DNA from: Capsulimonas corticalis
Lineage (GTDB): Bacteria; Armatimonadota; Armatimonadia; Armatimonadales; Capsulimonadaceae
Assembly (NCBI RefSeq): GCF_003574315.2
Contig: NZ_AP025739.1
Coordinates: forward strand, 1,550,001-1,614,000
Direction of reading: 5' to 3'
DNA length: 64,000 nucleotides
Each line of letters begins with the position of its first letter. Position 1 is the first letter of the stretch. The notes under the pieces are model-generated. The model was not told the DNA's origin, searched no databases, and saw only the letters and a list, made by a program, of their open reading frames with translations. The translations under genes and the position numbers were made by a program. This document shows, one piece after another, positions 1 to 64,000 of this stretch.

Positions 1-4868
<4,868 letters not shown>

Positions 4869-5138
4869 TAATATTTAAAGACTGAAGCCGAAGCCCCAGA
4901 TCCTAAAATCATGAGATGCGTTTGAGATACTATGGCCGGCTAGGTCCATAGTTCCAATAGTTTTGCTAAGTTTCCGCGAATATATGCTATAGTAAACTAC
5001 ACCAATATATCCATTATGCAGAAACCGCGGACTATCCCTGACCCCTTATTCGTTATTCGTTCCTCTCCAGAAGACTACAGAATTCTATAAATAGAAAGCC
5101 TTAGCCCTAGTATGAGGAGTACGCACTCAAAGGTTGTT

Positions 5139-5177
5139 GTTTACACGATTTCACTATTTAGTTATCAATGTGCATCG
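5139..5177 (-). repeat. Upstream arm of predicted 16S pre-rRNA processing stem
   Basis: On the transcript strand this arm contains ATTGATAACTAAATAG, which resembles the boxA-like leader element of Bacillus rRNA operons. It is complementary to 3157-3193 across the 16S gene. It may therefore serve both antitermination and processing (inference). Confidence 0.7.
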
Positions 5178-5328
5178 CCGTCCCGGACACTGCCCTATTC
5201 GGCACCCTGTCCAGGTTTCCAGAGTAAAGCTTGACAAATATCAAGATCAACCCCAGATTTCGAGCAATAAAAAACCACGCTACCCTGAGGATAGGCCTTG
5301 CGGTCATAGGTAAGAAAAGCGTGACTAT

Positions 5329-5362
5329 AATTCAGATCGCTCTGAAATTCAGATTGCTCTGA
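5329..5362. repeat. Tandem 17-bp direct repeat in rRNA leader
   Basis: AATTCAGATCGCTCTGA is followed immediately by AATTCAGATTGCTCTGA, two units with one mismatch. The function is unknown. The position is inside the transcribed leader, downstream of all three promoters. Confidence 0.8.
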
Positions 5363-5487
5363 AGTCAAACTCTGCTCACCCCCACTCGGTTACCCTTGCA
5401 GCGCGGAGGTTCGTTCTTGCTCTTATCGGCTCCGAAGTCTTCACTTTACTCTCGTAAAGTTCGCTCTTCGGCTGACTGACGAGGGAT

Positions 5488-5517
5488 ATTATACACTCGC
5501 TTTGCAGCGTTTGTCAA
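5488..5517 (-). promoter_or_regulatory. rRNA promoter P1 (proximal)
   Basis: Read on the minus strand: TTGACA (5517-5512), an 18-nt spacer, TATAAT (5493-5488). Both hexamers match the sigma-70 consensus exactly. This is the promoter nearest to 16S. Confidence 0.85.
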
Positions 5518-5610
5518 CCCCTGATCAGAAATCTTTTCAAATCTTGTTTTCGAAGCTTGCGATTTTCATCCAGCAAACTCTCGATCGAAGCACTCTTCGC
5601 TTCTCGTCGC

Positions 5611-5772
5611 CAGCGACTTTGGCTGGGCGGCGAGGAGTAGTATACATTCTCGGAGGGAAGAAAGTCAACCCTTCGGGAAAAGTTTTTTCAACTTGTTTTT
5701 GCAGACTGGGGAATGTGCTTCGTGAAGCGATCATTGCTTCTCACCGTCAGCGACTTTGGCTGGGCGGCGAGG
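5611..5772 (-). repeat. Duplicated initial transcribed sequence of rRNA promoters P2 and P3
   Basis: A 25-bp sequence (CAGCGACTTTGGCTGGGCGG plus CGAGG) is identical at 5611-5635 and 5748-5772. Each copy lies just downstream of the -10 box of P2 or P3 on the transcript strand. A weaker relative, including GACGAGGG, precedes P1. The promoter units therefore look like tandem duplications of one ancestral unit. Confidence 0.8.
5639..5668 (-). promoter_or_regulatory. rRNA promoter P2
   Basis: Minus strand: TTGACT (5668-5663), an 18-nt spacer, TATACT (5644-5639), followed by a GC-rich discriminator. The architecture is the same as in P1 and P3. Confidence 0.8.
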
Positions 5773-5775
5773 GAT

Positions 5776-5805
5776 AGTATACGTCAACGACGAGGGCAAA
5801 GTCAA
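5776..5805 (-). promoter_or_regulatory. rRNA promoter P3 (distal)
   Basis: Minus strand: TTGACT (5805-5800), an 18-nt spacer, TATACT (5781-5776). It lies about 45 bp downstream of the DUF3052 stop codon and is the outermost of the three tandem rRNA promoters. Confidence 0.8.
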
Positions 5806-5849
5806 TAGGCGGCGGAAATATTTTTATTGAGGCGCTATGCTCCTATGGC

Positions 5850-6263
5850 CTACCTGCCCCGGTCCTTGACCCGGTAGACGAACTTCAGCCCCGACCAGAT
5901 CTCATCGACCGCGCACACCTTCACATCCACAAGCCCCAGGCGCAGGCCAATCTCACGGACATGGACGTCGCTCAGATCGGTGGCGATCTTGGAGGCGCGC
6001 TTCGGCCAGCTCACCCACAGCATCCCATTCGGCGTCAGCGCTCGCATCAAATCGGGGAAGCGCATTTCCAGCTCCGTGCTCTCCAGAGTAAAGAAGTGAA
6101 CGAAGTCCAGAGGCCCCTCCCGCGGATCCGCGATCGTGATCGGCTGGGGCAATTCCCCCAAGAGAAGCTGGTAACCCTCGGGCGGATTGACAAACGCGAC
6201 GCGCATTCCAGCCTTGACGCCTAATTTTTTCACGAGAGGAGTCTGAGAGTATCCGGCGCTCAT
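5850..6263 (-). CDS. DUF3052 family protein
   Basis: A protein of 137 aa with the conserved N-terminus of the DUF3052 family (MSAGYSQTPLVKKLGVKAG) and a central segment on producing a low-level comparison or decision (PNGMLWVSWPKRASK). The family is cytoplasmic and uncharacterised; some annotations compare its fold to methyltransferase-like proteins, but I see no SAM-binding motif. The ATG at 6263 is preferred over an in-frame TTG one codon earlier, because GGAAAGG lies at a usable distance upstream. The gene stands alone between plsC and the rRNA promoters. Family assignment is good; function is unknown. Confidence 0.85.
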   Translation of the reverse strand: MSAGYSQTPLVKKLGVKAGMRVAFVNPPEGYQLLLGELPQPITIADPREGPLDFVHFFTLESTELEMRFPDLMRALTPNGMLWVSWPKRASKIATDLSDVHVREIGLRLGLVDVKVCAVDEIWSGLKFVYRVKDRGR

Positions 6264-6364
6264 CAACGGGCCTTTCCAGTTGTGGTTTCGCGCATATAGT
6301 GTACGCGCGCGTAAGAGTAGCCGATGTTTTCAAAACACTAGATTTACAAATTTACAGAATACTG

Positions 6365-7051
6365 TTATTTTGGAGTAAGCTCGGAAGTGTGGACCGGCGG
6401 CGCTTCGCGCATCAGCTTGGCGATCTCGCCCATGACTTCCTTGCCGATCAGCGTCAGGACATCCTTACCGGCTTCGGGGTGGGCTTCGATGATCTGCTGC
6501 GCGGTAATGGGTTTGCCGACGGTGAGGATGACGCGGGCGCGATGGATCTTGGAGGAGCCTTTGGGCAGGACCTTCTCCGTGCCTTCGACGGCGATGGGGA
6601 TGATGGGCGCGCCGGTCTGCTTGGCGAGCAGGGCGAAGCCCTTTTCGGCGGGAAGCAGCGTCTTGCCGTCATCCGAGCGCGTGCCTTCGGGGAAGATGGT
6701 GAGGATGTGGCCGGCTTTCAAATGGTCGGCGGCGAAACGCAGGGCCGCGCGGTCGGCTTCGCCGCGCTTGACCGGAAAGGCGCCCAGGCCGCGAATGAAG
6801 CCGCCGAACTTCTTGCTCGCAAACAGCTCTTCCTTCGCCATGTAGAACTGCTGGCGCGGGGTGAGCAGGGTAAGGTAGGGGGGATCGATGTTCGCGCGGT
6901 GGTTGGGGGCCAGGATCACCGGTCCGGTTGACGGGATATTTTCGCGGCCCACGATCGTCGCACCGCCCAGCAGGGCGGTCACGATCTTCACCACGATGCG
7001 CGTGAAATAGTACAGCCATCCGAGCTGCTCGCTGCCGGGCCTCGGATTCAT
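6365..7051 (-). CDS. plsC: 1-acyl-sn-glycerol-3-phosphate acyltransferase
   Basis: Lysophosphatidic acid acyltransferase (228 aa) that adds the second acyl chain to make phosphatidic acid at the inner face of the membrane. It has the family motifs: the catalytic NHxxxxD (His51, Asp56 in NHRANIDPPYL), the FPEGTRS block around residues 120-126 that binds the glycerophosphate, and hydrophobic N-terminal segments. The length is normal for PlsC. Its start overlaps the cmk stop (ATGA), so the two are translationally coupled. The cmk-plsC pairing is common in Gram-positive and related genomes. The short C-terminal tail ends in a predicted soluble helix. Confidence 0.93.
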   Translation of the reverse strand: MNPRPGSEQLGWLYYFTRIVVKIVTALLGGATIVGRENIPSTGPVILAPNHRANIDPPYLTLLTPRQQFYMAKEELFASKKFGGFIRGLGAFPVKRGEADRAALRFAADHLKAGHILTIFPEGTRSDDGKTLLPAEKGFALLAKQTGAPIIPIAVEGTEKVLPKGSSKIHRARVILTVGKPITAQQIIEAHPEAGKDVLTLIGKEVMGEIAKLMREAPPVHTSELTPK

Positions 7052-7773
7052 CGTCGCTCGCTCGCCTCGTCATGCCAGATCAGAATGCGATCCACGACTT
7101 CGTCGGCCGTATAAGGGTCGCTGTCGAGCACATGGGCGTCGGACGCCGCGACCATCGGGCTGACGTCCCGCGACGCATCGCGCTGGTCCCGCTCCTCGAT
7201 CTGCCCCAGAAGCTCGTCGAACGACACTTCCAGCCCGCGCTCGGCCAGCTCCGCGCGCCGGCGCTCGGCCCGGCGATGCGCGGTCGCGGTCAGGAAGACT
7301 TTAATATCGGCGTCCGGCAGCACGACCGTGCCGATGTCGCGTCCCTCCATCACCACGCCGCCGAGCGCGCCGAGGCGCTGCTGCAAGGCGACCAGGCGAC
7401 GGCGAACGGCGGGAATGGCGCTCAGAGGAGAAGTCAGGCTGCTGATCTCGGGCGTACGGATCTCATCGGTGATCTCGCGTCCATCCACAAAGACACGCGT
7501 GCCGCGATCGTCGGAATCGCCCGGCTCCAGATGGATATCCAGCCCCTCGGCGAGCGCCGAAATCGTCTCGGGATCGTCCGTCGGCGCCCCGCGATCCAGC
7601 GCCGCCCACGCCACCGCCCGGTACATCGCGCCGGTATCGATGTAAGTATAGCCCAGGCGCTGCGCCAGATGGCGCGCAACCGTGCTCTTGCCGGCGCCGG
7701 CCGGCCCATCGATGGCGATTGTGAGAAGACGCGGCGGCGCGGCGGTTTGCGGCGACGGGGGCGATTTGATCAT
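7048..7773 (-). CDS. cmk: (d)CMP kinase
   Basis: Cytidylate kinase (241 aa) phosphorylates CMP and dCMP with ATP in the cytoplasm. The P-loop GPAGAGKS is at about residues 23-30, followed by GYTYIDTGAMYRAVAW, the CMP-site block; GRDIGTVVLPDADIKVFLTA lies further on. I place the start at the ATG at 7773, not the more distal in-frame start at 7809, because the promoter's -35 and -10 boxes occupy 7780-7809. With the -10 ending 6 nt before the ATG and no Shine-Dalgarno sequence, the message is probably leaderless. It is the first gene of a two-gene operon with plsC. Confidence 0.93.
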   Translation of the reverse strand: MIKSPPSPQTAAPPRLLTIAIDGPAGAGKSTVARHLAQRLGYTYIDTGAMYRAVAWAALDRGAPTDDPETISALAEGLDIHLEPGDSDDRGTRVFVDGREITDEIRTPEISSLTSPLSAIPAVRRRLVALQQRLGALGGVVMEGRDIGTVVLPDADIKVFLTATAHRRAERRRAELAERGLEVSFDELLGQIEERDQRDASRDVSPMVAASDAHVLDSDPYTADEVVDRILIWHDEASERR

Positions 7774-7779
7774 GACTCT

Positions 7780-7809
7780 ATTGTAACCGGGCGGGGTGGG
7801 GCGTGTCAA
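7780..7809 (-). promoter_or_regulatory. cmk-plsC promoter, predicted leaderless start
   Basis: Minus strand: TTGACA (7809-7804), an 18-nt spacer, TACAAT (7785-7780), then 6 nt and the ATG at 7773. The expected transcription start coincides with the start codon. Confidence 0.75.
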
Positions 7810-7828
7810 GAAAGTGGGAATACGGAGC

Positions 7829-7987
7829 GGCCCTCACCCGGCCCTTCGGGCCACCCTCTCCCAATCTTAGGAGAGGGTTAGGAGTAAGATTTTGGATCTT
7901 TGATCCAAAAACTCAAAACTCTGACTCCCCCTCTCCCAATTTTGGGAGAGCCGGGTACCCGCTTGCGGGTGGAGGGGAGTGAGGGCC
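7829..7987. repeat. Intergenic palindromic repeat, family C, copy 1
   Basis: Starts with GGCCCTCAC and ends with the complement GTGAGGGCC. Inside are CTCTCCCAATCTTAGGAGAG and CTCTCCCAATTTTGGGAGAG hairpins and shorter ones (GGCCCTTCGGGCC, ACCCGCTTGCGGGT). It lies between the convergent ends of regulatory space for cmk and the BsuPI gene. The second copy is at 10593-10740. It resembles the REP/BIME-like repeats common in intergenic DNA; no coding capacity is seen. Confidence 0.8.
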
Positions 7988-7992
7988 ATCCT

Positions 7993-8514
7993 CTACCGCG
8001 TTACCGTAAACCCGATCTCCGCCGCGAGGTCCAGCGTATTCGGCAGCCGGCCGCGCAGGGTGTAGCGACCGGGCGCCAGCGGGGTTCCGTCCTGGTTTTG
8101 CAGCGGGACGTCGTAACTGTAGGTGAGGCCGGTCTCAGTCAAAGTCCGCTTCATGACGAACATCGGGAACATACGCCCCTTTGCGTAGTCCCAGACGATG
8201 TTTCCTGAAGCGTCCGCCACCTGCCACTCGTACTGCTGGCCGCCGCCGGTGTAGGTGACGGGGGCTCCGGTATGGTTGAACACGGACAGGACGGCGTGGA
8301 TATACGGCTTCGTCGCCGCCGCAGCCGAAGCGGGATATGCGGTCTGGTCGATGCCCAGGATCATTCCATAGGAGCCGCCGGAGCCGCTGACGGTGTGTGA
8401 CTGCGCCATGGCGGAGGCGCCGGCGGGCGCGGAGGCTGGCTTGACTGTTTTTGGATGTCCCGCCGTCAGCACGGCGGCGGCGGCGAGAATTGCGATCTGT
8501 CCCATCGTACGCAT
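7993..8514 (-). CDS. Secreted protein with BsuPI-type domain
   Basis: A protein of 173 aa with an N-terminal signal-like segment (MRTMGQIAILAAAAVLTAG) and a C-terminal beta-sandwich resembling the intracellular proteinase inhibitor BsuPI domain: VFNHTGAPVTYT, a YEWQVADASGNIVWDY strand pair, and TPLAPGRYTLRG near the end. The BsuPI family includes a Bacillus protease inhibitor but is mostly uncharacterised, so inhibition is not claimed here. The start at 8514 is chosen for the strong AGGAGG 7 nt upstream; an in-frame start 90 nt earlier would lack a signal peptide. It is divergent from panB. Confidence 0.75.
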   Translation of the reverse strand: MRTMGQIAILAAAAVLTAGHPKTVKPASAPAGASAMAQSHTVSGSGGSYGMILGIDQTAYPASAAAATKPYIHAVLSVFNHTGAPVTYTGGGQQYEWQVADASGNIVWDYAKGRMFPMFVMKRTLTETGLTYSYDVPLQNQDGTPLAPGRYTLRGRLPNTLDLAAEIGFTVTR

Positions 8515-8652
8515 GGCGTTTCCTCCTCTCCAATACTCGCCTTGACGACATGAAGGAACGAGATGTTCCCGGCGGCGGCGAGTATAATGAGGAAAAGACG
8601 ACATCTCTTCCCGAACACACCGCCCGGCGGCCGCCGCTGGGATTGAGGCGAT

Positions 8653-9444
8653 ATGAGCACTTCTTCCTCTCCGATCACCGTCCCCGCGCTCGCCCGCAAA
8701 AAGAGCCGGGGCGAAAAAATCACGATGCTGACCGCGTACGATTACCCGACTGCGTTATTAGTCGACCGCGCGGGCGTCGATGTCGTCCTCGTCGGCGACT
8801 CCCTCGTCATGGAGGAGCTCGGCTACGACTCCACCGTCCCCGGCACCATGGAGATGATGCTCCACCACATCAAAGCCGTCCGGCGAGGCGTCGCCCACGC
8901 GCTGGTGGCCGGCGATCTTCCGTTCCTATCCTATCAGGTGAACGCCGATGAGGCCGTGCGCAACGCCGGGCGTTTATTGCAGGAGGGCGGGGCGAACGCC
9001 GTGAAGCTGGAGGGCGGGGTGGCGATCGCGCCGACGATCCGGCGGGTGGTGGACGCCGGTATTCCAGTCATCGGCCACATCGGCTTCACCCCGCAGAGCG
9101 TCAATCAGATCGGCCTGCAAAAGCAGGGGAAAGACGCCCAAGGCGCCGAGCAGGTGATGCAGGACGCGCGGGCCGTACAGGAGGCGGGCGCGTTCGCCAT
9201 TGTCCTGGAGCTGATCCCGGACGATCTCGCCGCCCGCGTCACGGAAGAACTGGAGATCATTACCATCGGCATCGGCGCGGGACCGCGCTGCGACGGCCAG
9301 GTGCTTGTCACCAGCGACCTGCTCGGCATGCGTCCGGAGCGCGCCGCCTTCAAACACGTCCGGCAATACGCGCAGATCGGCGCGGAGATCGAACGGGCGC
9401 TCAGCGCCTACCGGGAAGATGTCGAAGCCGGACGATTCCCATAA
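8653..9444 (+). CDS. panB: 3-methyl-2-oxobutanoate hydroxymethyltransferase
   Basis: First committed enzyme of pantothenate synthesis (263 aa), transferring a hydroxymethyl group from methylene-tetrahydrofolate to ketoisovalerate. Family blocks seen: LTAYDYPTA, VLVGDSLVMEELGYDSTVPG with metal-binding Asp, VAGDLPFLSYQ, EGG..., GHIGFTPQS and GIGAGPRCDGQVLV. GAGGCG precedes the ATG. A TATAAT at 8583-8588 could serve as -10, but no convincing -35 is seen. panC follows at 11328 but is separated by three unrelated genes, so the two are not a tight operon. panD is not in the window. Confidence 0.95.
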   Translation: MSTSSSPITVPALARKKSRGEKITMLTAYDYPTALLVDRAGVDVVLVGDSLVMEELGYDSTVPGTMEMMLHHIKAVRRGVAHALVAGDLPFLSYQVNADEAVRNAGRLLQEGGANAVKLEGGVAIAPTIRRVVDAGIPVIGHIGFTPQSVNQIGLQKQGKDAQGAEQVMQDARAVQEAGAFAIVLELIPDDLAARVTEELEIITIGIGAGPRCDGQVLVTSDLLGMRPERAAFKHVRQYAQIGAEIERALSAYREDVEAGRFP

Positions 9445-9528
9445 GCAACTTTTCGCCGCACGCCGTGTCATATCCCATGCAGACCAAATTCGACGCCCCA
9501 GGCGTCCCTGGATTCGACGGAGGCTAAC

Positions 9529-9873
9529 ATGAACGACACACCCGTGAACCCGATTTCGGCCGACGACCGCACCAGCGCCATGCTCGCGCACCTGCTGGGT
9601 TTCTTCACAAGCTGGCTTGGGCCACTGATCGTGTACTTCATCAAGAAGGATAAATCGGACTTCGCCGCGTTCCACGCATTGCAGGCGCTGTTCTTCCAGA
9701 TCGCGATCATGGTGCTCAGCTTCAGCGGCTTCGCCGTGCTGCACATCCTCGGATGGGGAGTCATCACGGTGCTCAACATCGTCTTCTGCCTCATCGCCGG
9801 CCTGGCGGCGAACCGAGGCGAATGGTACGAGATTCCCGTAATCGGCGAGTTCGCCCGCAAGCAAATCCATTGA
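9529..9873 (+). CDS. DUF4870 (Tic20-like) small membrane protein
   Basis: A 114-aa integral membrane protein with the DUF4870 pattern: DRTSAMLAHLLGFFTSWLGP, then IVYFIKKDKSDFAAFHALQAL, then two further hydrophobic helices. The Lys-Asp-x-Phe loop followed by H-A-hydrophobic residues is the family hallmark. There is a good GGAGG 5 nt before the ATG. The function is not established; the family is distantly related to Tic20 and YtxH-neighbour proteins. A 28-bp palindrome follows the gene. Confidence 0.85.
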   Translation: MNDTPVNPISADDRTSAMLAHLLGFFTSWLGPLIVYFIKKDKSDFAAFHALQALFFQIAIMVLSFSGFAVLHILGWGVITVLNIVFCLIAGLAANRGEWYEIPVIGEFARKQIH

Positions 9874-9883
9874 TCGTGGGAAC

Positions 9884-9911
9884 GGTTCGCGGCGGGGTCC
9901 CGCCGCGAACC
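9884..9911. other. Perfect 28-bp palindrome upstream of gpmA
   Basis: GGTTCGCGGCGGG, a 2-nt centre, then CCCGCCGCGAACC. It lies just after the DUF4870 stop and covers the place where a -35 box for the TATAAT at 9923-9928 would be. It lacks a T-tract in either direction, so it may be an operator as well as, or instead of, a terminator. Confidence 0.7.
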
Positions 9912-9962
9912 GGCTCAGCGGGTATAATACTGCCGAACCATGTGACCCAAGGAGCTTGAGAC

Positions 9963-10586
9963 ATGCCGAAATTGATACTGGTGCGCCACGGCGAATCGCA
10001 GTGGAACCTAGAGAACCGTTTTACCGGATGGGTGGACGTCCCGCTTTCGCCCAAAGGCGAGGAAGAGGCCCGGATCGCCGGCGAGCATATGCGCGACCTG
10101 CCGGTCGATAAGGTCTACACCTCCGTGCTGCAGCGCGCGATCAACACCTCGAAGATCGCCCTCGCCGCCGCCGGCAAGACCGAGGATCTGCCCACCGAGC
10201 GCGACGAAGCGCTGAACGAGCGCCACTACGGCGACCTTCAGGGTCTGAACAAGGCCGAGACGGCCGAGCAGTACGGCGACGAACAGGTGAAGATCTGGCG
10301 CCGCTCCTACGATGTTCCCCCGCCCGGAGAGAAGGGCGAATCCCTCAAGGACACCGCCGCGCGCACCCTCCCGTACTTCGAAGCGCATATCCTCCCCGAC
10401 ATCAAAGCCGGCAAGAACGTTCTGGTCGTCGCCCACGGCAACTCCCTGCGCTCCATCGTCATGGCGCTCGACAAGCTCACCAAGGAGCAGGTCCTGGAGC
10501 TGAACATCCCCACGGGCATCCCGCTGGTCTACGACCTCGACGACGCGGGCAACGTCCTGTCGCACGCGTACTTGTTCGAGCGGTAA
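9963..10586 (+). CDS. gpmA: 2,3-bisphosphoglycerate-dependent phosphoglycerate mutase
   Basis: Glycolytic phosphoglycerate mutase (207 aa) interconverting 3- and 2-phosphoglycerate in the cytoplasm. The histidine phosphatase signature [10 protein letters not shown] gives the phosphorylated His9; [11 protein letters not shown] and the second catalytic His158 in VVAHGNSLR complete the active site. The protein is shorter than E. coli GpmA (about 250 aa), as in several other phyla. AGGAG lies upstream of the ATG; a TATAAT at 9923-9928 is the likely -10. The gene ends 7 bp before a family C palindromic repeat, which may act as terminator. Confidence 0.93.
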
Positions 10587-10592
10587 GATAAA

Positions 10593-10740
10593 GGCCCTCA
10601 CCCCCCAGCCCCCTCTCCCAAAATTGGGAGAGGGGGAGCAGGAGGTAATTGAGGGTATTCCAAATTTAAGATCCTTAAAATAATCCCTTCGGACTCCCCT
10701 TCTCCCAATTTTGGGAGAGGGGGCTGGGGGGGTGAGGGCC
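10593..10740. repeat. Intergenic palindromic repeat, family C, copy 2
   Basis: Begins with GGCCCTCACCCCCCAGCC and ends with GGCTGGGGGGGTGAGGGCC. The arms continue into CCCTCTCCCAAAATTGGGAGAG on the left and CTCTCCCAATTTTGGGAGAG before the right end. It is related to 7829-7987 but with longer, purer terminal arms. It sits directly between gpmA and the zinc-ribbon gene. Confidence 0.85.
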
Positions 10741-10749
10741 ACCCGAACC

Positions 10750-11316
10750 ATGCCGCCAACCACACTGACGTGTCCCATCGACAAACACACCCTCCTTACT
10801 GACCACACCCTCGAAAACGGACTCACGAGCCAATCCTGCGCCGCCTGCGGCGGTCAGTGGCTCTCTGCGGAGCGCTATTGGAGCTGGCGGCACGCCCATG
10901 GCGAGAACCTGCCGGAGCGGCCGGCGGATGAGTTGGAAACGCCGGCGGTTCCAGAGATCAGTAAGGGCAAGCTTTGTCCGCAGGACGGGCATATCTTGAC
11001 GCCGTATCGCGTCGGCCATGGAGTGGGGTTCTCGCTGGACCACTGCGGCCATTGTGGCGGGATCTGGCTGGACGGCGGCGAGTGGGATGTGCTGAAGGCG
11101 CGTAATCTCCACGACGATATCCATTATGTCTTCTCCGATGTCTGGCAGTCGGACCTGAGGCGCAAGGAACGCGCCGAAGCGCTGGAGCAGATGTGGCTGG
11201 ATAAGCTGGGCGAGGAAACGCTGGCGGAGGCGCGGCGGATCAAGATATGGATCGAAGGCCACCCCAAGCGGCATGAATTGATCGCCTTCCTCCTGCACTC
11301 AGGCGAAGGCGTTTAG
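10750..11316 (+). CDS. Twin zinc-ribbon protein (TFIIB-type zinc finger)
   Basis: A 188-aa protein with two TFIIB-like zinc ribbons: CPIDKHTLL...CAACGGQWLS at the N-terminus and CPQDGHIL...CGHCGGIWLDGGE in the middle. Each has the C-P-x-D start and the C-x2-CGG-x-W-L end typical of the zf-TFIIB family. The rest is charged and helical. The start is put at the ATG at 10750 because an earlier in-frame start lies inside the family C repeat. The role is unknown; zinc binding is a good inference from eight paired cysteine/histidine positions. The gene is 11 bp before panC and probably cotranscribed. Confidence 0.8.
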   Translation: MPPTTLTCPIDKHTLLTDHTLENGLTSQSCAACGGQWLSAERYWSWRHAHGENLPERPADELETPAVPEISKGKLCPQDGHILTPYRVGHGVGFSLDHCGHCGGIWLDGGEWDVLKARNLHDDIHYVFSDVWQSDLRRKERAEALEQMWLDKLGEETLAEARRIKIWIEGHPKRHELIAFLLHSGEGV

Positions 11317-11327
11317 ACGAGGCGAGT

Positions 11328-12197
11328 ATGGAAACAATCACGACAATCGCCGCGCTGCGGCAGGCATTGCGGCAGGCGCGACGCGAGGATCAGACGATCG
11401 GCCTCGTTCCCACGATGGGCGCGTTTCACGAGGGACATCTGACGCTGATGCGACGGGCGAAGGCCGAAAACGACATCGTCGTGGCGACGCTCTTTGTGAA
11501 CCCGGCCCAGTTCAACGATCCCGAAGATTTTGAAAAATACCCGCGCGACGACGAACGCGACGCGGCCCTCGCCGCCGCCGAAGGCGTGGATTATCTCTTC
11601 ACGCCCGCTCCCGCCGAGGTCTACCCCAAGGAGTTCGACACCGTCGTGGTCGTCCGCGCCCTGTCTGAACGCCTGGAAGGCGCCTCGCGTCCCGGCCATT
11701 TTAACGGCGTCTCCACCGTCGTCGCGAAGCTGCTGAACATCGCCGGCGCAGACCGCGCTTACTTCGGCGAAAAAGACTGGCAGCAGCTCCAGCTCGTGAA
11801 GCGCATGGCCGCCGACCTGGACATCCCCACGGAGATCGTCAGCGTCCCCACTGTGCGCGAACCCGACGGCCTTGCCCTCAGCTCCCGCAATGTCCGTCTG
11901 ACTCCCGATCAGCGCAAAGCCGCCAAGGTCCTCTCCAGCGCCCTGTCCGACACCCAGGCCATCGCCGATACCGGCGTGCAGGACGCCTACCAGCTCGCCG
12001 CCTGGCTGCGCCAAACGATCGAAGTCCAGCCCGGCGCCAAGATCGACTACGCCGTCGTCGTCGACCCCGAAACGCTGCAAGAGATAGACACCATCGAAAA
12101 CGGCGCCCTCGCCGCCGTCGCCGCCACGTTTGGAAAAGTCCGGTTGATCGACAACCGCCTGCTCAACCCGCCGATCGGTCCGGGCCTGCGGCGGTAG
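11328..12197 (+). CDS. panC: Pantothenate synthetase
   Basis: ATP-dependent condensation of pantoate with beta-alanine (289 aa). Motifs seen: VPTMGAFHEGHL with the nucleotide-binding His35-x2-His38, NPAQFNDPEDF, the RPGHFNGVSTVV-like block, YFGEKDWQQLQ and LALSSRN of the KMSKS-like loop. The length is normal. It begins 11 bp after the zinc-ribbon gene with GAGGCGAG as a probable ribosome binding site. A B-family palindrome follows and may end the transcript. Confidence 0.95.
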   Translation: METITTIAALRQALRQARREDQTIGLVPTMGAFHEGHLTLMRRAKAENDIVVATLFVNPAQFNDPEDFEKYPRDDERDAALAAAEGVDYLFTPAPAEVYPKEFDTVVVVRALSERLEGASRPGHFNGVSTVVAKLLNIAGADRAYFGEKDWQQLQLVKRMAADLDIPTEIVSVPTVREPDGLALSSRNVRLTPDQRKAAKVLSSALSDTQAIADTGVQDAYQLAAWLRQTIEVQPGAKIDYAVVVDPETLQEIDTIENGALAAVAATFGKVRLIDNRLLNPPIGPGLRR

Positions 12198-12288
12198 GGT
12201 CGGCCCCCGATCCCAGAATTGGGTTCCTGTTCTCTGTACCGGCCATTATGCATTTTGACAATTAAATGGCGCAACCGGTCGACGTCAG

Positions 12289-12440
12289 AAGGCCGGCGAA
12301 TAAATTCGCGCCTAAAAGTACGCTCACCCGCCTGCGCGGGTTCAGATCTTTATGCCGAAGGCATATTTCTATGCCGTAGGCTCCAAAGTCCGCGAAGGCG
12401 GACGGCCGTACTTTTAGGCGCGAATTTATTCGCCGGCCTT
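12289..12440. repeat. Structured palindromic element, family B, copy 1
   Basis: Perfect 33-bp inverted terminal arms (12289-12321 and 12408-12440) enclose 86 bp. The interior holds ACCCGCCTGCGCGGGT, ATGCCGAAGGCAT and GTCCGCGAAGGCGGAC hairpins. Each arm is itself a hairpin (GCGAATAAATTCGC). The only other content of the 12198-12523 gene gap is short unremarkable flanking DNA. It resembles a MITE or large REP; no coding frame is seen. Confidence 0.85.
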
Positions 12441-12523
12441 ACTACGAAATCCGCCAAAGTTTTGCGTCATTAAATCGGCAAAATACATTATGGCCGGTGC
12501 AGAGATTTAACACGACGCTATCT

Positions 12524-14392
12524 TCAAGAAACGCCTTCAGCAATCGGCGGCGCTTCCTGCGGGTCCGCGCTGTCTTCTGGGGCGCTCTCCCCGGCGAACT
12601 GCGCGGCGTACAGTTTTGCGTAGGCTCCGTTGCGCTCCAGGAGTTCGGTATGGGTTCCGCGCTCGACAATGCGGCCGTGCTCGATGACCAGAATGACGTC
12701 GGCGGAGAGAATGGTTGAGAGGCGGTGCGCGATGGCGAAGGTGGTGCGGCCGACGGAGAGGCGCGTAAACGCTTCCTGAATTAGCCGCTCGGAGCGCGTG
12801 TCGAGCGCGCTGGTCGCTTCATCCAAAATCAGAATGCGCGGGTTCTTGAGAATGGCGCGGGCGATGGCGATCCGCTGCTTCTCGCCGCCGGAAAGCTTGT
12901 ACCCGCGCTCGCCCACCACCGTGTCGTAACCTTCCGGCAGACTGGCGATGTGGTCGTGAATGGCCGCGGATTTCGCCGCCTCGATTAGCTGGTCGTCCGT
13001 GGCTGCGGGGTTCCCATATCTGAGGTTTTCTCGAATGGTGTTGTGCACCAGGTAAGTCTCCTGCGTCACCACGCCGACCAGCCGGCCCAGAGACTGGAGC
13101 TTGATGTCTTTCACATCGATCCCGTCGATCGTGACTCTGCCGGAGTCCGCGTCGTAGAGACGAGGCAGAAGATAGGTAAGGGTCGTCTTGCCCGCTCCGG
13201 AAGGCCCCACCAGCGCAATGAGCTGGCCGGGCTCGGCCTGGAAAGTGACATGATCGAGCGTGGGCGATTCCTGCGCGGAGTCGTATCGGAAGCTCACATC
13301 CTCCATCGCGACGGCGCCGCGAACGGCGGAGGGTTCGAGGGAGACGGCGTTGGGCGCATCCTCGATATCCTGCTTCAGGTCAAGGTATTCGAAGATACGG
13401 TCAAACATCGCGAACGAGCTCGTGACGTCGGCCTGGACGCTGAGCAGGTTGGTGAGCGGGAACAAAAGCGCGGACTGAAGCGCGGTGAACCCGACGATGG
13501 TTCCGATGGTCAGGCTGCGGTCGTGCTGCGCGACGACCAGAAAGCCAGCGAGCCAATAGACCAGAATGGGCGTGATGGAAAAGGTCAGACGGATCATGTT
13601 GAAGAAGTAGCGCATGATCATGGCGGACTGGATCTGCGTGACGGCAAGCGCTTCGTTCTCCACGGCAAAACGATCCGCCGCGATCTCCTGCCGGCCGGAG
13701 GTCTTGGTCAGGAGCACGCCGGAGACCGAGAGGGTCTCCTGCAATGTGGCGGAAATCGCCGCGTTCTGTTCGGCGGAGCGTTTGCGAACCACACCCGCGT
13801 AATCGCCGACGCGTGAGGCGAGGTAGGCGAATAACGGCATCGCCGCCACCGAAAGCAGCGTGAGGCGCCAGTCGAAGAGGAACATCGCAATCAGCGTCGA
13901 GAGAACCGTCGTGACGTTGAAAAGAACCGTCGCCACTGTGTCGGAAAGAACGCTCGCGACATTGGTGAAATCGTTGGTCAGACGCGACTGGATCTCGCCG
14001 GCGCGCGTCGCGGTGAAGAACCGCAGCGACATTCCCAGCAGATGATGGAAAAGACGCGCGCGCAGATCGCGCAGGATATGCTGCCCCACCAGAACCGAGA
14101 AATACCCGTAGGCCAGTGAAAATCCGGTGGCGAATACGGTGGCGATCAAAGTCAACAGGGAGTAGTGGATCACCACGCCCATATCGTGGACCTGCAAACC
14201 CTTGTCGATGATGCGCCTCAGCGCGAACGGCGTCACCAGCCCAAACGCCGCCGACACAAAAACACAGCCGGCAATCAGCGCCAGCTGGCCCGCGTACGGC
14301 GCAAACGTCTGGGCGACCCGCCGAACGGTATTCGCCGTAAGCGGCTTTTTCTGACCGCCATTCCCGCCTCTTCCGCCCATACGCATTGTCAT
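12524..14392 (-). CDS. ABC transporter, fused permease and ATPase (exporter type)
   Basis: A 622-aa half-transporter of the MsbA/BmrA type: a basic Gly-rich N-terminus, six predicted transmembrane helices (residues about 30-320), then an ATPase domain with Walker A GPSGAGKTT, Q-loop VTQETYLV, signature LSGGEKQR, Walker B ILILDEAT and the H-loop IAHRLST. It probably works as a homodimer or heterodimer exporting lipids or drugs; the substrate is not predictable. GGGAGG lies upstream of the ATG pair. It runs convergent to panC. A second exporter of this class is at 23913. Confidence 0.92.
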   Translation of the reverse strand: MTMRMGGRGGNGGQKKPLTANTVRRVAQTFAPYAGQLALIAGCVFVSAAFGLVTPFALRRIIDKGLQVHDMGVVIHYSLLTLIATVFATGFSLAYGYFSVLVGQHILRDLRARLFHHLLGMSLRFFTATRAGEIQSRLTNDFTNVASVLSDTVATVLFNVTTVLSTLIAMFLFDWRLTLLSVAAMPLFAYLASRVGDYAGVVRKRSAEQNAAISATLQETLSVSGVLLTKTSGRQEIAADRFAVENEALAVTQIQSAMIMRYFFNMIRLTFSITPILVYWLAGFLVVAQHDRSLTIGTIVGFTALQSALLFPLTNLLSVQADVTSSFAMFDRIFEYLDLKQDIEDAPNAVSLEPSAVRGAVAMEDVSFRYDSAQESPTLDHVTFQAEPGQLIALVGPSGAGKTTLTYLLPRLYDADSGRVTIDGIDVKDIKLQSLGRLVGVVTQETYLVHNTIRENLRYGNPAATDDQLIEAAKSAAIHDHIASLPEGYDTVVGERGYKLSGGEKQRIAIARAILKNPRILILDEATSALDTRSERLIQEAFTRLSVGRTTFAIAHRLSTILSADVILVIEHGRIVERGTHTELLERNGAYAKLYAAQFAGESAPEDSADPQEAPPIAEGVS

Positions 14393-14437
14393 TCTGGTCG
14401 CTTCCTCCCTGGAAGTCTCTTTAACTTGAGCGCGAAG

Positions 14438-15691
14438 CTACTGCGCCGTCTTCCGCCAAGTCCCGATCCAGGTGGCGGCGGCGATGAACACCGCGAAGAT
14501 GACGATCCCGCCGGGAAGCAGACTAGGGGAAACGGACTTGGCGTCGCCAAAGGTCGCGGCGATGCAGACGGCGGCGACGAGTGCGACGAGGACGCCGTTG
14601 AAGATGGCGGCGCGGCGGGTGTTGCGGGCGGCGCTCTGGCTGACCAGGATCGTGAGCAACGGGAAGCCGATCACCCCGACCAGCGGGCCGGGCGAGCTGG
14701 TGACGAGCCAGAGCAGCGCGGAGCCGGCGGCGAGGAGCAGGCAGAGTCCGACCCAGTTGGAGGCGGCGATCTGGTTGCGAGTCAGAGCGACGCGGCCGAG
14801 CGGATCGAGTCGGAGCAGGAGATCGAACATGGGCTGCGCGGTCCAGCTCAAAAAGACGAACAGGACGTAGAGGACGATCACGGGAAGAAACAAAGGGCGG
14901 AGGTGCGGATTCGAGGCGGCGAGGGCCTGCGCGCCGCGCGCAACCAGCCAGAAGCCGATCAAAATCCCACGACGGACATTGGTGCTGAAGCGGCCGATCC
15001 AGAGAAAGTAGCCCAGGATGACCCGGTACAGCCAGTACTTCGCCCGCAGCGCCTCCACCATCCCCTGCCGCGCCGCCGCGCTTTCGGGCTTCAGACGCAG
15101 GGCCTCACGGAAATGCGACAGCGCCTGCGCCGAATCCTTGCGCTCCAGGCAGACCCACCCCTGCTGCGTGTGGCTATGGTGGTTCTCCGGATCGCGGGCG
15201 AGCACGGCGCGCAGCGCGAGTTCGGCTTCATCGCGCCGCCCCTGATGGCGCAGCGCCATCGCGCGCAGCTGGGCGCAGGCGATGTGATCGGATTCCAAAG
15301 CCAGCCCTGTCTCCGCCGCCTCCAGCGCCGACGCCCAGCGTTTTCGCCGGATATGGATCTGGCCGAGACGCGCGTAGAGATCGGGATCGTCGGGGCTCAG
15401 GCGCAGCGCCTCGCCGATCGAGCGCTCGGCCTCGGTCAGCTTGCCCTGGTCCTCCATAATACAGGCCAGCACATAGTGGGTATAGGGGATATCCGGGCCG
15501 AAATGCACCGCCTGCCGCGCCGCGTCGGCCGCTTCCGCCGGGCGGTCGAGGCCGCCAAGCGCCAGGGCGCGGAAACCATGCGCGACCGGATCGTGCGGAT
15601 CCATCGCGAGGGCGGCGTGGATTTCGCTCAGGGCGTTCTCACTGCGGGATTGCTGAAGAAAGAGCTGAGCGCGGCGCAGGTGTGGGTTCAT
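14438..15691 (-). CDS. TPR-repeat membrane protein
   Basis: A 417-aa protein. The N-terminal half (about 1-210) is a run of tetratricopeptide repeats, for instance DPDLYARLGQIHIRRKRW and NHHSHTQQGWVCLERKD; the C-terminal half has five or six hydrophobic helices starting near LFLPVIVLYVLFVFLSW. The TPRs should scaffold protein contacts at the membrane. I place the start at the ATG at 15691 (MNPHLRRAQLF): reading further upstream would overlap the AAA+ gene with arginine-rich nonsense. The AAA+ gene stops 14 bp upstream, so the two are an operon and may work together. Confidence 0.8.
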   Translation of the reverse strand: MNPHLRRAQLFLQQSRSENALSEIHAALAMDPHDPVAHGFRALALGGLDRPAEAADAARQAVHFGPDIPYTHYVLACIMEDQGKLTEAERSIGEALRLSPDDPDLYARLGQIHIRRKRWASALEAAETGLALESDHIACAQLRAMALRHQGRRDEAELALRAVLARDPENHHSHTQQGWVCLERKDSAQALSHFREALRLKPESAAARQGMVEALRAKYWLYRVILGYFLWIGRFSTNVRRGILIGFWLVARGAQALAASNPHLRPLFLPVIVLYVLFVFLSWTAQPMFDLLLRLDPLGRVALTRNQIAASNWVGLCLLLAAGSALLWLVTSSPGPLVGVIGFPLLTILVSQSAARNTRRAAIFNGVLVALVAAVCIAATFGDAKSVSPSLLPGGIVIFAVFIAAATWIGTWRKTAQ

Positions 15692-15705
15692 GGACGGCGG
15701 CGCTC

Positions 15706-16980
15706 CTACATCATCCGCCGCGCGCGCAGATATTCGAGCAGATCGTCGTAAACCCCGCCTTCGTTGGCGAACAGGGCGTAGTTCTTGGCGGTGTCGAACC
15801 AGGGGCGAACGCTCGCCCGGACTTCTTTCATGGCGCGCTTGAAATCTTCCATGCGAATCGGGCGCGCGCTGCCCTGCGCGAGCGAGTCTTCCATCGCCAG
15901 CTCCGAGGCGGATTCGCAGAGGTGGGAAACATCGGCGCCGGAAAAGTCCTCGGTCTTGCTCGCGATCCAGGCGTAGTCGATCTTCTCCGTCGGCCGGTTC
16001 TGCATGCGGGCGCGCAGGATCGCCTCGCGCGCGGCGGCGTCGGGCGGCAGGACAAGCAGGGTGCGGTCGAGGCGTCCGGGGCGGCGCAGCGCGACATCCA
16101 CATCCCAGGGATGGTTCGTCGCGGCCAATACGAAGACGCCGTCGTTGGCGTCGCCCACGCCGTCCATCTCGGCGAGCAGCTGATTGATCACGCCCCGGCC
16201 CGCCGACTCGCGCGACAGGCTGCGCTTGCGTCCCAGCGCGTCGATCTCGTCGAAGAACAGCACGCATGGCTTCTGCCGCCGCGCCGTTTCGAAGATCTCA
16301 TGCAGATTCTTCTCGCTCTGACCCAGCCACATATCCACGACATCGGTCAGGCCGACGGTCAGGAACTTCGCGCCCAGTTCGCCGGCGGCGGCGCGGGCGA
16401 TAAACGTCTTGCCGCACCCCGGAGGGCCGTAAAGCAAAAGCCCGCCGCGCAGCGACTTGCCGTAGAGACGCATCATGTCGGGGTTGCGCATCGGGGTCAA
16501 AAAAGCGATGTTCAGACGGCGCTTGACCTCGGCCATGCCCGCCACATCCTTCAAAGTCGTCTCCGGCTTCTCGGTTTCCCACGCCTCGGGTTCCGGCTCG
16601 CGTTCTTCCTCGGCCAAAGGAACGCGCATGCCTTCTTCATCGATCCGCACGCGCGGAGGCTCGCCGGGAGTGTTGTCAAGGGTTTCGGACGGAACGTAAT
16701 CCTCGATCAGACTCTTCGCGCGGTTCCAGGAAAGCGACTCATGGAGACGCCGATATCCATGGGCCCGCAGCGTATCCCCGCTCTGCTCCGCCGCCAGCGC
16801 GGCTTTCTCCAATGCGTCCAGATGGTCCGGCTGATTGGCGAGAACGGCGGCGCACTGCGCCAGCGCGTCCTCCGGACGCCCGGCCTCCAGCAGGAGAGAC
16901 GCCAGATGCAAACGCAGGGCGACATTCCCCGGTTCGTTGTCAACAGCGGTTTGGATAGCGGCGATGATGCTCGGGTCCAT
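15706..16980 (-). CDS. TPR-AAA+ ATPase (FtsH/Cdc48-like AAA domain)
   Basis: A 424-aa protein. Residues about 1-80 contain helical TPR-like repeats; an acidic linker follows; then a classical AAA domain with Walker A GPPGCGKT (185-192), Walker B VLFFDEID (240-247), sensor 1 AATNHPWDVD and arginine fingers in RRPGRLDR. There is no protease or transmembrane domain, so it is a stand-alone AAA unfoldase or remodelling factor. AAGGA precedes the ATG. It is followed within 14 bp by the TPR membrane protein, a plausible partner. No closer assignment is made. Confidence 0.85.
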   Translation of the reverse strand: MDPSIIAAIQTAVDNEPGNVALRLHLASLLLEAGRPEDALAQCAAVLANQPDHLDALEKAALAAEQSGDTLRAHGYRRLHESLSWNRAKSLIEDYVPSETLDNTPGEPPRVRIDEEGMRVPLAEEEREPEPEAWETEKPETTLKDVAGMAEVKRRLNIAFLTPMRNPDMMRLYGKSLRGGLLLYGPPGCGKTFIARAAAGELGAKFLTVGLTDVVDMWLGQSEKNLHEIFETARRQKPCVLFFDEIDALGRKRSLSRESAGRGVINQLLAEMDGVGDANDGVFVLAATNHPWDVDVALRRPGRLDRTLLVLPPDAAAREAILRARMQNRPTEKIDYAWIASKTEDFSGADVSHLCESASELAMEDSLAQGSARPIRMEDFKRAMKEVRASVRPWFDTAKNYALFANEGGVYDDLLEYLRARRMM

Positions 16981-17128
16981 GGATCGGTTCCTTGTCTTTC
17001 AGAGAACTGATGGAGCGCAGCGAAGGCGAAGATGCTCTCGCACGGATTGTACCTCCAGTTGCGCCGTGGAGAGACATCTTTTGGTTTCAGTTCGCTGTCA
17101 AATAAGAAGAACCAGGATCCAAACCAGT

Positions 17129-19408
17129 CTATTTCCCCGGCGCGGGGTCCGCATAGAGCGCTCCGCGCCCGTTGCTGCCCATATAAACACGCCCGTAGAC
17201 GCGCGGGTCGCCGGTGACCGACTGGCCGCTGAAGCCGTACTGATGCGCGTCGTCGTTGATACGCACCCAGGTCTTGCCGGCGTCGTCGGAGCGGAACACG
17301 CCCGACGCGCCTTCCTGGGTCTCGCCGGTGAGGTAAATGGCGGGATAGTCGCGGCCGGGCGCCGCCTTCCCGAAACCGATCTTCTGGGCGTTGGGGACGC
17401 GGCCCACGGGAGCAAAGCCGGCGCCGCCATCGGTCGAATGATAAACGCCGCTGTTTCCGGCGGTCACCCACAGATCGCCCTTGCGTCCCGGAGCCGCGCG
17501 CAGCTGCGCGGCGCCTTGCGGCGGAGACCCGGCGGACGGCGCAAACGATGCGCCGCCATCCGTGCTGACGAAGAGATGAGCGTCGTCCATGGCGTAAAAC
17601 GTGTCCGAGTCAACGCGGTCGGCGATAACCTTCACCTTATCCGCCGCCAATCCGGCGGATGTTTTCCAGGTCGCCCCAAGATCTTGAGAGTAGGCCGGCG
17701 CGGCGCCTTCAGAGGCCCAGACAAACGTCTTGCCGTCGGCGGAGACCGCGACGGAGCCGGACCCGCGCGTTCCCGCAGGCTCGGAGGCGAAGGGCGTCCA
17801 GGTCGCGCCGGCGTCGGTCGAGTAGGCGCCCCGTTTGGCGCCGCCGTCGACGCGGCCGACGCGAGCGACGATGTTCGGGGCCGACGCGGCGTAGTCGATG
17901 CTTGAGGTCGTGGTGAAGATCGGATTGCTCATCATCCCCGAACGCGGCGAAACGGCAAAGTCGTCATGCCGAAAGCCGCCGATATCGCCCAGGGCGCTCA
18001 GCAGATGCGCGCCCACCGGCGGACTGACAAGATCATTGACCGCCGTCTCCTCCAGGCCCGCCGCGCGCACGGACCAGTGGGTGACGCCGCTGTTGTCCGT
18101 ATCGTCGCTGCCCCAGATCGTCGCGCCGGTGCCGTACATCACATGCCCCGGATGGAACGGATCGAGCGCCAGGGCGCCGATCCACCAGCCCAGCGACGCG
18201 CTGGGCTTACCCCAGGTCAGATAGGGTGTCAGCGACCAATCCCGCTTTGTCTTCGGGCCAAGATCCGTCCAGTGCGCGCCGCCATCGGTGGTCCGAAAGA
18301 GCGTGTCGCCGCCGCTCCAGTGGTCCATCGTCGAAACCAGGGCGACGCCGGGATGGCGCGCGTCCACCGCCAGCCCCGCATAACCAAATCCCGGCGCTCC
18401 GCCCGTGTTCGGCTTCTGCGGCGTGATATCCGTCCAGGCGTTTGTCTTCGTATCGAGCTTCCAAACCGCGCCGTCGCCGACATCATTGGGGCCAGGGGCG
18501 CTGCTATAAGTCAAATAAAGCGCGCCCTGCGCGTCCATCTCGCCGTGATGCGGCAGCAAGCCCTGCGGCTGCCCGGCGACGGCCGTCCATGTCGCGCCGG
18601 CATCCGCGCTTCGATATAATCCCGGTCCATTTTTCTGGGAAACGCCGACATAGATTGTGGGCGTCGGAGCGCCCGCCGCGCCGCTCGCGCGGTCGAACAC
18701 AACAAAGACCACGCCGACGCCGTTCGTGCGTCCCGTCACCGGAAAGCTCTCGACCTTCGCCCAGGTCGCGCCGTAATCCGCGCTCTTCCAGAGGCCGTCA
18801 TTGCGCGATCCCATGTACAAAACGCCGTTCTTATGGGAATCCACCATCAAGCGCTCGCCGGCCGAGCGGCCGTCTTCATTGCCGCCCATCTTGAACGCCA
18901 TATCCGTACGCCGCCATGTGCGGCCGCCATCGGACGAGCGCATGATCGCGCCGTTTCCCGCCCAGCCTTGCGTGTAAGTTCCCAGAGCCAGGTAAAGACG
19001 CTTCGGATCGGTCGGGTCCATCCCGATACTCTCGCAGCCGAGCAGATTCCCGTCCTTGCCGCCCGCCCAGTCGTTGAGCGGAACCCACCGCGCCGACGCC
19101 TTGTCCCATCGATAAGCGCCACCGATATCCGTGCGCGCGTACGCCAATCCTTCCTGCATGGGATGGAACAGCAGCGCATCCACAAACCCGCCGGCGATGA
19201 TCGCGACGTTCCGCCACTGGTACGGCTGCGAGGGAATCGCGGCTTGAGGCAACGGAGCCGGGGTCGGCGACGCCGCCATGACTTTGACCGGAGCCGTAAC
19301 CCTGGGCTCGGCGGCGCAGGAGGAGACGAGCCCACCGAGCAGCATAACGCTCACGAGCGCGCCGGCGCGGGGACAGGATGCGAGGAGAGGATTATTTCTT
19401 GTGGTCAT
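17129..19408 (-). CDS. GH74 xyloglucanase-like secreted lipoprotein
   Basis: A 759-aa protein with a lipoprotein signal (LLGGLVSSC lipobox) and tandem seven-bladed propeller repeats with sialidase-type Asp-box motifs such as SSDGGRTW, SADYGATW and STDGGASF. The N-terminal pattern YARTDIGGAYRWD, the LGTYTQGW block and the later LGDIGGF are those of GH74 xyloglucan-active endo- or exo-glucanases; the Asp residues in the two DIGG motifs are the likely catalytic pair, by family comparison. It should act outside the cytoplasm on plant hemicellulose. AAGGA lies before the ATG. It is transcribed in the same direction as the GH2 gene, with a palindromic element between them. Confidence 0.88.
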   Translation of the reverse strand: MTTRNNPLLASCPRAGALVSVMLLGGLVSSCAAEPRVTAPVKVMAASPTPAPLPQAAIPSQPYQWRNVAIIAGGFVDALLFHPMQEGLAYARTDIGGAYRWDKASARWVPLNDWAGGKDGNLLGCESIGMDPTDPKRLYLALGTYTQGWAGNGAIMRSSDGGRTWRRTDMAFKMGGNEDGRSAGERLMVDSHKNGVLYMGSRNDGLWKSADYGATWAKVESFPVTGRTNGVGVVFVVFDRASGAAGAPTPTIYVGVSQKNGPGLYRSADAGATWTAVAGQPQGLLPHHGEMDAQGALYLTYSSAPGPNDVGDGAVWKLDTKTNAWTDITPQKPNTGGAPGFGYAGLAVDARHPGVALVSTMDHWSGGDTLFRTTDGGAHWTDLGPKTKRDWSLTPYLTWGKPSASLGWWIGALALDPFHPGHVMYGTGATIWGSDDTDNSGVTHWSVRAAGLEETAVNDLVSPPVGAHLLSALGDIGGFRHDDFAVSPRSGMMSNPIFTTTSSIDYAASAPNIVARVGRVDGGAKRGAYSTDAGATWTPFASEPAGTRGSGSVAVSADGKTFVWASEGAAPAYSQDLGATWKTSAGLAADKVKVIADRVDSDTFYAMDDAHLFVSTDGGASFAPSAGSPPQGAAQLRAAPGRKGDLWVTAGNSGVYHSTDGGAGFAPVGRVPNAQKIGFGKAAPGRDYPAIYLTGETQEGASGVFRSDDAGKTWVRINDDAHQYGFSGQSVTGDPRVYGRVYMGSNGRGALYADPAPGK

Positions 19409-19462
19409 GGTTTTCCTTGTGGATGGTCAATTGAGTTTATCGCAGTCGCCTACTCACACGCT

Positions 19463-19625
19463 CCCCGGTTATGAAACCCGGGTCTTGGGAGCGGCAAGAG
19501 CCGCTAACCGTCCGTTCCGGACGGAGGAAACTGTCATCGAAAGCAGGCATTTGCGTCCGGCACGCGGGTACCCTTTGGGTGGTTAGTCGCGAAGCAACTC
19601 CCAAGGCCCGAGTTTTATACTCGGG
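19463..19625. repeat. Structured palindromic element, family A, copy 1
   Basis: Left end CCCCGGTTATGAAACCCGGG followed by TCTTGGGAG; right end CTCCCAAG followed by CCCGAGTTTTATACTCGGG. Inside is a CCGTCCGTTCCGGACGG hairpin. The arms are degenerate compared with copy 3 (31662-31809), but the hairpins stay paired. It lies between the GH2 and GH74 genes. Confidence 0.75.
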
Positions 19626-19650
19626 TTCAACGTCACCGGGAAAACCCATC

Positions 19651-22600
19651 CTACCGCCCCGCCACCGCCCGCAGTACAAAGCTCCCCGACAGCGGCTTGC
19701 CGGGCGCGGCGACGATGTCGTGCTCAGATACCCAGGGGCCGCTGAACTCCCGGGTGGGCGAAATATCGCGGCTGGCGAGCAGGGTGATTCCTGAATCGGC
19801 GGGCTGGGCGCGGGCCGTGAGCGGCGTGTCGGCGGACAGGAGGGCGAGGCCGGCGCCGTTGGCGTCGGTCAGCGTCATCCAGTGCAGGTCGCGCTTGGAG
19901 GCGCGGAAGAGCGTGTCGCCTGCGTGGCAGGTTCCCGATGGCTCGCCGATATGGCCGGCAGGGTAGACCGTGAAGTAGGAGTCGCGCGACCAGCCCATTT
20001 GGGAATAAGAAGCGGGCAGGGGAAGCTTGAGGCCCGCTTCCCAGAGGCGTGTTTCCGGCGCCGTCCAATCCAGCCGCCAGGCGACCGTAATCTGCGCGTT
20101 TGGCTGGATGTCATAAGTCGTTGTCAGCGTTCCCAGAGGATCGCCGGCGGCCGAGGCGAGGACTTTGCTCGTGGCCGTCACGCGGACGCTTCCATCGGGA
20201 TTCGACTGCGACGCCACGGCGGCGCCGTTCAAAACGGGCGGCTGGGGCGCATGGTAGAAGCCCTTTTCGTCAACGGTGTCGGATTCGCCCAGATTCAAGA
20301 TGGGAGCGCCCGTCAGCAGATCGCGGTCGGCGGCGCGCCAGGAGCGGATGCCGCCCGTCGTTTTGTCGAAGATGATCGTCTGCTGGGCGCTGCGGACGGT
20401 CAGGGCGTCTGGAGTATCCTGGGCGGTCAGCGGCTGGGCGCCGACGATTCCGGCCGGAGCCGCCGGAGTCGGCGCGCCTTCGATGGGCAGGCGGGCGAGG
20501 GTGACGCTGCGGCCGTCGGGATGGACGAACTCCAGCGTCAGCGCGGTGGCGCCCGCCGGCGCGGGGAAGCTGGCGCTCACCGAGGCGCCGGGGGCGCAGG
20601 CGATGCGCGAGACGCCGCTTTGCAGCGCTGTGTCGCCGCGCATCGCGGACCAATGGCAGGCCAGTTCTTTGGCGTCGGTGAACGAATAGTGGTTCGTCAG
20701 CGGCACGGTAAACGCGCCCGCGGAGGCGCTCACGACGCGCGTTCCAATGCCGATGGGGCTGTAGGCCATCTTGACGATCCACCATTCGGGCTTGGGGTTG
20801 CGGAACGCGTCCATCACGCCCTTGTCGTTTTCCTGACGCATGTGGTTCGGGCCGAGATAGAAATCGCGCGTCTTATCTTTGTTCTTGTCGGCGATTCCCT
20901 GGTTCTGCCACTCCCAGATGAAGGAGCCCAGAATCGTCGGCGACGCCCATAGCTTTTCCCAGGTCTTGATCATGACCTCAGACCAGAGATCGGACGTTCC
21001 CGGATCGTAGTCCTGCATCGCCTGCTGGTAGAAGATATGCGGGTGCTCGGAAAAGACCGCCGGAATCTTTTTGGCGTCTCCGCCCAGATATCGGTCCACA
21101 TCGGCGGGGGTGGGGTAATGCATATCGTCGAAGGACTGTCCCTTTGGTCCCCAGGTTCCCTGCTGCGAGACAAACGCCGGCCGCGTCGGTTCGGCTTTCT
21201 CCACAAAATCGATCAAAGTCTGCGAGTTTTTGCCAAGGCCGTTCTCGTTGCCGATGCTCCAGGCGAGGACGCAGGGGCGGTTCTTGTCGCGGCCGATGGT
21301 GTCGGCGGCGCGCAGCAGCAGCGCCGGGGCGAACGCGGGGTCGTCGTTCTTTTCGTTGATCCAGCAGAAGGGGACTTCGTCCAGAATGTAGAAGCCCTTC
21401 TCTTCACAGAGCTCCAAAAAGCGCGCCGCGTGATTGTAGTGAGATGTCCGGATCGCGTTGATATTCGCGTCCTTCATGAGCTGCAAATCCTTGGTCCACT
21501 CTTTGTCGGTCAGCGCGAAGCCCTTGTCGGCCCAGAAATCGTGACGGCAGGTTCCGGTCGCCTTGATCGGCTTGCCGTTCCAGAGCACGACGTTGTTCTT
21601 GATCGTGACCTGGCGGAATCCGAAGCGCTGCTGGACGCTTTCGGCGATTTTGCCGCCGCTCGTCAGACGCAGAACCAGATAGTAGAGATTGGGCTTCTCC
21701 GCCGACCAGAGCTTCGGCGCCGTCACCGGCGCGCTCAGATGGATCGCCGCGGCTCCATCGGCGCCGATGCGGCCGGCGCCCGTCAGCGAAATCGGCGTCG
21801 ATTTGCCATCTGCGCCGACCAGATCTCCGGTCAGGGCGACGGACTCGCCCGGCGCGCCCTCCACCTGGACATCCGTCACGAGAGTCGCGTCACGATCGTT
21901 CGCGGCGATCGGCGTGTCCAGCGTGATATCGTGGATATGGGTCTTGGGAACGGCGATCAGCGATGTCTCGCGATAAATGCCTCCCATACACTGAAAGTCT
22001 CCCGTCTCCGCGTCCGACGACGGCGTTGTCTTGGAAAGGCGCACGGCGAACAGATTGCGCTTGCCGGGCTGGACCAGCCCCGTCAGCTCTACGTCAAAGG
22101 CGGTGTAGCCGCTCTCATGATAGCCGGCCTTTTTGCCGTTGACGAACACTTCCGCGCCTTCCAGCGCCCCGTCGAATCGCCAGAAGATACGCCGGCCCGC
22201 GAACGCCTTCGGAACCATCACCCAGCGCCGATAAAGCCCCACGGTGTCGTCCACGGAGTTGTATGTGGGAATGGAGTAGCCGGCCATCTCCCAGTTGGAG
22301 GGAACGGCCAGCGTATTCCAGGCCGCGTCGTCAAAACCCGGCTGCGCGAAATCATCCCGATGCGGATCGGCGGCAGGGGCCAGCGGCGGGTCCGGCTTCC
22401 AAACGACATCCTGTCCCGCGTCGTTCAGGTGAAGCTGAACTTCGCGCAGCGACGCCCAGCCGCTCTGAGTCCCGGTAATCGTGAGGCGGACATAGCGAAC
22501 ATCCAGCTCCGGAATCGTCACCGGCCCGTCGCCGATCCCCGGAGCCGCCGTGAAATCGGCCAAAGCCGTCCAATCCTTCCCATTCGGGCTGCCCTCAATG

Positions 22601-23040
22601 CGGCCGCGGTACCGATTGCCGGGCGTCTCCCAGGCAAGCGTCACCCCGGTCAAATGGCGCACACTCTTCAAATCCGCCTGGATCCACTGCGGAACGGCGC
22701 TGCTGTCGGCGCACCAGCGCGTGCCGGGGTTGCCGTCGAACGCCATCCTCGGCGTATTATTCGTCTCATTGCTCGACGCCGTCGCGCCGCCCCCGTCTTC
22801 GGCCGAAGAAACGAATTGGCGATCGACAATATGTCCGTGCGTGAGCTGAAACCGCCAGTCGCCCATCATCGGCAGATTCCAGGCGTTGTGAGCGCGCAGC
22901 CGGTCGGGAGGCATGGGAAGGGAGGCGGGCAGGGGGATCGGCAGCGACGCCGCGCTGACACGAGACATATCAGCATGCGCCGCCGGCGCTCCCGCCGCAG
23001 AGGCGAGCAGCGCCGCCAGCAAATACACATTTTTGTTCAT
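19651..23040 (-). CDS. Secreted GH2 beta-galactosidase-like enzyme with F5/8 domain
   Basis: A 1129-aa enzyme with a signal peptide (about residues 1-23). Residues about 70-206 form a discoidin (F5/8 type C) carbohydrate-binding module, inserted near the start of the GH2 sugar-binding domain. The immunoglobulin-like and TIM-barrel domains follow. The acid/base Glu599 is in SIGNENG and the probable nucleophile Glu665 in AVFSEHPHI; TSHYNHA matches the family's R-T-S-H-x-P/N block. The C-terminal DUF4981 and galactose-mutarotase-like domains complete a LacZ-type layout. Substrate: a beta-galactoside side chain is likely, as expected next to a xyloglucanase, but not provable. A consensus promoter precedes it. 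Confidence 0.88.
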   Translation of the reverse strand: MNKNVYLLAALLASAAGAPAAHADMSRVSAASLPIPLPASLPMPPDRLRAHNAWNLPMMGDWRFQLTHGHIVDRQFVSSAEDGGGATASSNETNNTPRMAFDGNPGTRWCADSSAVPQWIQADLKSVRHLTGVTLAWETPGNRYRGRIEGSPNGKDWTALADFTAAPGIGDGPVTIPELDVRYVRLTITGTQSGWASLREVQLHLNDAGQDVVWKPDPPLAPAADPHRDDFAQPGFDDAAWNTLAVPSNWEMAGYSIPTYNSVDDTVGLYRRWVMVPKAFAGRRIFWRFDGALEGAEVFVNGKKAGYHESGYTAFDVELTGLVQPGKRNLFAVRLSKTTPSSDAETGDFQCMGGIYRETSLIAVPKTHIHDITLDTPIAANDRDATLVTDVQVEGAPGESVALTGDLVGADGKSTPISLTGAGRIGADGAAAIHLSAPVTAPKLWSAEKPNLYYLVLRLTSGGKIAESVQQRFGFRQVTIKNNVVLWNGKPIKATGTCRHDFWADKGFALTDKEWTKDLQLMKDANINAIRTSHYNHAARFLELCEEKGFYILDEVPFCWINEKNDDPAFAPALLLRAADTIGRDKNRPCVLAWSIGNENGLGKNSQTLIDFVEKAEPTRPAFVSQQGTWGPKGQSFDDMHYPTPADVDRYLGGDAKKIPAVFSEHPHIFYQQAMQDYDPGTSDLWSEVMIKTWEKLWASPTILGSFIWEWQNQGIADKNKDKTRDFYLGPNHMRQENDKGVMDAFRNPKPEWWIVKMAYSPIGIGTRVVSASAGAFTVPLTNHYSFTDAKELACHWSAMRGDTALQSGVSRIACAPGASVSASFPAPAGATALTLEFVHPDGRSVTLARLPIEGAPTPAAPAGIVGAQPLTAQDTPDALTVRSAQQTIIFDKTTGGIRSWRAADRDLLTGAPILNLGESDTVDEKGFYHAPQPPVLNGAAVASQSNPDGSVRVTATSKVLASAAGDPLGTLTTTYDIQPNAQITVAWRLDWTAPETRLWEAGLKLPLPASYSQMGWSRDSYFTVYPAGHIGEPSGTCHAGDTLFRASKRDLHWMTLTDANGAGLALLSADTPLTARAQPADSGITLLASRDISPTREFSGPWVSEHDIVAAPGKPLSGSFVLRAVAGR

Positions 23041-23125
23041 AAAATCTTTATGCCGTACTTTTCAGAGGAAATCGCCGTAAGCGTATGGAAATTCTGGTGA
23101 ACCAAGTTCATCACAGCGCGAAACG

Positions 23126-23154
23126 ATTATAACATAGCCGACTTTCGGCGTCAA
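23126..23154 (-). promoter_or_regulatory. Promoter of the GH2 gene
   Basis: Minus strand: TTGACG (23154-23149), a 17-nt spacer, TATAAT (23131-23126). The leader to the ATG at 23040 is about 80 nt. Confidence 0.75.
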
Positions 23155-23210
23155 GAACTCCATGCCGGTATAATCTTTAGTAAGCAACGCCAATTTGGAG
23201 ATATTGAAAT

Positions 23211-23843
23211 ATGACGGATCAAGAATTGACCTTGGAGACTCACTCGCTGGGGGCCGCCACGGTGGAGGCGCTGCAGCAGGCCATCGCGCACCGGCGCAGC
23301 ATGGGAATCGCGCGCCTGAAGCCCGACGCCGTGGACCGGAGCCTGATCGAACAGCTTCTGGAAGCGGCGAACTGGGCGCCCAGCCACGGCGAGACCGAGC
23401 CCTGGCGCTTCACGATCTACACCGGCGACAGCCGCGTGGCGCTCGGCGAAGCGTTCGCGGCGGCGTATCAGCAGGACGCCGGCGCAGGCTTTCACGAGGC
23501 CACTTTCGAAGCGCAGAAGGCGCGCGCGCTGATGTCTCCGGTCTGGATCTCCATCGGCATGGAGCCGGCCCTGAAATCCGATGGTTCATTGCGCATGGAT
23601 CTGGAGGACGAACGCATCGCCGTGGGCTGCGCCGTACAAAACCTGCATCTGGTCGCCTCGGCGCAGGGGCTTGCCGGAATGTGGCTCTCGAAGAATATCT
23701 TCATCCACCCGCACGTCGCCGAATTCGTCGGCTTAAAATCTCCCGGACAGCTGCTGGGCTTCTTCATCGTCGGCTGGCCGAACATTCCGTGGCCGGCGGG
23801 TGAGCGCGGCCCCGTCTCCGAAAAGGTCCGCTGGGCGGAATAA
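23211..23843 (+). CDS. Nitroreductase family protein
   Basis: A 210-aa FMN-dependent oxidoreductase of the nitroreductase fold. The N-terminal RRSMGIARLKPDAVDRSLIE and AANWAPSHGETEPWRF blocks bind FMN; LVASAQGLAGMWLSK and the GFFIVGWP strand are typical of the Drg/YdjA-like branch. It may reduce nitroaromatics or quinones with NAD(P)H, or serve as a small reductive enzyme; the substrate is unknown. TTGGAG is the probable ribosome binding site. It is divergent from the GH2 gene, and a TATAAT at 23169-23174 is its likely -10. Confidence 0.85.
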   Translation: MTDQELTLETHSLGAATVEALQQAIAHRRSMGIARLKPDAVDRSLIEQLLEAANWAPSHGETEPWRFTIYTGDSRVALGEAFAAAYQQDAGAGFHEATFEAQKARALMSPVWISIGMEPALKSDGSLRMDLEDERIAVGCAVQNLHLVASAQGLAGMWLSKNIFIHPHVAEFVGLKSPGQLLGFFIVGWPNIPWPAGERGPVSEKVRWAE

Positions 23844-23912
23844 CACAGATGATCTGACCTGTCTTCAGGAGGAGCCGACAGTACGATACACAAATAGAAT
23901 CCGAGTACTTCC

Positions 23913-25625
23913 ATGTTAAAGCGTTTCTTCTCGTATTACCAGCCCCATAAAGGGCTTTTTCTGCTCGACTTCTCCTGCGCGGTCATTTCCGGCATTTTCG
24001 AGCTGGCCTTCCCGATGGCGACCCGCGGCTTCATCAACAATCTGCTGCCGGGCCGTGATTGGGGCCTGATTCTGGGCGCCGCCGCCGGCCTGCTGGCGAT
24101 CTACCTGATCAACACCGTCCTCCAATATATCGTGAATTATTGGGGCCATGTGCTCGGCATCTCCATCGAAACGGAGATGCGGCGCAAGGCGTTTGACCAT
24201 CTGCAAAAGCTCTCCTTTCGATTCTACGACAATCAAAAGACCGGGCATCTGATCGGGCGCGTCACTAAGGACCTGGAGGATGTCGGCGAGGTGGCGCACC
24301 ACGGCCCCGAGGACGCCTTTATCGCCGTGATGACGTTCATCGGCGCGCTGATATTGATGTTCGGGATGAACGTCAAGCTCGCGCTGATTACGGCCCTGGT
24401 CGTTCCCCCGATGCTCTGGCTCTCCACGCGCTACGGACGGGCGATGACGGTCAACATGCGATCGCTTTTCCAGCAGGTCGGAAATTTTAATGCGAGGATC
24501 GAAGAAAATGTCGGCGGCATTCGGGTGGTGCAGGCGTTTGTGAATGAAGACCACGAACGAGCGCTCTTCGCCAAGGACAACAATAGCTACCGGGACACTA
24601 AGCTCAACGCCTATCGTTTGATGTCCAAGAGCATGTCGCTCAGCTATATGACGATGCGAATCGTGCAGATCTTCGTCATGATCGCCGGCGCTTATTTCTT
24701 TCTGCATAACAAGCTGAATATCGGCGACTTTGTCGGCTTCCTGCTGATGACGAATGTTTTCTTTCGGCCCGTCGAGAAGATCAGCGCGGTGCTGGAAACC
24801 TATCCCAAGGGCATCGCCGGCTTCAAGCGCTACACGGAGTTGATCGACACGGAGCCCGACATCACCGACGCCCCAGACGCCGTCGAAGTCGGCCATCTGC
24901 GCGGCGCCATCCATCTGGAAGACGCGACCTTTGGCTACGACGAGCACAAAAAGGTCCTGAAGAACATCGATCTGGCGATCCAGCCCGGCGAGATGGTCGC
25001 GTTCGTCGGCCCGAGCGGCGCGGGCAAGACGACTCTGTGCTCGCTCCTGCCGCGCTTCTACGATCTCGACTCCGGCCGCATCACCGTGGACGGGATCGAC
25101 ATCCGCCAGATGACCCTCGCCTCCCTGCGCCGCAACATCGGCATCGTCCAGCAGGATGTCTTCTTGTTCGCCGGCACCATCCGCGAGAATATCGCCTACG
25201 GCCGCCTGGGCGCATCGGACGCCGAGATCATGGACGCCGCCCGCCGCGCGCGCCTGGACGAGATGATCGCCGGCCTCCCGGACGGTCTGGACACCATCAC
25301 CGGCGAGCGCGGCGTCAAGCTCTCCGGCGGCCAAAAGCAGCGCATGGCGATCGCGCGCATGTTCCTGAAGAACCCGCCGATTCTCATCCTCGACGAAGCC
25401 ACGTCCGCCCTCGACACCGAGACCGAGCGCGCCATCCAGGCGTCCCTCTCCGAGCTCGCCATCGGCCGCACCACCCTCGTCATCGCGCACCGCCTCGCGA
25501 CCATCCGCAACGCCGATCGTATCGTCGTCGTGGACGAAACCGGCGTCGCCGAACAAGGCAGGCACGACGAACTCGTCGCCGCGTCAGGCATTTACCGGCG
25601 CTTGCATGAGGCGCAGTATGGGTAG
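23913..25625 (+). CDS. ABC transporter, fused permease and ATPase (exporter type)
   Basis: A 570-aa half-exporter: six transmembrane helices (about 1-310, with the IEENVGGIRVVQAFVNE coupling region) and an ATPase domain with Walker A GPSGAGKTT, Q-loop VQQDVFLFAGTIRENI, signature LSGGQKQR, Walker B ILILDEATS and H-loop IAHRLAT. It is a relative of the YknU/BmrA subfamily. No strong Shine-Dalgarno sequence is seen before the ATG. It follows the nitroreductase by 69 bp on the same strand. A B-family palindrome lies downstream. Substrate unknown. Confidence 0.92.
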   Translation: MLKRFFSYYQPHKGLFLLDFSCAVISGIFELAFPMATRGFINNLLPGRDWGLILGAAAGLLAIYLINTVLQYIVNYWGHVLGISIETEMRRKAFDHLQKLSFRFYDNQKTGHLIGRVTKDLEDVGEVAHHGPEDAFIAVMTFIGALILMFGMNVKLALITALVVPPMLWLSTRYGRAMTVNMRSLFQQVGNFNARIEENVGGIRVVQAFVNEDHERALFAKDNNSYRDTKLNAYRLMSKSMSLSYMTMRIVQIFVMIAGAYFFLHNKLNIGDFVGFLLMTNVFFRPVEKISAVLETYPKGIAGFKRYTELIDTEPDITDAPDAVEVGHLRGAIHLEDATFGYDEHKKVLKNIDLAIQPGEMVAFVGPSGAGKTTLCSLLPRFYDLDSGRITVDGIDIRQMTLASLRRNIGIVQQDVFLFAGTIRENIAYGRLGASDAEIMDAARRARLDEMIAGLPDGLDTITGERGVKLSGGQKQRMAIARMFLKNPPILILDEATSALDTETERAIQASLSELAIGRTTLVIAHRLATIRNADRIVVVDETGVAEQGRHDELVAASGIYRRLHEAQYG

Positions 25626-25700
25626 GCGATATTGTCTTGATAAGTAAAAACGCCTAGAATGCGATACGGTGGCAGGTAAACATCTAGGGGCGGCAGAACG

Positions 25701-25869
25701 CCGGCGGTTAAAACCGCGCCTCCAAAAACGCAGAAACCCGCCTGCGCGGGTTACATATTTGTTATCGATACCGCCTAATGCGAGCCTTATATTAGGCGGC
25801 GCCGTGAAGGATAATGTAGTCCCCGAAGGGGGACTTCTGCGCTCTTGGAGGCGCGGTTTTAACCGCCGG
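25701..25869. repeat. Structured palindromic element, family B, copy 2
   Basis: Perfect 25-bp terminal arms (25701-25725 and 25845-25869), extendable by about 9 bp with two mismatches. The interior holds ACCCGCCTGCGCGGGT, a CCGCCTAAT...ATTAGGCGG hairpin and AGTCCCCGAAGGGGGACT. The same four-stem plan as 12289-12440 is seen, but the stem sequences differ with pairing kept. Confidence 0.85.
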
Positions 25870-25890
25870 CCGATCTATGCAACAAAACGC

Positions 25891-26559
25891 CTACCAGTAC
25901 TTCCACGCGCCGAAGTGGACGACATAAATTCCCAGCAGCAGGTTGCAGACCGCGTGCGCCAGGATACAGGCGCGCAGGTCTCTCGTCTTCCAAATCAGCC
26001 CGCACATCGCCGCCGAGAATATGGCCGCCACCAGCCACTCGGGATGCGACAGGGCGAACAGCACGATGTTGACCGCCAGCGCCATTCCGTTGAACACACC
26101 CTCCGGCACTCGCCGGAAATTGTCCATGTCCGTCACGAAGCGCAGCAAAAATCCTCGATAGAAAAGCTCCTCGATCAGCGGCACGACCGCGACGAGGCCG
26201 ATAAACCGAATCGAGAGAAACGCCGACCGCCCATTGACGTCGGCGATCTTCGTGAACGGATTGTACTCTTCCCGATGTCCCAAGAGCGCCAGATGCGGCG
26301 TATGGGGATCCAGCGTCACCCACACGCCCGTCATCACCGCGCCCACCACCACAGCCAGCAACGCGTTCGTGACGCTCAGCTTATTCGCCGGCGGCTCCGT
26401 CGGCCGAAAGATCAGCAGCGTCGCCGCCACGGCCGCGATTTTGAAGGCGTAAAACGCCGGGTAATGCGCGGAAAAGAACGGCTCCAGGCTGGTCAGCAGC
26501 AGAAACAGGGCGAATGGGACTACGTAGTGCAGCCAGGATTGGTTAGAGAGACGAGACAT
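25891..26559 (-). CDS. CPBP-family intramembrane metalloprotease
   Basis: A 222-aa polytopic membrane protein with the CPBP (CAAX protease and bacteriocin-processing, Abi) motifs: EELFYRGFL with the Glu-Glu-x3-Arg active-site block, FALSHPE with a His ligand, and the C-terminal ILAHAVCNLLLG with the last His and Asn. Family members cleave membrane substrates or process peptides; the target here is unknown. The start is taken at 26559, because an extension upstream would run through the promoter and into vapC. A consensus promoter ends 6 nt before the ATG, so the message should be leaderless. Confidence 0.88.
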   Translation of the reverse strand: MSRLSNQSWLHYVVPFALFLLLTSLEPFFSAHYPAFYAFKIAAVAATLLIFRPTEPPANKLSVTNALLAVVVGAVMTGVWVTLDPHTPHLALLGHREEYNPFTKIADVNGRSAFLSIRFIGLVAVVPLIEELFYRGFLLRFVTDMDNFRRVPEGVFNGMALAVNIVLFALSHPEWLVAAIFSAAMCGLIWKTRDLRACILAHAVCNLLLGIYVVHFGAWKYW

Positions 26560-26565
26560 AGGGAT

Positions 26566-26594
26566 AGTATAGGGGCGGAGGGGTAGGGTGTCAA
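26566..26594 (-). promoter_or_regulatory. Promoter of CPBP gene, predicted leaderless start
   Basis: Minus strand: TTGACA (26594-26589), a 17-nt spacer, TATACT (26571-26566), then 6 nt and the ATG. No Shine-Dalgarno sequence is present. Confidence 0.8.
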
Positions 26595-26623
26595 GCGCAA
26601 TCAGCCAAGTTAAAGCTCGTCCA

Positions 26624-27010
26624 TCACCAAATGAGATCGACGGGATAGGCGGAAAATTGCGAGTCAGCGCTCGCCAGCGACAGTTTCTCGACAATCGCTT
26701 GAGCGATGAACATCCGATCGAACGGATCTCTGTGGTGTAGCGGCAGGCTGCCGAGCGCCAGCGGATGAGCAAGATTCACTGGCAAAATCTGAAGGCGATT
26801 TTGCTCTTGATGCCTAGTAACAATCGTTTCGATGGGAAATTCCAAATCGAGCTTACCCAGCTGAGACTTTATCTGTATTTCCCATATTCTAATCACACTT
26901 AAGAACAAGCCCGTCTCACGGTTTCGGCACAAATCGGCTACACGAGACGACAGCTTACCTGGATCACTGGACCACCAAATAAATACGTGCGTGTCGAGAA
27001 GCAGATTCAT
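26624..27010 (-). CDS. vapC: PIN-domain toxin, VapC type
   Basis: A 128-aa PIN-domain ribonuclease: LLLDTHVFIWW with the first Asp, SVIRIWEIQIKSQLGKL with the conserved Glu, and HHRDPFDRMFIAQA with the last acidic residues. Such toxins cut tRNA or rRNA. The ATG overlaps the antitoxin stop codon (ATGA), which fixes the start at 27010. It is the second gene of vapBC; the downstream intergenic sequence carries the CPBP promoter. Confidence 0.9.
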   Translation of the reverse strand: MNLLLDTHVFIWWSSDPGKLSSRVADLCRNRETGLFLSVIRIWEIQIKSQLGKLDLEFPIETIVTRHQEQNRLQILPVNLAHPLALGSLPLHHRDPFDRMFIAQAIVEKLSLASADSQFSAYPVDLIW

Positions 27011-27246
27011 TCTTCGCCCAGCCAAAAGCTATCAGGTAATGGGGCGTCGAAATCTTCCGCCATATGCATCTTGCCGGCAAAGAGACCCGCAATGCGTTCT
27101 CGAGGCTCAGGCTCTACAACTGTCTCTTGCGCTAGTGCTTGGTCAATCATCTCATGCAGGATTGCTTGCTTCTCAAGCCCACGCGCTTTAGCGACGAGGT
27201 CGAGGCGTTTTTCCTGTTCTGCGGTGAGGTTTAATGTCACTGTCAT
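27007..27246 (-). CDS. vapB: VapB-like antitoxin
   Basis: A 79-aa protein with an N-terminal ribbon-helix-helix-like segment (TVTLNLTAEQEKRLDLVA) and an acidic, Trp-containing tail (PLPDSFWLGEE), the usual toxin-binding part. It overlaps the vapC start by 4 nt. GGAG lies 9 nt before the ATG. A 15-bp palindrome over the probable -10 box is a likely autoregulatory operator. Confidence 0.82.
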   Translation of the reverse strand: MTVTLNLTAEQEKRLDLVAKARGLEKQAILHEMIDQALAQETVVEPEPRERIAGLFAGKMHMAEDFDAPLPDSFWLGEE

Positions 27247-27269
27247 GGCTGGTGTCTCCAGATCAACGT

Positions 27270-27284
27270 CTACAAAAATTGTAG
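27270..27284 (-). promoter_or_regulatory. Palindromic operator at the vapBC promoter
   Basis: CTACAAAAATTGTAG, a 6-3-6 palindrome. On the minus strand it contains TACAAT, the probable -10 box, 24 nt upstream of the vapB start. This is the expected site for VapBC autorepression (inference). Confidence 0.6.
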
Positions 27285-27384
27285 CATGAAGTCTGCGATT
27301 TCGAGAGAAGCGTCTTCGTCACGACTGTCCAACTTTTCGCCAAATCCATACACCCATCGCGCCAATAGGGTACAATAATGGCCC

Positions 27385-28521
27385 ATGACACCCACTATCG
27401 GCTGCTACGTTCACATCCCCTTTTGCGTGCGCAAGTGCGCTTACTGCGATTTTAACTCTTACTCAGGTTACACGGACGGGACGATCCGGCGCTATGTCGA
27501 TGCGCTGACGCAGGAGATTGAACGCGCGCCGGTTCAGCCGCAGTCCGTGGACACGATCTTCTTTGGCGGCGGGACGCCGACGGCGATTCCGGCGACGGAT
27601 GAGGCGGCGCTGCTGCGCGCGGTGCGGGAGCGATTGCCGGTGACGCCCAATGCGGAGATCACGACGGAGGCGAATCCGGGGACGATGGATGTGCAGCATC
27701 TGGAGGTTCTTCGCGAAGCGGGATTCAATCGCATCTCGTTTGGGGTGCAGTCGTTCGATAGTGGTTTACTGAAGACTTTAGATCGAATCCACAGCGCGGA
27801 TGAGGCGAAGAACGCCGTGAAAGCCGCGCGGGCGGCGGGGTTCGACAATGTGTCCATCGACTTGATGTTCGGACTGCCCCGGCAGACCAAGGCGCAGTGG
27901 CGAGACACTTTGGAACAGGCGATGGCGCTGGAGACGGAGCATATCTCCCTGTATTCGCTGATCGTGGAGGAGGGGACCGGGTTCTATACGCTGCGCCAGA
28001 AGGGGCGCCTGCCGCTGCCGGATGAAGACACGGCGGCGGAGATGTTCCAAATGGCGATCGATGCGGCGCATGCGGGGGGATACGAGCAGTACGAAATCTC
28101 GAACTTCGCCAAGTCCGGCCGCGCCTGCGGCCACAATGTCCACTACTGGCGCAACGATCCCTACTACGGTTTCGGCTGCGGCGCGGTCGGGTATCTGGAC
28201 GGCAAACGGATCATGAACGTAAAGTCGCCCGCGAAGTACTGCGAAACGATCGAAGACCACGGCGACCTGACCTACACCTGTGAAGCGCTGACGACCGAGG
28301 AGACGATGGCGGAGACGATGATGCTCGGCTTGCGCCTCACCGGCGAAGGCGTGGACTGCCGCCGCTACGCCGAACGGTTCGGCGTGGATCCGCGCGCGAA
28401 GTTTCCCGACGATATCGCCAAGTTCACGAAAGATGGGCTGCTGGAGACTGACGGAGATTTCCTGAGGCTGACGCCGCGCGGCGTGTTTCTCGCAAACGAA
28501 GTGATGATGGCGTTTGTGTGA
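27385..28521 (+). CDS. hemW: Radical SAM heme chaperone HemW-like protein
   Basis: A 378-aa radical SAM protein formerly annotated as oxygen-independent coproporphyrinogen III oxidase. The CxxxCxxC cluster motif is Cys14-Cys18-Cys21; it then has FFGGGTPT, EANPGT, the RISFGVQSF block, GFDNVSIDLMFGLPRQT and the C-terminal HemW domain with YEISNFAKSG and HNVHYWRND. The cysteine after the CxxC found in true HemN is absent, which favours HemW. A TACAAT at 27371-27376 is 8 nt before the ATG, with no Shine-Dalgarno sequence; a leaderless start is likely. It sits just upstream of the heme-synthesis cluster. Confidence 0.9.
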   Translation: MTPTIGCYVHIPFCVRKCAYCDFNSYSGYTDGTIRRYVDALTQEIERAPVQPQSVDTIFFGGGTPTAIPATDEAALLRAVRERLPVTPNAEITTEANPGTMDVQHLEVLREAGFNRISFGVQSFDSGLLKTLDRIHSADEAKNAVKAARAAGFDNVSIDLMFGLPRQTKAQWRDTLEQAMALETEHISLYSLIVEEGTGFYTLRQKGRLPLPDEDTAAEMFQMAIDAAHAGGYEQYEISNFAKSGRACGHNVHYWRNDPYYGFGCGAVGYLDGKRIMNVKSPAKYCETIEDHGDLTYTCEALTTEETMAETMMLGLRLTGEGVDCRRYAERFGVDPRAKFPDDIAKFTKDGLLETDGDFLRLTPRGVFLANEVMMAFV

Positions 28522-28524
28522 TCG

Positions 28525-28671
28525 CCCCGCATTGAAATACGGGGCTGGGGGCGCTCCGCGCCGACCGTCCGTGCCGGACGGAAGAGCGCAATCGCCAACG
28601 TTTCCTTTTCCTCCGTCCGGTACGGACGGTCGGTTGCAAAGCAACCCCCAGCCGGGTAATTCATTGCCCGG
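28525..28671. repeat. Structured palindromic element, family A, copy 2
   Basis: Left end CCCCGCATTGAAATACGGGG, then CTGGGGGCG and CCGTCCGTGCCGGACGG; right part CCGTCCGGTACGGACGG, AACCCCCAG and CCGGGTAATTCATTGCCCGG. The whole is an imperfect palindrome of 147 bp, just after the hemW stop codon. Confidence 0.8.
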
Positions 28672-28712
28672 TGAATGATCGACCTTCGGCAATCGTTCAC
28701 ATCGGCAAACCC

Positions 28713-28748
28713 TCTCACGTTGACTTTCCACCGTGAGAAAGCCATAAT
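28713..28748 (+). promoter_or_regulatory. Promoter of the sirohaem/haem cluster with overlapping palindrome
   Basis: TTGACT (28720-28725), a 17-nt spacer, CATAAT (28743-28748). The -35 box lies inside an inverted repeat TCTCACG/CGTGAGA (28713-28719 and 28732-28738), a possible repressor site. A hairpin ACCCGGC-CAAA-GCCGGGT follows just before the start codon and may affect translation. Confidence 0.6.
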
Positions 28749-28796
28749 CAAGGTATTGTGTTCGATGGGACCCGGCCAAAGCCGGGTTAATTTGTG

Positions 28797-29438
28797 ATGA
28801 AGTTCTTTCCCATCCATGTGGACCTGAACGGAAAACGCTGCGTTGTGGTCGGCGCGGGGGCGGTCGCCGAGCGTAAGGTGGCGGCGCTGCGCGAGCATGG
28901 CGCCGCGGTGCGCCTGGTGGCGCCGCAGGTCACGGACGGGCTGCGCAAGCTGGCGGAGGCGGGCGCGGTCACATGGATGAATAATCTTTATCATGCGGGG
29001 CATCTGGAAGGCGCCTTCCTGGTGATCGCCGCCACGGACCGGCGGGAGATCAACGCGACTGTGGTGCGGGACGCGCAGGAGCGCAATATTCTGGTGTGCG
29101 CCGCCGACAAGTTTGCGGAGGGGAATTTCGTTTCTCCCTCGACAGTGGTGCGCGGCGATCTGACGCTGACGGTGTCCACCTCGGGACAGAGCCCGACGCT
29201 GGCCGCCGTGCTGCGCGAGCGCCTGTCCGACGAATTCGGCGAAGAGTGGGCGGAGTACGCCGCGCTCTTTGGCGCGCTGCGCCAGGATCTGAAGACCTCT
29301 GGCGCGACGGAATCGGCGCGCAAAGCGATGACGCGGCGGGTGCTGGACGATCCTGAGATTCGCGCGCTGGTGTGCGAAGGCAAGTTATTAGAAGCGGAGG
29401 CCCAGGCAAGACAATGCCTCTCGTCCTGGTCGGAATAA
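28797..29438 (+). CDS. Precorrin-2 dehydrogenase / sirohydrochlorin ferrochelatase family protein
   Basis: A 213-aa protein of the Met8/SirC/CysG N-terminal type: Rossmann motif VVVGAGAVAERKVAAL, followed by VIAATDRREIN, VCAADKFAEGNFVSPS and VSTSGQSPTLA. It oxidises precorrin-2 with NAD, giving sirohydrochlorin for siroheme or for an alternative heme route. ATG at 28797 or the GTG one codon earlier are both possible. It overlaps hemA by 25 nt; dehydrogenase-hemA-ccsA/hemX order is widespread in Gram-positive-like lineages. Confidence 0.88.
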   Translation: MKFFPIHVDLNGKRCVVVGAGAVAERKVAALREHGAAVRLVAPQVTDGLRKLAEAGAVTWMNNLYHAGHLEGAFLVIAATDRREINATVVRDAQERNILVCAADKFAEGNFVSPSTVVRGDLTLTVSTSGQSPTLAAVLRERLSDEFGEEWAEYAALFGALRQDLKTSGATESARKAMTRRVLDDPEIRALVCEGKLLEAEAQARQCLSSWSE

Positions 29439-30748
29439 ATCACGAAAGCGCGCCCGTCGAAGTGCGCGAAAAACTGGCGATTGGAGAGCATGCGCTGCCG
29501 CGCACGCTGCTGGCCCTCTCGGCTCTGGAGCCGGTCGTCGAAGGCGCCATCCTCTCCACCTGCAACCGTACGGAGATCTACGCCGTTCTGAGCCCGGAAT
29601 CCGGCGCCACGGAAGAGATCCTCGCGGAGTTTCTGGCGGGACAGCACGGCCTGTCCCGCCATCAGTTCGACGGCCGTTTGTACTTCTACCGCGACGGCGC
29701 CGCCGCCAGCCATCTGTTTTCCGTCGCCGCCGGCGTCGATTCCATGATTCTGGGCGAGCCCGATATCCAGCGCCAGGTCAAGCAGGCAATGGAGGCGGCG
29801 CAGGGCGCGAAAACGCTCGGGACGCTGCTCAATCGCTTGTTCCAGGACGCGCTGGTCGCCGGCAAGCGGGCGCGGACCGAAACGGAGATCGCGCGCGGCG
29901 CCTTTTCCATCGGCGCGGCGGCCGTGGAGCGCGCGGCCCAGATCTTTGGGGACAGCCTGGAAGGCAACACCGTGCTGGTGCTCGGCGCCGGCAAGATGAG
30001 CGAAGTGACCGCGCGGCACTTGCAAGCGCGCGGCGCGCCGACCGTCCTGGTCGCGAACCGCACCTACGAGCGCGCGGAGCATCTCGCGGCGCAGTTTGGC
30101 GGGCACGCCCGGCGCTTCGACGAGCTCGAAAGCGCGCTGCTCTCGGCGGACATCGTCGTCTGCTCCACGGCAGCGCCGCATCCCGTGGTGACGCGCGCGC
30201 TGATCAAGAACGCCATGCGCGTTCGTCACAACCGTCCCCTCTTTTTGATCGATATCGCCGTGCCGCGCGATGTCGAAGCCTCCGTCGGCGACCTCGACAA
30301 CGTTTACCTTTACAACATCGACGACTTGATGCAGATCGTCTCCGGCGCGCGCCAGACCCGCTCGGGCGAAGTGGCGCAGGCGCGGGAGATCATCGACGCC
30401 ATGGCGATCGAATACGGCCGCTGGCGGCAGTCGCTGGAAGTGGCGCCGACAATTGTCGCGGTACGTGAAAAGCTCGAATCGGTGCGCGTCGCGGAGCTTG
30501 CCCGCCTGCGCAGCCGCATGCCGGGCCTTTCCGACAAAGAATGGCGCGCGGTGGAAGCGGCCATGGAATCGGTGACGAATAAGATCGCCCACCCGGCCAT
30601 CATCGCCATCAAATCGAGCGCGCAGGGATCGGGAGATTCGGCGGCTCTGGAGACCATTCGCCAGGCGTTTGGACTGGAGCAGGAGGGCGACCCGTCGCCC
30701 GAATCGGGACGGCGGTCGGCGAATGCGCGGAGGGCGCCCGATGCCTAG
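29414..30748 (+). CDS. hemA: Glutamyl-tRNA reductase
   Basis: First enzyme of the C5 tetrapyrrole pathway (444 aa): reduces glutamyl-tRNA to glutamate-1-semialdehyde. The catalytic Cys50 lies in ILSTCNRTEIY; GVDSMILGEPDI and the NADPH-binding VLVLGAGKMSEVTA follow, and the C-terminal dimerisation domain is present. The start is the ATG at 29414 (MPLVLVGINHESAP), the usual N-terminus, inside the end of the upstream gene. The stop overlaps the ccsA/hemX-like start by 8 nt, so the three genes are translationally coupled. Confidence 0.95.
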   Translation: MPLVLVGINHESAPVEVREKLAIGEHALPRTLLALSALEPVVEGAILSTCNRTEIYAVLSPESGATEEILAEFLAGQHGLSRHQFDGRLYFYRDGAAASHLFSVAAGVDSMILGEPDIQRQVKQAMEAAQGAKTLGTLLNRLFQDALVAGKRARTETEIARGAFSIGAAAVERAAQIFGDSLEGNTVLVLGAGKMSEVTARHLQARGAPTVLVANRTYERAEHLAAQFGGHARRFDELESALLSADIVVCSTAAPHPVVTRALIKNAMRVRHNRPLFLIDIAVPRDVEASVGDLDNVYLYNIDDLMQIVSGARQTRSGEVAQAREIIDAMAIEYGRWRQSLEVAPTIVAVREKLESVRVAELARLRSRMPGLSDKEWRAVEAAMESVTNKIAHPAIIAIKSSAQGSGDSAALETIRQAFGLEQEGDPSPESGRRSANARRAPDA

Positions 30749-31580
30749 CGGGACGGAAGGCTTTCTGCTGGTCGGGGCCGCGCTTGCGTATTTGATCGCC
30801 TCCGTGAGCTACGGCGCGCATTTGATGCTGCGCAAGATCGCGCTCGCGCAGGCTGGCCGGTACGCCGCCATCCTCGCGGTCGCCTGCCACACCATCGCCA
30901 TCGGCGTCCACTGCGCCGTCACGCGCCAGACCCCGTTCACCACGCCCGCTGAAACCCTGTCCGCCTCCGCCTGGACCGTGGCGCTCGTTTACCTCCTGCT
31001 GGAGTTTCTCGTCAAACCCAAGCCCTATGCGCTGGGCGCCCTGGCGCTGCCCGCCTCGTTTCTGTGTCTCTTCGCCGGCGCCGTCCTGCACCAATCCCGG
31101 CGAACCGCCGCGCCCGGCGCCGTAGCGCCCGAACTGGACTCGCGGCTGATCAGTCTGCACGTAATCGCCATCCTCTTCGCCTTCAGCCTGCTCGTGCTCG
31201 CCTTTGGTTGCGCCCTTTTGTACTTGATTCAGCATCGCCGCCTGAAGCGCAAGCATATCGGCGGCCTGTTCGGCAAACTCCCGCCGCTCACGACGCTGGA
31301 AACGCAGGCGTTCACCCTGGTCGCCTTCGCGTTCCCCTTGCTGACGGTAGGCCTGGTCTCCGGCGTCATCCGCGCCGCCGCCGGCGGCCTGGGCGCCTCC
31401 TGGGTCGCCGACCCCAAGATCCTGGCCTCCACCGTCACCTGGCTCGTCTACGGCGTCTATCTCGGCCTGCACAGCGTCGCCCACTGGCGCGGCCCGCGCG
31501 CCAATTACATTCTCATCGGCGGCCTGCTCGCCGCCCTCGCCACCTACTTCATGCCGACGACAGCGCATCGGTTTGGGTAG
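30741..31580 (+). CDS. CcsA/HemX-like cytochrome c assembly membrane protein
   Basis: A 279-aa protein with eight predicted transmembrane helices, matching the cytochrome c assembly (CcsA, HemX) family. Heme-handling features include histidines in CHTIAIGVHC, ISLHVIAILFAFS and GLHSVAHWRG. HemX in Bacillus modulates HemA levels and sits next to hemA; CcsA exports heme for c-type cytochrome maturation. Operon context with hemA favours the HemX-like role, but I cannot choose between the two. The ATG at 30741 overlaps the hemA stop. Confidence 0.8.
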   Translation: MPSGTEGFLLVGAALAYLIASVSYGAHLMLRKIALAQAGRYAAILAVACHTIAIGVHCAVTRQTPFTTPAETLSASAWTVALVYLLLEFLVKPKPYALGALALPASFLCLFAGAVLHQSRRTAAPGAVAPELDSRLISLHVIAILFAFSLLVLAFGCALLYLIQHRRLKRKHIGGLFGKLPPLTTLETQAFTLVAFAFPLLTVGLVSGVIRAAAGGLGASWVADPKILASTVTWLVYGVYLGLHSVAHWRGPRANYILIGGLLAALATYFMPTTAHRFG

Positions 31581-31661
31581 AAGGATTTGGGAATAGGCCG
31601 TAGGCCCCGCATGCACGCCCAGGCGGTTGCCCGAATACCAAATTCGGGTGCGTCGTCCATT

Positions 31662-31809
31662 CCCCGGTTATGAAACCCGGGTCTGGGAGCGCAAAGCGCT
31701 AAGCGTCCGTGCCGGACGCAAATGCCAGCTTTCGATCACAAATATCCTCCGTCCGGCACGGACGGTTAGCGGCTCTTGCCGCTCCCAGACCCGGGTTTCA
31801 TAACCGGGG
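31662..31809. repeat. Structured palindromic element, family A, copy 3
   Basis: Perfect 30-bp terminal arms (31662-31691 and 31780-31809) starting CCCCGGTTATGAAACCCGGG. The inner part continues as an imperfect stem with GCGTCCGTGCCGGACGC and CCGTCCGGCACGGACGG hairpins. This is the cleanest copy. A further CCCGAATACCAAATTCGGG hairpin lies just upstream (31631-31649). It occupies the whole gap between the ccsA/hemX-like gene and ftsY. Confidence 0.88.
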
Positions 31810-31838
31810 TCTGGGAGGCCTTTTCTTAGGAACCCATT

Positions 31839-32738
31839 ATGTTCAAACGCGGACTCTTCAAAACACTTTTCCAAAAAGTCGATCAGCTTGTCACCGGCCG
31901 GGGCCGGATCGATGAGGAGCTCTTTGAGGAGCTGGAGGAGGCGCTGATCGGGTCGGATCTGAATATCCATACCACGATCCGTGTCATGGAGGAGCTGCGC
32001 AACGCGGTTCGCGATGAGCGGCTCAAGGACGGGCAGGATGTCAAGGAGCGTCTGAAGACGTTTTTGACGTCGGCGCTGGTCTCGGGGGAGGGCGCGTCGC
32101 CGCTGGCGGTTTCGCCGCAGGCGCCGACGGTGTATCTGGTGGTCGGCGTCAACGGCGTCGGCAAGACGACCACCATCGCGAAGCTGGCTTATAAGCTCAA
32201 GCGCGAGGGGAACAAAGTGATCGTCGCGGCGGCGGACACGTTCCGCGCGGCGGCGGTGGATCAGCTGGCGCTCTGGGGCGAGCGGATCGGCGTGGACGTA
32301 GTCAAAGGGCGCGAGGGCGCGGACCCGAGCGCCGTGGTCTTTGACGCCATGCAGGCGGCGGTGAGCCGCAAGGCGGACTATCTCATCATCGACACGGCGG
32401 GACGGCTCCACAACAAGGTCAACTTGATGGAGGAGCTCAAGAAGATCAATCGGATCGTCATGCGCGACCGGAACAATCGGCCCGCCGACGAAACCCTGCT
32501 GGTGCTCGACGCCACCACCGGGCAGAACGCGGTCAATCAGGCGAAAGAGTTTAAGGCGGCGGTCAATATCACGGGATTGGTCCTGGCGAAGCTGGACGGC
32601 ACCGCGCGCGGCGGCATCGTCATCACGATCAAGGATGAGCTGGGAGTGCCGATCAAACTGGTCGGGACCGGGGAAAAACCAGAAGATCTGGAAGTCTTTG
32701 ACCCGTCGGCGTTTGTCGAAGCGCTGTTCGAAGAATGA
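31839..32738 (+). CDS. ftsY: Signal recognition particle receptor FtsY
   Basis: SRP receptor GTPase (299 aa), docking ribosome-SRP complexes at the membrane. It has the N domain (about 1-90) and a G domain with P-loop GVNGVGKT (103-110), AAADTFRAAAVDQL, the DTAGR box, LVLDATTGQNA and KLDGTARGG. The acidic A domain of E. coli FtsY is missing, as in many bacteria; the basic N-terminus MFKRGLFKTLFQKV may be a membrane-binding helix. AGGA lies before the ATG. It follows a family A palindrome directly. Confidence 0.95.
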   Translation: MFKRGLFKTLFQKVDQLVTGRGRIDEELFEELEEALIGSDLNIHTTIRVMEELRNAVRDERLKDGQDVKERLKTFLTSALVSGEGASPLAVSPQAPTVYLVVGVNGVGKTTTIAKLAYKLKREGNKVIVAAADTFRAAAVDQLALWGERIGVDVVKGREGADPSAVVFDAMQAAVSRKADYLIIDTAGRLHNKVNLMEELKKINRIVMRDRNNRPADETLLVLDATTGQNAVNQAKEFKAAVNITGLVLAKLDGTARGGIVITIKDELGVPIKLVGTGEKPEDLEVFDPSAFVEALFEE

Positions 32739-32800
32739 TTTTTCGGAAATAATTTCGGTCTGGTTGCGCAAAAATGCGTTCAAAGTGTTAATATATCCGT

Positions 32801-33898
32801 ATGAAATCACGCATCGCCGCGAATTTCGCGATTACGTTTGAACGGCGGTCTTTCTGGACCGCAGCCATCGGTTTTTTTCTTTTGGGAAGCGCGCTGGCCG
32901 CCGGCCGCGCCGACACCGCTCTGACCATCAAACCGACCCATGTGTTCACCGGACACACGGACGAAGTCACGGCGGTCGCGTTCGCGCCGGGCGGCGCGCG
33001 CTTCGCGTCCGGCTCCAAGGATAACACCGTCCGGCTGTGGGAGATCTCCACGGGTGAGGAGCTGGAGACCTATCAAGGGCATACGCGCCCCGTCACCAGT
33101 CTGGCTTATTCGCGCAAGGATAACCTTCTGCTCTCGGGCAGCATGGACGGGACGATCCGGGTCTGGGACCTGGACAGCGACGACCTGCCGCGCATCTTTA
33201 TCGGCGCGGGCGACCCCGTGATGGATATCGCCATGTCCGCCGATGGAACGCACGTCCTCGCCGCCTCGCACGGTTTTCAAGACTGGAGCATCGACGAAGG
33301 CGTGATCAAGCAGTCGTATTCGGCGAACGGCGCCGATCTCCTGAGCATCTGCTATACGCCCGACTATAAGCAGGCCCTGACCGGCGGCGGGGACGGGGCC
33401 GCGCGGCTCTGGAACCTCAATCCCGAGAAAGAATCCCTGCGCTTCAGCGGTCACCCGGACGGCGTCCGCCGCGCGCGCATCTCCCCCGATGGGAAGATCG
33501 CGGCCACCTGCTGCTGGGGCGACAACTTCGTGCGCCTCTGGGACCTGACGACCGGCAAGGAAACGCTGCGGCTGATGGGCGACGCCGACGCCGTCGCCTG
33601 CCTCGCCTTTTCCCCGGACGGCAAAACCCTCCTCACCGCCGGCGGCAAGATTGCCTCCGATTTGAAATCGCTGGATCCCAATGCGGAAAATGTCGCGGTG
33701 ATCGATGTGTGGAGCGTCGCCACCGGCAAGATCACCGCGCGCCTTGCGGGCCATTCCGGCTACGTGGACGCGGTCGCATTCTCCACCGACGGCAAGCGCG
33801 TCATTTCCGGCGGTTCGGACAAAGCCGTTCGTCTCTGGACCCTTCCCCAGCCACCCAGCAAAGGCGCCCCGCGCCGGACCGCCGACGCGGCCGAATAG
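32801..33898 (+). CDS. Secreted WD40-repeat protein
   Basis: A 365-aa protein with an N-terminal hydrophobic signal (WTAAIGFFLLGSALAAG) and seven WD40 repeats, clear in GSKDNTVRLWEIS, GSMDGTIRVWDLD, GGGDGAARLWNLN, CCWGDNFVRLWDLT and GGSDKAVRLWTLP. It should fold into one beta-propeller outside the cytoplasm as a protein-interaction platform. The start lies 6 nt after TAATAT (32789-32794), and no Shine-Dalgarno sequence is visible, so it is another leaderless candidate. Neighbours give no clue to its partner. Confidence 0.82.
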   Translation: MKSRIAANFAITFERRSFWTAAIGFFLLGSALAAGRADTALTIKPTHVFTGHTDEVTAVAFAPGGARFASGSKDNTVRLWEISTGEELETYQGHTRPVTSLAYSRKDNLLLSGSMDGTIRVWDLDSDDLPRIFIGAGDPVMDIAMSADGTHVLAASHGFQDWSIDEGVIKQSYSANGADLLSICYTPDYKQALTGGGDGAARLWNLNPEKESLRFSGHPDGVRRARISPDGKIAATCCWGDNFVRLWDLTTGKETLRLMGDADAVACLAFSPDGKTLLTAGGKIASDLKSLDPNAENVAVIDVWSVATGKITARLAGHSGYVDAVAFSTDGKRVISGGSDKAVRLWTLPQPPSKGAPRRTADAAE

Positions 33899-33974
33899 AT
33901 CCGCCGGATGAAACAAGGGCGCGGCGGATTAGATCCTCCTCCCTGCTGGGTAAGTAGGGTTGGAGGAACTTGCC

Positions 33975-34397
33975 ATGTCCACAACTGTCGGGGATCTTAT
34001 GACCCCACACGCCGTCAGCCTCGCCCCGGACGCCACGATCCAGAGCGCGGCGAAGCTGATGCGCGACGATATTTTCGGCGCCGTGCCGATCGTCGACTCC
34101 AATAACGCCCTGGTGGGAATCGTCACTGACCGCGACATCGTCGTCAAGGCCATCGCCGAAGGGCGCGGGCTCGATACTCCGGTCTCGGACATCATGACCC
34201 GCAATCCCCAAACAGCGCCGCGCGACGCGACCATCGAGCAGGCAATGCGCATTATGGCCGCCGCCCAGATCCGCCGCATCCCTGTCGTGGAAAGCGGACG
34301 ATTGATCGGAATGCTGTCGATCGGCGACATTGCAACCACCGTCCCCGACACCTCAGTCGCCGGAACTGTACTGGAGCATGTTTCGGAGCGGTCTTAA
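33975..34397 (+). CDS. CBS-domain pair protein
   Basis: A 140-aa protein made of two CBS domains: VGDLMTPHAVSLAPDATIQS with GAVPIVDSNNALVGIVTDRD, and VSDIMTRNPQTAPRDATIEQ with RRIPVVESGRLIGMLSIGD. Stand-alone CBS pairs bind adenine nucleotides and regulate partner proteins. The start is the ATG at 33975, with GGAGGA 8 nt upstream; an earlier TTG lies on the ribosome-binding site. Terminated by a hairpin at 34414. Confidence 0.88.
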   Translation: MSTTVGDLMTPHAVSLAPDATIQSAAKLMRDDIFGAVPIVDSNNALVGIVTDRDIVVKAIAEGRGLDTPVSDIMTRNPQTAPRDATIEQAMRIMAAAQIRRIPVVESGRLIGMLSIGDIATTVPDTSVAGTVLEHVSERS

Positions 34398-34413
34398 TTT
34401 TCAACCAACGGCG

Positions 34414-34440
34414 CCGGCGGTTTTAACCGCCGGTCTTTCT
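34414..34440 (+). terminator. Rho-independent terminator after the CBS gene
   Basis: Hairpin CCGGCGGTT-TT-AACCGCCGG (34414-34433) followed by TCTTTCTT. The stem has the core sequence of the family B palindromes, suggesting that terminators and these elements are related. Confidence 0.65.
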
Positions 34441-34467
34441 TGCCTGCGATTTGCTTTCCATAGCCTC

Positions 34468-34497
34468 TTGACATTGCCTTCCAAGATCGCGTATAAT
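34468..34497 (+). promoter_or_regulatory. tRNA-Leu promoter
   Basis: TTGACA (34468-34473), an 18-nt spacer, TATAAT (34492-34497). Both hexamers are consensus. The tRNA starts 12 nt after the -10 box. Confidence 0.85.
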
Positions 34498-34509
34498 AAT
34501 GTTCGACCT

Positions 34510-34596
<87 letters not shown>

Positions 34597-34642
34597 ACAC
34601 TATTCCTTTTCCCTACAAATCCAAATTTCAAAGAGAACCGCT

Positions 34643-35341
34643 GTGAATCCGAAGCAGGCTGCAGCCGAGCGCGCTGTCGAGTATATCCAGGATGGAATGA
34701 TCGTGGGTCTTGGCACCGGAAGCACCGCCGCCTACGCGATCTCCGCCCTGTCCGCGCGCATTCTCAGCGAAGGTCTCGAAATCACCTGCATCCCCACATC
34801 ACGCGCCACCGCCGAGAGCGCCCGCGCGATGAACATCCCGCTTTCCGATTGGGACACCGTCCGCAAATTAGACCTCACGATCGACGGCGCCGATGAAGTG
34901 GATCCCCAGTTTCGCCTGATCAAAGGCGGCGGCGGCGCGCTGCTGCGCGAAAAGATCGTCGCGTCCGCCACCGAGCACCAGATCATCGTCGTGGACGACC
35001 ACAAGCTCAAAGCCGCCCTCGGCGTCTTCCCCCTGCCCGTCGCCGTCGTTCCCTTCGGCTGGCAGGCCACCCGCGACCGCCTGGAATACCTGCTTTCCGC
35101 GCCGGTCACCCCCCGAAAAACGCCCAACGGCGACATCTTCATCAGCGACGATTCGCTCTACGTTCTGGATGTCCACTTCGGAGGCCCGCTGCCCGATCCC
35201 GACGCCCTCACCGCGCGAATCAAGACCATCACCGGCGTTGTCGAAACCGGCCTCTTCGTCGGCCTCTGCCACCGCGTCATCGTCGGCCACCCCGACGGCG
35301 CCACCAGCGAAGCCTCCCTCGGCTACACCGCCGCCCTTTAA
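34643..35341 (+). CDS. rpiA: Ribose-5-phosphate isomerase A
   Basis: Pentose-phosphate enzyme (232 aa) interconverting ribose-5-phosphate and ribulose-5-phosphate. Motifs: VGLGTGSTAAYAI phosphate loop, DGADEVDPQFRLIKGGGGAL with the catalytic Asp and Glu region, and REKIVASA with the active-site Glu/Lys. The length is typical. The start is a GTG with weak AGAG upstream. It lies 46 bp after the tRNA and before the sugar-regulated GH2 gene. Confidence 0.95.
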   Translation: MNPKQAAAERAVEYIQDGMIVGLGTGSTAAYAISALSARILSEGLEITCIPTSRATAESARAMNIPLSDWDTVRKLDLTIDGADEVDPQFRLIKGGGGALLREKIVASATEHQIIVVDDHKLKAALGVFPLPVAVVPFGWQATRDRLEYLLSAPVTPRKTPNGDIFISDDSLYVLDVHFGGPLPDPDALTARIKTITGVVETGLFVGLCHRVIVGHPDGATSEASLGYTAAL

Positions 35342-35365
35342 TTTCCCGCTGCCACAAATTATCGA

Positions 35366-35425
35366 TTGACCTATGCGATCGTGTGTGTTAAAATGTTTCA
35401 ACACTTCTAGTGAAACGTTTCGACT
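35366..35425 (+). promoter_or_regulatory. GH2 promoter with LacI-type operator
   Basis: TTGACC (35366-35371), a 17-nt spacer, TAAAAT (35389-35394), followed by GTGAAACGTTTCGAC at 35410-35424 with the perfect core GAAACGTTTC (35412-35421). The central CG and flanking symmetry are those of LacI/GalR-family operators. A second half-site GTTTCA is at 35395-35400. The position just after the start point suits repression. Confidence 0.7.
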
Positions 35426-35458
35426 CACTGGAGCAAAACCGTCGCTCAGGACCAATTC

Positions 35459-38281
35459 ATGAAACTTTCTCTCTTTTCCATGGCGCTTCTGCTTTCCGCC
35501 GGCGCGGCCTTTGCCGATCCTGGCCGCGTCCGATCCTTCGACGACCATTGGCGGTTCCAGCGCGGCGACGCCGCCGGCGCGGATAGCCCGGGTTTCCATG
35601 ACGCTTCTTGGCGTGTGGTGGACCTGCCGCACGACTGGAGCATTGAAGACCTGCCGCACCCCGCGAAGAATGGGCCGGCGGCGATTTCGGTCACGGCGGG
35701 AACCTGGCGGTATTCCAAGGGCGACGATGCGGCCTGGAAGAATGCGGATTTTGACGACGGCGGCTGGGCCTCGCTCCAGCTCCCGGCGCTGAATATGACC
35801 GAGCAGAATACGTTCGGCTGGTTCCGGCGCACGGTTGACGTTCCCGCATCTCGGACAGGCAAGGATCTTGTGCTGAGCCTGGGACCGATCGACGATTCCG
35901 ACGAGACGTTCTTCAACGGCGTGAAGATCGGCGGTACGGGGCCGATTGCCGGAGTTGCGGGACAGGCGGCCGGCGACTATCAGACGCTGCGCTTCTACAA
36001 AGTTCCGGCGGCGCTCGTGAAGGCCAAGAACGTCCTGGCCGTGCGCGTCTTTAACGGCGGCGGAAACGGCGGGATCTACAATACGTTCGACGGCCCGCCG
36101 CCCAGCGGCCCCTGGGATTACACGCAAAGCGCTGGCGGCGCGGCCACGGGTTACGCGGTCGGCGGGACAGGCTGGTATCGCAAGCACTTCACCGTGAGCA
36201 AAGCCGACGCCGGAAAACAGATCTCCGTGCAGTTCGACGGCGTGTATATGAACGCCGATGTCTCGATCAACGGCAAGCCGCTGGGAACGCACCCGTACGG
36301 CTACACGACCTTCGCTTACGATCTGACGCCGTACCTCAACCCCACGGGGACCCAGAACGTGCTCGCGGTGCGCGTGCGCAACACCGGCGCGAACAGCCGC
36401 TGGTACAGCGGTTCAGGGATCTACCGCCATGTCTGGCTGAACGTCGTCAATTCGCTGCATGTCGCCCCCTGGGGAGTGAGCGTGACGACGCCGTCCGTCA
36501 CCGCCGCGTCCGCGCAGGTCCAGGTCACGACGGACGTACAGAACGACGGGCCGACCGATCAGCAGCCCCTCGTCGTCGTGCGCCTGCTGGACGCCGCCGG
36601 CAAAGTCGTGGGAACAGCGGAGCGCGTCGCGGTCGTGGACGCGGGAAAACACAGCACGGTCACCCAAACGATCGCGCTGCCGGCGCCGAAGCTCTGGAGC
36701 CTGGATACGCCGAACCTGTACCACGCCGAAGTCGCTCTGAAGATCGGCGCCAGGGCAAGCGATCAGACGAGCGTCCCCTTCGGCGTCCGCACGATCCGCT
36801 TCGACGCCAAATCCGGCTTCACGCTGAATGGCGTCCCGATCAAGCTGCGCGGCGGCTGCGTGCACCACGACAACGGCCCGCTCGGCGCCGCGACGATCGA
36901 CCGCGCGGAAGAACGCCGCATCGAGCTTCTCAAAGCAAATGGCTACAATGCGGTCCGTACAAGCCACAACCCGCCGTCGCCCGCCTTTTTAGACGCCTGC
37001 GACCGCCTGGGCGTCCTCGTGATAGACGAAGCGTTCGACTGCTGGGCGCAAGGCAAGAACGTCGCCGACTACCATCTGTACTTCAACGATTGGTCGCAGC
37101 GCGATCTCGACAGCATGGTGCTGCGCGACCGCAATCACCCGAGCATCGTCCTCTGGAGTATCGGTAACGAGATTCCCGGCAAGGATGCGCCCACGGCCAA
37201 GCGGCTCGCCGACGAAGTCCGCCGCGTCGATCCCACGCGCGCCGTCACCTCCGCCTTCGACGGAGTCAATGACGATTCCGACGCGTATCTCTCGGCGCTG
37301 GACGTCTCCGGATACAATTACGGCCCCTACCGCTATGATGTGGATCACCAGCGCCATCCCGACCGGGTGATCGTCGCCACGGAATCGTTCCCCAAGGAAG
37401 CCGCCCGTTACTGGAAGGGCGTGACGGATAACTCCTGGGTCATCGGCGACTTCGTCTGGACGGCCATCGATTACTACGGCGAATCCGGGATCGGCCACAC
37501 CTCGCTCAGCGGCGAAAGCGACGCTTTCAACAAGCCGTGGCCGTGGCATAACGCCTGGTGCGGCGACCTGGATATCTGCGGCTTCAAAAAGCCGCAATCG
37601 TACTATCGGGATGTTCTGTGGGGACGCAGCAAATTGGAGATGGCCGTGCATCGCCCCTTGCCGGACGGCAAGACCGAGAATATCAGCGGCTGGGGATGGA
37701 CGGATGAAGCGCGCAGCTGGACATGGCCCGGCCAGGAGGGTAAGGCCATGCGCGTAAATGTCTACACGACCTGCCCGCAAGTCCGCCTCACGCTGAACGG
37801 CCGGACCATCGACGCGCAGCCCGAAAAGGGTGGGGACGGCTACACGCTCACGTACAGCGTCCCTTACGCCGCCGGCGTACTGCGCGCCGTCGGCCTACAG
37901 GACGGCCAGGAAGTCGCCAGCGTCCTTTTAAGCACCGCCGGCAGACCCAAGCGCCTGCGCCTGACAGCCGACCGGAGCAAGATCCACGCGGACCGAAACG
38001 ACCTGTCCTATGTTACCGTGGAAGTGCTCGACTCCCACGGCGTCCTCGTTCCGAACGCCGCGCCAACGATCCGCTTCACCACCCAAGGCCAGGGCGAAGT
38101 GGCGGCGACCGGGAACGCCGATCCCACCGACCTCACCAGCCTGCAACGGCCCGAACACAAACCCTATGAAGGCCGCTGCCTCGCCATCCTTCGCCCGAAG
38201 GGCAACGCGGGAACGGTCACCCTGCGCGCTGAGTCTGATGGATTGGAGCCGGCGACGCTGACGGTCAAGACGGGGGAGTAA
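35459..38281 (+). CDS. Secreted GH2 glycosidase (beta-galactosidase type)
   Basis: A 940-aa enzyme with a signal peptide ending at AFA-DP. The sugar-binding domain is split: between WSIEDLPHP (about residue 65) and GGTGWYRKHF (about 240) is an inserted jelly-roll-like domain (ADFDDGGW, GWFRRTVDVP, FFNGVKIG). The TIM barrel has the acid/base Glu571 in SIGNEIPG and the probable nucleophile Glu642 in VIVATESF; RTSHNPPSPAFLDACD is the family block. The C-terminal part contains DUF4982-like and Ig-like domains. It likely removes beta-linked galactose or related sugar from plant glycans. It is a single gene under a LacI-type operator; no LacI gene is in the window. Confidence 0.9.
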   Translation: MKLSLFSMALLLSAGAAFADPGRVRSFDDHWRFQRGDAAGADSPGFHDASWRVVDLPHDWSIEDLPHPAKNGPAAISVTAGTWRYSKGDDAAWKNADFDDGGWASLQLPALNMTEQNTFGWFRRTVDVPASRTGKDLVLSLGPIDDSDETFFNGVKIGGTGPIAGVAGQAAGDYQTLRFYKVPAALVKAKNVLAVRVFNGGGNGGIYNTFDGPPPSGPWDYTQSAGGAATGYAVGGTGWYRKHFTVSKADAGKQISVQFDGVYMNADVSINGKPLGTHPYGYTTFAYDLTPYLNPTGTQNVLAVRVRNTGANSRWYSGSGIYRHVWLNVVNSLHVAPWGVSVTTPSVTAASAQVQVTTDVQNDGPTDQQPLVVVRLLDAAGKVVGTAERVAVVDAGKHSTVTQTIALPAPKLWSLDTPNLYHAEVALKIGARASDQTSVPFGVRTIRFDAKSGFTLNGVPIKLRGGCVHHDNGPLGAATIDRAEERRIELLKANGYNAVRTSHNPPSPAFLDACDRLGVLVIDEAFDCWAQGKNVADYHLYFNDWSQRDLDSMVLRDRNHPSIVLWSIGNEIPGKDAPTAKRLADEVRRVDPTRAVTSAFDGVNDDSDAYLSALDVSGYNYGPYRYDVDHQRHPDRVIVATESFPKEAARYWKGVTDNSWVIGDFVWTAIDYYGESGIGHTSLSGESDAFNKPWPWHNAWCGDLDICGFKKPQSYYRDVLWGRSKLEMAVHRPLPDGKTENISGWGWTDEARSWTWPGQEGKAMRVNVYTTCPQVRLTLNGRTIDAQPEKGGDGYTLTYSVPYAAGVLRAVGLQDGQEVASVLLSTAGRPKRLRLTADRSKIHADRNDLSYVTVEVLDSHGVLVPNAAPTIRFTTQGQGEVAATGNADPTDLTSLQRPEHKPYEGRCLAILRPKGNAGTVTLRAESDGLEPATLTVKTGE

Positions 38282-38301
38282 GAACAAACCCATTATCGCC
38301 C

Positions 38302-38343
38302 CTGGGTGGCATGCCGGCACAGGGCTGCCGGCATGCCACCCAG
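38302..38343. terminator. Bidirectional hairpin terminator
   Basis: CTGGGTGGCATGCCGGCA, a 6-nt loop, then the perfect complement (18-bp arms, 38302-38319 and 38326-38343). It lies between the convergent GH2 and pseudopilin genes. There is no clear T-tract, so the assignment rests on position and stem strength. Confidence 0.6.
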
Positions 38344-38373
38344 GATACGATGTAGGCGATTTCCGTGATGTAC

Positions 38374-39189
38374 TTACGGCTGGTTCGCGAGCCATTCGTT
38401 GTCCAGCGTGCCGCCGCCGTACTGGGCGCCTTGCAGGGGGCGGGCGCGGTATTTGGCGTGTCCGTCGGCCATCACCATTTCGAACCCGTCGTTATGGCGG
38501 GGGAAGCCGTCCTGGGAGCGGCCGTCTACGTTGATGTAACCGCGCTGACGGTGGCCCCACTGCCAATTGATCTCATGGCGTCCATGGCTCAGGTCGGCGG
38601 CTTTATTCGTCGCGCCCGTGCCGTTGTTGATGTCGCCGTTGTCCGTCGCCTCGGGGGCGCTGTCCGCGATGAGGATCGTGGCGGAAGGCGCGGTCACGGC
38701 GGCGAGGCTCTGGCCGGCGACGCCGATATGGGCGCAGCCCGGGTCGTCGGGCGAGCTCGTGCAGGTCGGGGTATTGTCCACGATATCGTTGATGCCGTAG
38801 TTGTAAGACCACTGCTGACTGTACAGCGCCGGCGCAGGCGGGCTGGCCTTGAACTGGATCACGCTGTCGGCGTCGGGACAGTGCAGCAGCGCCCAGCTCT
38901 TGGTATACGGCTGGATCATATCCCCCCAGTAATACTCGTGATCGTCGTCCACGTCCCCGCCGCGCTCCGTCAGAACAAAATTCTCATCGTTATCCTGCGC
39001 GTATTGCAGCACGCCCAGGCCCACTTGCCGCAGATTGCTCATACAAGCCGTCTGCCGGGCCTTTTCGCGCGCCTTGGCGAAGACCGGGAAGAGGATCGCC
39101 GCGAGAATCGCGATAATGGCGATCACAACGAGCAATTCGATCAAAGTAAACGCGCGCCGCAGGGGCTGTCGAAGAGAAGTGTTATTCAT
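38374..39189 (-). CDS. DUF1559 type IV pilin-like pseudopilin
   Basis: A 271-aa protein with a type III signal / prepilin N-terminus: basic leader RRAFTLIEL (cleavage before Phe, Glu at +5), a hydrophobic helix, then [20 protein letters not shown], the H-X9-DG/DUF1559 pattern that is abundant in Planctomycetes and Armatimonadota. The C-terminal domain, with conserved [19 protein letters not shown], probably sits outside the membrane. The start is the ATG at 39189, which puts the leader at normal length; GGAG lies about 10 nt upstream. Its role in secretion or surface structures is unknown. Confidence 0.9.
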
Positions 39190-39354
39190 GGGTGCGAGAA
39201 CTCCGTAGGCCATCCGCTTGTCGCCTGGCGCTTATCTGTCTATATCAGACTAAATGTATCTCCGATAAAATTTGTCGGCGATTAGGATTATAGCGTCTAA
39301 GCGCGGGAGGAGTCAATATCCTCGCCGAATTTTTCCGCGCAAATGCGAAAAAAA

Positions 39355-39966
39355 TTATTCTGAGGCCGACAAACCCGCCGTCATTGTCGCGATCAGCCGA
39401 TCAAAGCTTTCGTCGATACTCAGAGGCATGCCGAATAGACCGGCAAGCTCCAGGGTCACGAAGCCATGCATCGCGCTGCGCAGGCCGCGCACCGCGTGCA
39501 GAGCGTCGGCGTCGCTCAAATGATATCCGGAAAGAACAAGCAGCGCCGAGTTGACGACTTCCGTCTGGACCGACGTCAGCAGCGGGTCCTCGAAATCCAG
39601 CGTCGCGGCGGCAATGGCGTACAGCCCGGGATGAGACTTCGCGAATTCGCGGTAGGCGCAGGCGAGCCCCAAAACCGCCGCGTCCTTCTCCCGTCCGATC
39701 GTCGCCTGCGTGATGCGCCGATGCAGTTCGCGCAAGCCATGGATGGCGATAGCGCGCTTCAGCCCCGGCATCCCGTCCACGTGGTTATAAAGCGACGGCG
39801 TACGCACGCCGAGATCCTTCGCGAGGCGCCCCAGAGACAGCGCCTCCACGCCTTCTTGATCCACCAGCCGCACGGCGGCGCGAACGAGCGCGTCGCGGTC
39901 CAGGCCGGCGCGCGGAACGCTTTTGCGCGTCGGCTCCACTCCCAGTTCGCTGGACTTACGCGCCAT
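39355..39966 (-). CDS. TetR/AcrR family repressor
   Basis: A 203-aa regulator. The N-terminal helix-turn-helix reads ALSLGRLAKDLGVRTPSLYNHV; the C-terminal ligand domain matches the TetR_C_33 (WHG) class, with HPGLYAIA and the LRSAMHGFVTLEL block. The start is the ATG at 39966, overlapping the end of the MBL gene by 11 nt, so the pair is translationally coupled. A palindrome between the -35 and -10 boxes of the operon promoter is its likely target, giving autorepression. Confidence 0.88.
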   Translation of the reverse strand: MARKSSELGVEPTRKSVPRAGLDRDALVRAAVRLVDQEGVEALSLGRLAKDLGVRTPSLYNHVDGMPGLKRAIAIHGLRELHRRITQATIGREKDAAVLGLACAYREFAKSHPGLYAIAAATLDFEDPLLTSVQTEVVNSALLVLSGYHLSDADALHAVRGLRSAMHGFVTLELAGLFGMPLSIDESFDRLIATMTAGLSASE

Positions 39967-40684
39967 GGGTCGCCTGCTTTCCCAGACTGCGCTCGGCGTC
40001 GGCGATCGCTTTTCGGATCGCCGCCTCCGGATTCTCCAGCACCGCGCCATGGCCCACGGCGAGTCGCGAGGGCTTCAGCGCCTGGATCTTGCGTGCGCTC
40101 TCCAGAGCGCTTGGCTTATGCCATGTCGTGAAGTACATAAAGGGGAAGATCGGCCGCAGAGTGCCCGAAACGGCGACGCCTCCGACGACCTGGAACGAGT
40201 CTCCGCCGATCAAACTCCGGTCACGCGTATCGAACAGCGCCAGATGTCCCGGCGTATGCCCGGGGGTGGCGATCACCTCCAGCGGGCCGACGCGATCTCC
40301 CTCGGACAGCAAACGCGCCGGCGTCAGCTTACTGGGCGTGATCCCGCCCTTCGGCGGCGTCTGCGGCTCGGACGGGTCTATGGTCAAATCTCCCGCAAAG
40401 ATACGCGACTCGCGCGCTCCCATCAAAATCTCCGCATTCGGCAGCGCCGCCGCCAGCGCGTCCAGCGAGCCGACATGGTCCTGATGCGCGTGCGTCAGAA
40501 CGATCCGCGTGATCGGTTTCCCCAGATCCTTCGCCGCCGCCAGGATCTCCTTCTCGCTGCCCGGCAGACCCGCATCGATCAGTATCAGTCCGTCGTCGTC
40601 CCGAACTAAGTAGCAGCTTACCGGGAAGAACTTCGGGTAACGTGTCAGCTGCGTCAGATATTCGCCGTGATTGAGTATTTCCAT
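39956..40684 (-). CDS. MBL-fold metallo-hydrolase
   Basis: A 242-aa metallo-beta-lactamase-fold protein with metal-binding THAHQDH, the downstream GHTPGHLAL and LIGGDSF motifs, and a final GHG. It is close to the hydroxyacylglutathione-hydrolase/lactonase-like group. As part of a TetR-controlled two-gene operon it probably detoxifies a compound sensed by the repressor. AGAGG lies 6 nt before the ATG. Confidence 0.88.
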   Translation of the reverse strand: MEILNHGEYLTQLTRYPKFFPVSCYLVRDDDGLILIDAGLPGSEKEILAAAKDLGKPITRIVLTHAHQDHVGSLDALAAALPNAEILMGARESRIFAGDLTIDPSEPQTPPKGGITPSKLTPARLLSEGDRVGPLEVIATPGHTPGHLALFDTRDRSLIGGDSFQVVGGVAVSGTLRPIFPFMYFTTWHKPSALESARKIQALKPSRLAVGHGAVLENPEAAIRKAIADAERSLGKQATHGA

Positions 40685-40719
40685 GCCGCGCCTCTTTTCG
40701 TCAAAACTAATGATAATCT

Positions 40720-40749
40720 ATTTTAAACTAATACTATTAGTTTTGTCAA
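40720..40749 (-). promoter_or_regulatory. MBL-TetR promoter with operator in the spacer
   Basis: Minus strand: TTGACA (40749-40744), an 18-nt spacer, TAAAAT (40725-40720). The spacer is filled by the perfect 19-bp palindrome AAACTAATACTATTAGTTT (40725-40743). A further AAAACTAAT half-site is at 40703-40711. This is the layout expected for TetR autorepression. Confidence 0.8.
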
Positions 40750-40764
40750 GCGCTGCGATAAAAA

Positions 40765-40792
40765 AACCGGGATCCAGCTCTGGATCCCGGTT
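40765..40792 (-). terminator. Rho-independent terminator of the SDR gene
   Basis: Stem AACCGGGATCCA/TGGATCCCGGTT with a 4-nt loop; on the minus strand it is followed by a run of T. It lies 17 bp after the SDR stop codon. Confidence 0.88.
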
Positions 40793-40808
40793 CTGAAGGT
40801 AAAGAAAT

Positions 40809-41591
40809 TTAACGCAGGAGCGACGCGCCGCCGTCGACGTAGATATCCACGCCGGAAACATGGCGCGAGAGGTCGGAGGCCAGGAACAGGCAGGTATCGG
40901 CGACGTCGATCGGTTCGCCGTGGCCTTCGTGCAGGGCGGGGCTGCCTTCGGGCATCTCGACCTTGATCCCGATCCTGTCGGTGTCGCGCTTTTCCGTGCG
41001 AGCGTCGATATTCGTCTCAATCGCGCCGGGACAGACGGCGTTGGCGCGGATGTTGTGCCGGCCGAGCTCCAGCGCGATCATCTTCATAAACGCCACCTGG
41101 CCCGCCTTGCTGGAGCTGTACGCCGAGGCGCCGGGGTTGGAGAATGTCCGGTTGCCGTTGACGCTGCTGGTGATAATGATCGAGCCGCCGCCGTTTTTCT
41201 TCAAGTGCGGCACGGCGAAATGGACGGTGAGATAGGTCCCTTTGAGATTGATCCCCAGGGTCTTGTCCCACTCCTCCGGCTGAAGCTCCTCGATCGGCGC
41301 CCAGACCCCGTTGATTCCGGCGTTGGCGAAGACGATGTCCAGCTTTCCAAATGTTTCCACCGTTTGATTGACGGCTTTTTCCACAGACTGGGCGTCCGCG
41401 ACGTCGATCTCAATGAAGAGCGCCTTCGCTCCCAGCTTTTCGATCTCGGCCCGAACTTCTTCTCCCTCGGCTCGCTGCATATCCGCGATCGTGACGCTTG
41501 CGCCTTCGCGCGCGAAGCGCAGCGCCGTCCCTTTGCCGATCCCGCTCGCGCCTCCCGTAATAAAGGCGACCTTTCCATCCAGCATGCCCAT
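40809..41591 (-). CDS. SDR-family oxidoreductase
   Basis: A 260-aa classical short-chain dehydrogenase. NAD(P)-binding TGGASGIGKGTA, the NAG motif in FANAGING, catalytic Ser in IITSSVNGN, and YSSSK with Tyr and Lys are all in place. An Asp at the end of the second strand (TIADMQ) favours NAD over NADP. Substrate unknown. GGGGAG is the ribosome-binding site. It is followed by a strong terminator. Confidence 0.92.
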   Translation of the reverse strand: MGMLDGKVAFITGGASGIGKGTALRFAREGASVTIADMQRAEGEEVRAEIEKLGAKALFIEIDVADAQSVEKAVNQTVETFGKLDIVFANAGINGVWAPIEELQPEEWDKTLGINLKGTYLTVHFAVPHLKKNGGGSIIITSSVNGNRTFSNPGASAYSSSKAGQVAFMKMIALELGRHNIRANAVCPGAIETNIDARTEKRDTDRIGIKVEMPEGSPALHEGHGEPIDVADTCLFLASDLSRHVSGVDIYVDGGASLLR

Positions 41592-41697
41592 ATGATTTCT
41601 CTCCCCTGACGCCGCCGATATTGCGGCGAGCTTGTCGCTGGTTTCTACCCAGAATCGAGGGGCGATTATTCACGGAGGCGTATGCCAAGAATCTCTC

Positions 41698-42312
41698 TCA
41701 ATGTGGTTTTTTGAGACCCGGATGCGCGGCCAGCCACTCCTTCCAGGTTGCGTGCCGGCGGACATTGCGGTGGACCATGTCGATCTCGGCGAGAACATCC
41801 TCGGGCTTGGTCGCGAGCTCCAACTGCGCGAGCTCGATATCCTCTTCGTTTTCAATCCCGAGCTTGTCCTGGACGACGTCCAGCATGCGCAACACCCGCG
41901 TCACTTCGTGCTCGGTGAGCAGGCCGATCTGCAAGTCAAGGTCCGCGCGGCGGTCCGCCTCCACGCTCAAACGATTCTGGCTGATGAGAACGAAGGTTGA
42001 AAGAAAGATCGCCTCCAGTGAAACGACCATCGTGAGCAGTCCATAGGGATAGGGATCGAAGGGGCGGACGCCCACCTTGCCCGTATTGAGCAAAATCCAG
42101 CTCCCGAACCAGAGGATATGGACATAGACGAAAATCAGGCGTCCCGAGAAATCGGTGATGATGTCCGAGACTCGGTCCGGAGTCTTGCGCGCCTGGGCGG
42201 CTTCCATTCGCAGGCGGTCGATGGTGCGGATATTTCGCTCGATCACGTCGCTCAGGATCGGATTGGGCGTTGTGTATTCTTCGCTGGGTTCTTGTTCGCG
42301 CGGCGTCGGCAT
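41698..42312 (-). CDS. DUF1003 membrane protein
   Basis: A 204-aa protein with two central transmembrane helices (FVYVHILWFGSWILLN and LLTMVVSLEAIFLSTFVLIS) and soluble acidic ends, matching DUF1003, a family often linked to cyclic-nucleotide-binding proteins but not characterised. The RADLDLQIGLLTEHE motif is its hallmark. AAGGAG lies 6 nt before the ATG. It is divergent from the deaminase gene, with a shared A+T-rich promoter area. Confidence 0.88.
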   Translation of the reverse strand: MPTPREQEPSEEYTTPNPILSDVIERNIRTIDRLRMEAAQARKTPDRVSDIITDFSGRLIFVYVHILWFGSWILLNTGKVGVRPFDPYPYGLLTMVVSLEAIFLSTFVLISQNRLSVEADRRADLDLQIGLLTEHEVTRVLRMLDVVQDKLGIENEEDIELAQLELATKPEDVLAEIDMVHRNVRRHATWKEWLAAHPGLKKPH

Positions 42313-42379
42313 ATCGGGATCTCCTTGCGGTCACATAGCTTTGGTAACAAATCGATGGCGGACATGGGTATTATAAACC

Positions 42380-43402
42380 ATGTCGCTCCATGCTGAACTT
42401 CACCGTCATCTCGGCGGCGCGGTTGTCCCGCGCGTCTTCTGGCGATACCTGATGCGCGCCGGTCATCCGCTCGCGACCGAATTTCCCACCTACGAGAGCT
42501 TTGAGGAGTACGTCACCAAGCCTCGCGCCTCCCTGGCCGAATACCTGGAGCTGCACGCCCTCGTCGAGCCCTTCCAAACCCTGGAAACGCTTCCCTATTT
42601 CGTCTCCAAACTCGTTCGCGGCGCTTACGTCTTCGAAGGAATCTGCTATCTGGAGCTGCGCCACTCGCCTTACTACCGCACCGATCGCTCGCTGACTCAG
42701 GAAGACAGAATCCGGCAGATGCGCGAAGTGGTGGAGGTGGTCGGGAAGGCGGGGCGCAGCCGCGAGTATCCGCTGATTATGTCGCAGATCCTCTGCATGC
42801 ACTCACGCCTGCCCTACGAAGTCAACAATTCCCTGATCGACCTGGCGGCGGCGCTGCCGGAGTACGTCTGCGGAATCGATCTCGCCGGGCCGGACATCTT
42901 CTACGGGGAGCGGATGGACGAATGGGTGCGGCTGTTCCAGCGGGCGCAGGAGATGGGGATCAAGACGACGGGGCATGTGTTCGAGACCCCCGACGGCTGC
43001 TATCCCGAACTGCTGCCCCATCTGTCTCGCATCGGTCACGGGATCCAGATCGCCCTGCGCTATCCGGAGATCCTGCCCGAGCTCGCGGATCGAGGGCAGT
43101 GCCTGGAAGTCTGCCCGACAACGTACCTCAAGACCGGCACGCTGACCGATCTCGACGCCCTGCGCACGGTCTTCGAGCGCTGCGAGGCGGCGGGGGTAGA
43201 CATCACGATCTGCACCGACAACGCCGGCCTGCATAACGTGCGCCTGCCCTGGGAGTACGAGAATCTGCTGACCCAGGATGTCATCGATTTCGACCAGCTC
43301 ACCAAGTGCCAGGACGCCGCCTTCCGCCACGCCTTCGCCTGGCCGCATCCCGATCCGCCGCGCGTCATGCTCGACTCATGGATCCAGGGAAACGGTGGTT
43401 AA
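42380..43402 (+). CDS. Adenosine deaminase family protein
   Basis: A 340-aa amidohydrolase: metal ligands His8-x-His10 (ELHRHLGG), His199 (GHVFE, with Glu202), His220 (RIGHG) and Asp280. In true adenosine deaminase the next residue is also Asp; here it is Asn281 (CTDNAGL), so the substrate could differ from adenosine. The HVFETPDG and CPTTYLKTG segments agree with the ADA family. A TATTAT (42369-42374) lies 5 nt before the ATG and no Shine-Dalgarno sequence is seen, so it is a leaderless candidate. Its stop codon overlaps that of the convergent xylanase gene. Confidence 0.88.
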   Translation: MSLHAELHRHLGGAVVPRVFWRYLMRAGHPLATEFPTYESFEEYVTKPRASLAEYLELHALVEPFQTLETLPYFVSKLVRGAYVFEGICYLELRHSPYYRTDRSLTQEDRIRQMREVVEVVGKAGRSREYPLIMSQILCMHSRLPYEVNNSLIDLAAALPEYVCGIDLAGPDIFYGERMDEWVRLFQRAQEMGIKTTGHVFETPDGCYPELLPHLSRIGHGIQIALRYPEILPELADRGQCLEVCPTTYLKTGTLTDLDALRTVFERCEAAGVDITICTDNAGLHNVRLPWEYENLLTQDVIDFDQLTKCQDAAFRHAFAWPHPDPPRVMLDSWIQGNGG

Positions 43403-45162
43403 CGAACGATCAAAATCACCGTCTGTTTCCCGGCGCCTTCCGGAAACGAGACCGTTCCCTTCGCATGGCGTCCGCCCACGACGGCGGTCACCGTGTAGTC
43501 CCCGTAAAACGCCTGCGTCGAATACTTCCCGTCCGGCCCTGCGCTTCCCGAATCGTTCGTCCACCAATCGTGACGGATAAGCTGCTTCAAGCGATCGTAG
43601 GCGGGCTTGGGCGTCATATCCTTGCGCACAAGGCCGGCCGGCGCGCTCTGCCACGCGCCGGCGTCGCTGAAGTCCCACCAGGTGATCGCGCGCAGCGACG
43701 GGTGGCTGAACAGCAGTGAATAGAACTTCGCCACATAGTCCGCCTGCGCCCGTTCGCCGTCGGGCGTGGTGTCCCATCCGCTGTCCTGCTTCGGACCGCT
43801 CAGCACGGTCGTCTCCGTGAAGTGCAGCGGGCGGTCAAACTGCGCGAACGTCTCGCAGATGCGCCAGAGCTTGGACAGCGGCCAAACGCCGTCGTGCATG
43901 TGCGACTGAATCCCAACGGCGTCCGGCAGCGCGTCGTCCTTCCGCATCTGGGTCAGCAGCGCCACATTCGCCGGCCCCGTGTCGTAGTCGTTGTAGAGGA
44001 ACGTCTCGGGAACGCCGCTCCCCGCCTTGCGCGCCCAGCCCAGCGCGGTCTCGACGACCTGCGGGGCGCCGTCCCGCCCGAGCCAGCGGCTTTCCCCATT
44101 CGGCGGCGAGTACGATGCGCCGTTGCTGGCCTCATTGACCACATCCCAGTAATGAATCCGGCTGTGATAGTGGGTCACGATGTCCGTGGCGCGCGTGTGG
44201 AGCAGGGGAATCGCGGCGTCTGCCTCCGCCGGCGCCCAGCTGGGATAGACTTCATGCCAGACCAGCGGATGCCCCTTCGGCGTGATCCCATGGGCCAGGC
44301 ACCAGTCGGCCATCGCATCGAGCCGCTGATAACTGGGCCGGCCGCGTTCTGGCTCAAACGCTCCCCAGTAGAATGGCAGAGTCGCATAGTTGAACAAAGC
44401 GGCAAACTCCGTCCGGTACTGAATTTGAGTGGGGGAGCTATCCTGCGGCCGGAGCTCGAAGAAGTTGCAGCCGAACAAAAACGCGTGGCGCGTCATATGA
44501 ACGGCGACCTGGGCGTTTTTGATGGGCCGCCCTTTCGCGTCGCGCACCTGCACGGTCAAGGTCCCCATTCGATAACGACGGATGCGCGCCTCGACCGCCT
44601 GCGGCTGGACCGCGCGCTCCGCGGCGGCGACCGCCGGATCCGGCCCCAGATCCTCCACGTGGACGCCCGTGAACTCCAGCGTTCCCGGATCCTCGCCCAC
44701 CTGAAAGCGCGCCGCGAGCGGCTGGTTTGGATCGGCGCCAAGCTCCCCCGAAACCACGTATTCCTTCCACTGCGGCGTCAGCACGATCCGGCTGGCGGCA
44801 ATCCCGGTCCACGGCGCCCCTACCGTCTCCACGACGGCGCGGATCGGATTGCTTTCGGAAGCGCGCGCCCAGAAGCGATAGCGAATCCGGTCCTGAGCTT
44901 TGGGCGCCTGCGCCAGCGTCGCCGTGATCTGGATCCCATAGTAGGGGTCCACCGCCTTCTTCACCGCCACCTGTATCTCTTGCGTATTTCCGGCGGGCAG
45001 ACCCGGCGTTTGGAGGACGCTCAGCGCCACATTTTCCGGCGCGCCGATCACCGTCCAATCCGCGTCGCCCAGCAGGTCATTCGCGGCGAAAGCCGCTGTG
45101 GAGAAGGGCGCGCAAAGAAGAAGCGACACGAGGGCAAGCGACGATATCCAGGGGTGTTTCAA
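43399..45162 (-). CDS. Secreted GH10 endo-1,4-beta-xylanase with CBM
   Basis: A 587-aa enzyme with a signal peptide ending near AFAAN. Residues about 30-180 form a CBM4_9-like beta-sandwich. The GH10 barrel follows: GCNFFE, the HPLVWHE block, acid/base Glu344 in WDVVNEA, nucleophile Glu450 in LHFTETT, and WWDFSD. A small beta domain (TVTAVVGGRHAKGTVSF) ends the protein. It should cut xylan outside the cell. The gene is convergent with the deaminase gene and shares stop-codon bases with it. With the GH74 and GH2 enzymes it makes a hemicellulose-degrading set. Confidence 0.93.
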   Translation of the reverse strand: MKHPWISSLALVSLLLCAPFSTAAFAANDLLGDADWTVIGAPENVALSVLQTPGLPAGNTQEIQVAVKKAVDPYYGIQITATLAQAPKAQDRIRYRFWARASESNPIRAVVETVGAPWTGIAASRIVLTPQWKEYVVSGELGADPNQPLAARFQVGEDPGTLEFTGVHVEDLGPDPAVAAAERAVQPQAVEARIRRYRMGTLTVQVRDAKGRPIKNAQVAVHMTRHAFLFGCNFFELRPQDSSPTQIQYRTEFAALFNYATLPFYWGAFEPERGRPSYQRLDAMADWCLAHGITPKGHPLVWHEVYPSWAPAEADAAIPLLHTRATDIVTHYHSRIHYWDVVNEASNGASYSPPNGESRWLGRDGAPQVVETALGWARKAGSGVPETFLYNDYDTGPANVALLTQMRKDDALPDAVGIQSHMHDGVWPLSKLWRICETFAQFDRPLHFTETTVLSGPKQDSGWDTTPDGERAQADYVAKFYSLLFSHPSLRAITWWDFSDAGAWQSAPAGLVRKDMTPKPAYDRLKQLIRHDWWTNDSGSAGPDGKYSTQAFYGDYTVTAVVGGRHAKGTVSFPEGAGKQTVILIVR

Positions 45163-45318
45163 TAGGAATCTCCGGCGAAAGCGTCTCCGCCCGTTTCATC
45201 TTTTATCGGCCCGGGTATACAACCGTAGGCTGTTTGTTCACAAGGCGCCACGGACGGCGTATCCCTCCGGCGATTGCCGCGAACAGGCCATTCATCCATC
45301 GCAAAGGGAGCCTGACTC

Positions 45319-45765
45319 ATGAAGACCAACAATTTCGGCGTCGCCGCCGCTCTGGCGTGTGTCGTGCTGGCGCAAAGCCTCGCGGGCGCGCAGACGGCGG
45401 ACCGGGGCAAGTATCCCGAGAAGCACGACAGCAACACTCTGCACAAAATCGGCAAGGCGATCCAGTACCCGGTGCGCAAGCTCGGCGAAAACGTGAGCAA
45501 GAACACGCAGGGCGCCGGCAAGGCGACCCAGTACACCGCGCGCAAAGCCGGCGAGCACACCGCGATCACCACGCACCAGGCGACGGGCCAGCCGTCCATC
45601 GACCGCAACCGCAAAAACGGCCAGGTGCGCAAAATCGAAGCCGATGGCGATGTCAAGATCATCAAGCCGGCCCGCACCAAGCATTACGCGCACAAGCGCC
45701 ATGTGACAAAGAAGCATCACACCAAGCGGCATCACCATCACATGAAGCGCCACCACAAGATGTAA
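45319..45765 (+). CDS. Secreted, very basic His/Lys-rich protein
   Basis: A 148-aa protein with a signal peptide (LACVVLAQSLAGAQT), a middle part of short repeats (KIGKAIQYPVRKLGEN and KATQYTARKAGEH), and a C-terminal tail of about 30 residues that is almost only His, Lys and Arg (RHVTKKHHTKRHHHHMKRHH). No family is recognised. Metal or polyanion binding is likely from composition. GGGAG precedes the ATG. It is a single gene convergent with dciA. Confidence 0.75.
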   Translation: MKTNNFGVAAALACVVLAQSLAGAQTADRGKYPEKHDSNTLHKIGKAIQYPVRKLGENVSKNTQGAGKATQYTARKAGEHTAITTHQATGQPSIDRNRKNGQVRKIEADGDVKIIKPARTKHYAHKRHVTKKHHTKRHHHHMKRHHKM

Positions 45766-45789
45766 TCGCTCATTTTATCAACGCGCAAT

Positions 45790-46431
45790 TCAGGGCTGGC
45801 CGGTCGGCCGGCCCTGAATTGTTTGTACATCCCGGTTACGGCGGCTCAGCGCGCATGCGGGGCACAGAACGATCTCCTGCCCGTGAAACTCCGTCAGCGC
45901 GTCACAGGAGGCGCAGGGGAGCCATCCCTGATCCTTCTTCCACTCGTTCGCCTGCGCGAATTTCAGCAGAGTCCGCTCCACCTGCTGCCGCAGCGCATCG
46001 TTCTCAATCTTCTGCACCGCCGCTGCGATCTTCGCCCGCGTCGCCACCGACACATCCAGCCGCTCGATCTCTCCGGGACCTGGCGCCTTCGCCATCACCG
46101 GCTCCAGCTTCGTCTTCGTTCGCGCCAGCCCACTCGCCTTGAAGTGCAGATCCGTGATGACCTTACCGCCCAGCTTCTGATTGAGCCGCTTGATAATGTC
46201 GTCCTTGAGCAAGGTCAATTCATTCGCCCAAACACTATTCTTGACCCGCACCACCAGCACCGACCCCGCCCGCACCGCCTCCACCTGCGTCACCGACGCC
46301 ACCTGCGGCCCCACGATCTTCGCCCAATGCACCTTCGCCATATGCGGCCTGAGCGCCTGCATCAGCTCCGCCGACATCAGCGTCGCGTCCACAGCATTCC
46401 GCGCCGGCGCCAGTCCTTTTTGGTTTCTCAT
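45790..46431 (-). CDS. dciA: DciA-like DUF721 protein with C-terminal zinc ribbon
   Basis: A 213-aa protein. Residues about 15-110 are the DUF721 (DciA) domain, which in many bacteria loads the DnaB helicase (VHWAKIVGPQVASVT and VWANELTLLKDDIIKRLN are characteristic). The C-terminus has CASCDALTEFHG...CPAC, an extra zinc ribbon not found in all members. DciA near recF and dnaA is the ancestral arrangement, broken here by toxin-antitoxin genes. Its ATG is only 4 nt after the GNAT toxin gene, so it may be transcribed with the TA module. Confidence 0.85.
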   Translation of the reverse strand: MRNQKGLAPARNAVDATLMSAELMQALRPHMAKVHWAKIVGPQVASVTQVEAVRAGSVLVVRVKNSVWANELTLLKDDIIKRLNQKLGGKVITDLHFKASGLARTKTKLEPVMAKAPGPGEIERLDVSVATRAKIAAAVQKIENDALRQQVERTLLKFAQANEWKKDQGWLPCASCDALTEFHGQEIVLCPACALSRRNRDVQTIQGRPTGQP

Positions 46432-46435
46432 AAAG

Positions 46436-46966
46436 TCAGTCCATCTCTAACTTCTTGATGACGGCATCCATCGGCATATGCAAGCGCATCGGATCTCGTT
46501 CATCAGCAACTTCAAATCCAAGATGTAAATACAGCGATTTCGCATTTTCGTCCGCCGCATCCACTGTAATCGCCAGCAGACCGCTAACAGCATCGATTTG
46601 CCGGCAATTATGGAGACAGTGCATCACCATTTTCCGAGCAAATCCCTTTCCGGAATATGTCTTGGCGACCGCCATCTGAGCCAGAAGAGCTGCCGTTACG
46701 CTCTTTCCAGGAGGAGCTTTGTAAATCGGCGGAGACTCGTCAAACGATATTGTCGCCATAGTCAATGTATAAAATCCAAGAATTGCCGTTGGCTCGTCAT
46801 CTGCAATAATGACGAATGTTCTTGCTTGATGGCGTTTCATACGCTGGAGCGCCATACGCTTTAAGTAGTCGTCTATCTTGGGGTTTTCAGACTCGAAGCT
46901 ACGTCGGTCATGCGCAGAAGTGAGCATCTCGATTTTGTAATGACGCGGCTGACCAATTTCCGTCAT
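46436..46966 (-). CDS. GNAT-family acetyltransferase toxin (TacT-like)
   Basis: A 176-aa acetyltransferase with the TacT/AtaT layout: FESENPKIDDYLKR at the N-terminus, a central ILGFYTLTMATISF strand pair, the acetyl-CoA loop AKTYSGKGFARKMV and a C-terminal YLHLGFEVAD. Such toxins acetylate aminoacyl-tRNA. It overlaps the upstream DUF1778 antitoxin by 4 nt (ATGA). Codon use is lower in G+C than the surroundings. It directly precedes dciA. Confidence 0.9.
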   Translation of the reverse strand: MTEIGQPRHYKIEMLTSAHDRRSFESENPKIDDYLKRMALQRMKRHQARTFVIIADDEPTAILGFYTLTMATISFDESPPIYKAPPGKSVTAALLAQMAVAKTYSGKGFARKMVMHCLHNCRQIDAVSGLLAITVDAADENAKSLYLHLGFEVADERDPMRLHMPMDAVIKKLEMD

Positions 46967-47280
46967 GCCTGAAAATGGTAAACACCATCCTCAAAATAGC
47001 CTTTATTGAAATCGTCAGCCGCTTCACGCAGCGCTTCATTGGGACCATCCGTCTTATCCAAAAGCGCCAAAAATCGATCTCTCGCTTCATTGTCCATGCG
47101 AATGACCCGACGCTCCATCAAAACCTGAGTTGCCCGCTCTAGCGCAAGGTTGACAATGAAAGCATTCACCGTCATGCCCAGCTCGCCGGCGGCATCCTCA
47201 ATTGTCCCCTTCACTGATGGGGACACTCTCAGATTGACGCGTTCACTTGACTTTTCCGTCGATATTTTCGTTGTGGCCAT
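46963..47280 (-). CDS. DUF1778 antitoxin (TacA-like)
   Basis: A 105-aa antitoxin with a ribbon-helix-helix domain (SERVNLRVSPSVKGTIEDAA and MTVNAFIVNLALERA) and a C-terminal acidic toxin-neutralising region (DDFNKGYFEDGVYHF). The DUF1778 family is the usual partner of GNAT toxins, as seen here by the ATGA overlap. Lower G+C than the replication genes on both sides suggests horizontal gain. Confidence 0.9.
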   Translation of the reverse strand: MATTKISTEKSSERVNLRVSPSVKGTIEDAAGELGMTVNAFIVNLALERATQVLMERRVIRMDNEARDRFLALLDKTDGPNEALREAADDFNKGYFEDGVYHFQA

Positions 47281-47344
47281 GATTCACGCCTCCACTAAGT
47301 TAACAACAAAATTTTACCATATGTACGTCAAAATGGCACTCAAT

Positions 47345-47752
47345 TTATATCTTCTTGAGCAGATCAACAAAAGTTTCGGCCACACAGATAGGATGTTCTC
47401 GATCTAAATCAATACAGTCAAACAGTACATATTTGCAGTCTTGGGATGAGGAAGTCGTCAAATCAACACCGATTAAATTCCCACACCCATCGCTACCAAT
47501 GATGATCAAACCTGGGAAATACTCCGCTACGCCATAACCGACCGTCAATTCCGCCACACCCTCGCCGCCCGGAAGGTTGACGAACAAATCCGGACCGTGG
47601 CCAGTCGCGCCATTCGAGAGCCTGAGAAACTCCAGATAATCATCAGGCAGCGAGTGATTGGTGAGAGTTCGAACATACTGGACGAGCTTCTGAATTTCTT
47701 CTTCAGTCGCTTCAGCCTTCAGTTCTAATTGGTTCAATATATTTGGAGGCAT
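47345..47752 (-). CDS. SMI1/KNR4 (SUKH) family immunity-like protein
   Basis: A 135-aa SUKH-fold protein: LPDDYLEFLRLSNGATG, then an IIIGSDGCGNLIGVDL strand and LFDCIDLDRE, the family pattern. SUKH proteins are often immunity proteins for polymorphic toxins. I see no toxin or secretion gene beside it, so it is an orphan. It is part of the low-G+C island between dciA and recF. Confidence 0.85.
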   Translation of the reverse strand: MPPNILNQLELKAEATEEEIQKLVQYVRTLTNHSLPDDYLEFLRLSNGATGHGPDLFVNLPGGEGVAELTVGYGVAEYFPGLIIIGSDGCGNLIGVDLTTSSSQDCKYVLFDCIDLDREHPICVAETFVDLLKKI

Positions 47753-47778
47753 TGGGGCGAATAAACCATATTCTTACC

Positions 47779-48106
47779 TTACGATTCTTGTTTCGATATA
47801 GGCCAAACAAACGGCCGAACTGCTTCGATCGCATCGCGATAGGTATTCTCCGCTATTAATAGATCGTACCGATTCTGCATATTCATCCACATCTCAGGCG
47901 TTTGACCAAACAAGCGTCCCAGTCGAAGAGCAATATTGGGAGTAACATTACGCTTTACCGCCAATAATTCTGCAAGTTGCGATTGGGTAATGTTGAGCAG
48001 CTTCGCGAAGCGATATTCAGAAAATTCCCATTTCTGGGAGATAGTCCAATCGCAACGTTGTCCCTGGATGGATATTAAGGAGAAAATTGGGATCATCCAA
48101 TTCCAT
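47779..48106 (-). pseudogene. Frameshifted HigA-family antitoxin
   Basis: From the ATG at 48106 the reading frame starts like HigA (NIHPGTTLRLDYLPEMGI) and then meets a stop. The rest continues in another frame as SEYRFAKLLNITQSQLAELL and RLFGQTPEMWMNMQNRYDLL, which is the HigA helix-turn-helix. The join lies at a run of four A on the plus strand (48021-48024). Removing one base would give an intact protein. It is a pseudogene, a sequencing error or, less likely, a programmed frameshift. GAGGTG precedes the ATG. The gene starts 9 nt after the upstream antidote gene stops, so the two are one operon. Confidence 0.85.
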
Positions 48107-48115
48107 CTACGCACC

Positions 48116-48424
48116 TCAAGCGGCCATCGCGCTGTCAGAATTTTTCTCGATATGCGCTAAATTGATCTGCAAATTCAATGCAGAAAGTACAGAAAGCACA
48201 GTCCGAAATTCCGGATTACTGCCTTCACGCAGGCTCTTATAAAGACTAGCCCGACTCACAGATGCAGAATCTGCGAGTTTAGTTACTCCATTCGCTTTGG
48301 CGACATTTCCGAGTCCCGTTAAAAAAGTATCTGGACCATCTTCCAAGCACTCTTGAAGATAAAGAGCGATAAACTCAGGATTCTGGAAATCACTCAAAAT
48401 AGTCGTGGAATCTTTCTGTGGCAT
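48116..48424 (-). CDS. Addiction-module antidote protein (HTH type)
   Basis: A 102-aa DNA-binding protein of the family of HTH antidotes paired with RelE/HigB-like toxins: LGNVAKANGVTKLADSASVS and RASLYKSLREGSNPEFRTVL are conserved. A partner toxin is normally encoded upstream, but the upstream sequence up to recF has no such gene, so it appears to be orphaned. It heads a two-gene unit with the frameshifted HigA-like gene. A promoter is seen at 48466-48494. Confidence 0.82.
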   Translation of the reverse strand: MPQKDSTTILSDFQNPEFIALYLQECLEDGPDTFLTGLGNVAKANGVTKLADSASVSRASLYKSLREGSNPEFRTVLSVLSALNLQINLAHIEKNSDSAMAA

Positions 48425-48465
48425 TATAGTATTTCTCGATTTGGCGGCAATAAGTTTGTGTATCC

Positions 48466-48494
48466 ACTGTATCCCACAGGAAACAAGTTGTCAA
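48466..48494 (-). promoter_or_regulatory. Promoter of the antidote-HigA unit
   Basis: Minus strand: TTGACA (48494-48489), a 17-nt spacer, TACAGT (48471-48466). The start of transcription would be about 35 nt before the ATG at 48424. Confidence 0.6.
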
Positions 48495-48570
48495 CGATTG
48501 AGTTCTCTTATCGTTGAACGATTGCTTCACTCTCACTCAATTTCAGAAACCGGAAAGCCGAATCAAAAAA

Positions 48571-49704
48571 TTATTGCAGTTCTAATTTGCCGCCGCTGAC
48601 GGCGTACACCCGCGCCTGTTCCAGAACACCCTTGGAGAAGGGGCGCAGATTCGTACAGCTCAGGAAGGTTTGGGAGCCGGCGCGTTCGGTGAGGTCGAAG
48701 AGGTGGTGGCGGCGGACGTCGTCGAGGTCGGAGAGGACGTCGTCGAGGAGAAGGATGGGGGGCTCGCCGACGAGTTCTTCGATGAGTTGGCGTTCGGCGA
48801 GTTTGAGCGAGAGGGCAACGGTGCGCTGCTGGCCCTGGGAGCCGTAAAGGCGGGCGTCGGAGCCGTTGACGAGGAAGGTGAGGTCGTCGCGCTGCGGGCC
48901 GCGCAGAGTCGTGCCGCGATTCATCTCGTCGTGGGCGACGGCGGCGAGGGCTTCGGCGAAGGCTTCGCGGACTCCGGCTTCGTCCACGGCGCCGTCGAGC
49001 GGGAATGAGGGAACATAAACGACCTGGAGGGAATCGCGGCCGTCGCTGAGAGTCTCGTGGACCTCGGCGGCGAGCAATCCGAGTCGCTCCAGGAAGAGGC
49101 GGCGGCGGTCGATGAGTCGCGCCCCGTGATGCGCCAGCTGGGCGCTCCAGCTAGGCAGGACCTCTCGCAACCCGTCCAAGCTCCCCCGGGCGTCTCTCAG
49201 GTCACGCAGGAGCCGATTACGCTGCTCCAGAGTCTTTCGGTAAGCTCCCAATGCGTGCACATACCGGGGGGATGTCTGGGCGATCTCCAAATCCAGGAAC
49301 TGGCGGCGGATGGCGGGTTCGCCGCGGACGATCTCCAGATCCCCGCTGTCAAAGAGAACCGCGTTCAATTGGCCGATCACTTCGGCGAGCTTCGTATGGC
49401 GGACTCCGTTGACTCTCGCCACTTTTTTGTCCGTCTGAGAAAAGATCATCTCCAGAGCGACATCGCTGTTCTTTTCGCGAGTCACATGCGCCGTGATTCT
49501 CCCGACGGGATCCTCAAAGCGAATCAGCTCGATATCCTTGCCGGCGCGAGTCGACTTGCTGGTCGCCAGAACGTAAATGGACTCCAGCAGATTGCTCTTG
49601 CCCTGAGCGTTCCGTCCCGAGAAAACATTGAGACCGGGACCTGGCTCGATTCTCAGCCTTTCATAATTCCGAAAGCTCTCCAGCTCAAGAGTCTCAATCT
49701 GCAT
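48571..49704 (-). CDS. recF: DNA replication and repair protein RecF
   Basis: A 377-aa SMC-like ATPase, loading RecA at gapped DNA with RecO and RecR. Walker A GRNAQGKSN (30-38) and the signature region YGSQGQQRTVALSLKLAE are visible, followed by Walker B ILLLDDVLSDLD. The N-terminal LETLELESFRNYERL is typical. A TATACT (49761-49756, minus strand) may be its -10. The dnaN gene that usually precedes recF is not here; instead the iteron-rich region separates it from dnaA. Confidence 0.95.
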   Translation of the reverse strand: MQIETLELESFRNYERLRIEPGPGLNVFSGRNAQGKSNLLESIYVLATSKSTRAGKDIELIRFEDPVGRITAHVTREKNSDVALEMIFSQTDKKVARVNGVRHTKLAEVIGQLNAVLFDSGDLEIVRGEPAIRRQFLDLEIAQTSPRYVHALGAYRKTLEQRNRLLRDLRDARGSLDGLREVLPSWSAQLAHHGARLIDRRRLFLERLGLLAAEVHETLSDGRDSLQVVYVPSFPLDGAVDEAGVREAFAEALAAVAHDEMNRGTTLRGPQRDDLTFLVNGSDARLYGSQGQQRTVALSLKLAERQLIEELVGEPPILLLDDVLSDLDDVRRHHLFDLTERAGSQTFLSCTNLRPFSKGVLEQARVYAVSGGKLELQ

Positions 49705-50106
49705 ATGTCCCGATTCCCGCTCCCTAGATTCGCCCCGCCTCAGAGTCTTATTCCCAGTATATAAGAATGATTCTGGATTCGTCTTAGTAATAGAATTGTG
49801 ACTCGGCTGTGACTCCAGAATCGCGAATCGCGGGATTCGACGGATTCACGGCGCGACTCGTAAAGCCCTAGTAGCGAGACTCGAAAACGACTCGGGAATC
49901 GCTATGGAATCGACGAGTCACATTCGAGTCACACAGGAGTCACAGAGTCCGCGAATCCCAGCGAGACTCGTGACTCTCGCCCCCGCGATTCCTTGGAGGA
50001 GTCACAATGGAGGGAGTCACAGGCACGGAGAGTCACAATCGAGTCACAGCGAGTCACGTTTGAATTCTCGCTGACGTTTGAGAAGAGTCGGAGATTCGCC
50101 GCGAGT
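49705..50106. other. Candidate replication origin (oriC) with GAGTCAC iterons
   Basis: The 402-bp gap between dnaA and recF. GAGTCAC occurs on the plus strand at 49915, 49926, 49937, 49999, 50014, 50030, 50041 and 50051, and reversed (GTGACTC) at 49798, 49809 and 49970. Nine of the eleven are followed by A (GAGTCACA). Spacings of 10 or 11 bp recur, placing sites on one face of the helix. No TTATCCACA box is seen. GANTC occurs 33 times between 49689 and 50107. The A+T-rich stretch 49748-49797 could be the unwinding element. Origin function is inferred from position and repeats. Confidence 0.7.
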
Positions 50107-51723
50107 CTACAGCGAATGCTCGATCGCTCCGCGAATCCCGGCGATGATCGCGAGAATCTTGGGATCGGACTCCAGTGAGCCGCGCATGCGGGAATGGGCG
50201 TGGGCGATGGCGGAGTGATTCTTGCAGCCGAAGGTGACGGCGAGCGCGGACATGGGAGTCTTGCTGAGCTCGCGGCACAGGTACATGCAGATCTGCCGCG
50301 CCAGCGCCACATCCTTGTCGCGGCTGCCGCCGTTCAGGATCATTTCCTTGGAGACGCCCATGTGCGCCGCGGCGGCGTCCAGAATGATGTCCACGGCCGC
50401 TCCCGCGCCGCTGCCGGTGTCCGGGCGTCGCAGGGCGACATAATCCGTGGGCGAGGGCGCGAAGCTGGGCATGCGCTCGACAAAATAGGAGCTCAGCACA
50501 TCGCTCGCCAGCTGCTTGGTGATCGGACTCTTCGCCAGCGACGCGTACGCCATCAATTTGATCAGCGCGCCCTCCAGAGCCCGGATGTTGCTCTGGATGA
50601 GACTCGCCATGAAGGCGATGACGTCGTCGGGGATCCGCAGGTTCTCCAGGATCGCCTTGCGCTGGAGGATCGCCATGCGCATTTCCAGCTCCGGCGGGGA
50701 GATATCGGCGATCAGGCCGCATTCGAAGCGGGAGCGCAGGCGCTCGTCCATCAATCGCAGCTCGCGCGGCGAGCGGTCGCTGGTGATCACGATCTGCTTG
50801 TTCTGCTGATGCAGCGTGTTGAAGGTATGGAAAAACTCCTCCTTCGTCTGCTCCTTGGAGGCGATGGTCTGGATGTCGTCGACGAGCCAGACATCGACGT
50901 TGCGATACGCGCGCCGGAACTCCTCCGTGCGCTTGTCGCGCAGCGCCATGACGAAGTGGTTCGTGAAGGTCTCGCCGCTGACATAGGCGACTCGGGCGTG
51001 CGGCAGCGTCGCCCGCACATAGTGGCCGATCGCCTGCATCAAATGCGTCTTGCCGAGGCCGGGGCTGCCGTACAGAAACAGCGGATTGTAAGTGCTGCCC
51101 AGGCCCTGCGCGACAGCCATCGCGCCGGCCTGCGCCAATCGATTTGATTTGCCGACGACGAAGTTATCGAACGTATATTTATCGCTGAGCGCGCTCGACG
51201 TCAATTCCGAGCTGAATGGATTGTTGCTCTCGACGATCCGGGACGATTCCTTTGCGGGCTCGCTGCGGCGGGGCATGACTTCGGGCCGGATGCCGTCGCG
51301 GATCCCGCTGAACGCCGCGCGGTCCGGCGGCGCGCCGGCGCTGGGGGAGGCTGCCTGCTGGAGCGGGAGAGGCTGCTCGCCGAGCAGAGGATGCACTTCG
51401 GACGAAGCGGTCACGAAGCGCAGTTGCAGGCCGGTCGTGTCCAGATGCTGCTCTAAGTAGCCGCGAAGCTCCTGAGAGTACTTTTTTTCCGACCACTCGC
51501 GGGCGAACGCTGAGGGCGCGCCGAACACAATGATCGTCCCATCGAACGACAGCGGCTGGAGCGCCTGGAGAAAGTTCTTGAAGGTGGCTTTGTTATACTT
51601 ATTGGCCAGCGTGCGCAGCGTCCTGTCCCAGGCCTTGCGCAGCGCGATGATGTGCTCATCTTCGCCCAGCACGAGCTGCTGTGTCTGCGCGGGCGGTTCT
51701 TCAGGTTTTGGGTGGCTGCTCAC
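50107..51723 (-). CDS. dnaA: Chromosomal replication initiator DnaA
   Basis: A 538-aa initiator, longer than E. coli DnaA (467) mainly because of a long domain II (about residues 105-180). Domain III carries Walker A GSPGLGKT (219-226), Walker B VWLVDD (278-283) and the arginine finger in RLRSRFE. Domain IV is complete but its DNA-reading residues differ from the norm: the position of E. coli Arg399 is Leu474 (DVALARQ instead of SVARPRQ), and the GGRDHTT signature is GCKNHSA (499-505). The GTG at 51723 is the start. A promoter and a leader hairpin lie upstream. Confidence 0.96.
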   Translation of the reverse strand: MSSHPKPEEPPAQTQQLVLGEDEHIIALRKAWDRTLRTLANKYNKATFKNFLQALQPLSFDGTIIVFGAPSAFAREWSEKKYSQELRGYLEQHLDTTGLQLRFVTASSEVHPLLGEQPLPLQQAASPSAGAPPDRAAFSGIRDGIRPEVMPRRSEPAKESSRIVESNNPFSSELTSSALSDKYTFDNFVVGKSNRLAQAGAMAVAQGLGSTYNPLFLYGSPGLGKTHLMQAIGHYVRATLPHARVAYVSGETFTNHFVMALRDKRTEEFRRAYRNVDVWLVDDIQTIASKEQTKEEFFHTFNTLHQQNKQIVITSDRSPRELRLMDERLRSRFECGLIADISPPELEMRMAILQRKAILENLRIPDDVIAFMASLIQSNIRALEGALIKLMAYASLAKSPITKQLASDVLSSYFVERMPSFAPSPTDYVALRRPDTGSGAGAAVDIILDAAAAHMGVSKEMILNGGSRDKDVALARQICMYLCRELSKTPMSALAVTFGCKNHSAIAHAHSRMRGSLESDPKILAIIAGIRGAIEHSL

Positions 51724-51802
51724 AGGTAATAATAATCGCTTCTAAAAATCGCGCCGGAATCTCTTGGCGGGACGCTCCGGGAGCGGCTCAGTAATTGGAG
51801 AA

Positions 51803-51832
51803 GGCGACTGTTTTCGCAGGAAAATAGTCGCC
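51803..51832 (-). other. Hairpin in the dnaA leader
   Basis: GGCGACTGTTTTC, a 4-nt loop, then GAAAATAGTCGCC: 13-bp arms with one mismatch (a G-U pair in one strand's RNA). It lies in the 5' untranslated region of dnaA, about 80 nt before the GTG, and could act in attenuation or mRNA stability. Confidence 0.6.
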
Positions 51833-51844
51833 TCAACGCCGCTC

Positions 51845-51873
51845 ATTATACCGTAAAACGAAGGGGTCGGCAA
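51845..51873 (-). promoter_or_regulatory. dnaA promoter
   Basis: Minus strand: TTGCCG (51873-51868), a 17-nt spacer, TATAAT (51850-51845). The -35 box is inside the hairpin at 51863-51897. The leader would be about 115 nt long. Confidence 0.65.
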
Positions 51874-51897
51874 GCGAAATTTTCGCCTGCCGACCCC
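51863..51897 (-). terminator. Hairpin terminator after tpx
   Basis: GGGGTCGGCAAGCGAAA and TTTCGCCTGCCGACCCC form 17-bp arms with one mismatch. On the minus strand the hairpin is followed by TTCGTTTTA. It separates tpx from dnaA and overlaps the dnaA -35 box. Confidence 0.6.
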
Positions 51898-51950
51898 CGT
51901 CGTCCAAACAGCGGAACGCATCGGACGCGCCCCGAGAGTACGGATGTCTA

Positions 51951-52493
51951 CTACCCAACGAGCTCGCGCGCCGCCCGCAAAACCTCGTCATAATCGGGCT
52001 CGGTCGCCACTTCCGGAACGGTCTGGATGTAGCGAATCACGCCGTCTTTGTCCACCAAATAGATGGCGCGGGTGAGCAAGCCCAGCTCTTTGATATGCAC
52101 GCCGTAGTCGTCGGCGAACTTTCTGTCTTTGTGGTCGGAGAGCATCTTGATGTTGTCGACATGCTCCTGAACCGCCCAGCGCTTTTGCGCGAACGGCGTG
52201 TCCGCGCTGATCGAAACGGCGACGATTTTTTCGGCGGGAAGCGTGGCGATATGGCGGTTGAACTTGCTCGTCTCAAGCGAGCAGACGCTGGTGTCGATCG
52301 ACGGCACCAGAATCAGCAGGACGGCCTTGGTCCCGTTCTCGCGCAGCTGGTCGAGCGTCGTCGGCGAAAGGTCCGTTCCCGTAAGCTGGAAGTCCGGAGC
52401 CTTATCGCCCACCTTCAGCTCCGGGCCCAGAAGCGTCATCGGGTTTCCTTTGAATGTGATCGCGCCGGAGCGCTCGTTCTGCACGTCGGTCAT
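51951..52493 (-). CDS. tpx: Thiol peroxidase Tpx
   Basis: A 180-aa peroxiredoxin of the atypical 2-Cys Tpx class. The peroxidatic Cys71 is in PSIDTSVCSLETSKFN, matching the Tpx signature. The resolving cysteine expected in FAQxRFC is replaced (FAQKRWAVQ), so it would have to work as a 1-Cys enzyme with another reductant. The start is the ATG at 52493 with AAGGAG upstream. Minus-strand TATACT about 35 nt further upstream is the likely -10. It is separated from dnaA by a terminator hairpin. Confidence 0.9.
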   Translation of the reverse strand: MTDVQNERSGAITFKGNPMTLLGPELKVGDKAPDFQLTGTDLSPTTLDQLRENGTKAVLLILVPSIDTSVCSLETSKFNRHIATLPAEKIVAVSISADTPFAQKRWAVQEHVDNIKMLSDHKDRKFADDYGVHIKELGLLTRAIYLVDKDGVIRYIQTVPEVATEPDYDEVLRAARELVG

Positions 52494-52594
52494 GGAATTC
52501 GTTCTCCTTGGCTGAGAGATGTTGAGGCAGTATACCTGGTTTGAAAATGTCTCAACCGGCGGCGTTTCCCTAGAGATCGCGCCGCCGGTTTGTT

Positions 52595-53947
52595 TCATAG
52601 GACAATGTGCATCAAAAGATAGGGACGCGGTTTGATGTCGCCATGCAGCAGCGGAAACTCCACGCCCAGCGCCGAGGACTGTCCGAGACGGCCGGAGAGG
52701 CCCAGCGATAGTCCATGGAATGTCAGCATGCCGTCCAGCGAGTACCGGCCCTTCTGGTCAAAGTTGATCAATTGCGTCGCGAGCGCCGGGCTGAGGCCGC
52801 CCTGGCCGCCCAGCATCAATCCCAGCTTGATCGTTGGGGCCGCGATGGTCTGCGGCGGATTGAACGGCTTGCCGGAGGCGAAGAAACGCGCCCGCAGAAA
52901 CTCCGCGCCCACGTTCGAGGCGTTCTTTTCCGCCAGCACCAGGCCGTAATGCCCGGTGTTCGCCCAGACGATCGGCGCGCCGCCGATGGAGTCGGCGAGC
53001 ATCTGGGACTGCTTGGGCAGAATGAACGTATCGTAGCGGCCGTTGACGAGCAGGGCGTTTTCCGCGCCGTACCCTTTCAGCCAGTTCGTCGGCTCGACCG
53101 GCGCCATGCCGACCTTCAGGTCTTCATAGTTGTAGCCGTGCTGAACGAGCTGTTTGTGCAGCCCTTTCATAAATGGACTTTTCCAGAGCAGACCCGCGGC
53201 GTCCGCGCCGCCGTCGATCGACAGCAGCACCTTCGCGCGCCGGTCAACACCGGCGGCGAGCGAGGCGATGATCGCTCCCAGGCTGATGCCGCTGAGGCCC
53301 ATTCGGCTGGAATCGATGTCGGGGCGGGTCGAAAGCCAGTCCAGGCCGCGACGCACATCCAGCACATTTTGGCGGATCGCTCCCACCATCTGCGGCATGT
53401 TGCCCGACAGCAGCTCCGCCTGCGGCACATGCGGGAGCGGGCGGCGGTCCAGGCTGAAGGGCGATTCGATCAGCAGCGCCGCCGTGTGCGCCTTGGTCAC
53501 ATCCTCGCAAAACTGAAACTCGTTTTTCAGATTGCGCGGCAGCCACTCCGGCAGCACGATCAACGCCGGATGCGGCCCCGGTTCCGGCGGCATGAACAGA
53601 TACGCCACGACGGTATCGTTGGTCGCATACGGCGTCGTCACCGGACTGGGAAACGTGACGCGCGTAATTTTGATCCCGTTCTTTTCCGAGAACGGCTTCT
53701 CATCCGCCACGAACGGCGATTTGCTGTCGTAATCGTAATAGGAGGGATCGGGAACGTACGGTCCCGGAGGGACCGCCGGCGTTACCGTGATGGGACGCGT
53801 GTAATCCCCCGGATCAACCACGACTGCGGGCGGCGCCGTTTGGGCGCTCGCGGCGCGCAAACCGATCGTGAAAAAAGCCAGAGCAAGGAGGGCGTATGTG
53901 ATTGGGCGCGTGTTGCGCCGAGAAAAGACGTGGTTTCTGTGCGGCAA
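52595..53947 (-). CDS. Secreted alpha/beta hydrolase
   Basis: A 450-aa protein with a signal peptide (TYALLALAFFTIGLRAASAQ). An alpha/beta hydrolase domain of the dienelactone-hydrolase-like type has the nucleophile Ser in GLSGISLGA, Asp in NGRYDTF and His in NTGHYGL. The last 80 residues (from about 370) are glycine-rich predicted beta strands (LGLMLGGQGGLSPAL, LSLGLSGRLGQS), of unknown role. The start is a TTG with no clear Shine-Dalgarno sequence, so the exact N-terminus is uncertain. The substrate is unknown. Confidence 0.78.
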   Translation of the reverse strand: MPHRNHVFSRRNTRPITYALLALAFFTIGLRAASAQTAPPAVVVDPGDYTRPITVTPAVPPGPYVPDPSYYDYDSKSPFVADEKPFSEKNGIKITRVTFPSPVTTPYATNDTVVAYLFMPPEPGPHPALIVLPEWLPRNLKNEFQFCEDVTKAHTAALLIESPFSLDRRPLPHVPQAELLSGNMPQMVGAIRQNVLDVRRGLDWLSTRPDIDSSRMGLSGISLGAIIASLAAGVDRRAKVLLSIDGGADAAGLLWKSPFMKGLHKQLVQHGYNYEDLKVGMAPVEPTNWLKGYGAENALLVNGRYDTFILPKQSQMLADSIGGAPIVWANTGHYGLVLAEKNASNVGAEFLRARFFASGKPFNPPQTIAAPTIKLGLMLGGQGGLSPALATQLINFDQKGRYSLDGMLTFHGLSLGLSGRLGQSSALGVEFPLLHGDIKPRPYLLMHIVL

Positions 53948-54074
53948 GAGATCGCCGGCTGTGTTCGTACTTAGAATGGAGTTGTCCCCGCCTGGCTCAG
54001 CCAGTCTCTATCCGCATTGATGCCATTAGTATACCTCCATCGGGAGAATATCTTAGGATACAGATGACGCAATG

Positions 54075-54728
54075 TCAGTGGCGATCCCCCGAGAACGAGT
54101 GCAAAAACACCCAGCCGCCCACAACGACCGCGCTGATGATCAGCACGCCTTTGACCTCCAAGGAGAGATTGGCGGCGAACGCGATGCACAGCACTGGGAT
54201 GCTGATAATCGCAATCGCTTCCAGCATCTTCTTGCGCTGGATTTTGTCCGTCCAAATCGTCTCCAGCGCCGAAAGAAATGTGTCGTGGAGCAGTTCTTTT
54301 CCACACTCTTCACACCTCCGGCTGGTCAGGGGATTGCCGGCTCCGCAGAAAACGCAGTTGATCAAATCCTTCGCCCTGCCTGCTCCGCGTCCAGAAGATC
54401 GGGTCATTTTGCGTCCTGACGCGTCGATATCCATTTGAATCTGACGGATTTTGTACTGGACGCCGGCGCTGGGACGATCGCCCGCCACCTCCAGCGCCTT
54501 TTGATACGCGCCAAGAGCGTCGTTCAGGCGTCCTCCCGAGCGATAGGAATCCCCCAAACCCTCATAAACCGCCATATTGCCGGGATCCTGGCTAATCCGC
54601 CGCTGGAGCGCCGACTCGGCGTCCTGACGGCGCTGCGCCTCGCGTTGATTCAGAAATTTCCGAATGGACCACCACGCAATCAGGCCCACAAGATAAATAG
54701 CGATCAGAATCGGCAAAGCTCTCTCCAA
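54075..54728 (-). CDS. Membrane protein with TPR and zinc ribbon
   Basis: A 217-aa protein: an N-terminal transmembrane helix (LPILIAIYLVGLIAWW), a pair of TPR-like helices (MAVYEGLGDSYRSGGRLNDA), a zinc ribbon CVFCGAGNPLTSRRCEECG at about 124-142, and two C-terminal transmembrane helices. The start is a TTG; a second TTG four codons later has a better-placed GGAGAG. No function is assigned; it may be a membrane-tethered interaction protein. It runs divergently from the propeller gene. Confidence 0.72.
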   Translation of the reverse strand: MERALPILIAIYLVGLIAWWSIRKFLNQREAQRRQDAESALQRRISQDPGNMAVYEGLGDSYRSGGRLNDALGAYQKALEVAGDRPSAGVQYKIRQIQMDIDASGRKMTRSSGRGAGRAKDLINCVFCGAGNPLTSRRCEECGKELLHDTFLSALETIWTDKIQRKKMLEAIAIISIPVLCIAFAANLSLEVKGVLIISAVVVGGWVFLHSFSGDRH

Positions 54729-54809
54729 GTCCGCGTGAGATATCGAGTATCATTGCATAAAACGACTCCCATTGGGGATGGTTTCGCAAAGCGGCCATGG
54801 AGAACCGAC

Positions 54810-55913
54810 ATGCAGCGCCTATTCGCACAAATCCTTATTCCCTTCACGTTCGCCTCGCTTGCCGTTCCCGCCGTCGCCGAACGGGATATCGTCTTCGCCG
54901 CCCGCTACTACGCCAAGCCCGGCGTCCGTCAAACGACCTATTTCCACCTGTATCGGATCAACCCCGACGGCTCAGGGCGCACGCTGCTGACCTCTGGAAA
55001 ACATGACGACACGGTCCCGCGCTGGTCGCCCGACGGCCGCTGGATCGCCTTCACCCGCGACAATAACCAGCTTTGCGTCATTCGCGCCGTCGGCGGTTCG
55101 CTGCGTGTGGTCTGCTCCAACAATTACCATCCAAAGAACGGCGCCAGCGTCTATATCAACTTTAACGAGGCCAAATGGCTTCCCGATTCCCGCCACTTGC
55201 TGCTGCCCGCCGATGCGTCCAAAGCCTCCCTGATTGTTGACGCCGGGTCCGGAGGCAGCCGCGCCTTGCCTGCCCCGATTCTTGACGCCACTGTTTCCCC
55301 CTTTGGCCCCCGCGTCTGTGTCCTCGGCGCCGACGGCGTCATCTATATCGCCGACGCCGGGGCGTCGGCACTCAAAAAGCTCGTCTCACTCTCCGGCGAG
55401 CTGCTCTATCCCGCCTGGCTTACGCCGAAAGTGGTGGTGGGAACGGTGGAAAGCGAGGGAGACGCCGCAGACTCTTTGGCGGCATACGACGCCACGTCGG
55501 GCAAAAAGCTCTGGGGCGGCGTGGTTACGCTCAGGAAGCCGGTCAACAGCGACCTCGGCCAAAGCTATCGCGGAACGATTGCGATTCCGGGCGACACGCA
55601 ATCGTTCATCCTCGCCAACGACGTCAGCAACAGCACCGTCCGTCCCGATAACGATTACTATCGGGTTCAAACCAAGACCTGCAAAGCATCGCTCTGGCTG
55701 CCCGATAGTCAATGCCTCGTCTTCTCGCCCAAAGGGAAGCGTTACGTCACATCCTCCGCCAGAGATATCTCCCCTTACGGCCCCAAGCGCGGCGGCCGCC
55801 AGCCCGGAGTCTGGACCGCTCAGTTGTGTGTCGGCGCCACCGTCACCGACCCAAAGCCGCGCGCCATCGTGCAAGGATTAGTTTGGGTGCTGGACGCGGA
55901 TTGGCGGAAGTAA
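54810..55913 (+). CDS. Secreted TolB-like beta-propeller protein
   Basis: A 367-aa protein with a signal peptide (LIPFTFASLAVPAVA) and TolB/WD40-like propeller repeats: LYRINPDGSGRTLLTSG, WSPDGRWIAFTRDNN, WLPDSRHLLLPAD and LWLPDSQCLVFSPKGKRY. It lacks the TolB N-terminal domain. Located outside the cytoplasm; role unknown. The start is placed at the ATG at 54810, which gives a normal signal peptide; the frame stays open further upstream without similarity. Confidence 0.75.
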   Translation: MQRLFAQILIPFTFASLAVPAVAERDIVFAARYYAKPGVRQTTYFHLYRINPDGSGRTLLTSGKHDDTVPRWSPDGRWIAFTRDNNQLCVIRAVGGSLRVVCSNNYHPKNGASVYINFNEAKWLPDSRHLLLPADASKASLIVDAGSGGSRALPAPILDATVSPFGPRVCVLGADGVIYIADAGASALKKLVSLSGELLYPAWLTPKVVVGTVESEGDAADSLAAYDATSGKKLWGGVVTLRKPVNSDLGQSYRGTIAIPGDTQSFILANDVSNSTVRPDNDYYRVQTKTCKASLWLPDSQCLVFSPKGKRYVTSSARDISPYGPKRGGRQPGVWTAQLCVGATVTDPKPRAIVQGLVWVLDADWRK

Positions 55914-55989
55914 ATCGTTCGCTTCGGAAAAAATGCCTCGCGTTGTGGAGAAGGCGGAGGTGTATAATGAACATTAGGAGGGCATGATC

Positions 55990-56199
55990 ATGATCCGGAC
56001 GATAGAAGCGACGATTGATGAACACGGAACCGTACATTTGAATGAAGCAATCGAATTATTGACTTCGCATCGCGCGCTTGTCACCATCTTAGAGGAAAAG
56101 CCCCAGCAAACTCTAGAAGAAACTGCACTGCTTAGTCAGGAGGCTCTTGCGGAAGATTGGGATAACCCTGAGGAGGATATGGCGTGGTCCCATCTGTAG
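55990..56199 (+). CDS. Antitoxin partner of the PemK/MazF-type toxin
   Basis: A 69-aa protein, MIRTIEATIDEHGTVHLNEA at the start, then an acidic C-terminus (EDWDNPEEDMAWSHL), the usual plan for short antitoxins. The start is put at the ATG at 55990: AGGAGG lies 8 nt upstream, whereas the ATG at 55984 is too close. It overlaps the toxin start by 16 nt. A TATAAT at 55963-55968 may be its -10. Confidence 0.78.
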   Translation: MIRTIEATIDEHGTVHLNEAIELLTSHRALVTILEEKPQQTLEETALLSQEALAEDWDNPEEDMAWSHL

Positions 56200-56516
56200 T
56201 TGGCGCAGTCGTCGTTGTCCCGTTTCCGTTTACTGATCTCTCCGACGCCAAGCGGCGCCCAGCCATTGTGTTAGCTGACGCTGGTCGCGGCGACTGGATA
56301 CTCTGCCAAATGACCAGTAAGGCCTATGCCGACCCAAACGCCATTTTTATTGCCGATACAGACTTCGTGATTGGTTCTCTGCGAAGCTCTGGATTCGCTC
56401 GCCCCTCCAAGCTTTTTACCGCCAGCTCTAACCTCATTCTCTCGGAAGCCGGCGTTCTCGATCCCGAAACGTTCCGGCGGATAAGAGAAGCCGTAATTTC
56501 GCTGTTTCAAGCTTAA
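56184..56516 (+). CDS. PemK/MazF-family toxin
   Basis: A 110-aa endoribonuclease-type toxin: VVVVPFPFTDLSDAKRRPAIV carries the conserved P-F-T-D-x-x-x-x-K-x-R-P-A block, followed by ILCQMTSK and a C-terminal helix (RIREAVISLF). MazF-type toxins cut mRNA. The start is a GTG at 56184 with AGGAGG upstream inside the antitoxin gene. Codon use is lower in G+C than the neighbours. Confidence 0.88.
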   Translation: MVPSVVGAVVVVPFPFTDLSDAKRRPAIVLADAGRGDWILCQMTSKAYADPNAIFIADTDFVIGSLRSSGFARPSKLFTASSNLILSEAGVLDPETFRRIREAVISLFQA

Positions 56517-56539
56517 CTCAACTTTTTAGAACTCACAAA

Positions 56540-57283
56540 ATGCGATTATTTTCTCGTCCGAAGCCTGCTCATTTGATCGAGTATCAAGAAACAGAACTTT
56601 ACCACACTGCGTCGTTCGTAAACCCAGACTTGGACCGGGAGCTTAGTCGAAATTTCGCGCATTACTTCTGCGGCGAACACGAAATCGCCGGCGCCGATTG
56701 TCCGAATTGTCAGAAGCCGCTGCTGCGTTTCCTCACGCTGGATACGTCGGACGAGCGTGTTGGTTTGACGAAGCTCGGCGGCCGAAAAATCCATTGTCTG
56801 TTCTGCTGGACATGCGGGATCGCTCAAGAGCCGTTTTCTTACCAGCATCATGACGACGGCTCAGTATCACTGATTGAGTATGGCGATGGCGAGCCGGAGA
56901 CGGATTTTCCTTACGAAGATTATCCCATCGCGTTCCCGGGCGCGTCCGTGAGTCTGCTGGCAATCTCCAGCGAGGCGCAAAAATCCATTCATTCAGTCAA
57001 TGCTGGGCGAACTCAAATTACCTCCTGGCGAGAAAAATACCCGGACATTTTCGGCTGCAAACATCAAGTCGGCGGCGAGCCATTTCTGATTCAGCAAAAT
57101 CCGGACTACGAAAAAGAGCGCGATGTCCGCTGCCCGGAATGCAAGAAGCGAATGCCGTTTTTGGCGGCGATTGCGGACGATTGTTTGGACGAACGTGGGT
57201 TTACCGAGAACGAAGGCGTTCAGGTGCTGTTTCATCTTTGCAGCGCGTGCTTCATCTTCTTCGCCTTTCAGCAGTGCGATTAA
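56540..57283 (+). CDS. Uncharacterised cysteine-rich protein
   Basis: A 247-aa cytoplasmic protein with several paired cysteines: CPNCQKPLLRFLTLD near residue 54, FCWTCGI near 93 and CPECKKRMPFLAAIADD near 197. A HQVGGEPFLIQ motif recalls YwqG/DUF1963-type proteins, where H-Q-x-G-G-x-P is conserved; the similarity is weak. Zinc binding is probable. It starts 23 bp after the PemK/MazF gene and may be cotranscribed with it. I do not recognise a named family with confidence. Confidence 0.65.
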   Translation: MRLFSRPKPAHLIEYQETELYHTASFVNPDLDRELSRNFAHYFCGEHEIAGADCPNCQKPLLRFLTLDTSDERVGLTKLGGRKIHCLFCWTCGIAQEPFSYQHHDDGSVSLIEYGDGEPETDFPYEDYPIAFPGASVSLLAISSEAQKSIHSVNAGRTQITSWREKYPDIFGCKHQVGGEPFLIQQNPDYEKERDVRCPECKKRMPFLAAIADDCLDERGFTENEGVQVLFHLCSACFIFFAFQQCD

Positions 57284-57456
57284 AATGGATCGTCGATCGG
57301 CCAATTATGGCGCCCGCGCCGGAAACGCGGCGCGATCGTATGTGTCGATCGGCGATCCGTCTCCAGATAAATACCTCTCGTTACTCTCTTAACTGGCTTC
57401 GATTCCCGGCCAAAATAGTGAGACCATTACGGTCCTAAACTACGGATCCAAAAGAG
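57284..57456. other. Non-coding gap
   Basis: No gene and no strong structure is seen before the promoter at 57457. Short inverted fragments around TCGATCGGCGATC are present but not convincing. Confidence 0.5.
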
Positions 57457-57485
57457 TTGACAACAAAGGTAGTGTGTGCTATGAT
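57457..57485 (+). promoter_or_regulatory. Promoter of the GH18-like gene
   Basis: TTGACA (57457-57462), a 17-nt spacer, TATGAT (57480-57485). The leader is about 55 nt and ends in AAGGAG before the ATG. Confidence 0.78.
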
Positions 57486-57545
57486 TGCTAGACTCTGAAG
57501 TCCAAAGAAAAACCAGACATCCAAAATCATACCAAGGAGATCAGC

Positions 57546-59027
57546 ATGATCCACAGAGAAGTCAGCATGCGACGGTTCGCTATTCATGGTTCTAAAGGCT
57601 CAATTGCTATACTGTCGGCGGCGGTCGCGCTCACATTTGGCGCGGCCGCGCCTCAGCGCGCGTCCGCGAACGCCACGGCGGTAATGTTCTGTCCGGGAAA
57701 TATGGGGTATCCGAATGGCCTGACGACATCTGAAATCAATGGGTACCGGGCGTCCGGCATGACGACCATGATCCTGTTTTCCATGAGCGTGAGCGCCAAC
57801 GGAGACTTCGTCTATGGAGGGCTGCCGATCGTTCAGAACGGGGTTTACAACGGTCCGTCTAACTGGCCCGGGCTTCTCAGTCAATGCCGAACGTCGCCAT
57901 CCTCCATCGGGCGTATCGAGATGTGCATCGGCGGGTGGGGCGACGCCAGCTACACCAACATCAAGAACCGGATCGCCGCTGACGGGACCGGCTCCGGAAC
58001 CGTCCTCTACCGAAACCTACAGGCGCTGAAGAGTGGGCTGGGAATCGACGCCATCGATTACGACGACGAGCAGACGTACGATTCCGGCTCCGCCGTGTCC
58101 TTTGGCAATATGGTGGGCGCCGTGGGCATGAAGGTGACCCTGTGCCCCTATACCAATTCGGGGTACTGGTCGGCGGTGAAGTCGGGGCTGGGCGGGACGG
58201 TCGACGCGATCTATCTGCAATGCTATGACGGCGGCGCGGGGAATGATGTCGGAGCCTGGAATAACTACTTCGGCGGCATGAAGGTCATCCCCGGATACTG
58301 GGACTACGAGCGGGACGCCACCTTCCAAAACAAGATGCTGGCCTGGAAGAACAACGGCTCCGTCGGCGGTTTTCTCTGGCCGTCCAACACCGGCGGCAGC
58401 CCACCGGCGGACGGCGGCGAGATGCTGCAATATGCAAACTGGATCCACTCCAGCCTGGACAGCAACACGCCGGCTGCTTACAGCTATGTGGCGAGCGAAA
58501 ACCAGACCGTGAATTTCGCCGCGCCGGTCGATGCGGCGTACGGCGCCAACAGCAGCTTCTTCTTTAAGTACGCCGTGAAAGGCAGCTTTACGTTTAACAA
58601 TACGACCTTCGGCGGAGATCCGATTTTCGGCGTCGCGAAGGCCGGCTATTCGGCTCCGTTCTGGCAGGTCGCCGGAGAAGGCGGCTCCGCCGCCACCAGC
58701 GTTCCGGTAGAAGCCGCGTACGGCGGCAACGGCGCTTACGTCTTCAACTGGGGAACGTCCGGCTCGATCACATTCACCAACGCCGCCTGGGGCGGCGACC
58801 CCGCGCCGAACGTCGTCAAAGCCGGATACATCATGCCCTACACGCAATGCGCCGGCGAAAACGGAAGCGTGACGTTTAATTCACCCGCCGACCTGGCCTT
58901 CGGCGCCAACGGCCATTATTACTTCAAGCACGCCTTCACGGGAACGATTACGTTCAGCAATGCAAGCTTTGGCGGCGACCCCATCCCCAACGTCGCCAAG
59001 GGCGGCTACTACCGGCCCAGTCATTAG
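57546..59027 (+). CDS. Secreted GH18-like protein with three C-terminal repeats
   Basis: A 493-aa protein with a signal peptide (ILSAAVALTFGAAAPQRASA). Residues about 45-300 resemble a GH18 chitinase barrel: MCIGGWGD is the SxGG-like strand and IDAIDYDDEQ has the DxxDxDxE catalytic pattern (Asp168, Asp171, Asp173, Glu175). Residues about 310-493 are three copies of a 58-residue repeat with YGAN/YGGNGxYxF and FGGDPxPxVxKAGY, a module also found in secreted actinobacterial proteins. Substrate is likely a GlcNAc-containing polymer, but some GH18 proteins only bind. AAGGAG lies 6 nt before the ATG. It is a single gene with its own promoter and terminator. Confidence 0.8.
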   Translation: MIHREVSMRRFAIHGSKGSIAILSAAVALTFGAAAPQRASANATAVMFCPGNMGYPNGLTTSEINGYRASGMTTMILFSMSVSANGDFVYGGLPIVQNGVYNGPSNWPGLLSQCRTSPSSIGRIEMCIGGWGDASYTNIKNRIAADGTGSGTVLYRNLQALKSGLGIDAIDYDDEQTYDSGSAVSFGNMVGAVGMKVTLCPYTNSGYWSAVKSGLGGTVDAIYLQCYDGGAGNDVGAWNNYFGGMKVIPGYWDYERDATFQNKMLAWKNNGSVGGFLWPSNTGGSPPADGGEMLQYANWIHSSLDSNTPAAYSYVASENQTVNFAAPVDAAYGANSSFFFKYAVKGSFTFNNTTFGGDPIFGVAKAGYSAPFWQVAGEGGSAATSVPVEAAYGGNGAYVFNWGTSGSITFTNAAWGGDPAPNVVKAGYIMPYTQCAGENGSVTFNSPADLAFGANGHYYFKHAFTGTITFSNASFGGDPIPNVAKGGYYRPSH

Positions 59028-59043
59028 GCCAATGGCAAACAAT

Positions 59044-59080
59044 CAGCCTCCAAGGCGTTGCCTTGGAGGCTGAATTTTTA
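59044..59080 (+). terminator. Rho-independent terminator after the GH18-like gene
   Basis: CAGCCTCCAAGGC, a 3-nt loop, GCCTTGGAGGCTG (perfect 13-bp arms), then AATTTTTATT. Confidence 0.9.
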
Positions 59081-59128
59081 TTACGAGTCTAATCACGGCG
59101 GGGAATCGGATTTTACGTCCTGCCATCT

Positions 59129-59386
59129 CTACCGTTTCTGCTCAAAGTGAATACGCATTTCCTCACGAGTCAAATTATTGCCGCGACGCGCTTCAGAGGC
59201 TGCGGCGTCGAGCTGGCTGATGACTTCGTCAGTAAAGAAACGGTCGTAGTTATCGGGATCAGGCGTGATGGAGCCAGCGATGAAATCGGAGAGGAAATTT
59301 TCGGCGCTGTCGTATCCTTCCTGCTGCGCGCGCTTTACTGCGGCGGCATAGGCTTCTTCCGGAATATTGATAGTCACTTCGTGCAT
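59129..59386 (-). CDS. Orphan RHH-type antitoxin-like protein
   Basis: An 85-aa protein with an N-terminal strand-helix-helix pattern (HEVTINIPEEAYAAAVKRA) and an acidic middle, typical of ParD/CopG-like antitoxins. The start at 59386 is chosen because GAGAGGA lies 6 nt upstream; an ATG two codons earlier is too close to it. No toxin gene is adjacent: the next genes are a large secreted protein and the GH18-like gene. Confidence 0.68.
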   Translation of the reverse strand: MHEVTINIPEEAYAAAVKRAQQEGYDSAENFLSDFIAGSITPDPDNYDRFFTDEVISQLDAAASEARRGNNLTREEMRIHFEQKR

Positions 59387-59471
59387 CGTCATTCCTCTCA
59401 AATCAAAGTAGGCTTGCGAACTATCCGCCGGCCAGTGTCCCAATGCCAGCGGTTCGAACCTTGGATTGCCA

Positions 59472-61322
59472 TTAATCTTTCGTGTATGGATTGAATGGCT
59501 GCAAGGGAAGTAAATACTCCGGCAGGGGCTTCAGCAAGAGTCGCGCTTTTTCTCGATTTACCCACGCTTTCCCCATCGTTTTTACCAAAAAGTCCGTGCT
59601 GCTGTTGGCGGCCATCAGCGCTCTGGCGGTGTCTTGGAGTTCGTTCTGATTGACATTCGCCAATCCCATGGTCGTCAGCAGATCGCGTAAAAGCGGGCCG
59701 GCTTGTGGATCATGCAGTGTTACGAGGGCTTGGGCGGCGAGTGACGCCACTCTTTCCTCGCTCGTGATTTGATAGGGAGAGTCCGCATTGGGATTGGGAG
59801 GCGTAGATACTGGATGCAGGAGATAGTTTTTGACGACTTCTCGAAGAGCGGGGATACTTTCCTGGATGCGACATTGAACGAACGATTTTATTATCGTAGG
59901 CCGCGCGTCTTCCGTCACCGTCGCGTCCATGAATGGGTAATAGATGGGCGCGGGCTTTGATTTCAGTCGCGCGGTCAAATCCAGAAAGATTGCCTGGGAG
60001 TGAGATACTCCTTGTATCTTGAGTAGGGCGACTTCGAGCTGGGTCTTCTCTTCAGCCATGAGGAATTTCGAGCGAGAGGCGGCGCGTAAATCGCCGGCGA
60101 TGTCCGTGACGCCGTTCGCCGCCAGCGCCTCGCCGAGAAGTCCGTCCGTGATATAGCGCTGCCGAGAGAATTGATAGCGTGTTCGAAGCGCTTTCGTGAC
60201 GGCGGGATCGCGCCATTGCGCCATTTCCGCAATGAGCGCCCGAAACGAATCATGTGAGACGGAGAGACTGGGGCGCCGCTTGCCGTCCGGTGCGATCATA
60301 CTAACGATTGTCGGCAGATATTCTCGGTCTTGTTCTTGTGCGAAGATCGCACAGGCGTCGATGCTGTCATCCGAAGCGGAGCCGGTCTTCAGATAATCCG
60401 TTCCCTGACGCCTGCCGGAGCGATGGAGCAGGATGGCGATCTTAATGCTGGTGATTTTGTTTCGGGAAGTGGAAAGCGCGCGCTCCAGCGCATCCAGAGC
60501 TTCTGGCCGATAGGGTTCGCCGGCGAATCGTGCATCGCGGTAAATGACTTCGGGATCCTGAAGCGCGTTCCAGAAGGCGGCGTCTTCGGGAGTATCGCCG
60601 CCCCAACCGAGATATCGATAAAGCTCGTTCTGGCGTTCTGTGGGCAGACGTTGCAGATAAGTCCGCAGGAAGGCGGGGAAATTGGCGTCTTCTTCGGAAG
60701 GGGGCGCTTCTTTTCCGATCTTGACGTGAATACCGAGCACATATCCGCTGGCCGCGTCCAGGACAATATTGCATTCTTTGGCTAACGCCTCAGGATGGGA
60801 CGCGAGAAGCACAGGACTCCACGAAAACCACCAGGAGGGTTCTCTGGAGATACTATGGTTGTCCAAGCCGAAATACTGCGTTTTTTCGTCTCCAGGGTCC
60901 GGCAGCGCTCCCACAAAATGCGTCAGTTCCAGAATGGTCTTCGCTCGGGCCAAGGCCAGATCATGCGGCATTTTTGCGGGGATGCTTTCGGGAGGCGGAA
61001 AATTGTTTGAGATATTTGGAGCGAAGTATTGAAAAACATCGCCCGTCTTGTCATCTAAGCCGATTTCCGCGCCGTCGCCAAACGCAATTTTCCAGCTGGC
61101 GCGCGGCGGCGCGGCGGGGTCAAATGACTGGGGCGCCGGTACGTATCGCGCTGTCCCTGAGGAGCGGACGGGCTGGCCGATTTTTTGACAGAAACGTGAC
61201 GCCGCCGTCAACGCGGAGCGCTCCGTGAGATGAGGAGAGGGAACATCCGCGAAGGCGCAAGGAATATTCAAGAGCGAAGCCGCCAGAAAAAGGGCTGGAA
61301 TTGTGTGTTGAGAGATGGACAT
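59472..61322 (-). CDS. Secreted protein with PepSY-like N-terminus and HEAT-like repeats
   Basis: A 616-aa protein with a signal peptide (ALFLAASLLNIPCAFA). Residues about 30-200 look like two PepSY-type domains (SWKIAFGDGAEIGLDDKTGDV, then NIVLDAASGYVLGIHV). The rest is alpha-helical with HEAT-like units, e.g. ERVASLAAQALVTLHDPQAGPLLRDLL near residues 530-560. No catalytic motif is seen. It may be a periplasmic or surface scaffold. No Shine-Dalgarno sequence is obvious before the ATG. No function is assigned. Confidence 0.65.
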   Translation of the reverse strand: MSISQHTIPALFLAASLLNIPCAFADVPSPHLTERSALTAASRFCQKIGQPVRSSGTARYVPAPQSFDPAAPPRASWKIAFGDGAEIGLDDKTGDVFQYFAPNISNNFPPPESIPAKMPHDLALARAKTILELTHFVGALPDPGDEKTQYFGLDNHSISREPSWWFSWSPVLLASHPEALAKECNIVLDAASGYVLGIHVKIGKEAPPSEEDANFPAFLRTYLQRLPTERQNELYRYLGWGGDTPEDAAFWNALQDPEVIYRDARFAGEPYRPEALDALERALSTSRNKITSIKIAILLHRSGRRQGTDYLKTGSASDDSIDACAIFAQEQDREYLPTIVSMIAPDGKRRPSLSVSHDSFRALIAEMAQWRDPAVTKALRTRYQFSRQRYITDGLLGEALAANGVTDIAGDLRAASRSKFLMAEEKTQLEVALLKIQGVSHSQAIFLDLTARLKSKPAPIYYPFMDATVTEDARPTIIKSFVQCRIQESIPALREVVKNYLLHPVSTPPNPNADSPYQITSEERVASLAAQALVTLHDPQAGPLLRDLLTTMGLANVNQNELQDTARALMAANSSTDFLVKTMGKAWVNREKARLLLKPLPEYLLPLQPFNPYTKD

Positions 61323-61376
61323 CGTGCGTTTTTAGCAGCGATTTTAACCGCCGGCGATCGGCTTGCGTAACATCCG

Positions 61377-62960
61377 TTAGTACCCGAGCGCCAGCCCTTC
61401 GACTCTTGGGTCGCTGCCGCCGAGGAGGACGTCGTTTTCGAGGTCTTTGAGGATGACCTGGGAGGCGCAGGAGCCGGACCAGGGGGCGCCGACGGTGAGG
61501 TCGTGGCCGAGTTTTCGCAGGGAGTAGCAGGCGTCGAGAGGCAGGCTGGGTTCGACGGTGAGGCCGGGGCCGTCGTCGGCGACGCGCCATTTGGGGCTTT
61601 CGATGGCTTCCTGGGGATCGCGGCCGTGGTCGATGATCTGGGAGATGACTTGCAGGTTTGTCTGGACCTGGAAGTCGCCGCCGGGTGTCCCGCCGATTCC
61701 CCACAGATCGTTGTCCTTCAGGAGCATGTAGGTGTTCAGCGTGTGCATCGGGCGCTTGCCGGGGGCGAGCGCGTTGGGATGGCTCGGCTCCAGGCTGAAG
61801 CCGGTCATCCGATTATTCATCAGGACACCCGTGCCGGGGATCACGACGCCGGAGCCGTAGGGGTGGAAGATGCTCTGGATCATGGTGACGGCGTTGCCGT
61901 GCTCGTCGATCACGCAGAACGACGTGGTGTCCGTGCCATAGTTGGCTGGATCGCCCAGGCGGCCGGCGGTGAAGCGCGCGGCGGCGGCCTTGGGGTTGAT
62001 GCGGTCCCGCCGACGCTCGGCGTACGCCTTGGAGATCAATGTCTCTAAGGGCGTATCGGGAACGTCTCCCATGTAGGCGAGGCGGTCGGCGAAGGCGAGT
62101 TTCTTGGCTTCCGCCATCCGGTGCACGGCTTCCGCGCCTTCGGGATCCAGCGCGGCCATGTCGAACCCTTCGATCATGTTGAGCATCTGGAGCAGCAGGT
62201 GGCCCTGCGAGACGGGAGGCTGCTCGGTGACGGTGACGCCGCGATAGGTGGTCCAGATCGGATCGGCGATTTCGCAGCGATGGTTTTTGAGGTCGGCGAG
62301 CGTGAAGAAGCCGGCGTTGGCGTCGGAGTAGGCGACGAGCTTTTTGGCGAAATCGCCTTGATAGAAGGCGGCGCGGCCGCCCTGGGCGATGTCGCGCAGC
62401 GTGGCGGCCAGCAGAGGCTGATAGAGCGTCGCGCCCCGGCGCGGATTTTGCGGGACCAGCGCGGCGGCCGTCTCCGGGAAGATGTCCCACAGACCGCTGT
62501 ATTCCTGCATCAGCGCGGCCTGTCTTGCGCCGAGCGCGTAGCCATCCTCGGCCAAGGCGATGGCGGGCTCCAGCGCTTCGGAGGCGGTCATCACGCCCCA
62601 ATTGTCCTGGGCCGTGAGCCAGCCGTCGACGACTCCGGGAATGGCGGACGCGCGGATGCCGCGCATCGGGATAATGTCGCCCATCGCTTCCCGGGTCGCG
62701 CCGCTTGGCGCGGCGCCGCTGCCGTTCAGGGCGTGAGCGCGGCGGGCGCCGGCGTCCCAGTATTGTAGAAAGACGTCGCCCCCCAGATGCGAGCGCTCGG
62801 GCTCCAGCACCACCATCGCGGCGCCGATCGCCACGGCGGCGTCGATGGCGTGGCCGCCGGCGCGCAGAATCTCCACCCCCACCATGGTCGCGATCGCGTT
62901 TCCGGTGGCGACCATCGCGCTGCGCGCGACGCGCAGCGGCGTTCGGGTTTGGTTAGCCAT
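61377..62960 (-). CDS. ggt: Gamma-glutamyltransferase family protein
   Basis: A 527-aa Ntn-hydrolase. Autocleavage should occur before Thr345 in GTDTTSFCVID, the catalytic residue; the N-terminal ATMVGVEILRAGGHAIDAAV and LGGDVFLQYW, and the later GIGGTPGGDFQVQ block, are typical. There is no signal peptide, so it should stay in the cytoplasm like the YwrD-type relatives; it may hydrolyse gamma-glutamyl compounds rather than only glutathione. GAGGCGG precedes the ATG. It follows the FAH-family gene by 36 bp on the same strand, a likely operon. Confidence 0.92.
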   Translation of the reverse strand: MANQTRTPLRVARSAMVATGNAIATMVGVEILRAGGHAIDAAVAIGAAMVVLEPERSHLGGDVFLQYWDAGARRAHALNGSGAAPSGATREAMGDIIPMRGIRASAIPGVVDGWLTAQDNWGVMTASEALEPAIALAEDGYALGARQAALMQEYSGLWDIFPETAAALVPQNPRRGATLYQPLLAATLRDIAQGGRAAFYQGDFAKKLVAYSDANAGFFTLADLKNHRCEIADPIWTTYRGVTVTEQPPVSQGHLLLQMLNMIEGFDMAALDPEGAEAVHRMAEAKKLAFADRLAYMGDVPDTPLETLISKAYAERRRDRINPKAAAARFTAGRLGDPANYGTDTTSFCVIDEHGNAVTMIQSIFHPYGSGVVIPGTGVLMNNRMTGFSLEPSHPNALAPGKRPMHTLNTYMLLKDNDLWGIGGTPGGDFQVQTNLQVISQIIDHGRDPQEAIESPKWRVADDGPGLTVEPSLPLDACYSLRKLGHDLTVGAPWSGSCASQVILKDLENDVLLGGSDPRVEGLALGY

Positions 62961-62996
62961 GCGCCGCCTCGCAATCGCGGGTGGGGGTAGAAGACA

Positions 62997-63896
62997 TTAT
63001 TCGCCCTCGTTGACGACGTTATTGGAGAGCGAGCCAATTTCGGGAATGCGCACTTCGACCAGGTCGCCGGCGTGGATCGGCCCGATGCCGGAGGGGGTGC
63101 CGGTGATGATCACGTCGCCGGGCTCCAGCGCGATCCGCTTGGAGATGAAGGCGATGAGCTGCGGGATCGTGAAGAGCATCTGCGAGGTGTTCGCCTGCTG
63201 CTTGACGATGCCGTTGAGCGTGGTCGTAATCTCCAGGTTGTGCGGGTTGCGGATCTCGTCGGCCGTCACCAGACACGGGCCCATCGGGCCAAAGGTGTCG
63301 TAGCTCTTGGAGAGGAACCACGGCAGGGACTGCGCGAAGGCGCGCTTCTGCTCGTCGCGCGCGGTAACATCGTTGAACAGCGTATAGCCGACGACATATC
63401 CCATCGCGTCGCGCTCGGCGATGTTCTTGCCGGACTTGCCGATGACCACGGCGAGCTCGCCCTCATAATCCACGCGCCCGACGCCCTCGGGAAGCACGAT
63501 CTCCGCCTCGGGGCCGATGACGCTGCTGCTGGCCTTCAAAAAGACGATCGGTTCGATGGGAACGTCGGCGTCCTGCTCGGCGGCGTGGTCGGCGTAGTTG
63601 CGCCCGATCGCCAGAATGCGGTTGGGCCGGGGCAGGGGAGCGACGGGCGATACGCCCAGCTCCTGCCAGATCTGGTCCAGGATCTTGCCCTTCTCCAGCT
63701 CCTTCACGGCTTCCACGTACGTGGGCAGCAGGGCGACCAGATGGTTGAGATCCTCGGGAAGGTTCAGGCTGCGCGGATGGACGGCCTCCGCCACGGCGAC
63801 GACGCGCGCCAGCGGCAGGATCTTGCCCTTGTACATGATCCCTGGATAGGTGGGTTCCAGCGGATCGTCAAATTCTTTATAACAGACGAATTTCAA
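62997..63896 (-). CDS. Fumarylacetoacetate hydrolase family protein
   Basis: A 299-aa protein. The C-terminal FAH domain has ILAIGRNYADHAAEQ, the metal-binding Glu pair in DYEGELAVVIGK, FNDVTARD and IITGTPSGIG. Family members include acylpyruvases, oxaloacetate decarboxylases and 2-hydroxyhepta-dienedioate isomerases; the substrate cannot be told. The start is a TTG with GAGG 6 nt upstream; the first codons (MKFVCYKEF) fit a short N-terminal domain. A promoter lies at 63940-63969. Probably cotranscribed with ggt. Confidence 0.9.
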   Translation of the reverse strand: MKFVCYKEFDDPLEPTYPGIMYKGKILPLARVVAVAEAVHPRSLNLPEDLNHLVALLPTYVEAVKELEKGKILDQIWQELGVSPVAPLPRPNRILAIGRNYADHAAEQDADVPIEPIVFLKASSSVIGPEAEIVLPEGVGRVDYEGELAVVIGKSGKNIAERDAMGYVVGYTLFNDVTARDEQKRAFAQSLPWFLSKSYDTFGPMGPCLVTADEIRNPHNLEITTTLNGIVKQQANTSQMLFTIPQLIAFISKRIALEPGDVIITGTPSGIGPIHAGDLVEVRIPEIGSLSNNVVNEGE

Positions 63897-63939
63897 AGAC
63901 GGCCTCGCGTTCTTTGCTTTGAGAGCTTTTTACGCAGGC

Positions 63940-63969
63940 ATTTTACCCTTCGGCGCTTGGAGGCGTCAA
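63940..63969 (-). promoter_or_regulatory. Promoter of the FAH-ggt unit
   Basis: Minus strand: TTGACG (63969-63964), an 18-nt spacer, TAAAAT (63945-63940). The leader to the TTG at 63896 is about 37 nt. Confidence 0.7.
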
Positions 63970-64000
63970 TAATCGGGGGAATGGGGCGGGCGAGATCGGT

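Follow-up and report, generated by a model that had tools for sequence, protein, structure and literature searches.

The dnaA-recF gap of Capsulimonas corticalis: a probable chromosomal origin whose DnaA boxes appear to have diverged together with DnaA

Introduction

Boxes that resemble TTATCCACA serve as the key by which replication origins are searched for, and a rule of two mismatches to TTATCCACA has been stated for DnaA boxes (PMC4285127). The gap between dnaA and recF of Capsulimonas corticalis, a soil bacterium of the phylum Armatimonadota, is filled with a repeat, GAGTCACA, that falls outside this rule, and the whole Capsulimonas family would escape the search key. Is this gap the origin, and if so, what are the repeats? 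An earlier reading of the same DNA, the original prediction, had proposed an oriC made of GAGTCAC iterons instead of canonical DnaA boxes. Here, we analysed a window of 64,000 bp (positions 1,550,001-1,614,000) of the genome, which is one contig of 7,645,051 bp, together with related genomes. The position of the origin was computed from the skew, along with the box array, the layout of boxes and trios, their conservation and the co-occurrence of box type and type of the DnaA helix-turn-helix (HTH) along the tree. We hold it to be very probable that the region is the chromosomal oriC of Capsulimonas and that the GAGTCACA repeats are DnaA boxes that have diverged from TTATCCACA together with the HTH of DnaA.

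Results

The dnaA-recF gap has a length of 402 bp (window 49705-50106) and contains GAGTCAC 11 times, eight times on the plus and three times on the minus strand, nine of the sites being extended to GAGTCACA. A recount agreed with the original prediction in number, position, extension and the spacings of 10-11 bp. In chromosome coordinates the array spans 1,599,798-1,600,057. When the gap was shuffled (5000 dinucleotide shuffles), GAGTCAC was present 0.11 times on average and never more than twice, and in the whole 7.645-Mb genome pairs of GAGTCAC at a distance of 30 bp or less were found only in this gap. The absence of a canonical DnaA box from the gap, also claimed before, was borne out: TTWTNCACA has no match with zero mismatches and a single site with one mismatch, TTATTCCCA. 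Clusters of canonical boxes elsewhere, which had been named as evidence against the proposal, were not found either; the genome has 40 copies of TTATCCACA, all of them scattered. In addition, the gap holds 7 further GAGTC and 13 GAATC/GATTC, which had escaped the original prediction. The features of the locus are:

48571-49704, minus strand: recF, on the unwinding side of oriC (Pfam domains, position)
49705-50106, no strand: dnaA-recF intergenic region, 402 bp, almost certainly oriC (skew minimum 1.2 kb off; box array, trio, synteny)
49748-49797, no strand: A+T-rich stretch, candidate unwinding region (sequence; includes the trio, abuts the terminal box)
49785-49793, minus strand: DnaA-trio run CTA-TTA-CTA (minus-strand reading), 4 nt past the terminal GAGTCAC (spacing common to five genomes)
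49798-49804, minus strand: putative recoded DnaA box GAGTCAC(A), trio-proximal (motif match, trio layout)
49809-49815, minus strand: putative recoded DnaA box GAGTCAC(A), other box of the tandem pair next to the trio (motif match, trio layout)
49915-49921, plus strand: putative recoded DnaA box GAGTCAC(A) (motif match)
49926-49932, plus strand: putative recoded DnaA box GAGTCAC(A) (motif match)
49937-49943, plus strand: putative recoded DnaA box GAGTCAC(A) (motif match)
49970-49976, minus strand: putative recoded DnaA box GAGTCAC(G) (motif match)
49999-50005, plus strand: putative recoded DnaA box GAGTCAC(A) (motif match)
50014-50020, plus strand: putative recoded DnaA box GAGTCAC(A) (motif match)
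50030-50036, plus strand: putative recoded DnaA box GAGTCAC(A) (motif match)
50041-50047, plus strand: putative recoded DnaA box GAGTCAC(A) (motif match)
50051-50057, plus strand: putative recoded DnaA box GAGTCAC(G) (motif match)
50107-51723, minus strand: dnaA, sole copy in the genome (Bac_DnaA 228 bits, Bac_DnaA_C 58.6 bits)

That the locus is oriC is almost certain. Over a contiguous 464 kb (1.35-1.814 Mb) the cumulative GC skew has its minimum at 1,598,631 (window 48,631), about 1.2 kb from the array, where a skew switch had been predicted, and the best change point is at 1,598,001. The local skew is weak and noisy, but its extremum is nonetheless at the dnaA-recF locus. Sixty 20-kb samples taken over the chromosome place the minimum of the cumulative skew between 1.53 and 1.66 Mb and its maximum close to 5.1 Mb. 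No match to the E. coli-type dif pattern was found at three mismatches or fewer and, therefore, the terminus is taken from the skew alone; coding-strand bias gave no signal. The GC-skew minimum that marks a DnaA-dependent oriC is present here and likewise in two relatives (G005 and G007), and DnaA is encoded once in the genome, as a complete protein with both AAA+ and HTH domains. The array does not form a cluster of boxes with two or fewer mismatches to TTATCCACA; the locus is an oriC by position and architecture, not a canonical-box oriC. A plasmid-type iteron origin was also considered and rejected, since there is no Rep gene beside the array; the neighbours are dnaA and recF, and the locus is chromosomal. 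dnaN is distant from dnaA, at 7.25 Mb (G000:C1 7,246,307-7,249,318), and a partial second dnaN match is located 1.6 kb beyond it.

All five genomes with GAGTCAC arrays have the same order at the recF-side end: a box, a step of 10-11 bp, a second box, exactly 4 nt and then CTA/TTA triplets. The tandem pair is followed by 3-6 uninterrupted trios; the run in the window is short, with 3 repeats versus 6 in G002 and G006, and in two family members with another box (G003 and G005) the trios are only degenerate. Neither the trio at 49785-49793 nor the register in which the box aligns with TTATCCACA was part of the original prediction. According to the BUS rule, at least three DnaA-trios are found within 16 bp of a box (PMC8287927), and this is what the five genomes have, with 3-6 trios at 4 nt from GAGTCAC and a box of the recoded type. 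G027 has the layout TTTCCAC-ggca-CTACTACTACTTCTA, with a gap of 4 nt before the CTA repeats, and G008 has TTATCCAC-aatgc-CTACTACTACTACTA, with a gap of 5 nt. Since CAC is at the same place in both box types, the most plausible reading of GAGTCACA is that of a recoded DnaA box, which corresponds to positions 2-9 of TTATCCACA. In this register T2 is replaced by G, T4 by G and C5 by T, and many of the sites differ from TTATCCACA at position 1 as well. In 60 GAGTCAC boxes from the five genomes position 9 is A in 92%, and position 1 has only a weak preference. The original prediction is thus borne out in those of its checks that could be computed, with the qualification that the repeats are not a foreign type of iteron: register and BUS layout match those of TTATCCACA in sister lineages.

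Pairs of GAGTCACA are present in 7 of 291 Armatimonadota genomes: 33 pairs in five genomes of the window's family (own genome included), all in the dnaA-recF gap, and one stray pair each in G008 and G095, outside these five. The search for the repeats beside dnaA of related Armatimonadota, suggested earlier, was thus successful in four other family genomes, and beyond the five the GAGTCAC array was found nowhere among the 291. It is kept across three genera, with diverged spacers and in both orientations. GATTCAC takes the place of GAGTCAC in the arrays of the family members G003 and G005. Sister-family genomes of the same order have about 12-15 copies of TTATCCACA at the corresponding place downstream of dnaA, one of them with TTTCCACA in place of TTATCCACA. 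As their own boxes, DnaA of Capsulimonas, of G003 and of a sister-family species would be expected to prefer GAGTCACA, GATTCACA and TTATCCACA, respectively. In G005 the GATTCAC array lies beside recF on contig C37, whose skew minimum is 2.5 kb away; at only 91 kb, this contig allows a local test. The dnaA gene is on a separate contig, C38, with steadily positive skew and no switch at dnaA. Array and skew switch are both by recF, which suggests that the relocation of dnaA left the origin at the array.

Domain IV of DnaA was aligned to the E. coli (1J1V) and B. subtilis (8BTG) proteins, residue numbers were counted along the alignment and the list of base-contacting residues was taken from PMC5043019. 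In Capsulimonas, FGCKNHSAIAHAH replaces the usual FGGRDHTTVxHA. R399, H434 and H439 are kept, whereas P423 is changed to S, R432 to K, D433 to N, T435 to S and L438 to A. In DnaA of the GATTCAC genomes, residue 423 is V or N, residue 432 is V or I and residue 433 is S (HTH of G003 and G005, FGD[VI]SHSAISHAH), and the sister-family proteins that go with TTATCCACA or TTTCCACA have GGRDHTTV, EKDHSTV or GRDHSTV. In the DnaA tree, the GAGTCAC and GATTCAC groups form one clade each and are joined together (support 100/99); the base-contacting residues are changed in the same lineages as the boxes. The changes in HTH and box coincide on few branches, so that about three independent switches underlie the covariation, and few lineages could be scored because the motif search beside dnaA gave no array in most other Armatimonadota families. 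It is likely that TTATCCAC is the oldest state and was followed by a GANTCAC-type box, T4 being changed to G in one branch; the relative order of the derived states GAGTCAC and GATTCAC is one that we infer.

Both derived boxes, GAGTCAC and GATTCAC, contain GANTC, and the difference between them is the free N of GANTCAC. CcrM targets GANTC. In the Capsulimonas gap there are 31-32 such sites where about 1.5 are expected, a roughly 20-fold excess, and 20 of the sites fall outside the boxes. Between G000 and G001, both Capsulimonas, 5 of 86 fixed bases of the non-box sites differ versus 40 of 240 neutral columns (p = 0.01), and the N varies at the neutral rate. In the other genera of the family the GANTC sites are mostly the boxes themselves. 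The genome also has a CcrM-like methyltransferase, as a CcrM-controlled origin would call for: L250 (G000:C1 685,053-686,096) is a full-length adenine methyltransferase with 513 bits to NF050803, below the Caulobacter-tuned cut-off of 830 of that model, and with CcrM (6PBD) as best PDB match. It is a CcrM-like enzyme outside the Alphaproteobacteria, and no restriction gene is evident in its 3.3-kb locus. Of the seven family genomes, all but one, which is 69% complete, encode a CcrM-like enzyme with methylase and RAMA domains; none of 12 sister-family genomes does. However, CcrM-like genes occur in 88 of 291 Armatimonadota, including lineages without GANTC at dnaA, and this makes the contrast between the two families weak evidence on its own. 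The presence of CcrM alone was ruled out as the cause of the boxes, as the enzyme is also found in families with TTTTCAACA- or TTTTCCACA-type boxes. For GcrA only a sub-threshold match was found in the own genome and none in the relatives.

Discussion

The origin of Capsulimonas is ordinary in its architecture; its DnaA box is unusually diverged and conserved in the family, and the reader of the box has changed in step. DnaA binding, strand opening and helicase loading at this oriC are steps that we infer. Domain IV of DnaA would bind the GAGTCACA array and the tandem pair 49798/49809 would seed an oligomer of ATP-DnaA, which would then extend onto the adjacent DnaA-trio strand CTA-TTA-CTA. 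The A+T-rich stretch 49748-49797 would open towards recF and let the helicase load.

Like the BUS of B. subtilis (PMC8287927) and oriC2 of C. difficile (PMC7561715), the origin lies beside dnaA and combines tandem boxes, 16 bp or less from at least three trios, with an adjoining A+T-rich stretch; in G002 and G006 the trio strand has the sequence CACCTACTACTACTA, close to CACCTACTACTATTACTACTATGA of C. difficile (PMC7561715). Unlike in these systems, the box is GAGTCACA and not TTATCCACA, and the downstream gene is recF, with dnaN far off. Diverged boxes are known from other lineages. Epsilonproteobacterial boxes, such as TCATTCACN of H. pylori with the core TTCAC (PMC5043019), have the same change of C to T at position 5 alongside changes in contact residues of helix 5, and their core is shared by GATTCAC of G003 and G005. 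They keep position 4, however, whereas GAGTCAC has T4 changed to G, and in contrast to Epsilonproteobacteria the equivalents of P423 and D433 are replaced in Capsulimonas DnaA. The G-box of Caulobacter crescentus, TGATCCACA (PMC4285127), resembles GAGTCACA in the G at position 2 but keeps T4 and C5 and, therefore, does not itself contain GANTC. The 12-mer of Thermotoga maritima, AAACCTACCACC (PMC4285127), is likewise strongly diverged from TTATCCACA, but it is longer, of other sequence and from another lineage.

Could the repeats serve another purpose? Operators of another regulator of dnaA or recF, or sites for a second origin-binding protein, with DnaA binding elsewhere or weakly, are very unlikely. 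Binding of DnaA to GAGTCACA is a prediction from sequence, and a recF operator, too, would stay with recF and away from dnaA, as the array does in G005; but the array replaces TTATCCACA at the same place, in the same register and at the same trio spacing, the box type tracks the HTH type of DnaA along the tree, the skew switch goes with the array in G005 and the genome has no second cluster of DnaA boxes. It is highly improbable that the array is mainly a platform for methylation with an incidental AC(A) tail. The excess of GANTC in the gap, the CcrM-like enzyme and the conservation of the fixed bases outside the boxes, with a freely varying N, would fit, but not that GANTC sites of the other genera are mostly boxes, that an A follows GAGTCAC so regularly and that the trio spacing goes with the full box. 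Chance or a local repeat expansion without function is hardly conceivable: short-period repeats can expand, and some spacings are a regular 10-11 bp, but 11 copies stand against a shuffle maximum of 2, and conservation of the array in three genera, where spacers have diverged and both orientations occur, refutes a functionless expansion.

We therefore return to the recoded DnaA box and its possible methylation. The GANTC sites outside the boxes might just as well be bound by DnaA with low affinity. With GANTC in every derived box and a CcrM-like methyltransferase encoded in the family, methylation-gated binding of DnaA to the boxes is possible. It is tempting to speculate, although we regard it as rather doubtful, that the box was rewritten to carry a CcrM site and that adenine methylation in the groove read by DnaA gates initiation directly. 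If true, this would parallel Dam/SeqA sequestration, but with the box itself as the methylation site, and the overlap with GANTC together with the enzyme makes such a direct switch testable.

In the Capsulimonas family a start signal and the protein that reads it seem to have changed jointly, a process that is rarely open to view. The family has a graded series of boxes, TTATCCAC, GATTCAC and GAGTCAC, with matching DnaA helices, and this makes the joint change of an essential initiator and a dozen sites directly testable. A second recoding is possible in other Armatimonadota: N at the D433 position of DnaA goes along with C6-to-A boxes in TTTTCAACA-type arrays in four genomes of one family (G035, G048, G059, G021; L023-L026) and with a few TTATCAACA, also with C6 to A, in G023 (L031).

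Some further observations were made. Two more GANTC clusters, with 15-16 sites per 400 bp over a background of about 1.1, are found in coding genes 60-80 kb from oriC (G000 1,517,750-1,518,200 and 1,540,450-1,540,950; L103, L104), one in a zinc-peptidase-like gene and one in cinA, which adjoins parB and recA. In G004 and G006 the Walker A motif of DnaA is split by an intein-like insert that carries a LAGLIDADG_3 domain, GLGK^C...HN^THLMHA (L015, 1-2481, and L016, 1-2493). Thirty IMG/VR stretches (L286-L315) have three close copies of GAGTCACA.
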